From the NCBI GenBank assembly GCA_026014685.1, contig JAOZHW010000012.1, positions 1 to 64,000 on the forward strand: DNA of 64,000 nt. Direction: 5' to 3'. Source of the stretch: Candidatus Bathyarchaeota archaeon. Its GTDB lineage: Archaea; Thermoproteota; Bathyarchaeia; Bathyarchaeales; Bathycorpusculaceae. The notes beneath the pieces are model-generated. The model had not been told where the DNA came from, ran no database searches, and saw only the letters and a list, made by a program, of their open reading frames with translations. Positions 1-64,000 of the stretch are shown piece after piece. The translations under genes were made by a program, and so were the position numbers. Numbering within the stretch: position 1 is the first letter of the stretch; each line of letters opens with the position of its first letter.

Positions 1-200
1 GATAAGGCAGTCGCCGGGCAGCCACGCCGTTGTGGATAAGAGCTGAAAGCATCTAAGCTCGAAGCCTCTCCCGAAAAGAGGCAGCCATTCCAGTTTCACT
101 GGACGAAGGCTCCCATAAAAGATGGGTTTGATGGAGCCGGGGTGTAAGCTAGAAGACTTCGGTCGACTAGTTCAGCCTGCGGCCACCAATCGCCTGAGAT
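1..200 (+). rRNA. 23S ribosomal RNA, 3' end (partial)
   Basis: The opening bases match the conserved last domain of archaeal 23S rRNA: the CCAGTTTCACTGGACGAAGG stretch, the CCCATAAAAGATGGG hairpin and the GCCGGGGTGTAAGC segment near the 3' terminus. The 5' part lies outside the window. The exact 3' end is uncertain; I place it near CCACCAATCG. Just downstream GTCGAGTCAA and TTTGACTGAGAC could form part of a processing stem. No 5S rRNA or tRNA was recognised directly downstream. Confidence 0.9.
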
Positions 201-345
201 GTCGAGTCAATGTAGTGTCTGAGCGATATTTGACTGAGACACATATTGCCTCAAAACGGTGTTTGTCGCTGTATATGTTTGGTCTGTGCATGGTTAACCG
301 TTTGTTTGTTTATGTTCAATTTAGCGGCTAATGTTTTGTGGTTTA

Positions 346-367
346 AAAGAGGAAATCCTGCCTCTTT
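346..367 (+). terminator. Hairpin downstream of 23S rRNA, possible terminator
   Basis: AAAGAGG and CCTCTTT form a perfect 7-bp stem around an 8-base loop, followed by ATTT. It lies about 150 bases after the rRNA end, so it could end the rRNA transcript. It could equally serve a leftward transcript from the promoter element at 375-420. The function is inference. Confidence 0.3.
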
Positions 368-374
368 ATTTAAA

Positions 375-420
375 GAACCACGCGACGTCTCAGGGCAGAG
401 GTCCCCTCCCCTTATTTAAA
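375..420 (-). promoter_or_regulatory. Promoter plus conserved 5'-RNA box, element A
   Basis: Read on the minus strand, TTTAAATAAG is followed by a G-rich tract and, 27 bases after the TATA start, by CTGAGACGTCGCGTGGTTC. The last box recurs, 18 of 19 bases identical, at 48841-48859 at almost the same distance (26) from a TATA box. The predicted transcript runs toward the 23S 3' end and has no ORF. It may be a small RNA or a remnant of a duplicated promoter. Confidence 0.45.
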
Positions 421-1146
421 GGCACAATATCGCCGTTTTGTTGCTCTGTCAATCCCCCCATTCTTTATATATAGAAATGCTAAAGGTGGCGTTTTTAGCT
501 TCTTTTTTAGACGTGTTTGCCTTAGTGTGTTCCTTTCCGGTTGTTGTTTTTTTACATTTTTCAGTAATGCTGTATATACTCTGCAAGTTGCTGTCCTAAA
601 GCCTCGGCTTAACCGCCATCTTTCATGGTTGAAAAAGCGAATGTAACAGGTGCCACACACACAGCCATATCACTGTTTTCATGCTTAATTGTGGGTGTAA
701 GCCTCGAGAGGTTGCAGGACTCCGACATCTCCCCCAATGTGTGCCGTTAAGGGTTTAGCATTTTTCCCTTTTCTCCTGGGAGCCTGCAGCCTCCCATCCT
801 CCAAACACACCGGTTTTAGTGCGCAATATTTCTGGTTAAGAAACATCCCTTATTTAAACGCTAAAAAACTTGAACATGGAGAGACATACAGGTTGCAGCA
901 AGGCAAGAACCGTGATGGCATAGGTTTTGAAGCCATTTTGATAGCCTTGTTCTTTGTTTTCGGCTTTGTAGGCTTCGTTTGTGGCGGAGTGTGGTTGTAC
1001 ACCTCAATGGCTTGCTGGTGCGCAACGATTTTTGTGTGGTTCTTCGTTGGTCAACGGTGCAAAGGCAAATCTGAAAAGCACACTTAAATCGCGTTTTTTG
1101 GCGTTTAACAAAAGTGATAATAGAGTGTTTGTGCCTTTGCGGTTTT
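421..1146. other. Gene-poor intergenic stretch
   Basis: There is no convincing gene here. A 116-codon open frame at 737-1087 has a hydrophobic stretch near its end but no ribosome-binding site, no recognisable domain and a poor start context. Another TTTAAATAAGGG box occurs on the minus strand near 847-858, resembling the TATA part of element A. The sequence GGGAGCCTGCAGCCTCCC near 779-796 is a hairpin. Confidence 0.5.
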
Positions 1147-1500
1147 ATGAGTCAACCTGTGCCTGTACCGAAAAGTGAAATAAAATTCTCCCTTGCGCTC
1201 ATTGCTGTACTCGTTATTGTCGTGGCTGTGAGTTCTCTTCTGATGCTTACCCCGTATTGGTATCTATGGCCTGTCATACTCGGTGTTGTTCTGGTTTTGG
1301 TTGCCTATTTTTCTGCCTTAAAACACCTTTACCGTTGCCCGAATTGCGGTGAAGAATTTCGTATAAGTGCATTGCAGGACTTTTTTGCACCGCACGGCAT
1401 CAGCAGAAACCCAGACGGCGAGTTACTAGAATGGAAACTCCTTAAATGCCCTTCCTGCAGCAAAAGAGAGAAGTGCTACCGCGTAAAAAATAACCCTTAA
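1147..1500 (+). CDS. Small membrane protein with C-terminal zinc ribbon
   Basis: The protein has 117 residues. I chose the ATG giving MSQPVPVPKSEIK because two hydrophobic helices (about residues 13-55) start soon after it; an upstream in-frame ATG would add an implausible Cys-rich tail. The C-terminal half has CPNCGEE and, about 40 residues later, CPSCSKRE, two CxxC knuckles typical of a zinc ribbon on the cytoplasmic side. Function unknown. It stands alone between the rRNA and citrate synthase and has no visible Shine-Dalgarno, so it may be leaderless. Confidence 0.7.
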   Translation: MSQPVPVPKSEIKFSLALIAVLVIVVAVSSLLMLTPYWYLWPVILGVVLVLVAYFSALKHLYRCPNCGEEFRISALQDFFAPHGISRNPDGELLEWKLLKCPSCSKREKCYRVKNNP

Positions 1501-1661
1501 CCCGCCTGTTTAACAGTTAGCTTTTTTTACTATCATAGCGTTCTAAGAGTAGAGAGCCCAGAAGGTAGCGCTGCCAGACCAAACTTGCAAATTTGGTCCT
1601 TGTGATCATTTTGGTAGCGGCAGAGTTGCCAATTTCTGCTTTTACAAGGGGAGAACACAAA

Positions 1662-2795
1662 ATGATAAACAATGATGAGCGCGTAGTAGTTAGAGGTCTC
1701 AAAGATGTTGCCGCAGCCGAAACCAAAATCAGCTACGTAGACTTCAATGGGTACCTTTACTATGTAGGCTACAACATCGATGACCTAGTGGGACGAGTCA
1801 TTTATGCAGAAATCGCATACCTGCTGATTCATAGGCGCCTTCCAAATAAGCAGGAACTAGAAAACTTCAAAAACGAATTAATCTCAGCCATGAAGTTACC
1901 CGATGCGGTGGTTGAAAGCATAAAAAAGACTCCGAAAACCTGTCATCCCATGGATATATTGCGCACCGAGGTTTCCCATTTAGGTGAATATGACCCAGAA
2001 GGTAGCGACTTCTCCCCTGAAGCTAACTACCGACGTGCAACACGGCTTGTTGCTCAGGTTCCTGTTATTGTGGCAACTATACATCGAAGTCGCCTAAACC
2101 AGCCTGTTCCTGAACCCAAGCAAGAGTTCGGGTTTGCCCAAAACTTCCTCTACATGTTCAAAGGCGCAGTTCCTGAAGAAAGCGAAACTAACGTGTTGCA
2201 TCGATACATGACGCTTCATGCTGACCACGGCTTTAACGCTTCCACTTTTGCGGCTCGCGTAACCGCATCCACTAACTCAGACATGTACAGTGCAGTAACT
2301 TCTGCTATTGGTGCACTCAAAGGTCCCTTGCACGGTGGCGCAAGTGAGAAAGTTATGGATATGCTTGATGACATTAACCTAGAAGAAGAGGTGGAAGAAT
2401 ACATTAACGGGTTGTTGGGTGATCAGAAAAAAGTCATGGGTTTCGGTCACCGAATCTACCGGGCGCAGGATCCAAGGACCAAGCATCTTAGAGGTATGGT
2501 GGAGGATCTTTGCCACCGCGACAGAACCTTGAGTTTGTACAATAAATGCATAAAAATCGAAGACATAGTTTTTAAGCGCAAAAAAATCTACCCCAACGTC
2601 GATTTCTATGCTGCAGTCACCATGGACGCATTAGGCGTACCTAAAGAGTTCTTCACACCCTTCTTCGCCACAGCTAGGATATCTGGCTGGGTTGCGCATG
2701 TGATTGAGCAGTATGAAGATGCGGTTCTTCTACGTCCAGAATCAAAGTATATCGGCGAATTCAACAGGCCTTTTGTTCCAATCGAGAACCGATAA
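1662..2795 (+). CDS. gltA: Citrate synthase
   Basis: Condenses oxaloacetate and acetyl-CoA to citrate and CoA in the cytoplasm. The 377-residue length fits the archaeal/short bacterial class. Catalytic signatures are visible: LHADHGFNAST (substrate-binding His, about residue 186), GPLHGGASEKV (catalytic His, about 224), GFGHRIYRAQDPR (about 261) and the Asp in VDFYAAVTM (about 313). The start is the ATG preceded by AAGGGGAG; an in-frame GTG 69 bases upstream lacks such a site. It is monocistronic. No other TCA-cycle gene is nearby, so 2-methylcitrate synthase activity cannot be excluded. Confidence 0.95.
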   Translation: MINNDERVVVRGLKDVAAAETKISYVDFNGYLYYVGYNIDDLVGRVIYAEIAYLLIHRRLPNKQELENFKNELISAMKLPDAVVESIKKTPKTCHPMDILRTEVSHLGEYDPEGSDFSPEANYRRATRLVAQVPVIVATIHRSRLNQPVPEPKQEFGFAQNFLYMFKGAVPEESETNVLHRYMTLHADHGFNASTFAARVTASTNSDMYSAVTSAIGALKGPLHGGASEKVMDMLDDINLEEEVEEYINGLLGDQKKVMGFGHRIYRAQDPRTKHLRGMVEDLCHRDRTLSLYNKCIKIEDIVFKRKKIYPNVDFYAAVTMDALGVPKEFFTPFFATARISGWVAHVIEQYEDAVLLRPESKYIGEFNRPFVPIENR

Positions 2796-2934
2796 AGAAT
2801 CGCGGTAATAGCCGTTCAGCTTTCTTTTTCTTTTTTTGTCATTTAGCGTTTGTCGAGTTTGATTACCAAATTTAGCTTGAAATCGTTTTTTAACTGTTGT
2901 AGTGGCTGTTAGGTCGGCGGTTTCTTGTGTGGGG

Positions 2935-2970
2935 TATAAATTTGGTATTAGTTGGGTAACATTTGGGTAA
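2935..2970 (+). promoter_or_regulatory. Promoter with tandem TTGGGTAA repeats
   Basis: A TATAAAT box is followed by two identical TTGGGTAA octamers at 2952-2959 and 2963-2970. They are offset by 11 bases, one DNA turn, and span the predicted transcription start about 25-30 bases after the box. This arrangement would suit a repressor site for the following PQQ surface-protein gene. The regulator is not known. Confidence 0.4.
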
Positions 2971-3031
2971 ACGCTAATATTGATTTTCCATAACGGATTC
3001 GTTTACCAACATAAAAAGGAAATAAAAAGAC

Positions 3032-5572
3032 ATGAATCAAAAAATAGTTTCAATTTTGTTACTTGCAGTTCTAGCAATCGGAACAGTGGCATCTCTGCAA
3101 TCAATCAACGTCGAAGCAGCAACATCGATGAAGACTTATGCAATCTCTGACGCAATTCCTAGCACCATAGGCTTAGGTGAAGAAACTCTCCTCAAATGCG
3201 GTATCACTGAAGCATTAGCCTCCGCATCTTACGGATGGACAGGAATAAAAATTGTCGTAACAAAACCTGATGGTAAAACCGAAACACTTGGCCCCTTCAC
3301 AACTGACTCAACAGGCTCAACATACACACTCTACACACCAGACCAAGTCGGCAGATACAACATTACAACATACTTCCCAGAACAGGAAATGCCAGTCGAT
3401 ACCTACTCAAATGAAAGAGGCTCCTATGTTTACAAAGGAACAATTATGCTTGCAAGCGAGGCATCAAGCTACTTCATCGTAACCGAAGAAGCCTCAGCAA
3501 CATACCCAGGTCATGCATTGCCCTCTGAATACTGGAGTCGCCCAATCGACGCACAACTACGTGAATGGTACAGCGTATCAGGCAACTGGCTTGCCCGACC
3601 CGACAACGGCTTAGCACTCTACAACGATGACGCACCAGACACGGCACACGTACTATGGGCTCAGCAATTGACCACCGGCGGATTAACTGGCGGCGTAACG
3701 GCAGATACCCTAGTTGCTTCTGAATCTGGTGATGCATACGAAGGCAGATTCACAAATTCAGTCATACTCAACGGAATATTATACTACAACACTCAAGGCT
3801 CAGGAACATACGGCACTGTCGGAACAAACCAAATCAGAGCAATTGACTTGCACACAGGCGAACCCTTAGACTGGTACATAAACAACACTTGGTTGTCCTT
3901 CGGTCAAGCACTATACTTCGACGGCTACAACGTTGACGGCGTATACACCTACTTATGGTCAGTATCTGGCACAACCTACACGGCATATGATCCTTTTGAC
4001 GGCTCTTGGGTTTATACAATGACTAACGTGCCCTCAGGCGTAAGAACCTTCGGTCCACATGGTGAAATCCTCATTTACCAATACAACTATGCAAAAGGTT
4101 GGATAGCTCTTTGGAACTCAACAGAATGCGGTCTACAGAACGCAGCAGTCGGCACACCATACCATGGTAGCTGGGCTTCTAACGTAGGTCTAAGAACCTT
4201 CAACGCCTCTTTGCCTTCATGTTATTCATGGAACGTTACAATTCCAGAAGGCACAGTCGCTTCCGGCTCATACATCATTGCACACAAATTCTACACTGAA
4301 GACAGAGTTGTCGGTATACAATACAACCAAACAAAAGTACGTGTCTGGGCCCTTGACATCAGCGATCTAGACAAATCATCAACTGCCATAACTAGCTACA
4401 TATTCGACAAATGGTGGGATGCACCAACCGAATGGTACAACGGAACAAACACTATCCACTATGTCGGCGCAACAAACTACGTTGAAGACGCTACATACGG
4501 CGAAGGCGTAATCGGACTCTGGTCAAAAGAATTAACAACCCATTACGGATTCAGCGTTAAAACAGGCAAATACCTCTGGGCAACTGAATCAGAAAACTAC
4601 CTAGATGCATACGGTTGGGGTAACATGGAGCACACCTGGTACTATGCTTACGGCAAACTGTACTCAGTCGGTGTCGGCGGAATCCTATATGCCTATGACC
4701 TCTCGACAGGTAACACTGCATGGACCTACAACTTGACCGATGCTTATGGTGAACCCGTCACTGGCAACAACTGGTGGGGCTGGATTGCGCTAATTGCTGA
4801 CGGCAAAGTCTATGTCGGCACCTTAGAGCACTCCGCTGAAAACCCGCTGCCAAGAGGCGGCCCATACGTCGCTGTTAACGCAACCGATGGAAGTGAAGTC
4901 TGGCGTGTTAACGGTATGTTCCGTTTAACTCGCTGGGGCGGAAACAGCGTCATCGGTGACAGCATCATCGCAACCATGGACACCTACGACCAACGCATAT
5001 ACGCAATCGGCAAAGGTCCAACACAGACCACAGTTGTTTCACCCACATCCTCAGTTGAATACGGCAAAACCATCATAATCCAAGGCAGAGTCACAGACAT
5101 CTCTCCAGGCACATCTACCACCGCTATGCAGTTGCGGTTCCCCAACGGCGTTGCAGCAGTCTCTGACGACAGCCAAGGCGGATACATGCTCTATGTGTAC
5201 AAGCAATTCGAATGCCCAACCAACACAACAGGCGTTCCACTATCTATTGACGTTGTAGATGCAAACGGCAACTACCGCCACATCGGCACAACCACCAGCG
5301 ATGCAAGCGGAGCATACAGCTTCGCATGGCAACCTGACATCCCCGGACAATACACAGTCTACGTAACCTTCGCAGGCTCTAACGCGTACTACGGCTCCTA
5401 CGCACAAACCGCCTACTACGTCGAAGAAGAACCCGCAGCAACAGCAACCCCCACACCCCAACCACAGTCAGCAGCTGACCTCTACTTCGTGCCACTCTCT
5501 GTTGGCATGATAGTAGCAATAATCGCCATCGGCGCGATTCTTGTAATGCTGCAACTCAAGAAACGACCATAA
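3032..5572 (+). CDS. Secreted PQQ-type beta-propeller surface protein, paralogue 1
   Basis: An 846-residue exported protein. It has an N-terminal signal peptide (about residues 1-30, ending VEAA), an N-terminal beta domain and then a central region with PQQ-like propeller repeats such as IRAIDLHTGE, LYAYDLSTGNTAWTYN and VAVNATDGSEVW. An Ig-like domain (ITDISPGT-type) follows, then a Thr/Pro-rich spacer and a C-terminal ADLYFVP motif, one membrane helix and KKRP. It is probably anchored in the cytoplasmic membrane with the propeller outside. No catalytic residues are evident; cofactor or sugar binding is possible but unproven. The start has AAAAAGGAAAT upstream. It is the closest paralogue of the next gene. 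Confidence 0.85.
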   Translation: MNQKIVSILLLAVLAIGTVASLQSINVEAATSMKTYAISDAIPSTIGLGEETLLKCGITEALASASYGWTGIKIVVTKPDGKTETLGPFTTDSTGSTYTLYTPDQVGRYNITTYFPEQEMPVDTYSNERGSYVYKGTIMLASEASSYFIVTEEASATYPGHALPSEYWSRPIDAQLREWYSVSGNWLARPDNGLALYNDDAPDTAHVLWAQQLTTGGLTGGVTADTLVASESGDAYEGRFTNSVILNGILYYNTQGSGTYGTVGTNQIRAIDLHTGEPLDWYINNTWLSFGQALYFDGYNVDGVYTYLWSVSGTTYTAYDPFDGSWVYTMTNVPSGVRTFGPHGEILIYQYNYAKGWIALWNSTECGLQNAAVGTPYHGSWASNVGLRTFNASLPSCYSWNVTIPEGTVASGSYIIAHKFYTEDRVVGIQYNQTKVRVWALDISDLDKSSTAITSYIFDKWWDAPTEWYNGTNTIHYVGATNYVEDATYGEGVIGLWSKELTTHYGFSVKTGKYLWATESENYLDAYGWGNMEHTWYYAYGKLYSVGVGGILYAYDLSTGNTAWTYNLTDAYGEPVTGNNWWGWIALIADGKVYVGTLEHSAENPLPRGGPYVAVNATDGSEVWRVNGMFRLTRWGGNSVIGDSIIATMDTYDQRIYAIGKGPTQTTVVSPTSSVEYGKTIIIQGRVTDISPGTSTTAMQLRFPNGVAAVSDDSQGGYMLYVYKQFECPTNTTGVPLSIDVVDANGNYRHIGTTTSDASGAYSFAWQPDIPGQYTVYVTFAGSNAYYGSYAQTAYYVEEEPAATATPTPQPQSAADLYFVPLSVGMIVAIIAIGAILVMLQLKKRP

Positions 5573-5891
5573 AGGTGCAAAAAATGCAAAAAACAAATTC
5601 CCCCTCTTTTCTTTGTTTGGATCTGGCTTTAGAAGCTGGGGCTGAGTGGGCTTCTGGGTTTAAAATTACGAAGTTGCGATCGTGGTTTTCATTTTTCTTT
5701 TCTCCTTAAAGAAAACTGACCCAGAGCCTCAGCAAACCCATATTCTTTGTTAGGCTTTTAAATTTTGTTATAGAACAAGATGCCTGCTTTTTTGTCTTTC
5801 ATCGTTGGGTGTTGCTTTATTGTGTGTTTTCGTTATTTTAGGTATTCAAAATGAATGCTGTGGTTAAAATTATGGGAAAGAGAGTTGTTGT
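5573..5891. other. Intergenic stretch after paralogue 1
   Basis: Pyrimidine-rich runs (CCCCCTCTTTTCTTTG) directly after the stop codon probably end transcription in the usual archaeal T-rich manner. I see no further gene or clear structure. Confidence 0.4.
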
Positions 5892-5993
5892 TTATTTTAT
5901 CAGGAATAGGTAGCATATGTAGGAGCCGACGGTGAAAACTACGCATACTCCGATTGCGGCTAATATGGCTTTTATTGAGTCACATACATGCAT
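5892..5993 (-). CDS. Possible 33-residue single-span membrane peptide
   Basis: A short minus-strand frame begins MHVCDSIKAILAAIGV and ends CYLFLIK. It has GGAGATGG placed well upstream of its ATG and is almost entirely one hydrophobic helix with small residues. The good ribosome-binding site is the main support. The longer in-frame extension (to 6104) lacks one. No family was recognised; it could be chance in an AT-rich gap. Confidence 0.3.
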   Translation of the reverse strand: MHVCDSIKAILAAIGVCVVFTVGSYICYLFLIK

Positions 5994-6284
5994 TTTTCCA
6001 TCTCCATTTTGTTGAGATTGGTATCGTGTGAAATAATATAAGCAAAATTTCTTTTCCATACTTATATCAAAAATCGAAACTATGCCAAGCTCGGTATATG
6101 CCAACTATTTTTTGTGATAAAACAATTCCTCATTGAATGTTGTAGAGAAAGAATATGTGGTTTTGTCTTTATTTAGATACATCTTTTTGATTACTGCATA
6201 CGAATTAGTAAATTAAATGAAATATAGAAAAAAATTTAGATTTTTTACTTTTTTACTGGTTATTTTTGATTATTTGTCGGATTC

Positions 6285-6298
6285 TGAAAAACCTTATA
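6285..6298 (+). promoter_or_regulatory. TATA promoter shared with paralogue 3
   Basis: The 14-base string TGAAAAACCTTATA is identical to that at 26434-26447, in front of another PQQ paralogue. Flanking upstream T-rich sequence (TTTACTGG/TTTACAGG, TTATTTTT) is also similar. It contains a purine-rich BRE-like part and the TATA box. The coding frame open through it (from 6217) is therefore probably not translated. Confidence 0.55.
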
Positions 6299-6363
6299 TA
6301 GTAAAACCAAAAGACCCCTACTTCGATTCGCCAAAATCGGTGAATCTTAAGGAGAAAGAATAT

Positions 6364-9015
6364 TTGAATTATACCCACAAACTAGCAATTTTGTTAATAG
6401 CAATATTTGTCGCTTCAATCGTAACCTCGATACCCATACTAAACATAAACGTCCAAGCAGCAACAACAATGAAAACCTACCCAATTGTCGACGCCATACC
6501 CAACCCAGTCGCAGTCGGCCAAGAAACCCTACTCAAAGCAGGCATCTCCGAAGCCCTCCCCTCCGCATCATACGGGTGGACAGGCATCACCATCACCGTT
6601 AAAAAACCAGACGGCACAACAACCACCCTGGGACCCCTAACCACTGACTCAACAGGTTCAACATACGCAACATACGTACCTGACCAAGTAGGCAACTACA
6701 CCGTAACAACCAACTTCCCCAACCAAACCTACCCAATAACCTATACGCCCTCCGGAAGAACTCAACCCATCCAAGCAGGCACCATAATGCTAGCAAGCAG
6801 CAAATCCATGACCCTAGAAGTAGTCGAAGAACTCTCCATACCCTTCTATCCAGGACACGCGTTACCAACCGAATACTGGAGCCGACCCATCGACCCACAA
6901 CTCAGAGAATGGTACAGCATCTCCGGCAACTGGGTAGAACGACCCTTCAACTCAGTGGTACAATTCCAAGACGATGCACCAGAAACGCCCCACATCCTTT
7001 GGGCTACCCCCTATGAACAAGGCGGCATATCAGGCGGCTTATACGACGGCGAAAACAACATAATCGCAGACATGTACGGCGGCGACGCATACGAAGGCAG
7101 ATTCGCAAACGCAGTAGTCATCAACGGCGTACTATACTACAACACCCAACCAAACGGCTTATACGCGCAAGTAAGCATACCTGGAATTCAAGCAATCGAC
7201 CTCCACACAGGCGAGAAACTTTGGTTCCTAAACAACACCTTCCTGTCATTTGGTCAAACGATGTTCTACCCAAGCTACAACGTAAACGGCGTCTGGAACT
7301 ACCTCTGGTCAGTAAATGGCAACAACTACACCGCATACAGCACAAACGATGGCTCATTCCAGTTCATGTTCTACAACGTACCCACAGGCACAAGAATCTG
7401 GGGACCAAACGGTGAAATCCTCATCTACCAAATCAACTACGCCGCAGGCTGGATGGCACTTTGGAACTCAACCCTTGCAGGCCTACAAAACGCGGTCATG
7501 GGTCAACCCACCTATGGCAGCTGGTCTTTCGGTACCTTAGGCATGGATGCAAACGGTAGAGGCTCACGCGACGTCGGCGGTCCAACAAACCCAACTAACG
7601 CCATAGGTCAGCAGATAAACTCAGCTTTCCCAGTGACTAGATGCCTCAACGGTTCACTAGCCAAATGCTACTCATGGAACGTAACCATACCCAAAACCTT
7701 AGCCGCAAACTCTCTTAGGGCCTATGAAGGCGACAGAATCGTCGGTATTGCCTTCAACCAGACCATGGTGCGTGTCTGGGCTTTGCCACTCAATGGAATA
7801 ACCGCAACAAGAAACGCATCCATAAGTTCAGGCTCAATATCGCCCATATTCGATAAGACCTGGACTCCGCCGTCTGAATGGCTCGAAGGATCAAACATAC
7901 TATACTACACAGGCGCATCAAACTACGTTAAAGACCCCATCTACGGCAACGGTGTCATCGCAGTATGGTCAAAAGAATTAACAACCCACTACGGCTTCAG
8001 CCTCGTCGACGGATCTTACCTTTGGGCTACCGAACCTGAGCACTATCTTGACTTATACGGCGCAGGAGCAGGAGAACATACTTGGTACTTCGCTTACGGC
8101 AAACTCTACTCAGTTGGCCTCGCAGGCATACTCTACGCGTACAACCTCCAAACAGGTAAAACCGATTGGACATACACACTCAAAGACCCCTACACTGAGC
8201 CCGTTACTGGTGAGAACTGGTGGGGCTGGATTAGTCACATCGCTGCAGGCAAAGTCTACATCGGCACACTAGAACACTCAGCTAACAGTCCAATGCCCAG
8301 AGGCGGACCTTATGCTTGTGTTAACGCAACCGACGGTAGCGAAATCTTCCGTGTAAACGGTATGATGCGTTTGACTCGTTGGGGTGGTAACCCTGTTATG
8401 GGTGACAGCATCATCGCAGGCTACGATACATATGACCTACAAATCTACGCAATGGGTAAAGGCCCAAGCAAAATCACTGTCTCCGCTCCAAACCTCGGAG
8501 CCGCACAAGGACAAAGCGTACTCATCTCAGGCCGCGTAACCGACATATCACCGGGCACCACGGACCCACGCATTGCAATGCGGTTCCCCAATGGTGTTGC
8601 AGCTGTATCTGATGCAAGCCAAGGCCAATATATGCTCTACGTCTACAAGCAGTTTGAATGCCCAACCGACGCCACAGGTGTCCCAGTTTCCCTTGCAGTT
8701 ATCGACGCTAACGGTAACTATCGTGAGATTGGCACTACTACAAGTGATGTTACTGGCTTCTACAGTTTCAGCTGGATGCCCGATATTCCAGGCAAGTACA
8801 CTGTAATTGCAACCTTCGCTGGCTCTAAAGCATACTACGGCTCATACGACCAAGCAGCCTTCGTCGTAGACGAAGCACATGCAACTGCTCCTCCGCAGGC
8901 AACACCTGAACCCTCAGCAGCAGACCTCTACTTCGTACCTGGCATAGCAGGCGTAATCATAACCATCATCGCAGTCGGCGTAGCCATAATACTGCTACAA
9001 AGAAAACGCCCATAA
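6364..9015 (+). CDS. Secreted PQQ-type beta-propeller surface protein, paralogue 2
   Basis: About 883 residues. I chose the TTG preceded by AAGGAGAAAG because the signal peptide (NYTHKLAILLIAIFVASIV... ending NVQAA) starts there. The open frame extends 49 codons further upstream, through the promoter, and is probably untranslated there. Domain order equals paralogue 1: N-terminal beta domain, PQQ-like propeller repeats (IQAIDLHTGEKLW, LYAYNLQTGKTDWTY, CVNATDGSEIF), Ig-like domain, spacer, ADLYFVP, helix, RKRP. It is longer than paralogue 1 by an insertion near GMDANGRGSRDVGG. Tandem position suggests local duplication. Role in the envelope is inferred, substrate unknown. Confidence 0.85.
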   Translation: MNYTHKLAILLIAIFVASIVTSIPILNINVQAATTMKTYPIVDAIPNPVAVGQETLLKAGISEALPSASYGWTGITITVKKPDGTTTTLGPLTTDSTGSTYATYVPDQVGNYTVTTNFPNQTYPITYTPSGRTQPIQAGTIMLASSKSMTLEVVEELSIPFYPGHALPTEYWSRPIDPQLREWYSISGNWVERPFNSVVQFQDDAPETPHILWATPYEQGGISGGLYDGENNIIADMYGGDAYEGRFANAVVINGVLYYNTQPNGLYAQVSIPGIQAIDLHTGEKLWFLNNTFLSFGQTMFYPSYNVNGVWNYLWSVNGNNYTAYSTNDGSFQFMFYNVPTGTRIWGPNGEILIYQINYAAGWMALWNSTLAGLQNAVMGQPTYGSWSFGTLGMDANGRGSRDVGGPTNPTNAIGQQINSAFPVTRCLNGSLAKCYSWNVTIPKTLAANSLRAYEGDRIVGIAFNQTMVRVWALPLNGITATRNASISSGSISPIFDKTWTPPSEWLEGSNILYYTGASNYVKDPIYGNGVIAVWSKELTTHYGFSLVDGSYLWATEPEHYLDLYGAGAGEHTWYFAYGKLYSVGLAGILYAYNLQTGKTDWTYTLKDPYTEPVTGENWWGWISHIAAGKVYIGTLEHSANSPMPRGGPYACVNATDGSEIFRVNGMMRLTRWGGNPVMGDSIIAGYDTYDLQIYAMGKGPSKITVSAPNLGAAQGQSVLISGRVTDISPGTTDPRIAMRFPNGVAAVSDASQGQYMLYVYKQFECPTDATGVPVSLAVIDANGNYREIGTTTSDVTGFYSFSWMPDIPGKYTVIATFAGSKAYYGSYDQAAFVVDEAHATAPPQATPEPSAADLYFVPGIAGVIITIIAVGVAIILLQRKRP

Positions 9016-9195
9016 AGCGAATACAGACACAAATCCCTCTTTTCCTTTTTTTGTTTAATTAGCCAATTCTTTTCCCGAAAGCGGATTCGAAAATTCTGCC
9101 TTTCGATAAAAACCAAATCTATTTCAAAAATGCCTAAAAAAATCAAAAAAGTGTGCTTGTTGTGTGGTTTCGGCTGGTTTGATCTATAGTGACTT

Positions 9196-9441
9196 TTACT
9201 GAATTATCTGACCAGTGGCGGTTTTCTTGTCAACTTGGACTTGTGTAACCCTAATTTTTACACGCTCTCTTGGCTTAGCCTTCGGCACAACAATAACGTA
9301 GCCTCGAATTCTTGACATCCCATCCCCGCTTGGGCACCTGTCGATTATGTTGACTTCTAATTCGTCTCCTACCTCGACAGGGGCAGGTTGACCAGCGTAA
9401 TTTATCTTGTATTTTCCGCCTCTTACTCTTCTATGAACCAT
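9196..9441 (-). CDS. Small TRAM-domain protein
   Basis: 81 residues, almost entirely one TRAM domain (VEVGDELEVNIIDRCPSGDGMSRIRGYVIVVP...ERVKIRVTQVQ). Stand-alone archaeal TRAM proteins bind RNA and act as cold-shock-like RNA chaperones; this role is family knowledge, not shown here. The N-terminus RRVRGGKYK is basic. It is separated from the histidine kinase by about 100 bases in opposite gene order, so a shared transcript is unlikely. Confidence 0.85.
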   Translation of the reverse strand: MVHRRVRGGKYKINYAGQPAPVEVGDELEVNIIDRCPSGDGMSRIRGYVIVVPKAKPRERVKIRVTQVQVDKKTATGQIIQ

Positions 9442-9542
9442 TGAGAAACCTGCTTTGGTTTATTTGATTTTGATGTTTAAAATCTTTCGAATGCTAATTT
9501 GTAAGTTTTGCTTGTAGCCGAAGGACTTGAAATTTCTGTGTT

Positions 9543-11048
9543 TTAATATCCGCGGTCTTTTTTGAAGGGGGTTAAGATTGTAACATTTGAAATCTCGTTA
9601 GGTATTGTCATAACAAAACGCACCCCTTGCCCACACATCCCCCGCTCCTGAACCGACCACCCATACAAGTCGCATATGCGGCGAATTAGCCAAAGCCCAT
9701 ACCCTGTCCCTTTGGTGGTTACACCCTTCTCAAAGAGCCTGTTTTTAATTTGGGTATCAATCCCGTTTCCGTTGTCCTCGTAGACGAGTTCGGTTGCACC
9801 TTCCGCGTTGACCTGTGCGTATACTTTAATTTCGGTGATTTTCGGCGGCCCATACTTGAGGGAGTTGTCAATCATGTTGTGGAACAGTTCAAGCAGCATC
9901 GAGTTAGCGGTGACGTTAACTTCTTCGCATTCGTTAATCACTGTGACGCCTTTGAGGTCCACAAACAACGACACAGCCTCGTCAACCATTTTGCCGACGT
10001 TTACCGACGTTAATTCTTCTGTGCCTAGTAACTCGTAGGTTTTGGCGAATTCGAGTAATCTGGCTATATTTTTGCTGATGGCTTCAATGTCTCTGAGGCA
10101 GTTGAGGACTTCAGGGTTGTCTTTTGAGCGATTCTTAGCTAAATATGCCTTGAACGTTAAGGCAGTGAGCTTGTTTCGTATGTCATGTCTGGTTAAACCG
10201 CTGGTAACGCATAACTGTTCATTTTGCACTCTGGTTTTTTCCAATGACAAATTCTGTTCCTCAAGCAGTATGTTTAGTTCTTCTCGGGCAGCCATGACCT
10301 CTGTGATGTCTTGAAAAATCAAAACATATCCAGTGACGTTTCCATCTACTGAGGTGGCTGCACCATACAGGGACACGTTGATTTCTTGCTGGTCTGGTCT
10401 TTGACGTTTGGTTTGGCATGCCACGTGCCCTGATAGGAGTTGCTGTTTTATCTGAATATTTTCTGCCATGAAGTTTTTGGGTGTGAACATGTTTATGGCG
10501 TCTTGACCTTTTATGGCGGCGGCGGAGCAACCGAATAAGCGCGTAAAACTCGGATTAACCTCTATTACGCGGAAGTTCTTGTCACATATGGCGATGGCTT
10601 GAGGGTTTTCAGAAAACAAAATCGTGTATTCACGTGATTTTTCTTGGGCTCGCTTTGTCTTGGTAAGGTCAACTATGCTTTCAACAATGTATTCCTCACC
10701 TGACACGCTGACTTTTTTGGCGAGTCTAAGAATCGGAATTTGTCTGCCGTTGTTTCGGGAGATAACTTGCTCTTCTTCGGACACTATCTGATTCCAATCT
10801 ATAATTGGGCATTGACCTATTGGGGCGCAACATATTGCCGTTTGGCAAATTGTCCCGACTAGTTGTTCCCTTGTGGCGTTAAACAATTCTAAGGCGGCTT
10901 TATTGGCGGTGACGATCCTGCGCGTTGCAACCTTAATGACTATCACTCCTACGGCTCCGTTTTCATAGACTTCTCTTAGTAAACCTGTGTTTTCAAGCAG
11001 GTCATCTTTGCAGGGAGAATTCGGGTTCTGTGAGGTTGACGTAGCCAT
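9543..11048 (-). CDS. PAS-domain sensor histidine kinase
   Basis: About 501 residues from the ATG giving MATSTSQN; an in-frame GTG nine bases upstream is the alternative. Two PAS domains (about 20-130 and 135-255) precede a coiled coil, an H-box TRHDIRNKL (His about residue 288) and a HATPase_c domain with NMIDNSLKYGPP, EDNGNGID and GTGYGLWLIRR. No transmembrane segment is visible, so it is a cytoplasmic sensor. The first PAS has a Cys cluster CQTAICCAPIGQCPI, a pattern seen in many archaeal PAS kinases and possibly redox- or metal-sensitive. No response regulator is adjacent, so its output partner is unknown. Confidence 0.9.
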   Translation of the reverse strand: MATSTSQNPNSPCKDDLLENTGLLREVYENGAVGVIVIKVATRRIVTANKAALELFNATREQLVGTICQTAICCAPIGQCPIIDWNQIVSEEEQVISRNNGRQIPILRLAKKVSVSGEEYIVESIVDLTKTKRAQEKSREYTILFSENPQAIAICDKNFRVIEVNPSFTRLFGCSAAAIKGQDAINMFTPKNFMAENIQIKQQLLSGHVACQTKRQRPDQQEINVSLYGAATSVDGNVTGYVLIFQDITEVMAAREELNILLEEQNLSLEKTRVQNEQLCVTSGLTRHDIRNKLTALTFKAYLAKNRSKDNPEVLNCLRDIEAISKNIARLLEFAKTYELLGTEELTSVNVGKMVDEAVSLFVDLKGVTVINECEEVNVTANSMLLELFHNMIDNSLKYGPPKITEIKVYAQVNAEGATELVYEDNGNGIDTQIKNRLFEKGVTTKGTGYGLWLIRRICDLYGWSVQERGMCGQGVRFVMTIPNEISNVTILTPFKKDRGY

Positions 11049-11151
11049 TGTTTTCACTGGTGAATGGTGTTGGGCGTGATTGAATTGGAAGTTAGGTGGG
11101 TAAATTGTTTGTGAACGCAGAATCTATCTCTAAAAAGTGTATTTTGGAGTA

Positions 11152-11296
11152 TGGCGGGCGGGGAGGGATTTGAACCCTCGACCCCCAACTTAGGAGGCTG
11201 GTGCTCTATCCAGCCCAAGCCAGAAAATCCGAGTACCCCCCACTTGTGGAGACACAAAGGAAAGCGGCTTGAGTATCCGTACTGAGCTACTCGCCC
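11152..11296 (-). tRNA. tRNA-Arg(CCT) with D-loop intron
   Basis: The minus strand reads GGGCGAGTAGCTCAG, then an insertion, then AGAGCACCAGC CTCCTAA GTTGG, a T-arm GGGTTCAAATCCC and CCGCCCGCCA with encoded CCA. Anticodon loop CTCCTAA gives CCT. Removing 67 bases leaves 78 bases that align to the intron-free tRNA-Arg(TCT) at 23243-23320. The insertion interrupts the D-loop rather than position 37/38. A TATA-like TATATTTAA lies about 30 bases upstream of the 5' end. Confidence 0.92.
11208..11274 (-). other. Predicted archaeal tRNA intron in the D-loop
   Basis: The 67-base insertion is bounded by a GGATA repeat (ACGGATACTC versus CTGGATAGAG), so the exact cut sites are ambiguous by about five bases. 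Its ends CTCAAGCC and GGCTTGGG pair for eight base pairs, consistent with a relaxed bulge-helix-bulge substrate for the archaeal splicing endonuclease. Confidence 0.75.
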
Positions 11297-11413
11297 ACAC
11301 CGAATGCAACTCATAAAGTCACTTAAATATACAAACCCTTCTGAAAAGCAATAAGCTAACCTCCCGTTTAGAAAGCTTAAAGCTAAGCCTCAACAACAGA
11401 ACATTTGAAGAGA

Positions 11414-12097
11414 ATGAATTCCCACATCCCAAAAACCCCTTCTGGGCAACCAAACAAACTACCTCAAACAGGTCAACCCAGTTCAGCCACCCCGCTTGAG
11501 CGATTCAAAAAGAGCATGGTTTTGGATTTTGATAAGTGGCATGACGGCATCGGATACGACTTAGACGCAATAAGGTCGGCTTCCCCAACGGAACGCGAGG
11601 CAATTGAGCAGATGCTGATCAGTCATAGTCCGCGTGACTGGCGAGACATCGAAGCCCTCGCCGAGCTGAACACGGAACGCGCCCGCCAAGCCATCAAGGA
11701 GGCGATAAGCGACCCCAACCCAGACGTTCGAGTTGCGGTAACAAGGTATGCTCCCGACTTGGTAACCGACCGAGAGCGGACCCGCTCAATCGTGGATGGC
11801 TTGCAGAACGCGGAACTCTTCGGGGGCCTCTCCCAAGTGCTCGACGACGTAGCGGAATATCATCCCCAAGAAGTTAAAGAAGCACTCATCACTGGTTTGC
11901 TGAAACGGAAGGGCGACGTGGCGGTTCTGTTTGCTGCGATGCTCTTCTACATTTTCGGCAAAGCAGACGAACCCTTTGACATGGCGCAGCGACCTTTCTT
12001 TTTGCGCTTCAACACCGAGGACAGGGCTGAGCGGGAGGCTGTTTTTCGCGAGTTGTGCGAGAAATTGGGCATCAAAGCCGAGAAATATCTGCAATAA
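11414..12097 (+). CDS. HEAT-like repeat protein of unknown function
   Basis: About 227 residues, starting at ATG (MNSHIPK); a TTG nine bases upstream is possible. The middle part shows helical repeat character (ARQAIKEAISDPNPDVRVAVTRYAPD, AELFGGLSQVLDDVAEYHPQEVKEALITGLLKR), resembling HEAT repeats. The last third (FGKADEPFDMAQRPFFLRF) is less repetitive. No catalytic residues and no signal peptide are visible, so it is likely a cytoplasmic scaffold. It stands alone between tRNA-Arg and the FKBP gene. Confidence 0.75.
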   Translation: MNSHIPKTPSGQPNKLPQTGQPSSATPLERFKKSMVLDFDKWHDGIGYDLDAIRSASPTEREAIEQMLISHSPRDWRDIEALAELNTERARQAIKEAISDPNPDVRVAVTRYAPDLVTDRERTRSIVDGLQNAELFGGLSQVLDDVAEYHPQEVKEALITGLLKRKGDVAVLFAAMLFYIFGKADEPFDMAQRPFFLRFNTEDRAEREAVFRELCEKLGIKAEKYLQ

Positions 12098-12180
12098 CTC
12101 TGAAGTTTTATGGGAAAAGTGCTTGCTGGAGACAAAAGTAGTGGTGCGTTTAAAAATGGATAAAAAGATGAGAGAAGCGC

Positions 12181-12942
12181 TTACTGTTGCGCTTGGGTCT
12201 TCTCTTCTTCTTTAGCTGGAGCCTTTTCCTCTGCAGGCGCGGCTGGTTGCGGTTTAGGTTCAGCTTTGAAGGTTTCCACAAACTTGGTTTCTGCGATGTC
12301 TGGCAGGAACTTTTGGATGTCCATGGCGATGCCGCGTTTCGCGATTTGGATGCCTTCAACGTAGAAGGTGTCTTCTGGCATGTCGATGGTTAAGTTTTTG
12401 TCTTTAACGGTGATTTTGAATTTATCTTGCTCAACTACTGGGACACGGCGGTGGATGAGGGCGCTGATTTTTTCTTCCTGTGCGTCAAGTTTCTTTGTAA
12501 CTGTAAAGTCATAGATTAGGGTTCTGCCAGCCAATGGAGGATTGAAATCCAAAAGCACACGTCCTGCACCGATGGAGCGGATGGTTGCCATTTTACCTTG
12601 GAATTCGATGCGTGCACCAACGACGGGGTTGATTTCTTTAGCGTAGAGTTGCTTGATTGGGACGCGGCGGATTTTTTCTGGGTCACGTGGACCGAATGCT
12701 TTGTCGCTGGGGATTTCTATGGTTGTGGCTTTGGCGACTTCTGCTTCGAGCAGAGAGTCGTCGAGGGCTTTTAGCACCCAACCTTCGCCGACAACGACGA
12801 GTTTAGGTTCATAGATTTCTCCTTGTTTGTGGAGGTGCTCTTTTTTGGCGACTTCTTCTTGTGTGGTGTCGAAAACTTCGTTTGTTTCTTTAACTTTAGC
12901 GACATAATCGATTAGTATGAAATCTCCTTTTTGTAGGGTCAT
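12181..12942 (-). CDS. FKBP-type peptidyl-prolyl isomerase (SlyD-like)
   Basis: 253 residues. The first 150 form an FKBP domain with an inserted flap: GDFILIDYVAKVKETNEVFDTT, VVGEGWVLKALDDSLLEAEV and SDKAFGPRDPEKIRRVP are typical of archaeal SlyD/FKBP chaperones that catalyse proline cis-trans isomerisation. The next approximately 80 residues form the extra C-terminal domain seen in long archaeal FKBPs. The tail is a low-complexity Pro/Ala/Glu/Lys stretch. It lacks the His-rich metal tail of bacterial SlyD. The promoter may be element C, giving a 5' leader of over 200 bases. Confidence 0.9.
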   Translation of the reverse strand: MTLQKGDFILIDYVAKVKETNEVFDTTQEEVAKKEHLHKQGEIYEPKLVVVGEGWVLKALDDSLLEAEVAKATTIEIPSDKAFGPRDPEKIRRVPIKQLYAKEINPVVGARIEFQGKMATIRSIGAGRVLLDFNPPLAGRTLIYDFTVTKKLDAQEEKISALIHRRVPVVEQDKFKITVKDKNLTIDMPEDTFYVEGIQIAKRGIAMDIQKFLPDIAETKFVETFKAEPKPQPAAPAEEKAPAKEEEKTQAQQ

Positions 12943-13314
12943 CTTGAAATCTTCCTTTGTATATTCGGGGAAGGTAGAGCTTCAAAGGAGCATAAAAACT
13001 TTTATCCCTAACCGTGGAATTTGAGCCGTTTTTGGGCGGTTACTGCTTGTTTTATCTGTTTTTATGGGTTTGTTTCCGCCTTTTTCTGCAGTGGTGGGTG
13101 CAGTTGAGGTTTTTCTTTAGGCCCCCTTTTTAGCGTCGCATACGAAACCCTAACCGCATGGGCTGCTGCTCTGCAGTCCCTCTCCCCTCCCTTATATATG
13201 CGGGACTTGCTTTAGGAGCGGGGAACCTTCAGTTTTACTCCCAAAATTGCCCATCGATGACACAATCAATAAAAGCCGCTTTTTGTGGTTTACTTCCTCA
13301 AATTGGTGCTAACC
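12943..13314. other. Intergenic region carrying promoter element C
   Basis: No gene is evident. The region holds element C at 13178-13200 (minus strand). Between that element and the FKBP start, the leftward transcript would include GCCCATGCGGTTAGGGTTTC and CGTATGCGACGC, which share short strings (ATGCGGTT, CGTATGCG) with the RNA downstream of element B. Confidence 0.4.
13178..13200 (-). promoter_or_regulatory. TATA/G-rich promoter, element C
   Basis: On the minus strand CATATATAAGGGAGGGGAGAGGG shares 15 identical bases (TATATAAGGGAGGGG) with the promoter at 48815. It would drive leftward transcription across about 220 untranslated bases into the FKBP gene, or a separate RNA. Confidence 0.45.
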
Positions 13315-13854
13315 TTGAAGGCTCTCGTCGTTTATGGTACACGCTGGGGCGGCACAGTTGACGTCGCCCAAACCATCGCCAAAGCATTAACGCAGGAAGG
13401 CTTCTCAGTGGACGTTGTGGACGCCAAACAGAACCCGCAAAACATCGACGGTTACGACTTAATTTTAGTCGGAAGTGGACTGCGGGCGGATAAGTGGACT
13501 AAAGAGGCGCAAAGTTTTCTGGAAACCAACGCCCCCACGCTTAGGACCAAGAAAACCGCGTTGTTTGTAAGTTGCTCTATGGCTGACCGAAAAGATGCGG
13601 GCTACGAGGTGGGCAAAAAACGTTACCTCACCGATATCGCTGCGCAATACGGTTTGACACCGATCTCTTTGGGTTACTTCGGTGGGTTGATGGATTTCAG
13701 TTACAGCCACGGTTTACTCGTTGACATCATAGTGCGGGTTAATCGGCGGAATCTGCGCAAGAACGGTTTAGACACAGCCAAAGTCCATGACACCCGCGAT
13801 TGGGCAGCCATCGAAACATGGGGCAGAGAAACCGCCAAGCTCGCTTTAGGGTGA
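13315..13854 (+). CDS. Flavodoxin-like protein (HemG-type)
   Basis: About 179 residues, starting at TTG (MKALVVYGTRWGGTVDVAQ); GTG codons at 13306 and 13285 are alternatives. The N-terminal YGTRWGGTVDVA is an FMN phosphate-binding loop; DLILVGSGLRADKW and FVSCSMADRKDAG match the flavodoxin-like protoporphyrinogen oxidase/menaquinone-dependent dehydrogenase family. It probably carries FMN and shuttles electrons in the cytoplasm. No haem genes are adjacent, so the HemG reaction is only a family suggestion. Confidence 0.8.
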   Translation: MKALVVYGTRWGGTVDVAQTIAKALTQEGFSVDVVDAKQNPQNIDGYDLILVGSGLRADKWTKEAQSFLETNAPTLRTKKTALFVSCSMADRKDAGYEVGKKRYLTDIAAQYGLTPISLGYFGGLMDFSYSHGLLVDIIVRVNRRNLRKNGLDTAKVHDTRDWAAIETWGRETAKLALG

Positions 13855-13944
13855 GTTATGGTTAGGCTTTAATTATGTGAAAATAGTTATTAACAAGAAA
13901 CATGTACGCATAGCATACAATAACTTAACCCTGAGGAAAGTAAC

Positions 13945-14877
13945 ATGAACACCAGCAAAAAACTATCACTTCTAACATTGGTCACTTTACTGGCGCTTTC
14001 CATGTTTGGCTTATTCGCCAACCCAGCAACCGCCGCCGCACAATTCACAACCTCCATAACGGCCACCAACCCCACAGTCGGCGAATCAGCCACCTACACC
14101 TTCACTGTGACCAACACGGGCACCATAAACATAGCTGCCATAAATGTGACTGTGCCGCTGGGTTATGTTGATGTGGAAAATGTGGCGTTGACTCAGCAAC
14201 CCCCCGCTCAGACATGGGCTATAAGCTACAGTTCCCCAGAAGAATCCAACTCTGGAGTAATAATGCTTGTTAACCAAACAGGCGGGGGCTTAGCCAATGG
14301 ACAAACTATCCAGTTTACGTTTAACGCCGTCAACGCTCAGGTAGCAGGAAACTATGTCTGGAGCACTAAAGCCTTTACCTCAGGCGATTCGTCCCCTTCA
14401 ACTGTGGACACATCTTACACTCTTCTTATTACTTCACTGTTGCCTGCTCTTGCGATTTTAGGTATCGCCGCAGGTATTGCCTTCCTGAACAGTGGCATTA
14501 ACAGAGTTTTAATCAACTACTTTATCGGCTGGGAACAATATCGCGTTATGCAAAAAGAGATGGCGGAGTTCCGCGCCGAAAGCATGGCTGCCGCACGGTC
14601 AGGCGACAAAAAGCAAATGGAGAAAATCAAGAAAAGGCAGTCTCAAATTAACAATATGCAGGCAAAAATGATGAAACCACAAATGCTACAAATCGGCATC
14701 TCCTTCGTTTACTTAATCGTATGGTTCATCGTTTTGATTCCCACTTTCCAGAGCAAAAGTATGGCTTACCTCCCCGGAGTAGGCCCAATCCCAGTTGCAT
14801 GGCTATACCCCATATTCTCAATATTCCTCGGGCTGTTAGCTTCCAGAATAATCGGTATAATGCCCATAGATCAATAA
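13945..14877 (+). CDS. EMC3/DUF106-type membrane protein with extracytoplasmic N-terminal domain
   Basis: 310 residues. It has a signal peptide (about 1-31, ending PATAA), then about 125 residues of DUF11/CARDB-like beta domain (NPTVGESATYTFTVTNTGTINIAAINVTVP). The C-terminal half is an EMC3/TMCO1-type (DUF106) domain: helix LLPALAILGIAAGIAFL, a long cytoplasmic charged coiled coil (MQKEMAEFRAESMAAARSGDKKQMEKIKKRQ) and two further helices. DUF106 belongs to the YidC/Oxa1/Get1 insertase superfamily. Its position next to cytidylate kinase matches the conserved archaeal DUF106-cmk neighbourhood. The start has GAGGAAAGTAAC upstream. The N-terminal fusion is unusual. Confidence 0.85.
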   Translation: MNTSKKLSLLTLVTLLALSMFGLFANPATAAAQFTTSITATNPTVGESATYTFTVTNTGTINIAAINVTVPLGYVDVENVALTQQPPAQTWAISYSSPEESNSGVIMLVNQTGGGLANGQTIQFTFNAVNAQVAGNYVWSTKAFTSGDSSPSTVDTSYTLLITSLLPALAILGIAAGIAFLNSGINRVLINYFIGWEQYRVMQKEMAEFRAESMAAARSGDKKQMEKIKKRQSQINNMQAKMMKPQMLQIGISFVYLIVWFIVLIPTFQSKSMAYLPGVGPIPVAWLYPIFSIFLGLLASRIIGIMPIDQ

Positions 14878-14902
14878 ACTCATAAAACTGGATGACAAAG
14901 CA

Positions 14903-15514
14903 ATGCCTAAACCCACCCAAACCTCGCCACCAACCAAAACAACGGTAATCTGCATCTCAGGTATGGCTGGGACAGGCAAAAGCACTCTTTCTAAAAAACT
15001 TGCAGAAAAATACGGGCTCCGCTACTACTCGGGCGGAGATGCCTTAAAAGAACTCGCCAAACAGGAAGGCTACGACACAACCGTTGAGGGTTGGTGGGAA
15101 AGCCCCGTTGGCCTCAAGTTCTTACAGGAAAGAGTCAACGACCCCAAGTTCGACAAGGCGGTTGACGATAAACTCTTGGAGTACGCTAAGCAGGGCAATG
15201 TGCTTTTGGATAGTTGGACTATGCCTTGGCTGCTCAAAGGCGGCTTCAAAATCTGGCTGGAAGCCTCTTTCGAGAAGCGGGCCACACGTGTTGCTCAAAG
15301 GGACAAAATGACAAAAACCGAAGCCATTCAAGTGTTGCAGGAAAAAGAGGGGCGAACAAAAGCCATCTATAAAGCACTCTACGGGTTCACTTTGGGCGAA
15401 GACTTGTCGCCGTTTGATTTTGTTTTAGATACAGATAATTTGAATGCTTCTGAAGTGTTTGAGGTTCTTTGTCGTGTTTTAGAAAACGTTGTTCTCTGTA
15501 ACCCAGAGAATTGA
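14903..15514 (+). CDS. cmk: Cytidylate kinase, archaeal type
   Basis: 203 residues. Transfers phosphate from ATP to CMP/dCMP. P-loop GMAGTGKST at about residues 20-28; nucleotide-binding RYYSGGDALKELAKQEGYD follows as in archaeal CMP kinases. WLEASFEKRATRVAQRD and FDFVLDTDNLNASEV are typical of the lid and C-terminal parts. It follows the DUF106 gene by 25 bases, probably as one transcript. A related adenylate-kinase-like assignment is less likely given the family-specific DUF106 neighbour. Confidence 0.88.
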   Translation: MPKPTQTSPPTKTTVICISGMAGTGKSTLSKKLAEKYGLRYYSGGDALKELAKQEGYDTTVEGWWESPVGLKFLQERVNDPKFDKAVDDKLLEYAKQGNVLLDSWTMPWLLKGGFKIWLEASFEKRATRVAQRDKMTKTEAIQVLQEKEGRTKAIYKALYGFTLGEDLSPFDFVLDTDNLNASEVFEVLCRVLENVVLCNPEN

Positions 15515-15622
15515 TTTTGAAATAGAACTATCTTATATAGAAGTGTTCCAGACGTTTTAAAAACCAAACTGGTAGAAAAGCGTTTTTCCCGGATCGAATT
15601 GGGGTTAAGGGGAGAGGAGAGA

Positions 15623-16021
15623 GTGGATATCATCAAACGGTTAGTTATGATTCTAATGTTAGAATTGACTGCTTTGAGTGTGCTTGTTACCTACTGTTGG
15701 GTTGATGTCCAATCAGGCGCAATACTGACAATATTCAACATCTTATTTTTTTCGTTGTTCTCTCAATTAAAAGGTGACCTCTGCCTAAAACTTTCACTCT
15801 TAGTAGTAGGCAACGTCTTCGGTTTGATCTGGAGTTACAGTTTCCACATGCTATTTCTCTATGCCAGAACATACGAGGTAGCTTCAACAACCACATTACA
15901 CACAATCTACACCATTTTGTACCCGTTGCTGAACGCTTTTTGGGTTATCGCGTTTTGGTCTCTAAGTTCCACCGCTTTGCATAGTGCTAGAAACCTGCGC
16001 TGGGTGACCTATGTTGATTGA
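15623..16021 (+). CDS. Four-helix membrane protein of unknown function
   Basis: About 132 residues, starting at GTG preceded by AGGGGAGAGGAGA. Four hydrophobic segments cover most of the protein (VMILMLELTALSVLVTYCW, ILTIFNILFFSLF, LSLLVVGNVFGLIWSYSF, ILYPLLNAFWVIAFW). It overlaps the start of the following glycosyltransferase by 11 bases, so the two are co-translated and probably work together in envelope polysaccharide synthesis. No family recognised. Confidence 0.75.
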   Translation: MDIIKRLVMILMLELTALSVLVTYCWVDVQSGAILTIFNILFFSLFSQLKGDLCLKLSLLVVGNVFGLIWSYSFHMLFLYARTYEVASTTTLHTIYTILYPLLNAFWVIAFWSLSSTALHSARNLRWVTYVD

Positions 16022-17327
16022 AGTTGTTGAGTTTTTGTTTGTTTTTTTGCTTGCTATTCTGGTGGCTTACCTTGTGAGACACAACATATTCACTTTCACG
16101 GTTCTGCGCAATGCTAACAGCACTAAAAAAACCGAAAGCACACCCGTTGCAAAGTTTGAGCCTACAGTAAGCATCCTCATCCCTGCAAGAAACGAAGAAA
16201 ACGTCATCGGACGACTACTACGGCGACTAACCGAGTTAACTTACCCCAAAAAGAAACTGCAGGTGATAGTCATAAACGACGCTTCAACCGACCAAACCGG
16301 AAAAATAGCCAGCGACTTCCACAAAAAATATCCATACATAGAAGTCATCCACCGCGACAAAAAAAGCGGAGGCAAAGGAAAATCCGCCGCCATGAACCAC
16401 GGGTTTAGCAAGGCAACAGGAGAAATCATCCTCTGCTTCGACGCCGACTATTACCCTCAACAAGACATAGTGGAACGGCTCACGGCTCCTTTCGTTGACC
16501 CTAAAGTTGGGGGCGTGCAGGGTAGAGTCGTGGTTTTGAATGAGCCGCAAAACATGATTACCCGTCTGATAGCGTTGGAGCGTGTGGGCGGCTACCGTGT
16601 TGATCAAGAGGCAAGAGACAACTTGGGCTTAATAGTGCAGTTTGGGGGGACAGTGGGTGGTTTTCGGCGTAGTGTGCTTGAAGCTTTGCATGGCTGGGAC
16701 GAAAGCATGCTCTCAGAAGACACTGACCTCACTTTGCGCACTTACCTTGCAGGCTATAAAATAAAGTATGAAGTCACTGCCGAATGCTACGAGGAAGCGG
16801 TGGATAACTGGGGGGCTTATTGGAAGCAGAGGTACCGTTGGGCTAAAGGTCACATGCAATGTTTCTACAAGCACATCTGGAAGCTTTTGGCAACAAACAA
16901 ATTGACCTTTATACAGAAAGTAGATGGGCTGCTTCTGTTAAGTGTCTACTTCTTGCCAACTATCGTTTTGTTTTCTTTCATACTTGGTTTGTTTTTGCTT
17001 TTGCAGTTGCCTGCTGAGGGTTACGGGTTAGCTTTTATAGGTCTGGTTCCTGTTTCCTGCTACAGTTTTGTCGGCAACTTTGCCCCGTTTTTTGAAGTCG
17101 GCGTCGGATTATATTTAGACGGCCGAAAAAGGAGTCAATGGCTTCTCCCACTCTCGATTCTAACGTTTGGTTTTAATCTGTCAATTTGTGGTCTGGCATA
17201 TTTGAATGTGACAATGGATAAAATTAGGCGCAAGAAAAAACATTCGTGGGCTAAAACCGTTCACTCTGGTAGCGGAGACCACTACGTTAACCGATTAATA
17301 ACGGTAGGCGAACAACTTGAGCAGTGA
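16011..17327 (+). CDS. Membrane glycosyltransferase, family 2 (cellulose/hyaluronan-synthase-like)
   Basis: 438 residues. One N-terminal helix, a GT-A catalytic domain (VSILIPARNEENVIGRLL; nucleotide-binding VINDASTDQT; DxD in FDADYY about residue 143; acceptor-site EDTDLTLR about 236; QRYRWAKGH about 273), then three or four C-terminal helices. This is the processive GT2 architecture (BcsA/NodC type), using a UDP-sugar at the inner membrane face. Polymer and sugar unknown. It sits in a small envelope cluster with the preceding and following membrane proteins. Confidence 0.9.
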   Translation: MLIEVVEFLFVFLLAILVAYLVRHNIFTFTVLRNANSTKKTESTPVAKFEPTVSILIPARNEENVIGRLLRRLTELTYPKKKLQVIVINDASTDQTGKIASDFHKKYPYIEVIHRDKKSGGKGKSAAMNHGFSKATGEIILCFDADYYPQQDIVERLTAPFVDPKVGGVQGRVVVLNEPQNMITRLIALERVGGYRVDQEARDNLGLIVQFGGTVGGFRRSVLEALHGWDESMLSEDTDLTLRTYLAGYKIKYEVTAECYEEAVDNWGAYWKQRYRWAKGHMQCFYKHIWKLLATNKLTFIQKVDGLLLLSVYFLPTIVLFSFILGLFLLLQLPAEGYGLAFIGLVPVSCYSFVGNFAPFFEVGVGLYLDGRKRSQWLLPLSILTFGFNLSICGLAYLNVTMDKIRRKKKHSWAKTVHSGSGDHYVNRLITVGEQLEQ

Positions 17328-17568
17328 TATCAATGTTATACAAATGTTTGTGGCGGGGTTAGCTGCTTTTTCGTTGATGTTTTTGCCCTCGCTGGTGGAG
17401 CTTATGTACCCTAAAGATGCTGGTCCAAGAGTGATATGTGGAGGCAGCGAAATCGTAAACCTGATGCACCTCGCGAGTTTGGAGGAAAACTATCGCTTAG
17501 ACAGCTTAGAGCAGAAAAAACTTTCTGGCGCATTGGGGTTCCTTCCGAATCTGGAGCAGTTTATTTGA
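17317..17568 (+). CDS. Small membrane protein following the glycosyltransferase
   Basis: 83 residues from TTG; it overlaps the glycosyltransferase stop by 11 bases. One hydrophobic helix (MFVAGLAAFSLMFLPSLVEL) is followed by a polar tail PKDAGPRVICGGSEIVN. The 3' end overlaps the convergent radical SAM gene by 8 bases. The tight coupling supports a real gene; function unknown. Confidence 0.55.
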   Translation: MSSDINVIQMFVAGLAAFSLMFLPSLVELMYPKDAGPRVICGGSEIVNLMHLASLEENYRLDSLEQKKLSGALGFLPNLEQFI

Positions 17569-18610
17569 AGAGGTACTTGGCGTTTCTCCACTGGTCACCG
17601 ACAAGCGAGACGAGTCCTTTGGGGCTGCCATACATAGAGTAAGCCACATAGCAGAGGTAGTTGCACTGCGTGCAGTCATGGTACATTTTTCGCAGTTCCT
17701 TAAACTCTTGGCTCTTCCACTTTTTGGGCAAATCGAAAATTGAACCTGCAAAGTTGTGGTTGTGGCACCCGGAGATGCGACCTAAATGGTCAACGACTAA
17801 GAAGAGGTTTAGGGCTTGGCATTTCCAAGTGCGTTCCTCTTTTTCCATATAGAGACTCCGCAGAGCCCTAAGCAAGCCTTTTGTCATGAGTATGTTTTTG
17901 TTGGTTTTCATCATAACCATGATTTCATCGCAGAGGTTCACCATGGCTTGTTTGTCTGTTATGACGAATTCATCGTTGGCTTTACCTATCCGGAAAAGTT
18001 GTTTATCATCTACTGAAGTGTCATAGGAGTAGAGACAGTACCAAACTGGGATGCCCTTTGCTGTAAAATGCTTAGTTATATCCACGATTTCGTAGAGGTT
18101 CTTCTGTGAAATGGTAGGAGTAACGGCGACTCTGATGCCCTCTTTCTGCAAGGTCTCAACCGCATGCAACGCATTCTTCAACGCTCCGGGCACAGCTTTG
18201 ATGGCGTCGTTCTTTGCTGCGTCCAAGCTGTCGATTGATATCGCAACAAAATCCACTTTGCGCAACGCATCAAGCTTCTTTGCCGCCATACTGCCGTTAT
18301 CGTAGACTGTTGTGACGAAGCGGTCGGCTGCGTAATCGAGAATTTCAGCAATGTCAGGACGCAGCAGGGGGTCTCCGCCAGAGATGACCAACTCCACGAT
18401 CCCGGCTTCTTTTAGGATGTCGAGGCCTTTTTTGATTTCTTCAGTGGAAAGCTCGTTTTCGTCCTGCTCTTTCCAGACGTTGCAGCCTACACAACGGTAG
18501 TTGCATTTTCTTGTGATAAGCCACTGCGCGTGGTGGGGTTTGCCGGGAGTCATTGAACGTCGTGCTATGGATGCTGCTTTTTTCCAACCTGAAGTCAAAC
18601 TGTTCGTCAC
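17561..18610 (-). CDS. Radical SAM protein with SPASM-like C-terminus
   Basis: 349 residues. The [4Fe-4S]/SAM motif CNYRCVGC is at Cys36, Cys40 and Cys43; VISGGDPLLRPDI is the SAM-binding GGxP-like motif. The C-terminal part has CQALNLFLVVDHLGRISGCHNHN and CTQCNYLCY, Cys-rich signatures of an auxiliary cluster domain. It resembles the HpnH-like/SPASM branch. Located between envelope glycosyltransferases and a methyltransferase, it may modify a lipid or glycan, but the substrate cannot be assigned from sequence alone. Confidence 0.85.
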   Translation of the reverse strand: MTNSLTSGWKKAASIARRSMTPGKPHHAQWLITRKCNYRCVGCNVWKEQDENELSTEEIKKGLDILKEAGIVELVISGGDPLLRPDIAEILDYAADRFVTTVYDNGSMAAKKLDALRKVDFVAISIDSLDAAKNDAIKAVPGALKNALHAVETLQKEGIRVAVTPTISQKNLYEIVDITKHFTAKGIPVWYCLYSYDTSVDDKQLFRIGKANDEFVITDKQAMVNLCDEIMVMMKTNKNILMTKGLLRALRSLYMEKEERTWKCQALNLFLVVDHLGRISGCHNHNFAGSIFDLPKKWKSQEFKELRKMYHDCTQCNYLCYVAYSMYGSPKGLVSLVGDQWRNAKYLFK

Positions 18611-18730
18611 GTGCCGCTAATTATGCTTAGAAGTATTCAGAAAGCGACTATAAAAACAATTACAAGAATCCCTCCCTAATTATGGCTTAATATAGAAGCA
18701 GACCACACCACAATAATTGCAGAAAAACCA

Positions 18731-19381
18731 ATGCCATACGAGCAAACCTACTTTACCAAATGCAAATACCCCAAAAAACAACAATTGATCGAACGCCACG
18801 TACTGGAAGTCCTCAAATGGGCAAACCAAACCTTCCAAATCAACCTCTTAAACGGCAAAGGCAAACGTGCGTTAGATGTCGGTTGCGCTCTAGGCTTTAC
18901 CAGCCGGGTGCTGTTGGGGTTGGGATACGAAACTTACGGAGTGGATATTTCAAGTTGGGGCGCAAAACAAGCCAAACTAGCGGGCGGCGGCGAATTTTTG
19001 GTCTGCGACGCCCAAACAGCTCTACCCTTAAAAACTGAAGCATTTGATTTGGTGACTTGCTTTGATGTATTGGAACATATGTCTGATCCCGAAAGGGCAC
19101 TTTTAGGTATGCTTGAAGCCTGCAAAGACACACTTGTCTGCACCACACCCAACCGAAGAGTAGAGAAACCCCTCCGCAAACTGCTCTGCGACTATGACCA
19201 AACCCACATCAGCACCAAAACCCCCAAAGAATGGCAAACCGCCGCAGCCCAATTGCCTGCCCAAAGCCGCAGGGTTGAGGCGTTCTATGATTTGGCTGTG
19301 AGGTTTGGGGGCAAGCTGTTTTTTAAGTCGTTTAGCCTTCCAACGTATGGATTAACGGTTAGGATAGCTATCAGGAAGTGA
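18731..19381 (+). CDS. SAM-dependent methyltransferase
   Basis: 216 residues with a class I Rossmann fold: motif I ALDVGCALGFTSRVLLGLG (about 48-66), YGVDIS acidic loop, and DLVTCFDVLEHMSDPERAL motif. It probably methylates a small molecule or lipid/glycan intermediate. It overlaps the next glycosyltransferase by four bases (GTGA), making a two-gene or longer operon in the envelope cluster. The start ATG has no clear Shine-Dalgarno; TTAATATAG about 40 bases upstream may be the TATA box. Confidence 0.85.
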   Translation: MPYEQTYFTKCKYPKKQQLIERHVLEVLKWANQTFQINLLNGKGKRALDVGCALGFTSRVLLGLGYETYGVDISSWGAKQAKLAGGGEFLVCDAQTALPLKTEAFDLVTCFDVLEHMSDPERALLGMLEACKDTLVCTTPNRRVEKPLRKLLCDYDQTHISTKTPKEWQTAAAQLPAQSRRVEAFYDLAVRFGGKLFFKSFSLPTYGLTVRIAIRK

Positions 19382-20112
19382 CTGCGGTGGGGGAATCTGT
19401 GGATGTTGTGTTGCTGACTAAAGACAGCGAACGTGTCCTCAGGCGATGCGTAGAATCTATCTACCGAAACGTTCCCGTCGCGCAACTAATCGTGGTGGAC
19501 GGCTACTCCAAAGACAACACGCTCCAAATCATCACTGAATTCGACAATAAATACCACAACGTCAAAGTCGTCATGGACCGAGGCAACCGCGCCACCGCCC
19601 GCCAAAAAGGCATAGAGCACGTCACCGCGGAGTGGTTTCTCTTCGTAGACAGCGACGTGGTGCTGTGTCGCGACTGGTATAAAAAAGCCCAAAAATATAT
19701 CCAACCCGACGTCGGCGCCGTGTGGGGCATAGAAGTCTGGTCTACAATAACAAACCCCAAAACCCTGCGCCTCTTTTTGACGACAACCCGCAAGATTTTT
19801 GAGGTCCGCGGCGGAACCCACGACACCCTCATCCGCACTAGCACAATCAAAGACATCAAAATCCCGCCTGACCTGCATGTGTTTGAGGACTCCTACATTA
19901 AAGACTGGATCGCGGGCAAAGGCTACCGCGTGGTCGCCTGCTACAGCCCATTTTGCATCCACTACCGACCTGAGCAAGTGTGGACACTGCGGGGCAGCTT
20001 AGGTTTAATCGCGGAAGCTTTCGAATACGGTAGTCCGCAGTTGATTAGCAGGTTGCTGTTGGCTTACGGTTTCTACACTGTGTACTCAGTTTACCAGATG
20101 CTTAATTCCTGA
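19378..20112 (+). CDS. Glycosyltransferase family 2, paralogue a
   Basis: 244 residues, GTG start overlapping the methyltransferase stop. GT-A fold: VDVVLLTKDSERVLRRCVESI, VVDGYSKDNTLQII, DxD in FLFVDSDVVLCRDWYKKA, and a late acidic/His site FEDSYIKDWIAGKGYRV. No clear transmembrane helix except a hydrophobic C-terminus. It shares the VDSDVVLCRDW block with the next gene; the pair probably arose by duplication and adds sugars to a surface glycan or lipid. Confidence 0.88.
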   Translation: MTAVGESVDVVLLTKDSERVLRRCVESIYRNVPVAQLIVVDGYSKDNTLQIITEFDNKYHNVKVVMDRGNRATARQKGIEHVTAEWFLFVDSDVVLCRDWYKKAQKYIQPDVGAVWGIEVWSTITNPKTLRLFLTTTRKIFEVRGGTHDTLIRTSTIKDIKIPPDLHVFEDSYIKDWIAGKGYRVVACYSPFCIHYRPEQVWTLRGSLGLIAEAFEYGSPQLISRLLLAYGFYTVYSVYQMLNS

Positions 20113-20174
20113 TTGGGGCGGGTTTTGGGTTTAGGTTTTTAAGCGCACCTTGCCATAGTTTGCTAAGGATTACT

Positions 20175-20939
20175 TTGAGGGAACCATCCGAAGTCGACGT
20201 GGTCATTCTGACAAAGAACAGCGAGCATTTGCTCGCTAAATGCTTGGGTTCAATATACCAAAATGTGCCCGTCAAAAACCTCATCATAATTGACGGCTAC
20301 TCCACAGATACAACCCTCAAAATCCTCGAGCAATTCAACCGCAAACACCACAACATCCAAATCCACCAACTCAACGGCTCCCGTGCCAAAGCGCGCACCG
20401 AAGGCATCCGCAAAGTCACTACCGACTGGTTCCTTTTCGTTGACAGCGACGTGGTACTGTGCCGGGACTGGTTTAGGAAGGCAACTGGGGATTTAGCTGA
20501 GGGGGTGGGTGCGGTTTGGGGTTTAAACGTGGATTTGTTGCCTAATGTGAAAAACGGGCGTGTTTTGAAGTTGCAGAGTATGGTTGCTCGGCAATGCTTC
20601 AAGCTGCGTGGAGGGATGCATGATACCTTGATTTTGCGTAAGGCGGTGGAGGGCATCGTGATTCCTGAGGCGCTTCACGCTTATGAGGACGCTTACTTGG
20701 TGCAGTGGATCGAGGAACACGGCTATCGGGCGGTTATTGGTAGCGGCATCTATTGTCTGCATTGTAAGCCGCCTGAGAACTGGAACCTCAAAAACGGCGT
20801 AGAACAAGCCATCGTCGAGTTACGCTGCGGACTGCTATATTCACACATTTTCGAGTACATGGTGTTCTATCCAGTGTTCTTCCTCTACTGGGGACTGCAG
20901 CTGCCGCTCAACGGATTTAGAAATGGTTCATCGCGATAA
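20175..20939 (+). CDS. Glycosyltransferase family 2, paralogue b
   Basis: About 254 residues. The TTG at this position follows TAAGGAT and gives MREPSEVDVVILTKNSEHLL, aligning with the start of paralogue a; a TTG 15 bases earlier is also open. Same motifs: IIDGYSTDTTLKIL, FLFVDSDVVLCRDWF, YEDAYLVQWIEEHGYRA. Its end overlaps the convergent AIR-synthase-like gene by 12 bases. The donor sugar is unknown. Confidence 0.87.
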   Translation: MREPSEVDVVILTKNSEHLLAKCLGSIYQNVPVKNLIIIDGYSTDTTLKILEQFNRKHHNIQIHQLNGSRAKARTEGIRKVTTDWFLFVDSDVVLCRDWFRKATGDLAEGVGAVWGLNVDLLPNVKNGRVLKLQSMVARQCFKLRGGMHDTLILRKAVEGIVIPEALHAYEDAYLVQWIEEHGYRAVIGSGIYCLHCKPPENWNLKNGVEQAIVELRCGLLYSHIFEYMVFYPVFFLYWGLQLPLNGFRNGSSR

Positions 20940-21935
20940 TGCTATCCAGAGGTGGTCTGAGGTTGGTCTTGGCAGCATCTCCGCAGACTCATCTCCATGC
21001 ACAAGGATGCGTTTGTTGGGGTTGGGGTTGAATTCGCCGATGATGTTTGAGTAGATGTGCTCGCGGCTTAGGTTGTTGACGATGTTGTCTGCTTCCGCTG
21101 GGTCCGCAGCGATAAGGAGTGCGCCTGAACTAATCAGTTGGAGCGGGTCGATTTCGTAGAAGCGACAAATTTTTGCAGTTTCGGGTTCCACTGTGATTTT
21201 CTCTTCCAAAACCCTCACCCCCAAACCCGCCGCATCCGCCAATTCGTGTATGCCGTTTAAGACTCCGCCCTCAGTTGGGTCATGCATCGCGTGCACGCCG
21301 CCCGCGCGGTAAGCGATTAAGGCGTCTTTGACGACGCTGATTTGACTGTAAAAATGCTTAGCACCCTCAAGAACCGCTGGCGAAAACACCTTTTTCAACT
21401 GTTCTTCGCGGTCTGTTGCTAAAATCGCGGTGCCCTCTATGCCTGCGGTTTTGGTTAGGATGATCTTGTCGCCTGCCTTGGCGCCTGCAGCCGTGACATA
21501 TTTGCCTTTCTCCGTTAAACCCACTGTGCAGCCCACCACAATCGGGTTAGCTAAGCCGGGGGTGGATTCGCAGTGGCCGCCAACTATGGCTATGCCGAGT
21601 TCTTTTGCGGCTTGATGCATCTGTGTGCTTATGGTTTCAACGATTTTGCTGTCCGCACCCGAGGGCAGCATGATGCAGCTAAAGAAGAACGCGGGTTCCA
21701 CGCCGAAGGTGGAGACGTCGTTAGCGTTGATGTTTATGGCTTCCCAACCGATGCGTTCCACGGCGCCCGTTATGGGGTCCATGGAGACGATGGCGTGTTT
21801 GGTGCCTACATCTATAATTGCGCCGTCCACACCTGCCGCTGGTCCGAGAACAACTTCGCTTCGGTCTGCGCCGAGATTTTTGAAGACAACGTCTTTTAGG
21901 ATGTCTATGGGAATTTTTCCAGGTGGCAGCTTCAT
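20928..21935 (-). CDS. AIR synthase/HypE-like protein
   Basis: 335 residues of the PurM/HypE/SelD/ThiL superfamily, which phosphorylate or dehydrate amides using ATP. Visible: GPAAGVDGAIIDVG, SMDPITGAVERIGWEAININANDVSTFG and AIVGGHCESTPGLANPIVVG, matching archaeal HypE-like proteins. True HypE ends in a PRIC-type tail whose Cys carries the carbamoyl group; this protein ends SDHLWIALSR without Cys. It is therefore unlikely to act in hydrogenase cyanide-ligand synthesis. It precedes no hyp genes; the ECF S component is upstream on the same strand, separated by 13 bases. Confidence 0.75.
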   Translation of the reverse strand: MKLPPGKIPIDILKDVVFKNLGADRSEVVLGPAAGVDGAIIDVGTKHAIVSMDPITGAVERIGWEAININANDVSTFGVEPAFFFSCIMLPSGADSKIVETISTQMHQAAKELGIAIVGGHCESTPGLANPIVVGCTVGLTEKGKYVTAAGAKAGDKIILTKTAGIEGTAILATDREEQLKKVFSPAVLEGAKHFYSQISVVKDALIAYRAGGVHAMHDPTEGGVLNGIHELADAAGLGVRVLEEKITVEPETAKICRFYEIDPLQLISSGALLIAADPAEADNIVNNLSREHIYSNIIGEFNPNPNKRILVHGDESAEMLPRPTSDHLWIALSR

Positions 21936-21948
21936 GACTTATTCTCTG

Positions 21949-22506
21949 TTAAAGGTTGCTTTTAAGTTGTGGGAAAACCTTCAAAACCGCAATCATCACT
22001 GGAACTGCAATAACCAAACCGATGAGCATCTGGATGAAGTTGAAGGGCACCTCAACCAACGCCAGCGCTAGTGGATAACCCAGTATAAGAGTTTCGTAGA
22101 GCAGATATCCAGCAACCATCTCTAAACCGCCCACTGTAACCGCTATGGTGGCGCTCAACGCGATGCTTTTGGTTCTGTGATAAATCTTCCCCATCAACAC
22201 TCCAACTATAAGACCTTCCACAGCTTTTATGGTAAATGTACCTGGAGCGAATTGTGCCGCGACGAGGGCATCTGCGATTGTAGCTCCTGCACCTGCCGCT
22301 GCCCCAACCAGTGGACCAAAAAGCAGGGCCGCTATATAGATGAGGGTTTCGCCGAGGTTGAAGTAGCCGCTTGTCGCGGGGATGGGAATTACAAAGAGCA
22401 GGGTTGCTACTGCAACAAGCGCCGCGAATACTGCTGCCGCTGCGATTTTGAAAGCGGTTGTTTGATCGTGTTTCGGTGTGTGTTGCGGTTTTTGTGCTTC
22501 AGTCAT
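21949..22506 (-). CDS. ECF transporter S component
   Basis: About 185 residues from ATG (MTEAQKPQ), with a polar N-terminus and five or six hydrophobic helices. The pattern GYFNLGETLIYIAALLFGPLVGAAAGAGATIADAL is characteristic of ECF substrate-binding membrane subunits for vitamins or metals. The shared EcfA/EcfT energising module is not in the window. It is the first gene of a probable operon with the AIR-synthase-like gene, 13 bases apart, hinting at thiamine- or other cofactor-related uptake. The vitamin cannot be named from sequence. Frame extends upstream to 22593 but without signal. Confidence 0.8.
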   Translation of the reverse strand: MTEAQKPQHTPKHDQTTAFKIAAAAVFAALVAVATLLFVIPIPATSGYFNLGETLIYIAALLFGPLVGAAAGAGATIADALVAAQFAPGTFTIKAVEGLIVGVLMGKIYHRTKSIALSATIAVTVGGLEMVAGYLLYETLILGYPLALALVEVPFNFIQMLIGLVIAVPVMIAVLKVFPQLKSNL

Positions 22507-22662
22507 CCCTATCACGCTGTTATTTTCTTTGTGCAATAGATGTGGCTCCAAAATAAAAACACCAACGCTTCTCTGCCTACTACAACAGCCCAAGCCTTAG
22601 TGCTGCAGAGGTAGGGGAAAATTCTAAATCTTAGTCCAACCAAATATTTGCTGTTGATGATT

Positions 22663-23064
22663 ATGAGTGTAAAAGAAGACCCGATTAAGCTCCACAAAGA
22701 CGCTAACGCCTTAATGGAAAACGGCAAATACGCGGAAGCTCGCGACCTCTTCGTCAAGGTCGCCGAACTCTACTACAAAAATCAAAACTATTTTGGCTCC
22801 GCAGAAATGAACTATAAAGCAGGCGAATGCAGCTTTAAACTAAAAGAGTACCAAAAAGCAGTTGAACTCTTCACAAAATCCGCAGACGTCTCCTTCGCCA
22901 AGGGCTTTGACCGCTACGGGCTCAGCGGTCTTGAAAATGCACGGGACAGCCAAAAAGAGCTGGGTAACACCGCAGAAGTTGAGGCACTCAACGCAAAAAT
23001 CGCGGAGATCAAAAAGAAACTGGAGCCTCCAGAAGAAGAATCAACGTTCTCTGTGTTTGGTTAA
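22663..23064 (+). CDS. TPR-like repeat protein
   Basis: About 133 residues, starting MSVKEDPIKLHKDANALM; upstream in-frame starts at 22648 and 22657 exist. Two or three tetratricopeptide-like helical pairs (GKYAEARDLFVKVAELYYKNQNYFGSAEMNYKAGECSFKLKEYQKAVELFTKSADV) suggest a protein-interaction scaffold, somewhat like SNAP-type TPRs. No signal peptide. The C-terminal tail EEESTFSVFG is acidic/hydrophobic. A T-rich terminator-like stretch follows. Confidence 0.8.
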   Translation: MSVKEDPIKLHKDANALMENGKYAEARDLFVKVAELYYKNQNYFGSAEMNYKAGECSFKLKEYQKAVELFTKSADVSFAKGFDRYGLSGLENARDSQKELGNTAEVEALNAKIAEIKKKLEPPEEESTFSVFG

Positions 23065-23242
23065 AACCCGCTTGAACCGCGTTTTTTTGGTTCTGCCTTT
23101 TTCTTTGCTTATGCCTTTTTTGAGCGTATCTCTTAGCTGGGGCAATCGTTTTTGGTTTGGCTTTGCGTGATTGCAAGTAAACTTGTACCTCGCTTATAGC
23201 AAGGCTTAAAACGTGAAAGCCCATTTTTATTCCAACCCAGTT

Positions 23243-23320
<78 letters not shown>

Positions 23321-23428
23321 TACAATCAATTTACTTTTACAAGTTAATTCTGGATTTTCTTTGTTATCAAGACTGGCAAACTTGACCTTAACACTTCACC
23401 ATCACCCCTTCAACCATAAAAATAACAA

Positions 23429-23656
23429 ATGGCAGGTCAAGTTTCTGTAACAGGAACCATTTTGGCTGTAATTACTGTTAGTGACTTACAAGGTCATAGC
23501 GGCAAAAGTCATCCTTTAGATATTTACGCGCCCAATCCATCTCCTATAGTATCCGAGTTTCCCAAAACTGTGCTATTGAGTACACTCTTTGCTGCTGTAA
23601 GTCTACTTATATCGATTGGCGGGCGAAAGCTAACAACGATAACTATTTCAAACTAG
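23429..23656 (+). CDS. Possible small membrane protein
   Basis: 75 residues, MAGQVSVTGTILAVITVSD at the start and one hydrophobic segment near the end (TVLLSTLFAAVSLLISIGG). No Shine-Dalgarno; TAAAAATAAC just before the ATG. It overlaps the convergent membrane gene by 9 bases. Possibly leaderless, but weak evidence. Confidence 0.35.
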   Translation: MAGQVSVTGTILAVITVSDLQGHSGKSHPLDIYAPNPSPIVSEFPKTVLLSTLFAAVSLLISIGGRKLTTITISN

Positions 23657-23956
23657 TTTTAGCACTGTCACTTTTTTCTTCAGTCGATAGTAGAAAAATA
23701 CGTTTACAATTACCATCATGATGAATATCATCAGTGGGTAGTTTGGTATCGGATAGGGTAAGGCGGTTGGTATTGGGGTGCCGCTTGGATTAAGTGGATA
23801 TTCATAAAATATTTGGGTGCCTACACTGACCAGTTTGTATCCTGTTATTCTTAAAAGGATTAGTTCGCTTGTGGCAAAAAGAAGTGTCACCATTACCAAA
23901 TTGAAAACGATGATAATAGATGTATACGTCTCAGTCTTCAATATTACTTTGCTCAT
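23648..23956 (-). CDS. Two-helix membrane protein, second of a pair
   Basis: 102 residues: helix (SIIIVFNLVMVTLLFATSELI), about 45-residue external loop rich in Pro/Tyr, helix (LMIFIMMVIVNVFFYY) and a basic end. It shares this layout with the gene directly upstream, which it overlaps by 26 bases, suggesting duplication and co-translation. No family recognised. Confidence 0.55.
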   Translation of the reverse strand: MSKVILKTETYTSIIIVFNLVMVTLLFATSELILLRITGYKLVSVGTQIFYEYPLNPSGTPIPTALPYPIPNYPLMIFIMMVIVNVFFYYRLKKKVTVLKLV

Positions 23957-24242
23957 CGCTGTTCATCTGTATGTTTTCTCTTTTTAAATACACAATCAAG
24001 ACGGCATTTCCAACTACGGCGAAGATGAATACAGGTATTGGCCAGTTTAGAATGTCACTGCGCGCATAGGTGGGGGTTAATTCTATCGGCCCAACATAGC
24101 GTGTGTCGATGGTTAGGCTTATTTCTCCTACTACTTCTCTTCGTTGCTCTATGGAGTACAAGACAAACTGGTTTGATAGTAGTAGCAAAAAAGCCGTTAA
24201 AACATTGAAGGCAATGATGTAGGTTACCTTTTTGGTTGCCAT
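23931..24242 (-). CDS. Two-helix membrane protein, first of a pair
   Basis: 103 residues: helix (VTYIIAFNVLTAFLLLLSNQFVLY), external loop (VVGEISLTIDTRYVGPIELTPTYA), helix (IPVFIFAVVGNAVLIVYL), acidic cytoplasmic tail. Same topology as the next gene. The pair lies back-to-back with the operator-controlled BtuF-like gene. Function unknown. Confidence 0.55.
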   Translation of the reverse strand: MATKKVTYIIAFNVLTAFLLLLSNQFVLYSIEQRREVVGEISLTIDTRYVGPIELTPTYARSDILNWPIPVFIFAVVGNAVLIVYLKRENIQMNSDEQSNIED

Positions 24243-24386
24243 AATTACTATTCGCTGTTATTTTAATATAAAATTAAACTGTTGTTTGGTTGTTTTTACT
24301 GTGCGTTTGGGGTTTCAAAGTGAAGTTGTCTGTTTGTTTTTCAATTTCAGTTGATAAACTTTTGTTTAACTTTAATTAAATTAAAG

Positions 24387-24411
24387 TTTATAGGGTTGGA
24401 TGGATAATCCA
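24387..24411 (+). promoter_or_regulatory. TATA box plus palindromic operator, site 1
   Basis: TTTATA is followed by GGGTTGGATGGATAATCCA; the perfect palindrome TGGATAATCCA occupies 24401-24411, its centre 19 bases after the TATA start. The same palindrome core at the same distance occurs at sites 2 and 3 near 37.1 and 37.4 kb. The palindrome overlaps the expected transcription start, so repression by a dimeric regulator is likely. Confidence 0.7.
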
Positions 24412-24515
24412 CCACTAATGGGGACATGCATGAAAACACCAACAAAAACCGAACAAACCTCACTATCTCATCTGAAATCAGCCTTTTACAAACTCGCAAC
24501 CAGAGGTCACTTACG

Positions 24516-25736
24516 TTGAAGAAACCTATCATAGCCTTTATCCTTGCAGCATTGATCCTTGCCTCCTCTCTTTATGGCGTCTACAGCCTGATTTACATGG
24601 CATCCCCTTCTACATCATCCCCTCCGCTATCCAACTCAACACCCACCCCTACACAAACCCTGCCAACGACAGCTCCAACACAATCTGCGACATCAAACCC
24701 AGCAGCCGCGCCCACAACACCACCAACCAAGACACCTGAATCTACCACATCGTCAAGGTCAACGTCTTCGTTTTATCCGATTGAAACAATTATCACTGAA
24801 CAATCGCCATCATATGTTATTATAAAAGATGTATACGGCAACGATGTCAATGTCACCCTTCCAGTGAACCGTGTTGTTTCCATTACCAGTGGTGTTACAG
24901 AAATAATCTACGCAATCGGTGCAGGAGACAAAGTAGTGGGCCGCGATTCATATTCTGTTTTTCCTGATGCCGCCTTGCAAGTGCCCATCGTGGCGCAATC
25001 CTCCGCAAGCCCAAATACGGAACTAATAGTAGACTTAAAACCTGACCTGATAATTGCGGACACTATGCTAAGCAACAGCACTAAAGCCTCTCTTCAAGCA
25101 TACCTCGGTGTGCCCGTGCTCATCCAAAGTGCAACCCAATCCGACCTTGTTGTGCCATTGGTAAAAGCCCTCGGTGCAGTTATGCAAAAAGAGCAGACCG
25201 CACAAGAGTTGGTTAATTTTATGAATGGTGTTACTAATCTTGTTGCAGACCGCCTCAAGAATCTGTCAGAAAGTCAGAAACCCCTAGTTTACTATGAATG
25301 GAATAAGGCTTGGTATAGCACTAGCAGTTTGGGTTTGCCTCATCAAATGATCGTTGACGCTGGCGGGATCAACCTCGCTGCAAATGGGACCGTAGCTTAT
25401 CCGACTTTGAGTCCTGAATATGTTTATGAACGCAATCCAGACAAAATCATCCGTATTTTAAGCGACAAAGCCCACAACATCACGGACTTTCAAGTTCTCC
25501 GCCAAGAGGTAATGACCCGCACTGGATTGGTTGGAACAAAAGCAGTCCAAAACCAGGAAGTATACATTCTGAGCAGCGCTTTACGAACGGGGATACGAAA
25601 CCCCATTGGTTTGCTGACTATGGCTAAATGGCTCCATCCGACCCTCTTTGCCGATGTAGATCCGGTTGCGTTGCATAGTGAGATGATTCAAAAATTCTTT
25701 AAAGAATCCTTGACGGGAACATATTCGTACCCCTAA
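24516..25736 (+). CDS. BtuF/FepB-like ABC substrate-binding protein, copy 1
   Basis: About 406 residues from the TTG giving MKKPIIAFILAALILASSLYGVYSL, preceded by AGAGGTCAC; this matches the start of the paralogue at 39418. An ATG 90 bases earlier (24426) is also open. A signal/anchor helix is followed by a Thr/Pro/Ser-rich linker and a periplasmic-binding-protein fold: NRVVSITSGVTEIIYAIGAGDKVVGRD, PDLIIAD, AGGINLAANG, NPDKIIRIL. It captures corrinoid or Fe-chelate for a transporter. No permease is adjacent; with the shared operator it may feed the BtuCD at 40.6 kb. Confidence 0.85.
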   Translation: MKKPIIAFILAALILASSLYGVYSLIYMASPSTSSPPLSNSTPTPTQTLPTTAPTQSATSNPAAAPTTPPTKTPESTTSSRSTSSFYPIETIITEQSPSYVIIKDVYGNDVNVTLPVNRVVSITSGVTEIIYAIGAGDKVVGRDSYSVFPDAALQVPIVAQSSASPNTELIVDLKPDLIIADTMLSNSTKASLQAYLGVPVLIQSATQSDLVVPLVKALGAVMQKEQTAQELVNFMNGVTNLVADRLKNLSESQKPLVYYEWNKAWYSTSSLGLPHQMIVDAGGINLAANGTVAYPTLSPEYVYERNPDKIIRILSDKAHNITDFQVLRQEVMTRTGLVGTKAVQNQEVYILSSALRTGIRNPIGLLTMAKWLHPTLFADVDPVALHSEMIQKFFKESLTGTYSYP

Positions 25737-25804
25737 ATCTATGAAACCCCGCGCGGCAGCTACGAGATTTCCCCTTTTTATTTGAATTTCTACCGATAAA
25801 AAAA

Positions 25805-26236
25805 CTAAACACTGGGACTTGCTGGATAGCGACCTAAAGCTTCCAAAATCTCTTCGCTTGTGGTCTTTTTGCCCACGTTGCGTACAAAATCTGAGGCTGC
25901 GACTATGCCTACGAGCTTGTTTTGTTTTAGTACGGGGAGTCGGTGGATTTTGTTTGTGGACATGACTCTGGCAGCTTCTTTGAGAGACGTTTCGGGTTCA
26001 ACGGTTATGACGGTTTTAGTCATGACTTCAGTGATTTTTTGGTCTAAGGGTGCCCGTTTTGCCACGATTCTTCGCACTATATCGCGCTCGGTGAGTATGC
26101 CGACGGGGAATCCCTTGATGACTACTACTAGGCAGCCTAGTCCTTTTTGGGTCATGAGTTCAGCTGCTTCAAAAACGGTTTTGTTTGCTTCTATGGTTAC
26201 GACGTCTTTGGTCATGATATCTTTGACTTGCGGCAT
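25805..26236 (-). CDS. CBS-domain pair protein
   Basis: 143 residues forming two CBS motifs in tandem: IMTKDVVTIEANKTVFEAAELM...GFPVGILTERDIVRRIV and VMTKTVITVEPETSLKEAARVM...NKLVGIVAASDFVR. Such Bateman modules bind adenosine nucleotides and regulate partners. No fused catalytic domain; the partner is unknown. Monocistronic on the minus strand. Confidence 0.9.
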   Translation of the reverse strand: MPQVKDIMTKDVVTIEANKTVFEAAELMTQKGLGCLVVVIKGFPVGILTERDIVRRIVAKRAPLDQKITEVMTKTVITVEPETSLKEAARVMSTNKIHRLPVLKQNKLVGIVAASDFVRNVGKKTTSEEILEALGRYPASPSV

Positions 26237-26433
26237 AGGCTTTCAAGCAAAATGATGGTTGTTTTATTCATAAAAGGTTTATTATCTGCTTTGTTTATAT
26301 GGCGAAGGTTCAAAGGCTTTCTTGGTTGCATTTTAATTATATTTAAATAGATAAAAACTGTTGAAAAATATCTTGCTTTATGTATAATTTGTACTTTTTT
26401 ACAGGCTATTTGGTGACATGTTATTTTTAATAT

Positions 26434-26447
26434 TGAAAAACCTTATA
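26434..26447 (+). promoter_or_regulatory. TATA promoter shared with paralogue 2
   Basis: TGAAAAACCTTATA is identical to 6285-6298. It is 52 bases before the TTG start and lies inside an open frame extending from 26418, which is thus probably not translated at its 5' end. Confidence 0.55.
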
Positions 26448-26498
26448 AGTTTAAGCGCTACCTCTCTAGGCTATAACTTTAAGGAGAAAAAGGAAAAA

Positions 26499-29108
26499 TT
26501 GAACACAAAAAGTAAAACCATAGCTATTTTCATCTCAGCAATAATGCTCATATCCATAGGAGCATCAACATTGCTACCATCCGCATCCGCACGCGAAAAC
26601 ATCCCAACCTACGCTTACGTCGCAGCCCTACCCGACCATGTCGGCGTCGGTCAAGAAGTCATGATCTACATGTGGATCGACAAACTCTTTCCAAACGCGG
26701 ACATGGACAACGACTACAGATTCCACAACTTTAAACTCGTTATAACAAAACCAGATGGATCAACAGAAACTAAAACATGGGAAACCATTTGGGACACAAC
26801 ATCCAACCAGCAACTAAAATACGTCCCAACCATGAACGGAACATACCACCTAAACTTCACCTTCCCAGCACAATCCGTTTCAGCAGTATCACACCTCCCT
26901 GGCGCCACTGAAAACGACACCTACGCAGCAAGCACAGCCTCAACCACCTTTACAGTCTCAGAAGAACCAATCCCCAGCGTAATCGACACATACCCCTTGC
27001 CATCAGAATACTGGACTCGCCCAATCTACGGTGAGAACAGCATCTGGTACTTGATTTCCTCTAACTGGCTTGGAACAGGCGCACCAGGTTATGGTGGCTT
27101 TGCAGGCACCTACAACTATGGTGGCAACAACATGATGTACCCAGCCGACGCAGTCGGACCCGAAACGGCCCACATCATGTGGACCAAACCCCTCCAAAGC
27201 GGAGGAGTAGTTGGTGGAAACAACTTCAAGGGCTACGAAGGAAACACATACTTCGAAGGCTCAGCATACCTACAACGTTTCACAAACCCAATCATAGTCA
27301 ACGGCAAACTATACTACACTGAACCAGTCTCATATCTGTCTCCAAGCGGTGGCCCAACCAAATGTGTTGACCTGCGCACAGGACAAGTATACTGGTCAAG
27401 AACAGATGTACCTGCACTTTCGCACGCAATAATCTTCGACGCAGAAAACCCCAACCAACACGGTGTCTACAACGCATTGCTTGTAGCTCAATCCGGTGGC
27501 GGTTGGACAGGTCTACCTACAACTTGGCGTTTCTTTGACGCAGACACAGGTAACCCACTATTCAACGCAACCAACATTCCCTCAGGCAGAAAAGCCATGG
27601 GTCCACTCGGTGAGTACCTAATCTACAACACAATGTCCCAAGCAGGAAACTACGTTGTTAGACAATGGAACTCCAGTAAAATGTGGACTTGGACAGACAC
27701 ACCATCAGTTACAACTGGTGACGCAAGCACAGCCGCAAGGTTCGACTGGGTAAAACCAATCACTTACAACGGTGCAAACTGGACCACACCCTTCACAGTT
27801 GTCGAAGCATACTACGACGACATAATGCTATGTTACAACGGTACCTTACCATCAACGGGCTCTAACTTCTTCTTCGGCTCAACAGAAACCTACAAAGAAT
27901 ACACTTACTTCGCAGTTAACCTAAACGCTTCAAAAGGCACCATAGGCAACATCCTCTGGATGAAAAACTACCTGCCCCCTGTCAACGCAACCATACTCCA
28001 AGCAGGCGTTGACCCAGTTAACCGCGTATTCGTAGAAAACGTTCGCGAACTCAACGCTTTCATCGGCTACAACCTAGACACTGGTGCAAGAATCTGGAAC
28101 ACTCTGGAATATCCACAGACCGCCATGGACTACTATGGTAGCCCTGCTTCAGGCAGTTTAGCTAACATGTTCGCATACGGCAAAATGTACAGCAGTGCAT
28201 ACGCAGGTATCGTTTACTGCTACGACACAACCAACGGCAAGCTACTCTGGACCTACGGCAACGGTGGCCCAGGCAACAGCACCGATGGTGGCTTAGACGT
28301 TCCAGGACGCTATCCAACCTTCATCAACGCATACGGCAACGGAATAATCTATCTAGTTACTACAGAGCACACAATCGAAACTCCTCTCTACAAAGGTTCA
28401 CTATTCCGTGCAATCAACGCAACTACAGGCGAAGAAGTCTGGACACTCAACGGTTACGTAGGTGAATTCATGACTAACAGCTACGCTATTGCAGACGGCT
28501 ACGCAACTTGGTTCAACGGCTTAGACAACCAAATCTACAGTGTCGGCCGCGGTCCAAGCGCAATGACTGTCTCAGCACCCAACCTAGCCGCACAAGCAGG
28601 TCAAAAAGTTGTAATCCGAGGCACAGTCACCGACATATCCGCAGGCACAACACAAAGCGAACAAGCAGCACGTTTCCCCAACGGCGTTCCAGTTGCATCT
28701 GACGCCAGCATGAAAGACTGGATGGGCTATGTCTATCAACAGAAGCCATGCCCAACTAGCTTCACAGGTGTCGAAGTAACCATAAACGTCCTCGACGCAA
28801 ACGGTAACTACCGCTCAATCGGAACAACAACAACCGACGCATACGGAGTCTACTCACTCTCGTGGCTACCTGACATTCCAGGTGACTACAGAGTAATCGC
28901 TACATTCGCAGGCACTAAAGGCTACTGGCCATCCTCAGCAGAAACCAGCTTCACAGTCTCTGAACCAGAACCATCCGCAACCCCCATCGCAACACCAGAA
29001 CCAACCGCAGCTGACCTATACTTCGTGCCCGCAATCGTTGGCTTATTCGTAGCAATAATAGTTGTTGGTTTACTACTAGCATTATTGTTGCTCAGAAAAC
29101 GCCCATAA
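26499..29108 (+). CDS. Secreted PQQ-type beta-propeller surface protein, paralogue 3
   Basis: About 869 residues. The TTG follows AAGGAGAAAAAGG and opens directly into the signal peptide (NTKSKTIAIFISAIMLISIG... ending SASA). The N-terminal domain differs from paralogues 1 and 2 (ARENIPTYAYVAALPDHVGVGQEV); the propeller (CVDLRTGQVYWS, VYCYDTTNGKLLWTYG, AINATTGEEVW), the Ig-like domain and the spacer follow in the same order. It ends ADLYFVP, helix, RKRP. Membrane-anchored outside the cell. It resembles paralogue 4 in its N-terminal NIPTYAY start. Confidence 0.85.
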   Translation: MNTKSKTIAIFISAIMLISIGASTLLPSASARENIPTYAYVAALPDHVGVGQEVMIYMWIDKLFPNADMDNDYRFHNFKLVITKPDGSTETKTWETIWDTTSNQQLKYVPTMNGTYHLNFTFPAQSVSAVSHLPGATENDTYAASTASTTFTVSEEPIPSVIDTYPLPSEYWTRPIYGENSIWYLISSNWLGTGAPGYGGFAGTYNYGGNNMMYPADAVGPETAHIMWTKPLQSGGVVGGNNFKGYEGNTYFEGSAYLQRFTNPIIVNGKLYYTEPVSYLSPSGGPTKCVDLRTGQVYWSRTDVPALSHAIIFDAENPNQHGVYNALLVAQSGGGWTGLPTTWRFFDADTGNPLFNATNIPSGRKAMGPLGEYLIYNTMSQAGNYVVRQWNSSKMWTWTDTPSVTTGDASTAARFDWVKPITYNGANWTTPFTVVEAYYDDIMLCYNGTLPSTGSNFFFGSTETYKEYTYFAVNLNASKGTIGNILWMKNYLPPVNATILQAGVDPVNRVFVENVRELNAFIGYNLDTGARIWNTLEYPQTAMDYYGSPASGSLANMFAYGKMYSSAYAGIVYCYDTTNGKLLWTYGNGGPGNSTDGGLDVPGRYPTFINAYGNGIIYLVTTEHTIETPLYKGSLFRAINATTGEEVWTLNGYVGEFMTNSYAIADGYATWFNGLDNQIYSVGRGPSAMTVSAPNLAAQAGQKVVIRGTVTDISAGTTQSEQAARFPNGVPVASDASMKDWMGYVYQQKPCPTSFTGVEVTINVLDANGNYRSIGTTTTDAYGVYSLSWLPDIPGDYRVIATFAGTKGYWPSSAETSFTVSEPEPSATPIATPEPTAADLYFVPAIVGLFVAIIVVGLLLALLLLRKRP

Positions 29109-29264
29109 ACCAAGAATAAATGCAAACCATTTATTCTCCCCCTTTTTAATTTTTTTAATTCTGTTTCTGTGTTACTGCAAATCTACAACCACATACCAAT
29201 AAATCACGCAGTCAATTGACCTTCTAAACAGGTAACCAAACTCTTTTCAGTGGTAAATGTCTCC

Positions 29265-30269
29265 ATGAAGGCTCAGTTGTGCACCCGAATCGACAAAATC
29301 GAAAACCACCCCCTAAAATACACAACCCACCCAACCCCCCAACCTCAAGTTGACCAAGTGTTCATCAAAGTTCAAGCCTGCGGCGTATGCTACAGCAACC
29401 TACACATGATAGAGGGAGAACTCAAACAATTCGGTGTACCCAGTAAACTGCCCATAATTCCTGGTCATGAAGTCACAGGTGTGATAGAAGAAGTCGGTAG
29501 CCAAGCAAGAGGTTTCGAACGCGGTGACAGAGTCGGGGTGCAGGTGCTCTGGAAAACAGATGGAACCTGCGAATACTGTCTTTCAGGACGAGAAAACCTC
29601 TGTTTAAACCGCCAAACAACAGGCGAAGTCGTGGACGGTGGATACGCGGAATACATGGTAGCGCCTGCCGCTTTTGTTCATAGATTACCTGACAATTTGG
29701 GGTTTGACGAGAGCGCTTCCCTGTTTTGTCCTGGAATAACTGCGTACCATGCGGTGAAGCGGGCAAATGTGCGGGTGGGGCAGAAGGCGGCAGTGATTGG
29801 AATCGGAGGCGTTGGGCACATGACTTTGCAATTCGCCAAGTTGGCCGGGGCGGAAACCATAGCGGTAGACACTTCCGAGACTAAGCTCAAGTTGGCACAA
29901 GACATTGGCGCAGACCACTCTCTGACCGCGATGGAACTTGACGAGTTTATCCTGAAAACAGGGAGACCCGACATAGTTATGGTTCATGCGCCTTCGCAGC
30001 AAGCGGTTGAGCAGGCCATGCGAATTGTTAAGCGTGGCGGCACGGTTTTGATGGGCGTCTGCGGCAATGTAGCTGTCCAGTTTCCAGAGGAGTACTCTAT
30101 CGTCGGCAGTGTTATTGGTACGCGGCAGGAGATGAATGAGGTTCTCAGGTTGGCGTCTTTGGGAAAAGTCAGAGTGGACTGGAACAGTTACCGCCTTAGT
30201 GAAGCGGAGGATGTGCTTGTTAAGTTGAAGCAGGGCAAAATCGTGGGAAGAGCAATATTGGTGCCATGA
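29265..30269 (+). CDS. Zinc-dependent alcohol dehydrogenase (MDR family)
   Basis: About 334 residues, starting MKAQLCTR. Oxidises an alcohol or reduces an aldehyde with NAD(P). Catalytic zinc ligands appear in ACGVCYSNLH and PGHEVTGVIEEVG; Rossmann motif GIGGVGHMTLQFAKLAGAE near 178. The structural-zinc loop reads TDGTCEYCLSGRENLC, i.e. three Cys rather than the usual four, so that site may be altered. VDTSETK suggests NAD preference. Monocistronic, with a T-rich stretch before it. Confidence 0.88.
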   Translation: MKAQLCTRIDKIENHPLKYTTHPTPQPQVDQVFIKVQACGVCYSNLHMIEGELKQFGVPSKLPIIPGHEVTGVIEEVGSQARGFERGDRVGVQVLWKTDGTCEYCLSGRENLCLNRQTTGEVVDGGYAEYMVAPAAFVHRLPDNLGFDESASLFCPGITAYHAVKRANVRVGQKAAVIGIGGVGHMTLQFAKLAGAETIAVDTSETKLKLAQDIGADHSLTAMELDEFILKTGRPDIVMVHAPSQQAVEQAMRIVKRGGTVLMGVCGNVAVQFPEEYSIVGSVIGTRQEMNEVLRLASLGKVRVDWNSYRLSEAEDVLVKLKQGKIVGRAILVP

Positions 30270-30413
30270 TTTTTTTAAAATGCAATTTTGCTGGAAAGCT
30301 TTAGAAAAGTTTCTAATCTGCGAAATATTTTGATTTACTTATCGTCGAACCGGGTTTAGAATTAAGTTTAAATCACCATTCTGAATACCTTTCTGGATTA
30401 AAGGTGCGCTCTG

Positions 30414-31112
30414 ATGCTTTCGCTGCTAATTAAGACCCTCGGTTTGGTTTCTATTGTTTTAAGTTTGGTACTAGTTTACTTATTTTTTAAAGTCTACAGT
30501 ACTCAGCGCTCAGTCATTTTACTAGGTCTTCCATTAGGCTTCTTGTTTTTGTCCGTGTCTTTCATCTTTTTAGGTATACACCTATTTTTTTATACAATAA
30601 TTGATACTTTTTCAAGTTCTGTGATGTGGCTACGTGTAACTACACAGACTTGCGGTTACTCTTTTATCGCTTTATCATATTTTCTAAGTGGTCATTCGCA
30701 AAAACGCACAACACACAACCTTTCATCTCTTGCCATCGGATCAATTTTATTGATTGCATCTGTTTTTGGTGTTTTACTCGCAATTTATCCTTCTGGATTG
30801 GTATCTGTCTACTCCTACAATTTATTATTCACCGTTGCCAACCTCTGTTTGATCTCCTACATTCTTTTCTTCATCATCAGACGCTTGGAATCGGCTACAG
30901 AAAATATAGCTCTCCTCATCAGTGCACCCGTAGCTTTTGCTTTCTTATGGTTGGGACAATTTTCTTTTTTAATCACTAAATTGGACGGCGGTGATGCTTC
31001 CTTGATAGGTTCACAAATTGCTCCAATTATTGGTCTAACAATTTTGATCCGAATATATTACCTAAATAGTAAGAGGTGCCACGTACCCGTTGACGACCAG
31101 CAAACGCAGTAA
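30414..31112 (+). CDS. Seven-helix membrane protein, putative sensor
   Basis: 232 residues with about seven hydrophobic helices and short loops (MLSLLIKTLGLVSIVLSLVLVY, VILLGLPLGFLFLSVSFIFLG, ... LIGSQIAPIIGLTILIRIYY), ending in a short polar tail. It overlaps the winged-helix gene by 23 bases. The combination suggests a membrane sensor co-expressed with its DNA-binding partner. No named family recognised. Confidence 0.7.
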   Translation: MLSLLIKTLGLVSIVLSLVLVYLFFKVYSTQRSVILLGLPLGFLFLSVSFIFLGIHLFFYTIIDTFSSSVMWLRVTTQTCGYSFIALSYFLSGHSQKRTTHNLSSLAIGSILLIASVFGVLLAIYPSGLVSVYSYNLLFTVANLCLISYILFFIIRRLESATENIALLISAPVAFAFLWLGQFSFLITKLDGGDASLIGSQIAPIIGLTILIRIYYLNSKRCHVPVDDQQTQ

Positions 31113-31368
31113 AGTCGAAATTTACTCGGCTATACTTGACGGTCTATGCCGAGAAGGCGGTAAACTGGGAAGAGCGAGCCCGACAAGAGTAGCGCATCGC
31201 GCCAACATTCCATATGACCGTTTTCAAAAGATTATGGAGCATTTCTTTGAGTTAGATTTGGTTAGTCGAACGGAGGCGGGTCTTTTAATCACTCCGAAAG
31301 GACTGAAATGTTTGGAACAGTTTAGAAAATCTAAGGCGTTTCTCAGGAGTATGGGTCTATCGGTCTGA
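31090..31368 (+). CDS. Winged-helix transcription regulator
   Basis: 92 residues from TTG. The layout VEIYSAILDGL...RASPTRVAHRANIPYDRFQKIMEHFFELDLVSRTEAGLLITPKGLKCLEQFRK is a typical archaeal winged helix-turn-helix with recognition helix and wing; the LITPKG element is common in this family. It overlaps the upstream membrane protein, and lies about 260 bases before PQQ paralogue 4, which could be its target. The target is inference. Confidence 0.8.
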   Translation: MTTSKRSKVEIYSAILDGLCREGGKLGRASPTRVAHRANIPYDRFQKIMEHFFELDLVSRTEAGLLITPKGLKCLEQFRKSKAFLRSMGLSV

Positions 31369-31510
31369 GTTCATATTGGAAAATGTTTTCAAAACTATTG
31401 AAATTTTTATCTCTTTGATGTGTAAAAAATAATTTTATTGAAAGTTTAACACTGATTAGATTACAATTTTTTACCTAGTAAAATAATTTTTATTCACTTG
31501 TCGTTCATCG

Positions 31511-31520
31511 AATTTAAATA
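31511..31520 (+). promoter_or_regulatory. TATA box for PQQ paralogue 4
   Basis: AATTTAAATA, 110-120 bases before the start codon, in an otherwise AT-rich but gene-free stretch. The transcript would begin near 31538 and carry a leader of about 90 bases that includes the short ORF at 31593. Confidence 0.4.
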
Positions 31521-31592
31521 CATTCTCTATTGCTTTGAGGATAGGCAGATCTGCATTTCAAAAAATAGCTGACTGCCTAAAGGAGAAAAGAA

Positions 31593-31625
31593 ATGCAAAT
31601 AAAAAAATCAATAAAGGAGAAATAA
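31593..31625 (+). CDS. Ten-codon leader ORF
   Basis: MQIKKSIKEK with AAAGGAGAAAAGAA before its ATG, as strong as the site of the main gene. Its stop TAA is four bases before the main ATG, and the ribosome-binding site of the main gene (AAAGGAGAAA) lies inside the mini-ORF. The main gene also begins MQI. It may be a duplicated start site, a translational-coupling leader or a regulatory peptide. Confidence 0.45.
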   Translation: MQIKKSIKEK

Positions 31626-31629
31626 AAAA

Positions 31630-34428
31630 ATGCAGATATTTCGAAAAAAAACCATAATCAGCATATTTATGGTATTTGCTCTATTGATGATCGCTACACC
31701 TCTTGTGCTTTCCCCAACTGCTTCCGCTCATACACCAGGCTGGAATATTCCAACTTATGCGTACCTTGCCGTTTCACCCAATCCCTACGGAATTGGTTCA
31801 GCTCAACCTTTGCTTATCGTATTCTGGATTAACGTTGCACCTCCAACCGCAGCAGGTAGTACAGGCGATAGATGGCGAGGCTTTACAGTAGACGTTACAA
31901 CTCCATCAGGCCAAGTTAATCACTTCGGTCCAATCACTTCTGACCCAACAGGTTCAAGCTTTTTGCAATACACACCTACAGAGATCGGAAACTACACTGT
32001 CTTCTTTAGTTTCCCTGGACAAAACCTAAGCCGCACAGGTCCCACAGGTTTAGTCGGTCCAGACAGCATATACGTTGGCGACTACTTTATGCCCAGCAAT
32101 ACAACGCTAACATTCACTGTGAACGATACCCCTACCTCTTACTTCCAAGAAGCACCCTTACCCGGAGCCTACTGGGAACGACCGATTAACGAAAACAACC
32201 AATTCTGGTCTGTAATCGGTGGACACTGGTTAGGCCAAAACGAATATGGCGCAACCTACTTAAAATACAACCCATACGGTCGAGCTCCAGACACAGCACA
32301 CGTTATGTGGACCTATCCCCTGACTTGGGGCGGAATAGTTGGAGGAGATCATGCAATCAACGATTATATGAGCTTCTATTCTGGCAGCCAATACCAACTT
32401 AAATTCACTAACCCAATAATCATGTACGGAATCTTATACTTCAGTCTCCCAGTAAACAACGCAATTCAAGGAAACGGAGTCACAGCAGTAGACTTACGGA
32501 CAGGAAAAACATTGTGGACTAACCCCGCTCTCACATCAGTAACTTTTGGGCAACTATATGATTACGAATCTCCAAACCAACACGGAACTACCGGCAACTA
32601 TCTATGGTACTCTGGAACCGCAATTGGAACAGGAATCACCAACCCCAACCAGACTGCGATAAATGAATACATAGGTGCTACAAGCTTTTTAGGCGCAACT
32701 TACGACAAGAGTCTCGGTGCAGTTCCCGCAATTAGCAGCCCCACACAAGCAGTTAACGCCGCCGGCAGTTGGATTGCAGTTGACCCACAAACCGGTAAAT
32801 TACTGTTCAACGAAACAAACGTTCCAACAGGAACACGCGCGTACGGTCCACAAGGAGAATGGCTAATCTACAACATTGGTCGACCAGCCACTGCAACTGG
32901 CACAACACCCTTCACATATCTATGGCAATGGAATAACACTAAACTCCCAGGGAACGACGTAGCTGGAGGAATCTCTCAATGGCTTCCGGGCATCACAAAC
33001 TACAACATGAGCACCGCATACGACTGGAACGTAACGTTGTCACAACCGCTTTATCCAACGCTTACGACGATAGGCGCCACTGGTGGCTTCGGTGGTTCTG
33101 CGTCATTTAACGCCACAACAGGTTTATACACAAACAACCCAACAATACTCAGAGTTTTCCCAGGTAACGTAATCTTTGGTCAAAGCTCAGGACTTCAGCA
33201 AACACCCGGAACAAGTTCAGGCACATGGGGAACCCCAGATCCATACGTGCTATGGGCAATCAACCTCAATTCATCAAGAGGACAAATAGGCCAAGTGCTG
33301 TGGCAAAAGAGTTATCAAGCTCCTGCAGGAAATCTGACAGTTTGCATCGGACCAGCTGACGGAGAAACCAACGTAGCAACACTCTACTACCGAGAAACTA
33401 TGCAATGGGTGGGTATTGATTTGCTTACTGGCAACCAGATATGGGGACCAACCGCATCCGAAACGCCTGCTTGGAACTTCTACACAGGAACCACAGGACT
33501 TACAAACCCCATCGGATTAGGCTATGGCCACCTCTACGTAGCAGGATACGGAGGAATACTTAGAGCATACAACCTTAAATCAGGACACATAGACTTCACC
33601 TATGGCAATGACCCCAATGACCCAAGAAATAGCACTTATACCGTAGAAACAGCTTATGGAACATACCCAACTCAAGTAGCTGCAATCGCCGACGGAAAAG
33701 TCTACCTAGTCGAAGAAGAACACTCATTAAACGCTCCCGCATACCACGGTGCAAAGACACGTTGTGTTAACGCAACTACTGGCGAATTGCTATGGGAAAT
33801 GTATGGTATGAGCTCCTGGCAAGAGCAAGCTGTAGCTGACGGCTACTACGTATGGTTTAACATGAACGATCAAAGAATCTACTGCATTGGTCCCGGACCA
33901 AGCGAAACAACGGTAACTGCTTCTCCATCAGTGACGGCACAAGGCAATAGCGTAATGATCACGGGTACAGTCACAGACCAATCACCAAATCAAGACCTTA
34001 AAGGTACCGCAGCTATCTCAGACCAAGACCAAGGCAGATGGATGGACTACATGGTAACAAAAACAATAGCTGAGCCAACAGACGTAAAAGGTGTCCCTGT
34101 CACTTTAACAGCTCTAGACCCCAACGGCAACCTAATTTACATTGGTACCGTTACAAGTGACCAGAGTGGCTTATTTAAGAAACTTTGGACTCCTGAAGTT
34201 CCTGGCGAATACACTATCTATGCAAAATTCGAGGGTTCTAAATCTTACGGCGGTTCATCAGCAACAACTGCTATTGGTATTACAGAGCCACTTGCAACAC
34301 CTGCACCTACTGAAGCGCCACCAGCATCAATCGCAGACATGTACTTCATTCCAGCAATTGCAGGTCTCTTCGTCGCAATCATCATAGTTGGTCTGTTGAC
34401 AGTCTTGATGGCTAGAAAACGCCCATAA
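31630..34428 (+). CDS. Secreted PQQ-type beta-propeller surface protein, paralogue 4
   Basis: 932 residues, ATG start with AAAGGAGAAATAAAAAA upstream. Signal peptide about 1-33 (ending PTASA). N-terminal domain begins NIPTYAYLAVSPNPYG as in paralogue 3. Propeller repeats include TAVDLRTGKTLWT, RAYNLKSGHIDFTYG and CVNATTGELLWEM; an Ig-like domain follows (TVTASPSVTAQGNSVMITGTVTDQSPN). The C-terminus is IADMYFIP, helix, RKRP, a variant of the family signal. It is the most divergent of the four. Probably regulated by the adjacent winged-helix protein. Confidence 0.85.
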   Translation: MQIFRKKTIISIFMVFALLMIATPLVLSPTASAHTPGWNIPTYAYLAVSPNPYGIGSAQPLLIVFWINVAPPTAAGSTGDRWRGFTVDVTTPSGQVNHFGPITSDPTGSSFLQYTPTEIGNYTVFFSFPGQNLSRTGPTGLVGPDSIYVGDYFMPSNTTLTFTVNDTPTSYFQEAPLPGAYWERPINENNQFWSVIGGHWLGQNEYGATYLKYNPYGRAPDTAHVMWTYPLTWGGIVGGDHAINDYMSFYSGSQYQLKFTNPIIMYGILYFSLPVNNAIQGNGVTAVDLRTGKTLWTNPALTSVTFGQLYDYESPNQHGTTGNYLWYSGTAIGTGITNPNQTAINEYIGATSFLGATYDKSLGAVPAISSPTQAVNAAGSWIAVDPQTGKLLFNETNVPTGTRAYGPQGEWLIYNIGRPATATGTTPFTYLWQWNNTKLPGNDVAGGISQWLPGITNYNMSTAYDWNVTLSQPLYPTLTTIGATGGFGGSASFNATTGLYTNNPTILRVFPGNVIFGQSSGLQQTPGTSSGTWGTPDPYVLWAINLNSSRGQIGQVLWQKSYQAPAGNLTVCIGPADGETNVATLYYRETMQWVGIDLLTGNQIWGPTASETPAWNFYTGTTGLTNPIGLGYGHLYVAGYGGILRAYNLKSGHIDFTYGNDPNDPRNSTYTVETAYGTYPTQVAAIADGKVYLVEEEHSLNAPAYHGAKTRCVNATTGELLWEMYGMSSWQEQAVADGYYVWFNMNDQRIYCIGPGPSETTVTASPSVTAQGNSVMITGTVTDQSPNQDLKGTAAISDQDQGRWMDYMVTKTIAEPTDVKGVPVTLTALDPNGNLIYIGTVTSDQSGLFKKLWTPEVPGEYTIYAKFEGSKSYGGSSATTAIGITEPLATPAPTEAPPASIADMYFIPAIAGLFVAIIIVGLLTVLMARKRP

Positions 34429-34551
34429 AACAACATAAACAATTTCCCTTTCTCTTTTTTATGTACCTTTTTCAGCAAATTTTTCGTCTCTAAATTAGGG
34501 TAACGAAACCTATTTCCCTAATCAGCCCATACCATACCAAAGGTGCACTTG

Positions 34552-35583
34552 ATGGATCGAAGCGACTACCTAAAAGAACCCGTAAACCACATAAAAATCC
34601 AGAGCCCAATGACCGTCGACCAGCTTATGCAGCAATTCAGCAACTCAGGCTCGTTTGGCGCTGGGAGACTGGCGGCTGCATGTGACACCTACGAGAAGAT
34701 GCTCAAAGACCCCGAATGTACCGTGTTTCTGGGGTTATCAGGCGCTGTGGTTCCCGCTGGTATGCGCACCTTAATCACAGACTTAATTCGCAACCACCTT
34801 GTCGATGTAATCGTAAGCACTGGTGCTTGTATGGTTCACGACGCCATAGAAGCCATCGGCGGACACCACTACAAGGGCGGCTGGGCAGTCAACGACCAAG
34901 AACTCTACAAGTACCACCTGTTCCGTATCTATGACCTCTTTGTGCCTGAAGAGGACTACGTTAAGCTCGACTTCAAATTCTCAGACATATACACCGACAT
35001 CGCACGCGAACGCAAAGGCGAAAGCTTAGGTTCAGACGAATTCACCCACGAAATCGGCAAACGCTTAGAAGACAAAAACTCGATCCTCCGCGCGGCATAC
35101 GAGGAAAACGTGCCCATCTTCCTTCCTTCGGTGCGTGACTCAGAATTCGGTTTCATCCACTGGCTCCACAGCAGCCAACAACAAGACCCAAAAGCCGTGC
35201 TAAAACTCGACGCCTTCAAAGACGTTCCAACAATCTGCGGTATATGCGCCGATTCACCAAAAAACGGCATGATAATCATAGGCGGCGGAGTCCCCCGCAA
35301 CGCCATCCAATCCTCCACCTTAGCCTCCAAAAAAGGCCTCGACTACGCCGTCGTCATAACCATGGATCGACCCGAAACAGGCGGCTTGTCAGGCTCCACT
35401 TTAGAGGAGACGGTAAGTTGGGGCAAAATGAAAGGCTCCGCAGACCACGTCATGGTCATCGGGGAGGCGTTGATGGTTTTCCCGTTTGTGGTGGCTTCGG
35501 TGACTGAGCGGCTCGGCAAAGACTTTAAACGTCAAGGTTTTTTACAGAGAACTAAACAGGCAAATAAGGGAAAAACACCATGA
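34552..35583 (+). CDS. dys: Deoxyhypusine synthase
   Basis: About 343 residues, ATG after AAAGGTGCACTTG. Transfers the aminobutyl group of spermidine to a Lys of aIF5A, the first step of hypusine formation. Signatures: FGAGRLAAACDTYEKML, SGAVVPAGMRTLITDLI, VIVSTGACMVHDAIEAIGGHHYKG, IIIGGGVPRNAIQ, and ETVSWGKMKG, where the Lys corresponds to the covalent-intermediate residue. It overlaps the small Cys-rich gene by four bases (ATGA), so they are co-translated. Confidence 0.93.
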   Translation: MDRSDYLKEPVNHIKIQSPMTVDQLMQQFSNSGSFGAGRLAAACDTYEKMLKDPECTVFLGLSGAVVPAGMRTLITDLIRNHLVDVIVSTGACMVHDAIEAIGGHHYKGGWAVNDQELYKYHLFRIYDLFVPEEDYVKLDFKFSDIYTDIARERKGESLGSDEFTHEIGKRLEDKNSILRAAYEENVPIFLPSVRDSEFGFIHWLHSSQQQDPKAVLKLDAFKDVPTICGICADSPKNGMIIIGGGVPRNAIQSSTLASKKGLDYAVVITMDRPETGGLSGSTLEETVSWGKMKGSADHVMVIGEALMVFPFVVASVTERLGKDFKRQGFLQRTKQANKGKTP

Positions 35584-35792
35584 GCGGCGGCGAAGGAGAA
35601 TTCTGCGGTAACTGTGACGGACACAACTGCTACGATTATCCCTCCAAAGTGTTCTGCAGCACCCGGCACGCAAAAAACTTGGATCCAATCGTGGACACGC
35701 TTTGGCGTTGCGAAAGCTACAACCGAGTCAGCCAAGAATGCTACTGTGTGCGGGAAGCGCAGAAAGCTAAGAACAGCGGTAAAGAAACGTAA
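35580..35792 (+). CDS. Small Cys-rich protein coupled to deoxyhypusine synthase
   Basis: 70 residues with seven Cys in FCGNCDGHNCYDYPSKVFC, WRCESYN and ECYCVREA; the arrangement suggests metal or iron-sulfur binding. Its ATG overlaps the preceding stop. No signal peptide. A link to hypusination is only positional. The C-terminus is basic (KAKNSGKET). Confidence 0.75.
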   Translation: MSGGEGEFCGNCDGHNCYDYPSKVFCSTRHAKNLDPIVDTLWRCESYNRVSQECYCVREAQKAKNSGKET

Positions 35793-35834
35793 CGGTAAAG
35801 TTATAAAACCGCGCGTCGATGTCTGTTTGTTTGC

Positions 35835-35910
35835 AGCCCAGTGGTGTAGTGGTCAAGCATAGGGGCCTCTGGAGCCCTTGACAAGAGTTCGAATCTCTTC
35901 TGGGCTACCA
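35835..35910 (+). tRNA. tRNA-Gln(CTG)
   Basis: Acceptor AGCCCAG pairs with CTGGGCT; D-arm GTAGTGGTCAAGC; anticodon loop CTCTGGA (CTG); T-arm AGAGTTCGAATCTCT; CCA encoded. A TTATAAAA box lies about 30-35 bases upstream. No intron. Confidence 0.95.
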
Positions 35911-35965
35911 TTCATCTTTTGCACTTGTAAAACCTAATATTTCTTTTAAGTAACTGAGTAACTTA

Positions 35966-36868
35966 TTGTTGGCGAATTGGTTGACTGCTCAAACTTGCCA
36001 TCTGCCAGATGGACGCAAACTCGCATACACAACCGTCGGCGAAGGTTACCCTGTGGTGTACTTTCATGGAACTGCCAGTAGTCGCCTCGAAGTGTTGCTT
36101 CTCCAAAAACTCGCAGAATGCGGTTTGAAGCTTATCGGTGTGGACCGACCCGGGTATGGTTTATCCACCTATAAACCTCGAAAAAGCCTCTCTGACTTTA
36201 ACGGCGACTTGAACTGTTTAGCTGATGCTTTGGGGCTGGAAAAGTTTGCGGTTTTAGGCTGGTCAGGCGGCGCCGTATTCGCATTGGCCTATCTAGCAAA
36301 CAACCCACACAGAGTATCCAAAGCCGTTGTAGTCGCTGCACCCTGCTTACCCTTCGACGTTTCAACCGCCCACAACACACCCCTCGCCAAACATCTGATG
36401 AGGTTTCCAAAAATCGGAGAATTCGCCATGCGTCACCTCAGCCGCCAGCTGCTCAAAGCGAACGGTAACCCACAAGCATTCTTGAAAACCCCGCAAGGCA
36501 AACAGTTGCTCCATGGCTGTTCAAAAACAGATTTAGCTTTCCTCCATGACCCATCTTGGGTTGGGCTGATGTACCAATCTATGGCTGAAGCATTCCGACA
36601 GGGCAACGGTGGAGTAAGAGCCGTGGTCGAGGAGCATCAGCTGTTCATGAAACCTTGGACGTTGTCTTTCGAAGCGGTTGGCGAGGGCCAATTGTGGATT
36701 TGGCACGGTTCCGACGACAAAACTTGCCGAGTCGAAAACGCCTACGAGCTTGCGCGGTCGGTGCCTTCGGCGCGGTTGGAGATTTTTGGGGGTGCTGGAC
36801 ATTTTGTTATGTTTGAGAATCTGGGGCGTTTGGGGCAAACTCTATTATTGCCTTGTGGGAATGCATAG
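35966..36868 (+). CDS. Alpha/beta hydrolase
   Basis: About 300 residues from TTG (a second TTG is next). Oxyanion HGTASS, nucleophile elbow GWSGGA (Ser about residue 101), acid in HGSDDKTC and catalytic His in GAGHFVMFE. Belongs to the broad esterase/lipase/haloalkane-type superfamily; no signal peptide, so cytoplasmic. Substrate unknown. It runs into the next small gene with a 16-base gap. Confidence 0.87.
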   Translation: MLANWLTAQTCHLPDGRKLAYTTVGEGYPVVYFHGTASSRLEVLLLQKLAECGLKLIGVDRPGYGLSTYKPRKSLSDFNGDLNCLADALGLEKFAVLGWSGGAVFALAYLANNPHRVSKAVVVAAPCLPFDVSTAHNTPLAKHLMRFPKIGEFAMRHLSRQLLKANGNPQAFLKTPQGKQLLHGCSKTDLAFLHDPSWVGLMYQSMAEAFRQGNGGVRAVVEEHQLFMKPWTLSFEAVGEGQLWIWHGSDDKTCRVENAYELARSVPSARLEIFGGAGHFVMFENLGRLGQTLLLPCGNA

Positions 36869-36884
36869 GTTAAGGTGGTTTGAT

Positions 36885-37001
36885 ATGGCTGATTTGAAGG
36901 GTTGTCCGTTTGGGCAAGACATAAAGAATGATTGTAAAAACTGTGACTACGGTGATACTAACCATTTTGATGCGGCGACTGGGCAATGTGTTAAGCGTTA
37001 G
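36885..37001 (+). CDS. 38-residue Cys-rich peptide
   Basis: MADLKGCPFGQDIKNDCKNC with a later Cys near the end (GQCVKR). AAGGTGG stands seven bases before the ATG, a good ribosome-binding site. Four Cys and an Asp-rich centre suggest metal binding. It is 16 bases after the hydrolase, probably co-transcribed. Family unknown. Confidence 0.65.
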   Translation: MADLKGCPFGQDIKNDCKNCDYGDTNHFDAATGQCVKR

Positions 37002-37089
37002 TTTTTTAGGTTTTTTGTTTGTGTGTTTGCTGTAGGTATTTATTCAATTTTGGTTTATTGTTGTTGGTTTGGGGTTGATTTCCGTTAAA

Positions 37090-37119
37090 TTTATAAGCAA
37101 TGGATGGATTATCCATCCA
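37090..37119 (+). promoter_or_regulatory. TATA box plus palindromic operator, site 2
   Basis: TTTATA (37090-37095), then the perfect 19-base palindrome TGGATGGATTATCCATCCA (37101-37119), its centre 20 bases after the TATA start. The strongest of the three operator copies. There is no ORF behind it; the predicted transcript is the structured RNA at 37118-37253. Confidence 0.75.
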
Positions 37120-37253
37120 ATACAGGTGAATTGCGCGAGCAAGCTCTGAGTGGTTTCTGCCCCTGCTCAGCAGTTTGCTCGCATCTATCATAGATCGCCC
37201 AAGGCGAAGCCTGTCGGGGGTGCCGGTTATCCTGGGCCGGTTGCCCCTTTTTG
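37118..37253 (+). ncRNA. Putative operator-controlled structured small RNA
   Basis: Downstream of site 2 the sequence is gene-free but folds strongly: GCGAGCAA (37135) with TTGCTCGC (37175), enclosing CTGAG/CTCAG; ATCTA-TCA-TAGAT (37183-37195); CGCC-CAA-GGCG (37196-37206); and a final hairpin of GGGG, CCGG against CCGG, CCCC (37217-37247) followed by TTTTT. The largest ORF is seven codons. It does not fit B12-riboswitch, SRP or RNase P consensus motifs that I know. A regulatory RNA co-controlled with corrinoid genes is the best reading; ends are approximate. Confidence 0.6.
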
Positions 37254-37360
37254 ATTTGCGTTTTCTGGCGGGGTGTTTTTTTGAAAGGTTGGGTTTTTGT
37301 TTGGTTGGTTTTATTCAACTTAGTTTGTTCAACTTGAGATTAACTTTTGTTTAACTAAGG

Positions 37361-37388
37361 TTTATAAGTTTTTGTTGGATAATCCAAC
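37361..37388 (+). promoter_or_regulatory. TATA box plus palindromic operator, site 3
   Basis: TTTATA followed by the perfect 15-base palindrome GTTGGATAATCCAAC (37374-37388), centre 20 bases after the TATA start and six bases before the GTG of the ChlID gene. The transcript would be almost leaderless. Upstream, TTCAACTTAG and TTCAACTTGAG are further direct repeats (37314-37337). Confidence 0.75.
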
Positions 37389-37393
37389 CAACC

Positions 37394-39412
37394 GTGGAGA
37401 CTGAACAATTGGGCAACAAAACCATCTACCCCTTCAGCGCCATAGTCGGCCAAGAAAAAATGAAAACCGCACTAATCCTAAACGTCATCAACCCCAAAAT
37501 CGGCGGCGTACTCCTCAGAGGCGAAAAAGGAACAGGCAAATCCCTAACCGTCCGCGCCCTAGCCAACCTCCTACCAGAAGTAGACACCATCGCTGATTGC
37601 CCCTTCCACTGCGACCCCACCCACCCCAAAGACGCCTGCGACGCATGCAACGCCAAAATCGCGCGCGGAGAAAAACTCATGGTCACAAAACGCCCAGTAT
37701 CGGTTGTAGAGTTGCCCGTCGGCGCCACTGAAGACCGCCTCGTAGGCACAATCGACATAGAGAAAGCCATCAAAACTGGCGAAAAACACTTTGACCCCGG
37801 CATCTTGGCGCAGGCAAACCATAACCTCCTCTACATAGACGAAGTAAACCTCCTCGACGACCACCTCGTAGATGTCTTGCTGGATGCTGCAGCGATGGGA
37901 GTAAACTATGTAGAGCGCGAAGGTGTCTCTTTTAGTCATCCTTCTCAGTTCGTTTTGATTGGCACGATGAACCCTGAAGAGGGTGAACTTCGACCACAGT
38001 TGCTTGACCGTTTTGCCCTTTCCGTTGAAGTTAAAGGCATACCCTACAAAGAAGCCCGTGCTGAAATTGTGCGGCGCCGCATTGCTTTTGAAAGCGACCC
38101 AGTCGCCTTCATCGCTGCTCAAAGAGAGAGTCAAGAGCAAATGCGTCAAAAAATCGTTTCCGCTACCAAACTTTTGCCTAAGGTAGTCTTATGCGGTGAA
38201 CTGCTTGATCTTATAACACAAATTTGTACCGACTTCGCCGTTGACGGGCACCGTGCAGATATCGCTATGTACAAGACTGCCTGTACGCTTGCTGCTTTCA
38301 AGGGGCGGGTTGATGTTACCGAAGAAGATGTCAAGGAAGCAGCTGAGTTTGTGCTTCCACATCGTCAGCGAAGGCAGCCTTTTGAGGAACCCAAAATGGA
38401 GCAGCAGCAAGTCAATGAAAGCATTGACCGATGGAACAAGAATCAACAAACACTGCCCAAAGAAAATGACGTTTCCCAAAATCCTGATGATTCACCCAGT
38501 GAACAGCAAGAACCTACAAAAGAACAAATTTTTCAAGCCGATAAACCCTACGCCGTTAAGCCTTTGACTACCCCTGTTCTTGACGAAATCCAGCGAAACG
38601 GCTCAGGAAGACGGTCAAAGACTCTTAGTGATTCAAAAAAGGGCCGCTACGTAGCAAGCATGATTCCCAAGGGAAAAGTTGCCGATTTGGCTTTTGATGC
38701 AACCCTCCGCGCGGCGGCACCTTTTCAGAAAAGACGAAGAGAGGAAAGAAACGATCAGCAAACAGCCTTTTTGATTGAACGCAGCGATTTGCGTGAAAAA
38801 GTCAGAGAAACAAAAATGGGTAACTTGATTCTATTTGTGGTTGATGCCAGCGGCTCAATGGCGGCAGAAGAGAGAATGAGCGCCACAAAAGGTGCCATTC
38901 TTTCTCTTCTGCTAGATGCCTATCAACGACGCGACCGCGTGGGTCTCATTGCGTTCCGTAAAGACAACGCCGAACTGGTGTTGCCGCCGACCAATTGTGT
39001 GGAGTTGGCAGAAAAATACTTGGCTAAGCTTCCTACAGGCGGAAGAACTCCGCTGGCTCATGGTCTAAGACTGGGTTTAGATACAGTTAAGTTTTGGAAC
39101 AAAGACGGCAAAGACATACCTTTGCTTGTGTTGGTTTCCGATGGCCGCGCAAACGTTAACCTCAACGGTGGAGACCCTGTTGAAGAAGCAAAACGGATTG
39201 CCCACCGTATAGGTTCTGAAGGAATCCAAACCATCGCTGTTGACACTGAGAAGGGTTTTCTGAGTTTTGGTTTGGTTAGGCAGATTTCTGAGGCTATGGG
39301 CGGTAAATATCTGCGTTTAGAAGAGTTAAGTGCTGCGCCGATTGTGTCTGCTGTTCGTGAGAACTTGTTTGATGATTATAGGATTTTTTTAGATAATCCT
39401 GTTAGGAGGTGA
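37394..39412 (+). CDS. ChlI-ChlD-type metallochelatase ATPase fusion
   Basis: 672 residues from GTG. The N-terminal AAA+ half is ChlI/BchI-like: Walker A GEKGTGKS (43-50), a Cys insertion CPFHC...CDAC (about 69-84), [15 protein letters not shown] (Walker B) and [19 protein letters not shown] Pro/Gln-rich linker (about 345-400) leads to a ChlD-like von Willebrand A domain with MIDAS VDASGSM (about 484). It drives metal insertion by a CobN- or ChlH-type subunit; CobN is encoded 3 kb downstream in the same operon. The ATPase is therefore most likely a cobalt (or nickel) chelatase partner. Confidence 0.88.
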
Positions 39413-39417
39413 AACAT

Positions 39418-40653
39418 TTGAAGAATACAACAATTATAGCTGCAACCTTCATTGTTGGAATAATAATCATTGCATCCATCTATGGCGTTTACAGTCTATA
39501 CAGTCCAACTTCCTCTTCCTCATCGACTTCCAACCCCACAGTTAATCCAACTGCTTCTCCGACAGCCACTGAATCACCCACCTCAACGGCGACTATCAAA
39601 CCAACAACTAAACCCACAACATCATCCAACACACAAACCAGTTCAACCAGTTCCACGCCAACTCCAACTCCTGCTCCAACCGAAGTAACAGTTACCGACG
39701 GCGCAGGAAACACCATGACTATACCTCTCCCAGTAACCAGAATAGCTGCTCTTGACGGCGGCATAGCAGAGATTCTATGTGCCATGGGCTGCCGAGATTT
39801 AATTGTTGGGCGTACGGATAGTTGCACGATGCCCCCGTCAATTCTAAGTGTTAAATCATATGGGGAAAATGATTATGCACCAAACGTAGAAGCCCTGATA
39901 ACACTTGACCCAGACGTCATATTTGCCAGTTCAATGCTACCATACAACCCCACTGCTTATCAGCAACTCAAGAATGCAGGCATCCCCGTCTACATCATCG
40001 ACACAACCACACCCGAACCGACAAATCCTTCAAAGTTAACCAAAGATGAACTCTACGCGCTAAGCACCCCTATAGATTTCACGTGCGGCTTAATGCAGAA
40101 CTTTACCAAAATCGTCGGTCACCAAACTGAAGTAGACTCATACGTTAAATGGGCGCAAAACTACAACAAAATCGTTAAAGACCGCATATATGCTTTGACG
40201 CCTTCTCAGCAAGTTAAAACCTACCTTGAATGGTACGGTTACGGTCGAACTTTCGTTACGGCTAGTGTTTACCAAGCTGGCGGAATTAACATTGCTGAAA
40301 ACCAAACAGTTTACTCCCCTACACTTAGCACTGAATTTATCGTTGAACAAAATCCTTCTGCGATAATCGTGCTTATCGCAAGTCCGTCACATAACATAAA
40401 CGACTTTATCGCCGCAAGAAACGACGTGTTAAACAGAACCTCGCTTCAGAATGTTGATGCAGTTAAGTATGGCCGGGTCTACGTCTGCGACTTTTACGCC
40501 AGAAGCGGTGTACGATGCGTAATCGGCTACCTCTACTGGGCAAAGTGGCTTCAGCCAAGCCTATTCTCAGACATAGACCCAGCAATAGTGAATCAGGAGC
40601 TTAATCAAAAGTTTTTCGGAACCGCAATTGCAGGGACGTTTGCTTATCCATGA
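39418..40653 (+). CDS. btuF: BtuF-like corrinoid/chelate-binding protein, copy 2
   Basis: About 411 residues. TTG after a perfect AGGAGGTGA, giving MKNTTIIAATFIVGIIIIASIYGVYSL; the GTG nine bases earlier overlaps the previous stop and lacks this spacing. A membrane anchor is followed by a Ser/Thr/Pro linker and a two-lobe binding domain: TRIAALDGGIAEILCAMGCRDLIVGR, ITLDPDVIFASS, AGGINIAENQ, VEQNPSAIIVLIA. Partner of BtuC/BtuD next to it. Paralogue of the copy at 24516. Confidence 0.87.
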   Translation: MKNTTIIAATFIVGIIIIASIYGVYSLYSPTSSSSSTSNPTVNPTASPTATESPTSTATIKPTTKPTTSSNTQTSSTSSTPTPTPAPTEVTVTDGAGNTMTIPLPVTRIAALDGGIAEILCAMGCRDLIVGRTDSCTMPPSILSVKSYGENDYAPNVEALITLDPDVIFASSMLPYNPTAYQQLKNAGIPVYIIDTTTPEPTNPSKLTKDELYALSTPIDFTCGLMQNFTKIVGHQTEVDSYVKWAQNYNKIVKDRIYALTPSQQVKTYLEWYGYGRTFVTASVYQAGGINIAENQTVYSPTLSTEFIVEQNPSAIIVLIASPSHNINDFIAARNDVLNRTSLQNVDAVKYGRVYVCDFYARSGVRCVIGYLYWAKWLQPSLFSDIDPAIVNQELNQKFFGTAIAGTFAYP

Positions 40654-41726
40654 CCACAAAAGCTGAACTGACAAAACTCTACAATAAAGGCAAGAAGCGC
40701 AAACTTCTTGCAATTTTCTCTGTTTTTATAGCAATAATCATAGTTGTGCTTATCGCGATTAGTTTCGGCGCGGGTTCACCTCGGCTACCCGAAGCTCTAC
40801 AAGTCATTATTTCAAGGACTTTTCCATTCTTAAACCTCGATCCAGGGTCACCTTTAGCTCAAACTATAATCTGGGACATACGCTTTCCCCGCATCGTAAT
40901 GGCTTTGATAGCTGGAGCAGGTCTCGCAGCTGCAGGAGTAACCATGCAAGGTGTCCTGCGCAACCCCCTTGTATCCTCTTATGTTTTGGGGATTTCTTCC
41001 GCAGCAGGTTTCGGCGCCGCTTTAGCCATAGTTTTCGGAATAGGAGTTGTTTCTTTTGTCGGTGGATACTTGGTTATCGGTAATGCTTTCATTTTCTGCT
41101 TGCTTGCCATGGTAATTGTTTATTCGATTGCTCGCTTAAGGGGAATGTCCTCGGAAACGGTGATCTTGGCAGGGGTCGCTGTTGGTTTCCTCTTTTCTGC
41201 CCTCTTATCTTTGATTCAGTATATATCACCCGATAATAACGCGGTAACCGCGATAGTTTTCTGGCTTTTAGGCGGCCTCTACACGGCGACATGGGAAAAA
41301 ATCCTGATCTGTCTGCCTATAGTTTCGGTGACGATGATTTTGATGATGACTCAATCTTGGAACATCAACATTATGAGCATGGGTGAAGATGTGGCAACAA
41401 GTTTAGGCGTCAACTCTAAACGCGTCCTAACCGTAAACATGCTGCTAGAAACCATCGCGACCGCCAGTATAATCGCCTTCACAGGAATCATAGGTTTTGT
41501 GGATTTAATAGCCCCACACATCGCACGTATGCTGCTGGGTAGTGACCACCGATACCTTATCCCTTGCAGTATCGGCATGGGTGCCTTGATGCTTCTGGCA
41601 TCCGACACAGTGGCGCGGCTGATCATTATGCCCACTGAGCTTCCTGTGGGTATTTTAACGTCTCTATTGGGTGTCCCGTTCTTCATTTACCTTTTAGTGA
41701 GTAAACGGAGGAGATCATTCGGATGA
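40650..41726 (+). CDS. btuC: BtuC-type ABC permease
   Basis: 358 residues, about ten membrane helices. Characteristic motifs of the FecCD/BtuC family: FRPRI-like WDIRFPRIVMALIAGAGLAAAGVTMQGVLRNPLVSSYVLGISSAAGFGA and FTGIIGFVDLIAPHIARMLLGSDHR. Overlaps BtuF by four bases (ATGA) and BtuD by four. Moves cobinamide, cobalamin or an iron chelate inward; the adjacent CbiZ points to corrinoid. Confidence 0.92.
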   Translation: MTTKAELTKLYNKGKKRKLLAIFSVFIAIIIVVLIAISFGAGSPRLPEALQVIISRTFPFLNLDPGSPLAQTIIWDIRFPRIVMALIAGAGLAAAGVTMQGVLRNPLVSSYVLGISSAAGFGAALAIVFGIGVVSFVGGYLVIGNAFIFCLLAMVIVYSIARLRGMSSETVILAGVAVGFLFSALLSLIQYISPDNNAVTAIVFWLLGGLYTATWEKILICLPIVSVTMILMMTQSWNINIMSMGEDVATSLGVNSKRVLTVNMLLETIATASIIAFTGIIGFVDLIAPHIARMLLGSDHRYLIPCSIGMGALMLLASDTVARLIIMPTELPVGILTSLLGVPFFIYLLVSKRRRSFG

Positions 41727-42544
41727 AATTATGCATAAACAAACTAACCTTTAGCTATGGTCCAATCTCTATCCTCAAGGATGTTGAATTCGAAGTCGGA
41801 TTAGGCGAGGTGCTCAGCATCGTTGGTCCCAACGGTTCAGGCAAAAGCACCTTGTTAAAATGCATCAACCGAATCCTAAAAACCAAACATAACACCGTGC
41901 TCGTTGACGATCAAGACACCTGCAAAATGAACCTCAAAGAGCTATCTATGCTTATGGGGTATGTGCCCCAGAGTTCCTCAAGCACGTTTCCCTTCACCGT
42001 TTTCGACGTCGTTTTGATGGGAAGAAAACCCTACATACACTGGAACATAAGTGAACGGGACAATGAAATCGTTGCTGAGATGCTGGATTACCTCGGTATC
42101 GGTCACCTTGGGATGCGTCATTTCAACGAGCTCAGCGGTGGTGAACAGCAGAAAGTCATTATTGCTCGTGCTTTAGCTCAGCAGCCTAAACTCATGTTAC
42201 TCGATGAACCTACCAGTTCGCTTGACATTAAGCATCAGTTGGAGATTCTCTGTATGCTTAAGAGTTTAGCGAAGAGTAAGGAGCGTTCTGTTATTGTTTC
42301 TATGCATGACTTGAATTTGGCAAGCAGGTTTTCTGATCGTATGCTTATGCTAAAAAACGGCTGCGTATACGCCTTGGGCACCCCTGAAGAGGTTTTAACC
42401 GAGAAAAATATCGAAGCCGTGTACGGAATTAAGGTGAATGTTTCAAGCTCTTTTGTAGGTAAACCCCAAGTTACTCCAGTGATAAACGAAGTTGACTTTT
42501 TCTCAAACACAAAACTAACGCCAGTGTTAGAACAAAAAATTTGA
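41723..42544 (+). CDS. btuD: BtuD-type ABC ATPase
   Basis: 273 residues. Walker A GPNGSGKST (35-43), Q-loop in GYVPQSSSS, ABC signature LSGGEQQKV, Walker B LMLLDEPTSSLD, H-loop VSMHDLNLA. Family that drives corrinoid/iron-chelate import. Overlaps BtuC by four bases and a possible CobN TTG start by four. Confidence 0.92.
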   Translation: MKLCINKLTFSYGPISILKDVEFEVGLGEVLSIVGPNGSGKSTLLKCINRILKTKHNTVLVDDQDTCKMNLKELSMLMGYVPQSSSSTFPFTVFDVVLMGRKPYIHWNISERDNEIVAEMLDYLGIGHLGMRHFNELSGGEQQKVIIARALAQQPKLMLLDEPTSSLDIKHQLEILCMLKSLAKSKERSVIVSMHDLNLASRFSDRMLMLKNGCVYALGTPEEVLTEKNIEAVYGIKVNVSSSFVGKPQVTPVINEVDFFSNTKLTPVLEQKI

Positions 42545-42558
42545 CGAGGAAAACACCT

Positions 42559-45500
42559 ATGCCGAAAACAAAAATCGCAATCGTAACAACCATCCCCACT
42601 GACGCCATACCCGCCATAGAAGCAGCAAAAACAATTAACAAAAAAAACCCCAACACCATCGAACTTTGTCTGCGCACTGGCGGAGACTTCCGAGACTTTG
42701 GCACATTAGACGAATTCATAAACTTCGCAAAGACCGCACACATTGTGATTGTCCACTTGATGGGTGACTTGCCAGAGTTAGAAAAGCTGGTTGAAGCACT
42801 AAAAACCGCCAAGGTGCCGCTTATGGTTTCCGCTTCGTTTTTCGGCGCCAAAGACTACAACAAGTACTCCACGGTGGAAGCGGAGGACCGCAAAAAAATC
42901 TTTTTCTACCTCAACTACGGCGGAAAAAAGAACTTCACAAACCTCATGTATTTCCTCATGAGCCGCTTCACAGGCGCCAGTCACGACTTTGAGGAACCGA
43001 CCAAGCCGCTGTGGGAAGGCATCTACCACCCAGGTTTCTCCCACCTCCCAACACTTACAGAATATATTGAAAAGAAATTTGATCCTAAACGGGTAACCGT
43101 GGGCTTATGGTTCCACCAAAGCCACTGGCAAGGCGGCAACACAAGCTTCATCGACCACACCATACGCGAAATCGAAGCTCAAGGTGCAAACGTTTTGCCT
43201 GTGTTTTTCAGCGGTTCAAAAAACCCCAAACTCGGCATTAACGGTTTAGAATGGGTTATTGACAATTTCTTCCTAAAAGACGGCAAACCCATCATCGACG
43301 TCGTGGTGAGCTTGTTTTCTTTCTCTTTTTCCACTTGTCTCTCTGGCGCAGACGCATCTTTAGTCCTCAAAAAACTCAACGTACCCATAATCAAAGCCAT
43401 CCTCACTTGCAACACTGCTGAAGAATGGCGGGACTCAATTCAAGGCTTAAGCGTAATGGACATACCTGCCAACATCGCGATGCCTGAATTCGACGGCGCC
43501 CTGATTACTGTGCCCATTGCGGCTATGGATTGCTGCCAATTTAATTCCACTACAGGAACGCGACTAATCAAGTATGAACCCATTGCTGAGCGCACCCAGA
43601 AACTGGTCAGTTTAGCCATTAACTGGGGTAAACTGCGGCGTCTACCTAACAGCGAAAAAAAAGTAGCCATAATCTTCCACAACTATCCTCCAAGAAATGA
43701 CACGATAGGGCATGCGTTTGGATTGGATTCTTCTGCTTCTGTTATGAACATTCTTGAGGCATTGAAGAAAGAAGGGTATATGCTTGATTTTATGCCCGAG
43801 AGCAGCCAGAAGCTAATGGACACCATAATCAACGGGTTAACCAACGACCGTCGATGGGCAAGCCCTCAAGAACTCTCAGACCGCGCCTTAGACAAAATCC
43901 CAAGCGAAGAGTACGCGAAATGGTTCGATGAGTTACCCTTAGATGTCTCGGACAAGATGGATCAGGACTGGGGGGTGCATCCAGGCAAACTTTTCGTCTT
44001 CAACGGCAAATTGCTTGTCGCTGGAATAATAAACGGCAACGTCTTCATCGGGATGCAACCGCCACGTGGGTTCATGGAAACCTCCGCTTCAAGCCTCTAT
44101 CATAGCCCAGACATATCAATGCCCCACCATTACCACGCCTACTACCGCTGGATACGTGACGTATTCAAAGCCAACGTTATCATGCACATCGGCACACATG
44201 GCACCCAGGAGTGGTTGCCTGGTAAATCTGTAGGTTTATCGCGTAGCTGCCAATCCGACATAACCATCGCAGACATGCCAAACATTTACCCTTATGTGCA
44301 AACAAACCCCGGCGAGGGCACTCAAGCTAAACGTCGAGGCTACTGCTGTATCATAGAGTACTTGGTTCCCGCTATGCATAACGCTGACTCCTACGAGGAG
44401 CTCGCTAAACTTGAAGTTCAACTGCAAGAGTACTATCACGCTAAAACGGTTGACCCAGATAAAGTAGCTGTTCTGCAAAAGTTAATCTGGGAAAACGTGG
44501 TTCAAGCAAAACTGGACCAAGACTTAACAGTAACCCAAGAAACAGCATATGCAGATTTTGACTCTTTTTTAGAGAAACTCCACGCATACATCAACGAGTT
44601 ATCTGACGCGCAAATTCGTGACGGCCTCCACATCTTAGGCGAAGCCCCTACTGGTCTCCGCTTAGATGAATTCCTATTTACGTTGACACGGTTAAGCAAC
44701 GGGTCTGTGCCTTCGCTTCGAGAGGCGCTTGCGGAGTTGAAAGGCTACGACTACGAAGACCTGCTTGTACATAGAGGCAAACTCAACAGCGACGGGAAAA
44801 CTAACGGCGACCGACTCAAAGAACTAAACGCATTGGCTCTTGAGCTTATTCGGAGGTTTCATGCTGAAAACTTTAACACTCAAAACATCCAAAAAATCAT
44901 CATTGAAGTTCTCGGCAAAGACAGCTTCAAAATCCACAAATGCCTCTCATACGTCGGACTCTTTCTGGTTCCAGCCCTTAACGCTACTTCAGACGAATTA
45001 ACAAACACTATCTCAGCTTCTTCAGCTCACTACGTACCGCCTGGGCCTTCTGGTTCAGTCACGCGAGGTATGGCGGATATTTTGCCGACAGGCCGAAACT
45101 TTTACTCCGTAGACCCACGGGCAGTTCCCACCCCTGCATCTTGGGAGGTAGGAGTAGCCTTAGCAAACGCGTTGATTGAACGCTACCAAAAAGAAGAAGG
45201 CAAGTGCCCTGAGAACGTGGGCATCGTGATCTGGGCAACTGATACTATGAAAACCAAAGGCGACGACATCGCAGAGATCCTCTATTTGATGGGCACTAAA
45301 CCTGTTTGGGAAGGCTCCAGTGGCCGTGTCGTCGGCGTCGAAGTTATTCCAATTGAAAAGTTGAATCGCCCCCGAATCGACGTTACTGTACGTATAAGCG
45401 GGCTTTTCCGTGACACCTTCCCCAACGTTGTTCATCTCATCGACGATGCTGTCAGGTTAGTTGCAAGCCTAAAAGAGCCCTCCGAACAGAACTTTATAGC

Positions 45501-46329
45501 AAAACACGTAGAGACAGAAGTCAACGAACGCGCCGCAGAAGCCATAGATCCCGCTAAACTTCGTGAGGAGGCCTGCTACAGAATCTTCGGTGACCGCCCC
45601 GGCGCTTACGGTTGTGGGGTCAGTGAAGCTGTAGATTCGAAGAATTGGAAGGAGCAAAAAGACCTAAGCGACATTTACGTCAACTGGGGAAGCTACGCCT
45701 ATACGCGCAAAACTTACGGCCTTCAAGTGCCAAAGAAGTTCGAGCGTAGATTAAGCAAAATCAACGTAACCGTAAAAAACCAAGATTCACGTGAATATGA
45801 CATTCTAGACGGGGACGACTGGTACGACGCACATGGCGGAATGATTAACGCCGTAAAAGTCATCGGAGGAAAAGCTCCCCGCTCTTACTGCGGCGACAGC
45901 TCTGACCCCCGCCGAGTCAAGGTCAGAAGCACCGCGGAGGAAACCTGCCACGTTTTCCGTAGCCGTCTCCTCAATCCTAAATACATCGAAAGCATGAAGC
46001 GGCATGGCTACCAAGGCGCTGCGGACTTGTCTAGAAATGTGGATTTTGTTTTCGGTTGGGATGCCACCGTCGAGGTTGTTGAGGACTGGATGTATGAGGC
46101 TTTGGCTAATAAATACGTGTTAGACAAGGCGATGCAAGAGTGGCTCAAAGACGTGAATCCTCATGCCCTTCAGAACATGGTGGAGCGGCTTTTGGAAGCT
46201 ATTGAACGCGATATGTGGCAAGCGTCTAAGGAAATGAAAACTGAGCTTCAGAAGCTCTATCTAAACGTGGAAGGCTTGCTTGAGGACGCTAACGAAAAAG
46301 TAAACAACCAAAAGGAGAAGAAACAATGA
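42559..46329 (+). CDS. cobN: Cobaltochelatase large subunit CobN
   Basis: About 1256 residues, ATG with GAGGA upstream (a TTG 18 bases earlier overlaps the BtuD stop). Typical CobN/ChlH region: [97 protein letters not shown]. This is the substrate-holding subunit that inserts cobalt (or, in relatives, magnesium or nickel) into a tetrapyrrole with ATPase help from the ChlID protein. No de novo corrin-ring genes are in the window, so its substrate may be a salvaged or alternative tetrapyrrole. Confidence 0.92.
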   Translation: [1256 protein letters not shown]

Positions 46330-47093
46330 TTCAAGCTGTAACGAAATTTAAAGAAAACAAGTTGAACCTAAAACTAAAAGAAGCCAACGCAAGAGTAGTT
46401 TACCACAAATACGACGGCACACAGCTAAACACTACCCTTGTTTCTTTTAGCGAAAAAAGACGTGTACTCTCAACGTTAGACGGTATAAAACGCGTAAACA
46501 ACGTTGCCAACGTGTTTGTCCCAGACCCCTTATCAGGTAACATAATGACGCTGCAGAAGTATGCCCAGTTCGTAAAGCGCCTACCTGCCACCTTAGGTCT
46601 CCGTCTCAGCAATCTAACTTTCATGAGCACCGCAGTTAACATGGAAAAAGTAGCCTTCTGTGAAAAAACATACGAAGACTTTCATGTCTGCTGCATAGCA
46701 ACAGGTGGTGCAAGAAACAATGCTCTTCGCATGGGTGTAGATGAAGGGCAATGGGTCGAGAGGGCAACTGGTTTTCAGCCTAAACTTGGAACAATCAACA
46801 TCATTCTTCTGACCAATGTCACTTTGACTTGGGGCGCCATGGCGAGAGCCATAATGACAGCTACTGAAGCCAAAACCGCAGCACTTCAAGATCTAGACTA
46901 CCGAAGCACTCCCACGCCTCAGGTTCAGGCAACGGGCACAGGAACAGACAACATGATCGTTGTCTCCGGCGTAAACCCCAACATAGTCATCAGTCACACT
47001 GGTGGACACACCAAAATGGGTGAATTAATCGGTTTCACAGCAAAACAGGCTGTGACAGAAGCCCTAAAGAAACACGACAATCCAGAGGAGTAA
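46326..47093 (+). CDS. cbiZ: Adenosylcobinamide amidohydrolase
   Basis: 255 residues; ATG overlaps the CobN stop by four bases. CbiZ removes the aminopropanol tail of adenosylcobinamide (and adenosyl-pseudo-B12) to give adenosylcobyric acid for salvage. Family signatures: CIATGGARNNALRMGVDEG, GTINIILLTNVTLTWGAMARAIMTATEAKTAALQDL and QATGTGTDNMIVVSG. The N-terminal domain (about 1-90) is typical. It is the strongest evidence that the BtuFCD/CobN operon handles corrinoids. Confidence 0.9.
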   Translation: MIQAVTKFKENKLNLKLKEANARVVYHKYDGTQLNTTLVSFSEKRRVLSTLDGIKRVNNVANVFVPDPLSGNIMTLQKYAQFVKRLPATLGLRLSNLTFMSTAVNMEKVAFCEKTYEDFHVCCIATGGARNNALRMGVDEGQWVERATGFQPKLGTINIILLTNVTLTWGAMARAIMTATEAKTAALQDLDYRSTPTPQVQATGTGTDNMIVVSGVNPNIVISHTGGHTKMGELIGFTAKQAVTEALKKHDNPEE

Positions 47094-47100
47094 CATAGCG

Positions 47101-47964
47101 TTGAACAATTTTATCTACACAGAAAATTTAACCAAAAGCTACGGCAACATCAAAGCAATCGACAATTTAGATTTGCAAGTTGAGCGGGGCGAAATTTTCG
47201 GTTTCCTTGGACCTAACGGTGCAGGAAAAACCACCACCATCCGCGTTTTGACCACCCTTACGCGCCCTGACAGTGGTTTTGCATCTGTGGACGGGTTCGA
47301 CGTGAGGACTGAGCCTGCAAAAGTAAAGAAAGTCATAGGGGTAGTGCAGCAGCATCTAAGTTTAGACCGTGACCTTTCGATTCGGGAAAACATGGAATTC
47401 CACGCTCGAATACACCACCTTGAATCTTCGAAACGCAAAAAACGCATAGCTGAATTGCTTGAATACGTTGAACTCACCGAATACGCTGACAAAATGGTGG
47501 ACACTCTCTCAGGAGGCATGAAAAAGAAAGCCGCTATCGTCTGCAGCTTGCTACATGAACCTAAACTGTTGTTCTTAGACGAACCAACCGTAGGTTTAGA
47601 CGCCCAAGCCCGCCGCCGCCTCTGGGACTTTATGCGCCGTTTAAACAGTGACGGCACAACAATTTTTCTTACAACCCACTACATCGAAGAAGCAGAGGTT
47701 CTATGTAACCGTGTTGGAATCATGCATCACGGGCACCTAATCACTGTAGGTAAACCAACAGAGCTTCGAAAAAAGCTGGGTGCCGTAGCAGTTGAAACGT
47801 TAGTCAACAATAAAGAAACCCGCTGTGAATTCTTCCAAGACCGAGAAACCGCCAACAACTACGTTCAAAAGTTACCCCCCGATGCAGCCACAGTAATCAT
47901 CCGTGACACAAATCTTGAAGATGTCTTTATTGAGCGAACAGGTGAAAAGGTGGGGGGCTCTTGA
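47101..47964 (+). CDS. ABC exporter ATPase (DrrA-like)
   Basis: 287 residues, TTG start seven bases after the CbiZ stop. Walker A GPNGAGKTTT (37-46), signature LSGGMKKKAAIV, Walker B LLFLDEPTVGLDAQARRRLWDF, H-loop LTTHYIEEAE. It pairs with the following ABC-2 permease, overlapping by four bases. DrrA-type pairs export lipophilic compounds. Its place at the end of the corrinoid operon suggests the same regulation, but a cargo cannot be named. Confidence 0.9.
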   Translation: MNNFIYTENLTKSYGNIKAIDNLDLQVERGEIFGFLGPNGAGKTTTIRVLTTLTRPDSGFASVDGFDVRTEPAKVKKVIGVVQQHLSLDRDLSIRENMEFHARIHHLESSKRKKRIAELLEYVELTEYADKMVDTLSGGMKKKAAIVCSLLHEPKLLFLDEPTVGLDAQARRRLWDFMRRLNSDGTTIFLTTHYIEEAEVLCNRVGIMHHGHLITVGKPTELRKKLGAVAVETLVNNKETRCEFFQDRETANNYVQKLPPDAATVIIRDTNLEDVFIERTGEKVGGS

Positions 47965-48716
47965 TGATTACCAATTTCTTCAGCGACGTATACGCTGTTC
48001 TCTGGGTAGACCTCCGTAATATGCGCCGCCACTGGAAATCAACCATCGCAACCAGTTTGGTGTTGCCGCTTTTGTATTTGGTTGCTTTCGGGTACGGGTT
48101 AGGTCAAGGCGTCAACGTTGACGGCGTATCTTACCTTGCTTTCGTCATCCCCGGTATAGTTGCGTTAACAGCGTTTTCGATTAGTTTTAACGGTGCTGCA
48201 TCTAAGCTTCAGGTTGACAAGTTCTTCTACAAGAGCTTCGATGAGTTGTTGATGTCTCCTGTAAGTTCCTCCTCAATCGTCATCGGAAAAGCCCTAATAG
48301 GTGTACTTAGAGGCTTGATTAGTGCACTTGCCATATTCGCAGTCGGTTTCGCTCTCGCTCCAACATTGCAGGTAAGCCCATTGTTCTTTCTGATGCTGCT
48401 GTTGTCCTGTTTTGTGTTCGCATTATTCGGTGTACTCATAGCGTTCATTATCAATTCCCATCAGGGCATGAGCACCTTTAGCACAGTGGTGATTTTACCC
48501 ATGACTTTCTTGTGCGGCACCTTCTTCTCGCTAAGTCAACTGCCCGACGTAGCCAAAGCCGCCCTCTATTTTCTACCCCTAACCCACGCAAGCAACCTAC
48601 TGCGTGCAACAGTTCTGGGTTACTCTTTTCCATGGATCTCCCTTGTGGGGTTGGTTGCTTTCGGATGTGTCTTCTTCGCGGGATGCATGTTGGCTCTGAA
48701 AAGATCCAGTGTATGA
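47961..48716 (+). CDS. ABC-2 type permease
   Basis: 251 residues, six helices. TSLVLPLLYLVAFGYGLGQGVNVDGVSYLAFVIPGIVALTAFSISF and FLCGTFFSLSQLPDVAKAALYFLPLTHASNLLRA are typical of DrrB/NodJ-like ABC-2 exporters. Coupled to the ATPase upstream; last gene of the probable operon. Confidence 0.9.
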   Translation: MMITNFFSDVYAVLWVDLRNMRRHWKSTIATSLVLPLLYLVAFGYGLGQGVNVDGVSYLAFVIPGIVALTAFSISFNGAASKLQVDKFFYKSFDELLMSPVSSSSIVIGKALIGVLRGLISALAIFAVGFALAPTLQVSPLFFLMLLLSCFVFALFGVLIAFIINSHQGMSTFSTVVILPMTFLCGTFFSLSQLPDVAKAALYFLPLTHASNLLRATVLGYSFPWISLVGLVAFGCVFFAGCMLALKRSSV

Positions 48717-48814
48717 AAAGTTGATGAGATGATGAAAAGTGTAAAGTGGTTAAATGAGAAACCAACTAACGCCATCAGCATAAAAAAACAAAAGCCCTCT
48801 TCAATCTTTTGTTC

Positions 48815-48859
48815 TTTATATAAGGGAGGGGGGGTAGCTGCTGAGACGTCGCGTGATTC
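48815..48859 (+). promoter_or_regulatory. Promoter plus conserved 5'-RNA box, element B
   Basis: TTTATATAAG is followed by a G-run and, 26 bases after the TATA start, CTGAGACGTCGCGTGATTC, nearly identical to element A near the 23S gene. The TATATAAGGGAGGGG part is identical to element C. The transcript continues through an imperfect hairpin (ATACG-GAAG-CGTAT, 48871-48884) to the kinase gene at 48941, i.e. an approximately 100-base leader. Confidence 0.5.
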
Positions 48860-48940
48860 CAGCAGGTGCGGATACGGAAGCGTATGCGGTTGGTGATCTG
48901 TCCGTAAAAAGAAAATAACCTCTAACCACAATATGATGTT

Positions 48941-49447
48941 ATGAACGTTACCTTGATTGGAATGTCTGGTGTAGGGAAAAGTCGTATAGGGCTGCTTTTG
49001 GCTGAAAGGTTGAATTACCGTTTCATCGACGTGGATAGAATAATCGAGGAAGCAAAAAACATGCGTTTGCAGGATTTGGTTGATTGTTTGGGTGATGAGC
49101 GGTTCTTGGAGTTAGAAGAGAACACTGTACTGAGCTTAGAAGGGGTTAAAAATTCAGTTATCGCTTCTGGCGGCAGCTCGGTTTATTCAGAGCGTTCTAT
49201 GGCTTTTTTGAAGAGCATCTCTACGGTTGTGTTTTTGGATGCTTCTTTAGAGGAGATTAAGCGGCGCACTCCAGATTTTTCTGGCAGAGGCATCGTTGGC
49301 TTGAAGACGAAGGGTTTGGAGCAGGTTTTTTTGGAGCGCCAACCGCTTTATCGAAAGCATGCAGACATAACGGTGGATGTGTCTGGAATCAGCGATGAGG
49401 CTGTGGCAGAAAAGGTTATCAAGGCTATTAGCAAAGTACCCAACTAA
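48941..49447 (+). CDS. Shikimate-kinase-like P-loop kinase (AroK type)
   Basis: 168 residues. P-loop GMSGVGKS (7-14), FIDVDRIIEE (shikimate-binding Asp region), IASGGSSVY in place of the usual GGG loop, SGRGIVGL and ERQPLYRKHAD near the lid. The AroK fold is clear. The conserved FRxxE Arg region reads DERFLELE, slightly shifted, so the acceptor may differ. Most archaea use a GHMP-type shikimate kinase, so an AroK-type gene here is notable. It is preceded by element B. Confidence 0.75.
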   Translation: MNVTLIGMSGVGKSRIGLLLAERLNYRFIDVDRIIEEAKNMRLQDLVDCLGDERFLELEENTVLSLEGVKNSVIASGGSSVYSERSMAFLKSISTVVFLDASLEEIKRRTPDFSGRGIVGLKTKGLEQVFLERQPLYRKHADITVDVSGISDEAVAEKVIKAISKVPN

Positions 49448-49482
49448 CTTTTTGGGGTTAACTACAACAAAGCTCCTTCTCG

Positions 49483-50760
49483 TCATCTTTTTAGGTCGCA
49501 CAGTTTGGCGATTGCAAACGGCACTACCATTTCTTCTTCACTTAAGCCGCCATGTTGACCCAAAAAATCGATTTTTCTCCCGTCAGGCCCCTCAAACCAA
49601 ACCGCTTCTTTTTTGTAGGGGAGAATCAACAGGTTTCCTGCTCTTTCAATGAACTCTGGGTTTGCATCTCCCACGCCGAACAAGCCGTTTTGGATGGCTT
49701 CCTTTGTTTCTAAGATTTGGGCTTTTTTGCCTATTTTTTGCGATAGGGCTTGTTTTGTTTCGGCAAGTTTTTCATCTTTGATGTGGAGAAATATGTCTCG
49801 TGGACCGCCTGTGGGCAAAATCCTTTTTCGGTTTTTCCCAAATGCCCTGTTCAGCAACGGGGCTGCTTCTAAATTTTGGTACGTGGTCTGGTTTGGGTCA
49901 ACTTGGACTGCGCCGTGATCAGCTGTTATTAGGATTAACGTTTCACTGGCAGATTCTGCGTTGATTTTCTCAACCAGCTCTTTTTGGAGCAGGTGACTGA
50001 TTGATTGCAGTTCAGCGGTGAATTCTGCGCTTTGTGGACCATACTCATGAGAAATTGTGTCTAAAGTTTCTAGATGCACAAAAAAGTAGGCGCTGCCTTT
50101 GTTTTTCTCTATGTTTTTTCTTAATTTGACGATGGCGTCAGATGTTTTTAGGGTGGGAACGATTGTGCTGCCCTCGAAGACCAGTTTTGTACAGGCATTA
50201 GAGGCGTTGGAGGTATGCATGTGGGTGAAGGTTTGGATTCCTTCTTGGGTTAGCGTCTGCTGGATGTTTCTGCCCTTAAACATGATTTTCGGGTCGAATC
50301 CTTCTTCAACCAAGTTTCTTTTCTTTGCATCGATACGTTCGAATCGGAGTGCATTGACTACTCCGACTTCTTTTAGGTAAATGAAATACTCGAAAAGCCC
50401 ATGTTCCTGTGGTGTTAACCCAGTGTTCAGGGTTGTTAGGGCGTTTGTGGTTTGGGAGGGGTAGACGCTTGTTAAAGGATAAACTTCGCCTTTGCTTGTG
50501 AGGTTGCTCAAAAAACGGTTTTGCTCGTGGTGTCTGAGGAATTGGTTGAATCCTAAACCGTCAACCACTATTAACGCTACTTTGTTAATGTTCTTGGAAT
50601 TCATGTTTACTTTGTTTTTAAGCGGCGACTGGTATTTTTTTGGTTCAAATATGTTTAGGACTATTTTAGGTATGTTCAAAATGCAGTTCTTAGCATAGTT
50701 TGGGAATACAAAACCTGTCTCTTTGTTTTGCATGAACTCCGTTTGTAAGGTCAGCATCAA
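49483..50760 (-). CDS. Alkaline-phosphatase-superfamily phosphodiesterase/pyrophosphatase
   Basis: 425 residues; a shorter start at MNSKNINKVALIVVDG (about 50605) is also plausible because the approximately 50 residues before it are atypical. Metal and nucleophile motifs: ALIVVDGLG, TSVYPSQTTNALTTLNTG (Thr nucleophile), LDTISHEYG, LITADHGAVQ and GQHGGLSEEEM. Type I phosphodiesterase/nucleotide pyrophosphatase family, two zinc ions expected. Substrate unknown; no signal peptide. Confidence 0.85.
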   Translation of the reverse strand: MMLTLQTEFMQNKETGFVFPNYAKNCILNIPKIVLNIFEPKKYQSPLKNKVNMNSKNINKVALIVVDGLGFNQFLRHHEQNRFLSNLTSKGEVYPLTSVYPSQTTNALTTLNTGLTPQEHGLFEYFIYLKEVGVVNALRFERIDAKKRNLVEEGFDPKIMFKGRNIQQTLTQEGIQTFTHMHTSNASNACTKLVFEGSTIVPTLKTSDAIVKLRKNIEKNKGSAYFFVHLETLDTISHEYGPQSAEFTAELQSISHLLQKELVEKINAESASETLILITADHGAVQVDPNQTTYQNLEAAPLLNRAFGKNRKRILPTGGPRDIFLHIKDEKLAETKQALSQKIGKKAQILETKEAIQNGLFGVGDANPEFIERAGNLLILPYKKEAVWFEGPDGRKIDFLGQHGGLSEEEMVVPFAIAKLCDLKR

Positions 50761-50891
50761 GTCGCCTGTATTGTTGAGGCTGTTGGTTTTACTGTTAATA
50801 AAGTTTGATTCAACGTGGATTAATATTCGGTTGAATGGGCAAGCTTATTTGAACACTATTGAATATTTGTTACTATACTTTGTGTAGTTTT

Positions 50892-51101
50892 CTATTCGAG
50901 TAGTCTCCATGGGTCCTCAACACCTAACCCATCATCCTTTTGCTGTGCCCTTGTAACCTGTTTTTGGGCTTTCTGAACAGATATCTTCACCAAAACGCCT
51001 TCGCTCAACTGCTCTGCTTGAACAAGGTCTCTGGGCAACGCCACCACAAGTTGATCGCCGACTCTTCTGGTCTTAACCAAATATTCACGCATAAGCTTCA
51101 C
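50892..51101 (-). CDS. AbrB/SpoVT-type DNA-binding protein
   Basis: 69 residues: YLVKTRRVGDQLVVALPRDLVQAEQLSEGVLVKISV is a swapped-hairpin AbrB fold. The C-terminal KAQKQVTRAQQKDDG tail is polar. Such proteins act as dimeric repressors or antitoxins; no toxin is adjacent. It lies divergently before the ATP synthase genes. Confidence 0.8.
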   Translation of the reverse strand: MKLMREYLVKTRRVGDQLVVALPRDLVQAEQLSEGVLVKISVQKAQKQVTRAQQKDDGLGVEDPWRLLE

Positions 51102-51189
51102 TGCAGTTTTTTACGCACAGGGCATAAGCTTTAGAAACCAAAAATACTTTTAGACACATATCTAACCCTATATTGGCTGTGGATTTAGA

Positions 51190-51504
51190 ATGCAGAAAGT
51201 GTGGGAAGAACTAAAAAACATCGAAGCCCAAGCTGAACAAATCCAAGCAGACGCCAAAGAGAAAGCCAAAAACATCACCGCTCAAGCCCAAAAAGACGCT
51301 GAAACGCTCTTAGCAAACAGCCGCACTTACGCCGCGGAGGAATCCCAGAAACGCTACGCAGCCGCCATCGAAGAAGCCAACCAAACCCGCCTCAAACTGC
51401 TGGAAAAAACTGACCAAGAGTCAGCTACACTAAAAGTCAAAGCCGAAAAACGCATGGATAAAGCCGTTAAAGCTGTTGTTGATGCGGTGCTAGAGGAAAA
51501 CTAG
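51190..51504 (+). CDS. atpH: A-type ATP synthase subunit H
   Basis: 104 residues, almost wholly a coiled coil rich in Ala/Gln/Glu/Lys (EELKNIEAQAEQIQADAKEKAKNITAQAQKDAETLLANS). With subunit E it forms the peripheral stalk. First gene of the cluster; a TAAAATACTTTT-like AT region lies before it. Two bases separate it from subunit C. Confidence 0.82.
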   Translation: MQKVWEELKNIEAQAEQIQADAKEKAKNITAQAQKDAETLLANSRTYAAEESQKRYAAAIEEANQTRLKLLEKTDQESATLKVKAEKRMDKAVKAVVDAVLEEN

Positions 51505-51506
51505 AT

Positions 51507-52556
51507 TTGCAGACAACCAAGTATGCTTTGGTTCTTCCAAAAATCGGCGCCGAGAGAAGCCTCTTTTTAGGTGAAAATAAAGTTAAAGCGTTAGCCGAAA
51601 GTAAAACGGTCGCTGACTTTGTCTCGCAGCTTCGGGACACGCCTTATCAGGAACAGATTTCGCGGTTATCTGCTCCGCTTTCTGGACGTAACCTTGAGCG
51701 TGCTTTCCGAGAGAATTTAATTGAGACTTACCTGAAAATCACAAAGTATGCTCCTGAACAAGCAAACCGCTACCTCAACGTGTATCTGTCGCGGTTTGAA
51801 TCCGAAAACGTTAAAACCCTCATTAGAGCCGCCCACGCTAAGCTCCCGTCTGAGCAGCGGCTTGCAAGGCTTTACTTGCAAGTAGAGCGTTACTTTGACA
51901 ATTTTGAGGTGGTGGAGGAAGCTGCCAAAGCATCCAGTATTGCGGGGGTTGTTCAAGCCTTTAAGGGCACAGAATATGAATCCGCTTTGAATCTGGGGTT
52001 TAAGAGCTTCCAAGAAACAGGCTCAACCACCACTATGGACGTTTTTGTTGACACTTTATTCTACGAAAAGCACTTTTCTGCGTATCAAAGTTTACCCCGA
52101 AGAGAGAAGCGCCACGCGTACTTTTACGCCAGCATCCAAAACGACAGCTTCATCCTGCTTACCTTGTTGAGAGGCAAAAACCTCAACTACGACCCCAACT
52201 GGCTAAGACTCGCGGTACCTCACTGCTTCTTTAATCTTGAAAAGAAACAAGTCGAATCCATCGTTTCTGCTTTAAACTTTGAAGCAGCCTACAAAATCGT
52301 TGAAGACAGTTACTACGCGAAATACTTTACGCGCAGAGAGACGCCTGAAGAAACAATCGCCCAAGCTGAAAAAGCCTTCCACACTGCGATGTTGGCGCGT
52401 GCAAAGAAAAGCAGAATTCGAGAAATCTTTAACATCGGTTCAACCTTGGCTTTCGTTACGCTCAAAGAAGCTGAAGTATACAATTTGACTGCGATTAGTT
52501 TAGGTGTGGATGGCGGCATGTCGCCTGAAGCGATTAAAGAGCGCCTTCTGTTTTAG
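51507..52556 (+). CDS. atpC: A-type ATP synthase subunit C (V-type d-like)
   Basis: 349 residues from TTG. Helical protein; features such as RDTPYQEQISRLS, LIETYLKITKYAPEQANRYLNVYLSRFESENVKTLIRA are typical of the central-stalk adaptor joining the rotor ring to F/D. The last 23 bases overlap the 3' end of the opposite-strand subunit I gene. Confidence 0.88.
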   Translation: MQTTKYALVLPKIGAERSLFLGENKVKALAESKTVADFVSQLRDTPYQEQISRLSAPLSGRNLERAFRENLIETYLKITKYAPEQANRYLNVYLSRFESENVKTLIRAAHAKLPSEQRLARLYLQVERYFDNFEVVEEAAKASSIAGVVQAFKGTEYESALNLGFKSFQETGSTTTMDVFVDTLFYEKHFSAYQSLPRREKRHAYFYASIQNDSFILLTLLRGKNLNYDPNWLRLAVPHCFFNLEKKQVESIVSALNFEAAYKIVEDSYYAKYFTRRETPEETIAQAEKAFHTAMLARAKKSRIREIFNIGSTLAFVTLKEAEVYNLTAISLGVDGGMSPEAIKERLLF

Positions 52557-54621
52557 GCGTTTTGTTGCTTGTTGGTTTTTTCAATGTTAAGGTGGTGTGG
52601 CTGAAGTTTTGTTTGAAGGGGTTAAATTCTGTGCCTGTTCCGCCGTAGAATTTGCTAAACCACTCGTAGAAGTGTAGTCTGAGGGTGTGGATGAAGACGA
52701 TTAAGCCTTCCAATGCTATGATCGCGAGGTTACCGAAGACTATGACTACTCCTGCAATGATGAAGCCTATTGTTGTAGGCGAAGTGGGCGGGTTGATGAG
52801 TTCTGCAACGGTGTAGGTCACCAGCAACAGTGCCCAGTGAGCCATAAGCAACGCGAGTATGCGGCTGTAGGAGATTGTGTTACTGAGTAAGCGTGTCAAG
52901 AAGTCTCCGCCCTCAAAAAGCCTGCCTGTGAAGGTGTCTTGTTCGGCGTGTTCTCCTGCGTGTTGCGCGTGAGGTTTGCCCAATTCGGGCATTTTTGGTT
53001 TAGCCGCCATAAGCATCAGGGGTTTGCCTGCAACCATTATTATGAATGGAATTAGCGGGGCAAGTATGGGTCCGCTCAGCCAGAGGGCGAAATCGAGTCT
53101 GCAGGTGACGATTAGGTAGACGCCGCCGAGGTAGAACGCAATTTTGGGTAACGCGGTTAAGAAGGCGTCAGCGTAGTTGTGTTTGACGATGTAGTTTGCC
53201 ATTTCTATGGCTATGCCGCTGACGATTTGCACTATGCCGATGCAGAGACTGAAAATGAGGAATTCAAACACCCCGTCTCCGTGGAAGGGGCTAAACCATA
53301 GTGGCCCCCACGTCGGGTTTAGTTTAGATAGTTCTATTCCAAAGAACTCGCCGAAAAGCAACCCTGCAACGCATGCAGCTGCACCGCAGGCCGCCATAAT
53401 CCAGCAGACGTTTTTCATGCCTTGATTGCCTTTTATGAGGCTGCCCACGATTAAGCCGCCCAGTAACAGTACCAAGCCGTGGCCTAAATCGCCGAACATC
53501 AACCCGAAAAGAATCGGGAATGAGATTGCGATAAAGGGGGTGGGGTCTAATTCGTCGTATGTGGGTAATCCGTAGAGGCGGGTGATTACTTCAAAGGGTT
53601 TGACGAAGCGATTATGCATGATTTTGGTGGGTGGCGCTTCCAGGTCTTCGGCTGGGTCGTTAGCCAAAACCAGCGCTTTGCCCTCCATCTTTGCGTTGAC
53701 GGTTTCGGTTAATTGTTTGAATTTGTCCTGAGGCACGTAGCCTTTGATGGTTGCCAATCGTCCTGACTGTAGAATCTTTTGTTCAGCGTTTAAGAGTACT
53801 AGTATGTTTTCGCAGGTTTCCTTCCAAGACGCCAGCTTGTCCTTGTTTTCTTCGCCAAGCTTTTTCAATTCATCTTGGATTTCCTTTTCTTTTTCGCTGT
53901 TCTCTTTAAGACGACGTTTTACCTCCTCTAAGGCTTCGCTGACATTCTGCGGCAACTCTGGGGGAATCTGAAAAGGTTCAGCATGATAAGTTCGCAGAAT
54001 CCTTTCCACTTCCTCTTTATTTTTGGTTGGCGCCGCAACAATAAGGAAGCACTCGTCCTCGGTGAGGTGGCTTTGACGGATAAAGAGCGGTAAGCCTGTG
54101 ATGGCTAGCTGGAATGGTTCGCAGTTTTTGATAGGCATGCTTGCGAAGACGACGTAGACAAGTTTCAGGTTCTCAACCGTTGCCATGTCAGCGCCTGCAT
54201 TTTCCATGGCTGAGAGCATTTTTCTTAGGTGGTTTAGTTCTGCATTTTTTTCTTTGAGGGCATTTAACTGAGCGTTTTTTGTTTCGATTTCGCTTTTGAG
54301 GTTTAGAATGCTTTGGCTGGTGTCTTCTAAAAGTGACTGCCAATTATCCGCCGTCACGTTCACTTTGACGGGTTGGGTGGCTTTGAAAATGTCTAGAAAG
54401 CTGCCTTTTTCCACCACCAAAAGTTTAATCAGCCCTTCCACGTCGAGGAGCCGCTCTTGAACCTGCTGGATGTGTTGGTTATTTTCCGATAAGCTTGTGT
54501 TTTCTTGCGCCGAAGGTTCAATGTGGAATTCGCCGAAGGTGTTCAATGTTTCCAACATTGATTCGACATCTTTTTTGACACAGATAATAGATGCCGAAGT
54601 CATTCTTTCGGGTCGCAACAT
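52534..54621 (-). CDS. atpI: A-type ATP synthase subunit I (a)
   Basis: 695 residues; ATG at MLRPERM or at MTSASII six codons in. The N-terminal half (to about 380) is cytoplasmic with long coiled coils (SLEIETKNAQLNALKEKNAELNHLRK); the C-terminal half has seven or eight helices including GLMFGDLGHGLVLLLGGL and the ion-path region YSRILALLMAHWALLLVTYTV. Stator subunit lining the ion channel. Its inverted orientation within the cluster and tail-to-tail overlap with subunit C are unusual. Confidence 0.93.
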   Translation of the reverse strand: MLRPERMTSASIICVKKDVESMLETLNTFGEFHIEPSAQENTSLSENNQHIQQVQERLLDVEGLIKLLVVEKGSFLDIFKATQPVKVNVTADNWQSLLEDTSQSILNLKSEIETKNAQLNALKEKNAELNHLRKMLSAMENAGADMATVENLKLVYVVFASMPIKNCEPFQLAITGLPLFIRQSHLTEDECFLIVAAPTKNKEEVERILRTYHAEPFQIPPELPQNVSEALEEVKRRLKENSEKEKEIQDELKKLGEENKDKLASWKETCENILVLLNAEQKILQSGRLATIKGYVPQDKFKQLTETVNAKMEGKALVLANDPAEDLEAPPTKIMHNRFVKPFEVITRLYGLPTYDELDPTPFIAISFPILFGLMFGDLGHGLVLLLGGLIVGSLIKGNQGMKNVCWIMAACGAAACVAGLLFGEFFGIELSKLNPTWGPLWFSPFHGDGVFEFLIFSLCIGIVQIVSGIAIEMANYIVKHNYADAFLTALPKIAFYLGGVYLIVTCRLDFALWLSGPILAPLIPFIIMVAGKPLMLMAAKPKMPELGKPHAQHAGEHAEQDTFTGRLFEGGDFLTRLLSNTISYSRILALLMAHWALLLVTYTVAELINPPTSPTTIGFIIAGVVIVFGNLAIIALEGLIVFIHTLRLHFYEWFSKFYGGTGTEFNPFKQNFSHTTLTLKKPTSNKTPKTEGAL

Positions 54622-54677
54622 TTTTAACAGTTATTTTGAATTTGCTAACAAGCATTTAAAGTTATATTAGTGATGGC

Positions 54678-54986
54678 ATGATTGGTTACGTGATAGGCGA
54701 CGGCGACATAGTCACTGGCTTTAGGCTGGTCGGGGTCGATGGCGTTGAAGTTGCCTCCGTAGACGAAGCTAAACAAGCCCTATACAAAGCGTTGGCGTTA
54801 AGCGACGTCGGAATCATAGTCATCAGCCAAGCATACTCCACCGACCCAGCGATACGTGACCAAATCGACAAGGTCAGACAGGAACGCATAACCCCCCTCA
54901 TCGTTGAACTCCCTGGAAGCCGAGGGCAATCAAAATACATTCCCATATCGAGCACCATCAGTAAAATCTTAGGTATCAAAATCTAG
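54678..54986 (+). CDS. atpF: A-type ATP synthase subunit F
   Basis: 102 residues: MIGYVIGDGDIVTGFRLVGVDGVEVA and IIVISQAYSTDPAIRDQIDKVR...PLIVELPGSRGQS match the CheY-like Rossmann fold of the archaeal F subunit of the central stalk. Divergent from subunit I; the 56-base gap holds promoters for both directions (TTAAAGTTATATT). Confidence 0.9.
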   Translation: MIGYVIGDGDIVTGFRLVGVDGVEVASVDEAKQALYKALALSDVGIIVISQAYSTDPAIRDQIDKVRQERITPLIVELPGSRGQSKYIPISSTISKILGIKI

Positions 54987-54997
54987 AGGTATATTGA

Positions 54998-55630
54998 TTG
55001 AGTGTTAAAAGTGGCGTTGCAGCGATTGCAGACGAAGTGTTAGGCGACGTTCAGAAAGAAGCTGAAGCCATCCTCTCTGCTGCTGAAAGTCAAGCAAAAG
55101 AAACCCTGCGCAAGGCCAAAGAGCAAGCCGACCGCTCCTTCCACGCCACGGTTGCTGAAGCCAAAGAAAAGGCGGAGGCTGAAAAACGCAAGAGGGCTTC
55201 TGTTGCTGAAGTTGAAGTAAGAAATCGCTTGCTAAAAACTAAAGAAGACCTCGTGGATGAAGCCTTCGAGAAAGCTTTGGTGGAGCTTAGGGGTTTTGTT
55301 GAAACCGACAAGTATCAAGCATACCTCCTCGACCTCATCGAGAAAATCGCTAAAAAGATGGATCAAAAAGTTCTCGTGGTGGAAGTTAACGCTAAGGACA
55401 AAGCTTTGTTAACCCAAGAAAAGTTAAAGAAGACCTCAAATAAACTTGGCGTTGAACTCAAAATTTCTAAAGCAACTCCAAATTACCTCGGGGGCTGCAA
55501 AGTTCAGTCGGAAGACGGAAAAATCGTCTACGACGGCACCCTCGACAATCGCCTCGCGGAACTCAAACCGCAGCTGCGGGCGAAAATCGCAAAAACCCTC
55601 TTCGGAGAAGAAACAAAAGATGGTGTCTAA
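54998..55630 (+). CDS. atpE: A-type ATP synthase subunit E
   Basis: 210 residues from TTG after AGAGGTATA. A long N-terminal coiled coil (about 10-105; EAEAILSAAESQAKETLRKAKEQADRSF) and a C-terminal globular domain ending GTLDNRLAELKPQLRAKIAKTLFG, standard for the peripheral-stalk subunit. Overlaps subunit A by 11 bases. Confidence 0.9.
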   Translation: MSVKSGVAAIADEVLGDVQKEAEAILSAAESQAKETLRKAKEQADRSFHATVAEAKEKAEAEKRKRASVAEVEVRNRLLKTKEDLVDEAFEKALVELRGFVETDKYQAYLLDLIEKIAKKMDQKVLVVEVNAKDKALLTQEKLKKTSNKLGVELKISKATPNYLGGCKVQSEDGKIVYDGTLDNRLAELKPQLRAKIAKTLFGEETKDGV

Positions 55631-57389
55631 AGGAAGCGTTATACGAGTAGCAGGCCCAGTCGTCGAAGCCAAAGGCCTCCACGACGCTGTTATGCATGAA
55701 ATGGTTGAAGTCGGCAACGCCGGTTTAATCGGCGAAATCATCCGTCTCGAAGGCGACTACGCCACAATCCAAGTCTACCAAAACACCACTGGACTAAAAC
55801 TAAACGAACCCGTCTTGGGCACAGGCAGCCCGCTGTCCGTCGAGTTAGGGCCAGGACTTTTAGGCAACACCTTCGACGGCATCCAGAGGCCACTGGAAAC
55901 CATACGTCAACTCACAGGCCCCTTCATAAAGCAAGCACGCGGAGTCACAGCGTTATCAAGAGAAAAAAAATGGGCATTCACTCCAAAAGCAAAAGTCGGC
56001 GACAAGGTTTCAGCAGGCGACATCTTGGGTGTAGTGCAGGAAACCGATCTGGTGGAACACCGCATAATGGTTCCGCTGGGCCTGGAGGGCAAAGTTGTGA
56101 AAGTAGCCAAACAAGACGACTACACCGTGACAGAAACCATCGCCACATTGGAAGCCAACGGCGCCAAAACCGACGTGACTATGCTGCAAAGATGGCCAGT
56201 CCGTACACCTCGACCGCACACGCGGCGGCTAGCCGCTTCAACTCCGTTAATCACGGGGCAACGCGTAATCGACACGTTTTTCCCCATAGCCAAAGGTGGA
56301 AGCGCAGCCATTCCCGGTCCCTTCGGCGCAGGCAAAACCGTCACCCAGCAGCAACTCGCCAAATGGTCAGACGCAAACATAGTTATCTACGTGGGCTGCG
56401 GGGAACGCGGCAACGAAATGGTCGACGTGCTGGATACTTTCCCTAAACTGCTTGACCCAACCACAGGGCACCCCCTCATGGAGCGCACAATCCTAGTTGC
56501 AAACACCAGTAACATGCCTGTTTCCGCACGTGAAGCCAGCATCTACACAGGCATCACACTCGCAGAGTACTACCGCGACATGGGCTATGCCGTCGCGTTG
56601 ATGGCTGACTCCACCAGCCGATGGGCAGAAGCACTTCGAGAAGTCTCAGGCAGACTCGAAGAAATGCCTGCCGAAGAAGGCTTCCCAAGCTACCTGCCCT
56701 CTCGCCTCGCCGAATTCTACGAGCGCACAGGCGTCGTTGAAACCTTAGGCAGCGACAAGCGGGTGGGCTCAATCTGCGCCATCGGAGCCGTTTCACCCCC
56801 CGGCGGAGACTTCTCAGAACCCGTCACGCAGCACACTAAACGCTTCACCCGCGTCTTTTGGGCACTCGACGCAGAATTGGCAGATGCAAGGCATTATCCG
56901 TCGATTAACTGGATGGCAAGCTACAGCGGCTACATCGCCGAACTCGCAGGCTGGTGGCACAATAACGTTGATGAGAAATGGAACAGTTACCGCGAGGAAG
57001 CCATGCGCATCTTGCAAGCAGAAGATGAGCTGAAAAACATCGTTAAACTCGTCGGCCCCGAAGCGCTCCCAGACAAGCAGCGCCTGATTCTGGAAACCGC
57101 CCGCATCATCCGCATCGCTATCCTGCAGCAGAACGCGCTTGATCCCGTTGACACTTACTGTTCTCCGCAGAAGCAGTTTAAGATGTTAAAAATAATCGTG
57201 GACTTCCATCACTTAGCAGAAAACGCCGTCACTAAAGGTGCGCCAATCTTCAAAATCACCGAGCTACCCATAACAGAGGACATTATGCGTATGAAAAACA
57301 GCATCCCAAACGACAAACTTGAGGAGTTGGATTTGCTGGATAAGAAGATGTATGATAACTTTGCAATGTTGGAGGCCACGTTGAGGTAG
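55620..57389 (+). CDS. atpA: A-type ATP synthase catalytic subunit A
   Basis: 589 residues, ATG giving MVSKGSVIRVAGPVVEAKG; the open frame extends further upstream inside subunit E but is not used. Walker A GPFGAGKT (about 233), the non-homologous insertion, Walker B region VALMADSTSRWAEALREVSGRLEEMPAEEGFPSYL and SINWMASYSGY. Catalytic ATP-hydrolysing/synthesising subunit. Six bases before subunit B. Confidence 0.96.
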   Translation: MVSKGSVIRVAGPVVEAKGLHDAVMHEMVEVGNAGLIGEIIRLEGDYATIQVYQNTTGLKLNEPVLGTGSPLSVELGPGLLGNTFDGIQRPLETIRQLTGPFIKQARGVTALSREKKWAFTPKAKVGDKVSAGDILGVVQETDLVEHRIMVPLGLEGKVVKVAKQDDYTVTETIATLEANGAKTDVTMLQRWPVRTPRPHTRRLAASTPLITGQRVIDTFFPIAKGGSAAIPGPFGAGKTVTQQQLAKWSDANIVIYVGCGERGNEMVDVLDTFPKLLDPTTGHPLMERTILVANTSNMPVSAREASIYTGITLAEYYRDMGYAVALMADSTSRWAEALREVSGRLEEMPAEEGFPSYLPSRLAEFYERTGVVETLGSDKRVGSICAIGAVSPPGGDFSEPVTQHTKRFTRVFWALDAELADARHYPSINWMASYSGYIAELAGWWHNNVDEKWNSYREEAMRILQAEDELKNIVKLVGPEALPDKQRLILETARIIRIAILQQNALDPVDTYCSPQKQFKMLKIIVDFHHLAENAVTKGAPIFKITELPITEDIMRMKNSIPNDKLEELDLLDKKMYDNFAMLEATLR

Positions 57390-57395
57390 AAGTTT

Positions 57396-58793
57396 ATGGC
57401 AGGCATCGGCTTAGAGTACAAGGGATTATCTTCAATTTCAGGGCCCATCATAGTCGTCGAAAACGTCCGCGACGTCGGCTACGACGAACTAGTATCCATC
57501 AAAACCCCCGACGGCGAAACCCGACTAGGCAAAGTCATCCAAGTCACCCAGAAAGCCGTCACCGTACAAGTCTTCGAAGGCACCACAGGGCTCTCGCTCT
57601 CCCAAACCCGCACCCGCTTCCTCGGTCGACCGCTGGAAGTGCCAGTTTCCTCGGAAATGTTGGGTCGAGTCATGAACAGCTTCGGCGAACCCATCGACGG
57701 CCACCCACGCTTCTTCACCGAAGAAAAACGCGACGTCAACGGTTACCCCCTTAACCCCAATGCACGCGAGTACCCTAAAGACTTCATTCAAACAGGCATA
57801 TCCGCCATCGACGGCTTAACCAGCCTAGTCCGCGGCCAAAAACTCCCAGTCTTCAGCGGCCCCGGTTTATCACACAACGAACTCGCCGCGCAAATCGTGC
57901 GCCAAGCCCAAATCCGAACCGCTAACGAACCCTTCAACATCGTCTTCATCGCCATGGGATTAGAGCACGACGACGCAGCGTTCTTCAAGAAAAGCTTCGA
58001 AGAAACGGGCGCCATAAAAAACGTCGCCATGTTCCTCAACTTAGCCGAAGACCCGCCAGTTGAACGTATCATTACTCCCCGCGCAGGCTTAACCCTCGCC
58101 GAATACTTGGCTTTTGAAGAGGATTCGCATGTGCTTGTGGTTATGACGGATATGACTAACTACTGTGAGGCGCTCCGTGAAGTCAGCTCATCTATGGAGG
58201 AAGTGCCCAGCCGCAAAGGTTACCCTGGCTACATGTACAGCGACTTAGCCAGCATATACGAACGTGCAGGCAGAGTTATCGGCAAAAAAGGCAGCATCAC
58301 GCAGATGCCCATCTTAACCATGCCAAACGACGACATAACCCACCCCATCCCAGACTTAACAGGCTACATCACCGAAGGCCAAATCGTCTTGAGCCGCACC
58401 CTTGAGAAGCAGGGAATTTATCCACCCATCTACATCTCCACCAGCCTCTCGCGACTGATGAAAGACGGCATAGGCAAAGGCAGCACCCGCGAAGATCACG
58501 CCAACGTCTCCAGCCAACTCTACAGCGCATACGCACAGTACAACTCAGTTAAATCTCTTGTGACAATCATCGGCGAAGAAGGCTTAGGCACACGGGACAA
58601 AGAGTACCTGCGGTTTGGGGAACGCTTCGAAAAGACGCTTATCAACCAAGGCCGAAACGAGAACCGAACTATCGAGCAAACCCTCGACATAGCTTGGGAT
58701 GCACTTAGCGATTTGCCTGAAGAGGAATTGACTTCGATTAAACCTGAATACATCAACAAGTATTTGCCCAAAACCGATACTGAGGTAAAGTAA
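57396..58793 (+). CDS. atpB: A-type ATP synthase subunit B
   Basis: 465 residues. Non-catalytic nucleotide-binding subunit: [19 protein letters not shown] replaces the P-loop, [46 protein letters not shown] and [30 protein letters not shown] are family hallmarks. Six bases before subunit D. Confidence 0.96.
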
Positions 58794-58799
58794 GCAGAC

Positions 58800-59456
58800 A
58801 TGTCTGCGGAAAACATCAGCCCAACCAGAATTAACCTCATACAAACCAAAAAAACTCTCAACCTCGCAGAGTCAGGACGGGAAGTGCTAGAACGCAAACG
58901 CGACATCCTGCTGCGCGAGTTACGCAACAACGTCTATGACGCGCAGAGAACCCGCGAGGAACTGCTGGAGGTTCTAGCTCAAGCGTACCGCAGCCTAAAA
59001 GAAGCCAACATGGCAAAAGGCTCAGAAGGCATAGCCAACACGGCACTGACATCCAGTCATGAGGCAACTTTTGAGATGGATTCCCGCAGCATCATGGGCG
59101 TCGCCGTTCCAGTCGTAAACTACAAAGCCAATCCTGAACTCAAACCCAACTACGGCTTCGCCAACACCAGCGCCGAACTCGACCGCGCCTTCACAAAATT
59201 CAACGAACTCCTCCCCATACTTGCCCATCTAGCTAAAGTTGAAGGCACAACCTTCCAAATAGCCAACGACGTGCGCCGTACACAACGCCGCGTCAACGCC
59301 CTAAACCACGTGCTTATCCCAAGGTACCGTGCGACTGCAAAAATGATTGAAATGGTGCTTGAAGAGAAAGAAAGAGAAGAATTCGTACGCACCAAACGCA
59401 TAAAGAGCCTCATTAAAGGACACGAGAAAGAGTTGAAGCATGATGAAAAAGTTTAG
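58800..59456 (+). CDS. atpD: A-type ATP synthase subunit D
   Basis: 218 residues. INLIQTKKTLNLAESGREVLERKRDILLREL at the N-terminus and RRVNALNHVLIPRYRATAKMIEMVLEEKEREEFVRTKRIK near the C-terminus form the central-stalk coiled coil; both are strong subunit D signatures. Overlaps the universal-stress gene by 17 bases. Confidence 0.95.
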   Translation: MSAENISPTRINLIQTKKTLNLAESGREVLERKRDILLRELRNNVYDAQRTREELLEVLAQAYRSLKEANMAKGSEGIANTALTSSHEATFEMDSRSIMGVAVPVVNYKANPELKPNYGFANTSAELDRAFTKFNELLPILAHLAKVEGTTFQIANDVRRTQRRVNALNHVLIPRYRATAKMIEMVLEEKEREEFVRTKRIKSLIKGHEKELKHDEKV

Positions 59457-59889
59457 CCCCCAAACAATCCAAAAAATTTTAGTCCCCGTAGATGGCTCCG
59501 CTTACAGTAACCGCGCGGCGGAATACGCCATGGGCATCGCAAAGCTCCACAACGCCCAAATCTTGGTTGCCTACGTGGTTGACGAAATCGTCATAGATCA
59601 ATTCTCAAAACCTGTGGAACGTGAAGCGGTGGAAGAGGAACTTAAAAATGACGGACAAAGATTCACTAAGCACGCGTTAGGCTTAGCTGAAAAGGAAGGC
59701 GTCAAGGCAACTTCGATGCTGGTTAAAGGGCGACCTTTTGAACAGATCGTGAACTTAGCCAAAAGCTTCAATATCGATTTAATCGTTATGGGCACTTATG
59801 GGCATCGGGGCGCAGAAAGAATCCTCATAGGCAGCGTTGCTGAACGGGTCATTGAGTATTCTCCTTGTCCAGTGCTTGTCGTGAAATAA
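59440..59889 (+). CDS. Universal stress protein (UspA family)
   Basis: 149 residues. ILVPVDGSAYSNRAAEYAM and VMGTYGHRGAERILIGSVAERVIEYSPCPVLVVK, the latter an ATP-binding G-x2-G-x9-G motif. Co-translated with subunit D, suggesting it responds to or tunes energy state. Such Usp insertion within an ATPase operon is uncommon. Confidence 0.92.
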   Translation: MMKKFSPQTIQKILVPVDGSAYSNRAAEYAMGIAKLHNAQILVAYVVDEIVIDQFSKPVEREAVEEELKNDGQRFTKHALGLAEKEGVKATSMLVKGRPFEQIVNLAKSFNIDLIVMGTYGHRGAERILIGSVAERVIEYSPCPVLVVK

Positions 59890-59910
59890 TTGTTCTGCTG
59901 TGAAAAGCAA

Positions 59911-60054
59911 ATGTCGTCTTTGAAAAAAATAGAAACCGACTACAACACCTACATAAAAAATGTTGAAGAAAAAGCGGCAGCAAGCAAAGAAAAAATCCGC
60001 CAAGACCTAAACTCCCTCAGAGAAAAAGCCGCTCAATTTCCTTCAACCCCATAA
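59911..60054 (+). CDS. 47-residue coiled-coil protein in the ATP synthase operon
   Basis: MSSLKKIETDYNTYIKNVEE then KAAASKEKIRQDLNSLREKA and FPSTP. Heptad-like spacing of hydrophobic residues and high Lys/Glu/Ala predict a helix or short coiled coil. It sits 21 bases after the Usp gene, before subunit K, with no clear Shine-Dalgarno. It could be a stalk accessory or a reduced H-like peptide; function unknown. Confidence 0.5.
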   Translation: MSSLKKIETDYNTYIKNVEEKAAASKEKIRQDLNSLREKAAQFPSTP

Positions 60055-60147
60055 TTTCGCCCTCATCCAAGAGAAGAATTGTCAACTAAGAAAAAAGTTA
60101 ATAGCCACCTTAGTGTGCAGTAACATTAGCATGGAGTTTGACGTGAG

Positions 60148-60489
60148 TTGAAACGAAAACTGTTGCTATTCGTGATAACAACGCTCGTGCTCATCCCCCT
60201 TATGGGTTTAGCGGCTGCCTTTACCGTCCAAACAGTCCAACAAGAAACCCCCACAACCACAACACCTGTTTCTTATGACCGCGTTGCCCTCGCCTTCTCT
60301 GCTATGTTGGCCATCGGCATCCCTGCCATAAGTGCTGGCTTAGCAATTTCATCTGCTGGCAGCGCCGCAATCAGCGCGTTAACTGAGAAACCTGAAACGT
60401 TCTTCAGAAGCTTTCTTATCGTTGCGTTGGCCGAAGCGTTAGCGATTTACGGTTTAATTATGGGTATTTTGCTGTGGCTTAAACTCTAG
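60148..60489 (+). CDS. atpK: A-type ATP synthase subunit K (proteolipid c)
   Basis: 113 residues from TTG. An N-terminal signal-like helix (LLLFVITTLVLIPLMGLAAA) and a Thr/Pro linker precede the usual hairpin: helix AFSAMLAIGIPAISAGLAISSAGSAAISAL, then FFRSFLIVALAEALAIYGLIMGILLWL with the ion-binding Glu in LAEALAIYG. Forms the rotor ring. Position after D and Usp, rather than after I, is atypical. Confidence 0.92.
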   Translation: MKRKLLLFVITTLVLIPLMGLAAAFTVQTVQQETPTTTTPVSYDRVALAFSAMLAIGIPAISAGLAISSAGSAAISALTEKPETFFRSFLIVALAEALAIYGLIMGILLWLKL

Positions 60490-60646
60490 AGCAACTGCAA
60501 CGGCTATCCCCAACGTAAACCGCTCAAAATTTTTTCTTTATTTTTGCTGATTCAGTTTTGTTATTTAATTTGTTGTAGGTGTTTGGCGGGTGCTCCTTAA
60601 ATACAAGTATTACTTTTTATCTAATTAGTATTACTGAGGTTTGGGG

Positions 60647-60880
60647 ATGACACAAAACCAACAAGAAATACTCACAATCAAACAACACCAACTACAAAAA
60701 ATATTCCAAGAAATCGACGACGAACTCACCATACTCGCCGCCACCGCAAAATTCAACCACACAACCTGCAAAACCGATGCAAACCACCTAAAACTCACCC
60801 TCGCCTACATCGAAGACACAACCCAACTCGTAAACCTACTAAAAAACCGCCTAACACTTCTAATCCAAACCACAAGCTAA
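60647..60880 (+). CDS. Small helical protein of unknown function
   Basis: About 77 residues, MTQNQQEILTIKQHQLQKIF at the start, rich in Gln/Leu/Lys with heptad-like spacing throughout and one Cys. GAGGTTTGGGG stands before the ATG. TTTTTATCTAATTAG about 40 bases upstream may be the TATA region. It converges with the PAP2 gene. No family recognised. Confidence 0.6.
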   Translation: MTQNQQEILTIKQHQLQKIFQEIDDELTILAATAKFNHTTCKTDANHLKLTLAYIEDTTQLVNLLKNRLTLLIQTTS

Positions 60881-60888
60881 AACCAAAA

Positions 60889-61800
60889 TCAACTACACTG
60901 CGGAAGCAACTTACCCATCCTGCGACTTCTCTTAGAAATCAGCGACAAAACCTTTTCCACAACCAAAAACGCCACTGCAGCATAAGCAATTCCCCCCAAA
61001 ACATCTACGAAATAGTGCTCACCCAAGTAGACCGCGCTAAACCAAACCCCAATGGGAAAAATCAGAGTAAGTAACCCTTTCTTTTTCCAGACCTTAATGG
61101 CAAAGAGTGAAATCAGGAAGGGCAGTGCGGAGTGCATACTGGGGAAAGCAGCGTAGAGGTTTGGGCTTAGAAAATCGAAAACTGTACGATAAACAGGAAT
61201 GCCCAAGTTGACGTCTACTGAGTCTGTTAGAATTCGTATGACTTGTGGGACTTCTATCCATGGTGGCGCTACTGGATAGAACAGGAAAGTGACTAACGCG
61301 CCATAGGTGCATAAACCGAAGCTGATAGTGTATTTCCAGTAGTTTGGAGGGCTAATTCTCCAAAGTATGTAAGCAAAGATTGTTGGCGCAAAAAAATGAA
61401 GCGAATAAAAGAAAGCACCCAAATAGTCCAGCACCTCTAAGCGTATTGTCTGCTGCAGGAGCAGGCTTGGCAGTTGACCCCCAAACATAGCCAACTCAAG
61501 ATTAAAAGGCCCCGAATGCAGATTACTTTGAGATATGGCGCCTACGATGCCGTACATGATTTCGTAGGACACAAAAACTGTGATGAACGGCAGCCAATCT
61601 TTGAGGAAACGCCAAGATGTTTTGTTGTATGCAGCGTAAATGAGGAAACCTAAGATTAAAAACTCTGATCCGGGGATGATGCTGTAGGTAACGCTGAAAA
61701 CCCCTACCGCCAACAGGTATAGAGCTGGAAAAAGCAACGCGAAGAACCGTGAAGAGCGATAATCAAGCGATGATTTTTTCTTTTCTTCTTGCTGTGCCAT
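60889..61800 (-). CDS. PAP2-family membrane phosphatase
   Basis: 303 residues, six or more helices. The PAP2 signature is present: VAPPWIEVP region, AAFPSMHSALPFLISL (acid/His of motif 2) and YLGEHYFVDVLGGIAYA (His of motif 3). This subgroup resembles inositolphosphotransferase/PAP2_3 enzymes that dephosphorylate or transfer head groups on lipid phosphates at the outer face. A polar Lys/Glu N-terminus is cytoplasmic. Confidence 0.87.
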   Translation of the reverse strand: MAQQEEKKKSSLDYRSSRFFALLFPALYLLAVGVFSVTYSIIPGSEFLILGFLIYAAYNKTSWRFLKDWLPFITVFVSYEIMYGIVGAISQSNLHSGPFNLELAMFGGQLPSLLLQQTIRLEVLDYLGAFFYSLHFFAPTIFAYILWRISPPNYWKYTISFGLCTYGALVTFLFYPVAPPWIEVPQVIRILTDSVDVNLGIPVYRTVFDFLSPNLYAAFPSMHSALPFLISLFAIKVWKKKGLLTLIFPIGVWFSAVYLGEHYFVDVLGGIAYAAVAFLVVEKVLSLISKRSRRMGKLLPQCS

Positions 61801-61877
61801 CCCTTAAAGTAACCAACTTAGCCCAAAAAACCACTACAAACTATATAGTACTTTCCCAGAATTCAGCCGTTAACGAG

Positions 61878-62018
61878 TCAGTCGTCGATGACTTCTATCA
61901 TTTCTCTACCGCAGCACCACGGCGCCTTCTCTACGTTACGTTTAACGTCGCCTGTGCAGGAAAGCTCAAATTCGCTACGGATTTTGCGGCCGCATTTGGT
62001 GCACTCAAAGGTTGGCAT
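61878..62018 (-). CDS. 46-residue zinc-ribbon protein
   Basis: MPTFECTKCGRKIRSEFELS at the start, then CTGDVKRNVEKAPWCCGREM and IEVIDD. One CxxC knuckle plus CC near the end fits a rubredoxin/zinc-ribbon-like fold. A CTTTTATTACGG box about 30 bases before the ATG and the lack of a Shine-Dalgarno suggest a leaderless transcript. It is too short for most gene callers; function unknown. Confidence 0.65.
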   Translation of the reverse strand: MPTFECTKCGRKIRSEFELSCTGDVKRNVEKAPWCCGREMIEVIDD

Positions 62019-62133
62019 AAAAAAGTTATCTGATGGTAGCCGTAATAAAAGTTGCGCGCGTTGGGGGCAACCGAGTTAGTGCTGAGAGGTAAACAGATTT
62101 TTATTTGATCAAGCATAACGCTGATGAAGAGAG

Positions 62134-62214
62134 GAAGGTTAACTTAAAAACAAGCAAACAAATTCAGGAAGAGAGAGGGGAAACACACCTTCGCCTGTTT
62201 TTAAGCTAACCTTT
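62134..62214. repeat. Long imperfect hairpin
   Basis: AAGGTTAACTTAAAAACA (62135-62152) and TGTTTTTAAGCTAACCTT (62196-62213) pair for 17 of 18 bases; inside, GAAG and CTTC can extend the stem. It stands in a gene-free region, before the repeat-rich segment described next. It could be a terminator or RNA structure. Confidence 0.55.
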
Positions 62215-62249
62215 TGATAACATCTATCCCTGCTGTAAGATAAATAACG

Positions 62250-62480
62250 ATGTGACTGTACACCTACAGCAACACCTGCTTCCACACAAAAAGGGAGTGT
62301 TAAGCGGATTTGGCCACGCGCTGCCGCCGAGTGAGCACAAAAACAATTTGCGCCCGTGCCTCCTTCGGTGGTAGCAGCCGAACCCGCTTAACTTCGTCGG
62401 GCACCAGACACGCTCTTCCACACAAGAAACTAGTCTCGCAGATGAGGATAAAAGAAGATGCTGGTGCAACACTGATGCAA
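62250..62480. ncRNA. Repeat-rich, possibly structured RNA region
   Basis: No ORF of note, but ordered repeats: GTTAAGCGG (62299) with CCGCTTAAC (62384) as a nine-base inverted pair; CTTCCACACAA repeated at 62279 and 62415; GCAACAC repeated near 62269 and 62465; and within, hairpins such as GCGCAAA/TTTGTGC and TTCGG/CCGAA. Nested pairing would give a multi-helix RNA on either strand. It lacks the RNase P, SRP and 5S motifs I know. The strand is undecided. Confidence 0.4.
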
Positions 62481-62520
62481 CAAAGCGATAAAAAAGAATG
62501 TTGAGTTTAGTACTTTAAGG

Positions 62521-62721
62521 CTAGTTTGGTTTCTGGGCTTTCAGTGTAGCGTTTTCCCGCTTGAGCGTAACGTTCTCAGCTATCAGAGTGCATATGACTT
62601 GTTTTAGTTGCTTCTGTACTTCCTCGTTTACCTTGCTGGCATTGATCTGGGCGGTGAGTGCTGCAAGTTGCTGCTGAATTTCAACCGAAAGGCTACTCTG
62701 TGCAGATGTGGTTGTACTCAT
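62521..62721 (-). CDS. Possible internal in-frame gene for 66-residue coiled-coil peptide
   Basis: Same frame as the radical SAM gene. A perfect AAAGGAGG (62731-62738) precedes ATG, giving MSTTTSAQSSLSVEIQQQLA and ending TLKRENATLKAQKPN. Such a strong site inside a gene is unlikely by chance and may allow separate production of the tail. It could be a scaffold, leader or precursor for the enzyme. It may alternatively be coincidence. Confidence 0.4.
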   Translation of the reverse strand: MSTTTSAQSSLSVEIQQQLAALTAQINASKVNEEVQKQLKQVICTLIAENVTLKRENATLKAQKPN

Positions 62722-63903
62722 TTTTTGCGCCTCCTTTGGTGTTGTTTTACCCGAACAGCCACAGGGTTTATGCTGCGGGTTCGAATTCGTTTTTTTGTAT
62801 TGCTTCTGGAAGGTTGGGTTGTCCTGCAGGGACTTGCATAGGTCTCCGAGGGTTTCTACTATGAGTTGCTTTATGGTGCAGAACGTTTCTGGGTTGACAT
62901 GCGGCGTATCAAAGAGGTCGTAGTTCATGGCTATGCATCCACCGCTGCAAGCTTTCTTATAGTTGCAGGCTAAGCACTTTTTCGGCTCCTCACAGTACGG
63001 CGCAATCTTTTGCCAGCTCTCAATCCACTGCTTGTATGTTGCGTTAAAGCCATCGTATATGTCACCGATGCAAATCTTGTGTGAATCGATGAAACGATGA
63101 CAAGGATAGAGCTTGCCGTCATAGTCAACTCCGACTGAACCGTTGCCTAAGCCGCATCTTGTGCACCATGGCCGAACAGTCTGGGTTAGAGCAGCATTGG
63201 CGTCGCGGACAAACATGCTAAAGACTGGTTTGCCTTCTGCCATCCATTTTTTGTAGTAACCACCGAAGACTTGCAGTTCATTTTTAAGTGTTGCAAGGTT
63301 TTCTTGTGTCCATTCCACTTCATAAGCGAAATCAACTGCTAAATTGGTTAGGTTGTGATCTTCCACGACGGTTCTGATCTGATCTGCTAAGCCCTTAACG
63401 GTTGAGGGTGTTACTGTCCAGCGGATTTGCGGCGTAGGATTTAGTGCTTTCCTAACGAGGGATAGCCCTTTCCAGGCGTCGTCCCAGCTGCCAGTGCCGT
63501 CAGCGTAGACTCTGTTGGCGTTGTGGCTTTCTTTTGGTCCATCGATAGAGAGAAGCAAACCAAAGTTAACCTGCTTCATCCACGCCACCTTCTCCTCATC
63601 GATCAATGTAGCGTTTGTGGTTGCTCCAAAGTTCCACTTGTAACCTTTAGCGCGGCATTTCTCGACAATGTACTTGATGGTGGGCCAGTTGCATAGGGGT
63701 TCTGCGCCGAAGAACCAGAATCTTCCGTCTGGGCTTAGGTACTTTTCTGCGAAGTTGATGAGTTGATCTGCGGTTTCGGTGGTCATGGCTTTGCAGGGTT
63801 GTTCTTCGTTTAGTTTGTAGACAAAGCAGTATTTGCATTTGAGGTTGCATTTAGTGCTGGTCCACACTGTGAGTTCTTTGATTTTTTGCGCTGGCTCATT
63901 CAA
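62521..63903 (-). CDS. Radical SAM/SPASM enzyme with C-terminal extension
   Basis: 460 residues from TTG. [4Fe-4S]/SAM motif CNLKCKYC (19-26), FFGAEPL, and SPASM-type Cys in CTRCGLGNGSVGVDYDGKLYPCHRF, CLACNYKKACSGGC and CTIKQL, like sulfatase-maturase and peptide-modifying enzymes. After about residue 365 follow HKPCGCSGKTTPKEAQK and a Gln/Leu coiled-coil tail. AAAGGAGG occurs inside the gene eight bases before an in-frame ATG at 62721. Its TTG overlaps the stop of an upstream gene cut by the window edge. Substrate not identified. Confidence 0.88.
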   Translation of the reverse strand: MNEPAQKIKELTVWTSTKCNLKCKYCFVYKLNEEQPCKAMTTETADQLINFAEKYLSPDGRFWFFGAEPLCNWPTIKYIVEKCRAKGYKWNFGATTNATLIDEEKVAWMKQVNFGLLLSIDGPKESHNANRVYADGTGSWDDAWKGLSLVRKALNPTPQIRWTVTPSTVKGLADQIRTVVEDHNLTNLAVDFAYEVEWTQENLATLKNELQVFGGYYKKWMAEGKPVFSMFVRDANAALTQTVRPWCTRCGLGNGSVGVDYDGKLYPCHRFIDSHKICIGDIYDGFNATYKQWIESWQKIAPYCEEPKKCLACNYKKACSGGCIAMNYDLFDTPHVNPETFCTIKQLIVETLGDLCKSLQDNPTFQKQYKKTNSNPQHKPCGCSGKTTPKEAQKMSTTTSAQSSLSVEIQQQLAALTAQINASKVNEEVQKQLKQVICTLIAENVTLKRENATLKAQKPN

Positions 63904-64000
63904 GGGTTATCGCCTTCTTCTTTTGAGCACGCCCAATCAAGTCAAGTTCGATTAGCGTTTCCATGACTACTTCTTTTATGCGGGCATCGGTTGGTTGGGG
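63896..64000 (-). CDS. C-terminal end of an upstream gene (partial)
   Basis: The last 34 codons of a minus-strand frame: PQPTDARIKEVVMETLIELD and LIGRAQKKKAITLE, then TGA. It overlaps the radical SAM start by eight bases, so the two are co-translated. Charged and helical; too short to assign. The rest lies beyond the window. Confidence 0.55.
   Translation of the reverse strand, partial: PQPTDARIKEVVMETLIELDLIGRAQKKKAITLE

Follow-up and report, generated by a model that had tools for sequence, protein, structure and literature searches.

In bacteria, corrinoid control is exercised mostly through riboswitches, and to our knowledge corrinoid control in archaea is poorly described. RyhB and the other Fur-controlled iron-sparing small RNAs (sRNAs) are made together with uptake genes when the metal is scarce and lower its use. 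The archaeon Methanosarcina mazei produces sRNA154 under nitrogen limitation, a 130-nt RNA with an NrpR operator in its promoter, the second loop of which masks a ribosome-binding site (PMC3177094, PMC11456600). In the case of EutX/Rli55, the RNA carries an AdoCbl riboswitch and EutV is sequestered (PMC6317780).

The locus and its operator

The window, i.e., the whole stretch of DNA analysed here, comprises 64,000 nt of Candidatus Bathyarchaeota archaeon (positions 1–64,000 of contig JAOZHW010000012.1, forward strand; contig C12 of the genome labelled G000). An Rfam search revealed an archaeal LSU rRNA match where the window begins. A partial tRNA-like match on the minus strand at 11163–11222 (Rfam tRNA, 33 bits, positions 8–63), not called by ARAGORN, could represent either a fragment of a tRNA or a tRNA with an intron. 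The elements of the predicted RNA gene and of the regulon to which it appears to belong are as follows.

37090–37097, plus strand: TATA box TTTATAAG of the RNA promoter, read in the sequence, with a layout that recurs in relatives
37101–37119, unstranded: operator, a perfect 19-bp palindrome TGGATGGATTATCCATCCA with the core TGGATTATCCA (sequence, inverted-repeat search, core enrichment)
37119–37252, plus strand: predicted small RNA of about 130 nt (fold statistics, 80% identity in G018)
37122–37214, plus strand: predicted four-way junction closed by the 6-bp stem P1, 37122–37127 with 37209–37214 (independent minimum free energy (MFE) folds of both species)
37135–37182, plus strand: predicted long hairpin P2, the largest element (MFE fold)
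37183–37206, plus strand: predicted small hairpins P3 (AUCUA-UCA-UAGAU, invariant) and P4 (G018 alignment, consensus fold)
37217–37252, plus strand: GC-rich hairpin (37217–37247) plus T5, presumed terminator (sequence and fold)
37373–37389, unstranded: second operator copy, around GTTGGATAATCCAAC, with the core at 37376, before the ChlID operon (sequence, core scan)
37394–47093, plus strand: operon of ChlID, BtuF, BtuC (FecCD), BtuD (ABC), CobN and CbiZ, a regulon neighbour outside the RNA (Pfam)
24401–25736, plus strand: operator core (24401–24411) and a BtuF-type binding protein gene (24426–25736) (core scan, promoter scoring)

The start of the RNA was placed about 25–30 nt past the TATA box (about 37119–37122) and its end at the T5 run (37248–37252). 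The operator lies between the TATA box and the predicted start and overlaps the latter, and this arrangement is identical in type in promoters of three other genomes, G018, G013, and G016. The TATA box and the perfect palindrome had both been noticed in a preliminary description of the locus and are indeed present, and the operator core that it reported before the ChlID operon and a distant BtuF gene was found again in the core scan (37376 and 24401).

The core TGGATWATCCA occurs six times in the whole genome G000, compared with zero for the reversed control. Five of the six sites are located in promoters, namely those of the RNA, the ChlID operon, two separate BtuF-type genes, and CbiM, while the sixth lies within an ORF. 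The four sites of G018 (zero for the reversed control) correspond to the RNA, ChlID, CbiM, and BtuF, and in other genomes of the genus the operator again stands ahead of CbiM and ChlID genes. Extended palindromes GGATGGATNATCCATCC are found in further families of the order ahead of ECF-transporter substrate components (L231, L232, L236), which are probably corrinoid transporters. This distribution supports the view that TGGATWATCCA marks a regulon for corrinoid/cobalt uptake and insertion, found across the order.

Predicted fold and conservation of the RNA

The MFE of the RNA is −63.7 kcal/mol, compared with −46.4 ± 4.3 for shuffled sequences (z = −4.04), and none of 200 shuffles was as low. 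An equally stable fold was found in none of the 2130 stretches of the same length (129 nt) sampled across both strands of the window, and the folding energy is still 4 standard deviations under expectation once G+C content is corrected for. The apical loop of P2, CUGCCCC (37157–37163), is C-rich, invariant in G018, and could possibly serve as a seed in this model of the fold. The two small hairpins and the GC hairpin with T5 listed in the preliminary description recur in our fold, but the long hairpin at 37135–37182 was not among the elements listed, and the closing stem, given there as 8 bp, has 6 bp in the MFE fold. The T-run of the presumed terminator is poorer in G018 (CCCCCTTCTATTT).

Just one alignable homologue was found among 257 genomes of the class, in G018, a member of Bathyarchaeota from the same genus (record JAMDCQ010000014.1), with 82% identity over 140 bases (blastn). 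The operator is identical there in 18 of 19 bases (95%). In the alignment of the two loci, the RNA is 80% identical, compared with only 56% for the intergenic DNA preceding it and 32% for the DNA that follows; therefore, the conserved block coincides with the operator plus the RNA. When folded independently, the G018 RNA gives the same predicted shape, and the invariant positions include junction and hairpin sequences, not the loops alone. In a consensus fold of the two species, both partners are changed in two base pairs and one partner in three, and a fold derived from one species alone leaves 3–7 broken pairs in the other. The covariation is not significant with two sequences (108 of 500 shuffles reach two two-sided changes) and is too thin to prove the fold. 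Thus, of the evidence from relatives called for in the preliminary description, the sequence is kept at 80% in G018, but the compensatory changes are too few for significance.

In the window, the RNA and ChlID share a strand, with the ChlID start codon following about 140 bp downstream of the RNA; the two operators are 271 bp apart, and a TATA box, an operator, and an upstream block belong to the ChlID operon itself. G018 has the RNA on contig C18 and ChlID on contig C14, and the genes on the far side of the RNA are oriented towards it. Since the RNA is kept in G018 away from ChlID and with convergent neighbours, it appears to be an independent unit, a stand-alone gene, and its adjacency to the chelatase in the window is incidental. 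The title under which the locus was initially presented therefore holds with respect to an undescribed structured RNA under a corrinoid-regulon operator, given its co-conservation in G018 and the lack of an Rfam match, but not with respect to the chelatase operon.

The alpha/beta-hydrolase gene and the 38-aa cysteine-rich ORF that precede the RNA in the window do so in G018 as well. This ORF (MADLKGCPFGQDIKNDCKNCDYGDTNHFDAATGQCVKR; window 36885–37001, L031 10500–10613, L095 1308–1421) is 95% identical in G018 and 87% identical in G006, has no Pfam match, and possibly encodes a small conserved metal-binding protein.

Searches of the RNA against Rfam gave no match at the gathering score, and at E values up to 5 the RNA region yielded only a chance match, to UCA1, located outside the RNA. 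Neither the cobalamin riboswitch and NiCo models nor those of SRP, RNase P, and guide RNAs matched the RNA, which bears out, at gathering and permissive thresholds alike, the initial impression that it resembles no B12 riboswitch, SRP, or RNase P motif. A covariance model of the RNA (R1), run over genomes of the genus, family, order, and class, matched only its two founders; a weak match in the class (G232, E = 0.12) lies within an ORF, lacks an operator, and was dismissed as chance. An exact-pattern scan of 84,980 species returned 61 matches, of which only the G018 record is real, and the same scan of a viral collection returned none. In the open-licence literature searched, neither this operator nor an RNA of the kind was found described for Bathyarchaeia. 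Judging from these searches, the operator signal and the RNA family are both new.

Of the operator-bearing promoters inspected across the genus, two others, one in G013 (L069/L226, z = −3.76) and one in G016 (L063/L227, z = −3.41), lead not directly into a gene but into a strongly folded stretch. Both stretches are apparently non-coding and not alignable with the window RNA, and an unfiltered R1 search against them and against the hydrolase loci of 12 genomes (G013 included) gave no match. They carry C-rich hairpin loops, CUGCCC in the G013 RNA and CUACCC in the G016 RNA. The G016 stretch may be a leader, since the hydrolase gene follows it. The operator-controlled RNA has a linked alpha/beta-hydrolase gene in all four genomes (window 35966–36868; L226, L227, L031), in G013 at a distance of 2.2 kb. 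The hydrolase is present in 24 of 32 genomes, and an RNA operator promoter lies within 1.5 kb of it only in G000, G018, and G016. The G013 and G016 stretches are suggestive of one RNA class together with the window RNA but do not prove it. The hydrolase gene is also linked to CbiM in G025 (L086), and a DUF1638 gene (L226 4741–5520) adjoins the operator-controlled RNA of G013.

A sequence block with the consensus TTCAACcTgtggTTAACTTtaGTTAAACgAAaG is found directly upstream of the TATA box in 21 of the 21 protein-gene promoters examined in the genus, with sites at 37315–37360 in the window, upstream of the BtuF promoter at 24.4 kb, in L057, L060, L065, L079, L081, and others; it is probably the site of a second regulator. 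A model trained on those 21 promoters, which score 36–53, assigns 47 to the ChlID promoter and 42 to the BtuF promoter of the window, while the four RNA promoters score −20, −10, 13, and −29 and are without the block. We had at first expected the RNA promoter to share this 11-bp repeat block of the protein-gene promoters, which the scoring ruled out. Therefore, the RNA appears to answer the operator and not whatever binds the block.

Proposed mode of action and its alternatives

The locus is very probably a real, operator-controlled RNA gene. On balance, we favour its interpretation as an archaeal small RNA under a repressor, made during corrinoid or cobalt shortage, for which we infer the repressor, the direction of control, and the action in trans; for the trans-acting antisense version of the RNA, the chances are slightly better than even. 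Since the operator overlaps the predicted start, the palindrome would be expected to bind a repressor and the RNA to go up under scarcity. With corrinoid or cobalt plentiful, the putative repressor would sit on the palindrome between the TATA box and the start; under scarcity it would leave, and the RNA would be made along with the uptake and cobalt-insertion genes. The transcript would fold as a four-way junction exposing the C-rich loop CUGCCCC and end at the GC hairpin with its U-run. Acting in trans, the loop could pair with G-rich ribosome-binding sites, for which it is a plausible seed, and such pairing could reduce the production of corrinoid-using proteins that the cell can do without, or else adjust the expression of the uptake genes. 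Target prediction covered 25 B12-binding loci together with five genes of the regulon or the neighbourhood and gave complementarity no better than background, and the best candidate, a radical-SAM pair (L282/L273), fell apart on inspection.

More tentatively, one could hypothesise that the RNA is a transcription-factor-controlled corrinoid/cobalt-sparing archaeal sRNA, the B12 counterpart of RyhB, belonging to a fast-evolving class in this Bathyarchaeia genus. The members of such a class, itself a speculative construct, would share only the promoter, the operator, and the C-rich loop, and would answer the repressor alone, without the second block.

An RNA regulated as described could instead bind a protein or a ligand and not mRNAs, as EutX/Rli55 does in bacteria. 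Such an RNA could sequester a regulator, or its four-way junction could sense corrinoid or cobalt and gate its own 3′ end. The compact junction followed by a terminator-like hairpin, the invariance of junction and hairpin sequences beyond the loops, and the absence of an mRNA target in the loci tested would fit this role, and EutX/Rli55 provides a precedent of a B12-linked sRNA that sequesters EutV (PMC6317780). However, no Rfam family, the cobalamin riboswitch and NiCo included, showed any likeness at E values up to 5, and a second sensor is not needed, since the promoter already has a corrinoid-regulon operator. We consider protein or ligand binding unlikely, in either of these forms.

Alternatively, the palindrome at 37101 could be an auxiliary ChlID operator acting by DNA looping, and the folded stretch an inert or decaying element. 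The spacing of the two operators and the small number of RNA homologues are compatible with this, but the RNA is 80% conserved against 32% for the DNA after it, and the operator–TATA–RNA unit persists in G018 without ChlID; the looping explanation is improbable.

A structured housekeeping or guide RNA (modification guide, processing) standing behind a corrinoid operator by chance would account for the high stability and for the failure to align between species, as fast-evolving guide RNAs can; this is very improbable, however, given the lack of an Rfam guide-RNA match, and a housekeeping RNA would be unexpected behind a regulated operator in four genomes.

Slimmer still is the chance that the transcript is a short mRNA for a small peptide or, as has been proposed for sRNA154, combines two functions. 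Dual function is possible for archaeal sRNAs (PMC11456600), and the region, initially described as about 135 bases without an ORF, contains a 29-aa ORF (37104–37193) with its ATG inside the palindrome. However, the start codon of this ORF lies ahead of the predicted start of the transcript, in G018 indels shift the frame so that a different reading of 15 aa results, and no other reading frame was seen kept there, so that the earlier claim stands as far as conserved ORFs are concerned.

Least probable, and largely refuted, is the possibility that the RNA acts in cis on the downstream ChlID operon, as a leader or attenuator: the RNA does lie just upstream of ChlID on the same strand with a terminator-like hairpin at its end, but neither a conserved position directly upstream nor a single transcript is indicated, since the ChlID promoter, with its own TATA box, operator, and upstream block, is separate, and G018 keeps the RNA between convergent neighbours with ChlID on another contig.

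Comparison with described systems

The window RNA resembles the cobalamin and NiCo riboswitches in its corrinoid/cobalt context and in its predicted multi-branched fold followed by a terminator-like hairpin, but differs from them in having no covariance-model match and in being a stand-alone gene in G018. With EutX/Rli55 it shares the nature of a B12-linked stand-alone small RNA; however, no AdoCbl riboswitch match was found in it, and its control appears to be exerted at a DNA operator.

Like sRNA154 and RyhB, the RNA is stand-alone, short, and structured, without a conserved ORF, and the regulon's operator is found in its promoter, at the predicted start. The likeness to RyhB is one of proposed logic only: RyhB is bacterial, Hfq-dependent, and concerned with iron, while corrinoid sparing by the window RNA is a proposal. 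The analogy with RyhB drawn in the preliminary description can therefore be refined, the archaeal sRNA154 under NrpR being the closer analogue. Both RNAs are archaeal, about 130 nt long, intergenic, and structured with loops, and both have a palindromic operator of a nutrient regulon in the promoter. They differ in the nutrient and the operator, sRNA154 belonging to the nitrogen regulon with GGTA-N6-TACC and the window RNA to a corrinoid/cobalt regulon with TGGATWATCCA; moreover, expression, phenotype, and targets have been demonstrated for sRNA154, while the window RNA is known here from its sequence.

The window thus defines, for the Bathyarchaeia, which are uncultured archaea abundant in sediments, a corrinoid regulon based on a DNA operator, and places a structured RNA within this regulon. 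If expressed as predicted, this RNA would be an archaeal sRNA for B12/cobalt economy, extending the design known from sRNA154 and RyhB to a new nutrient.
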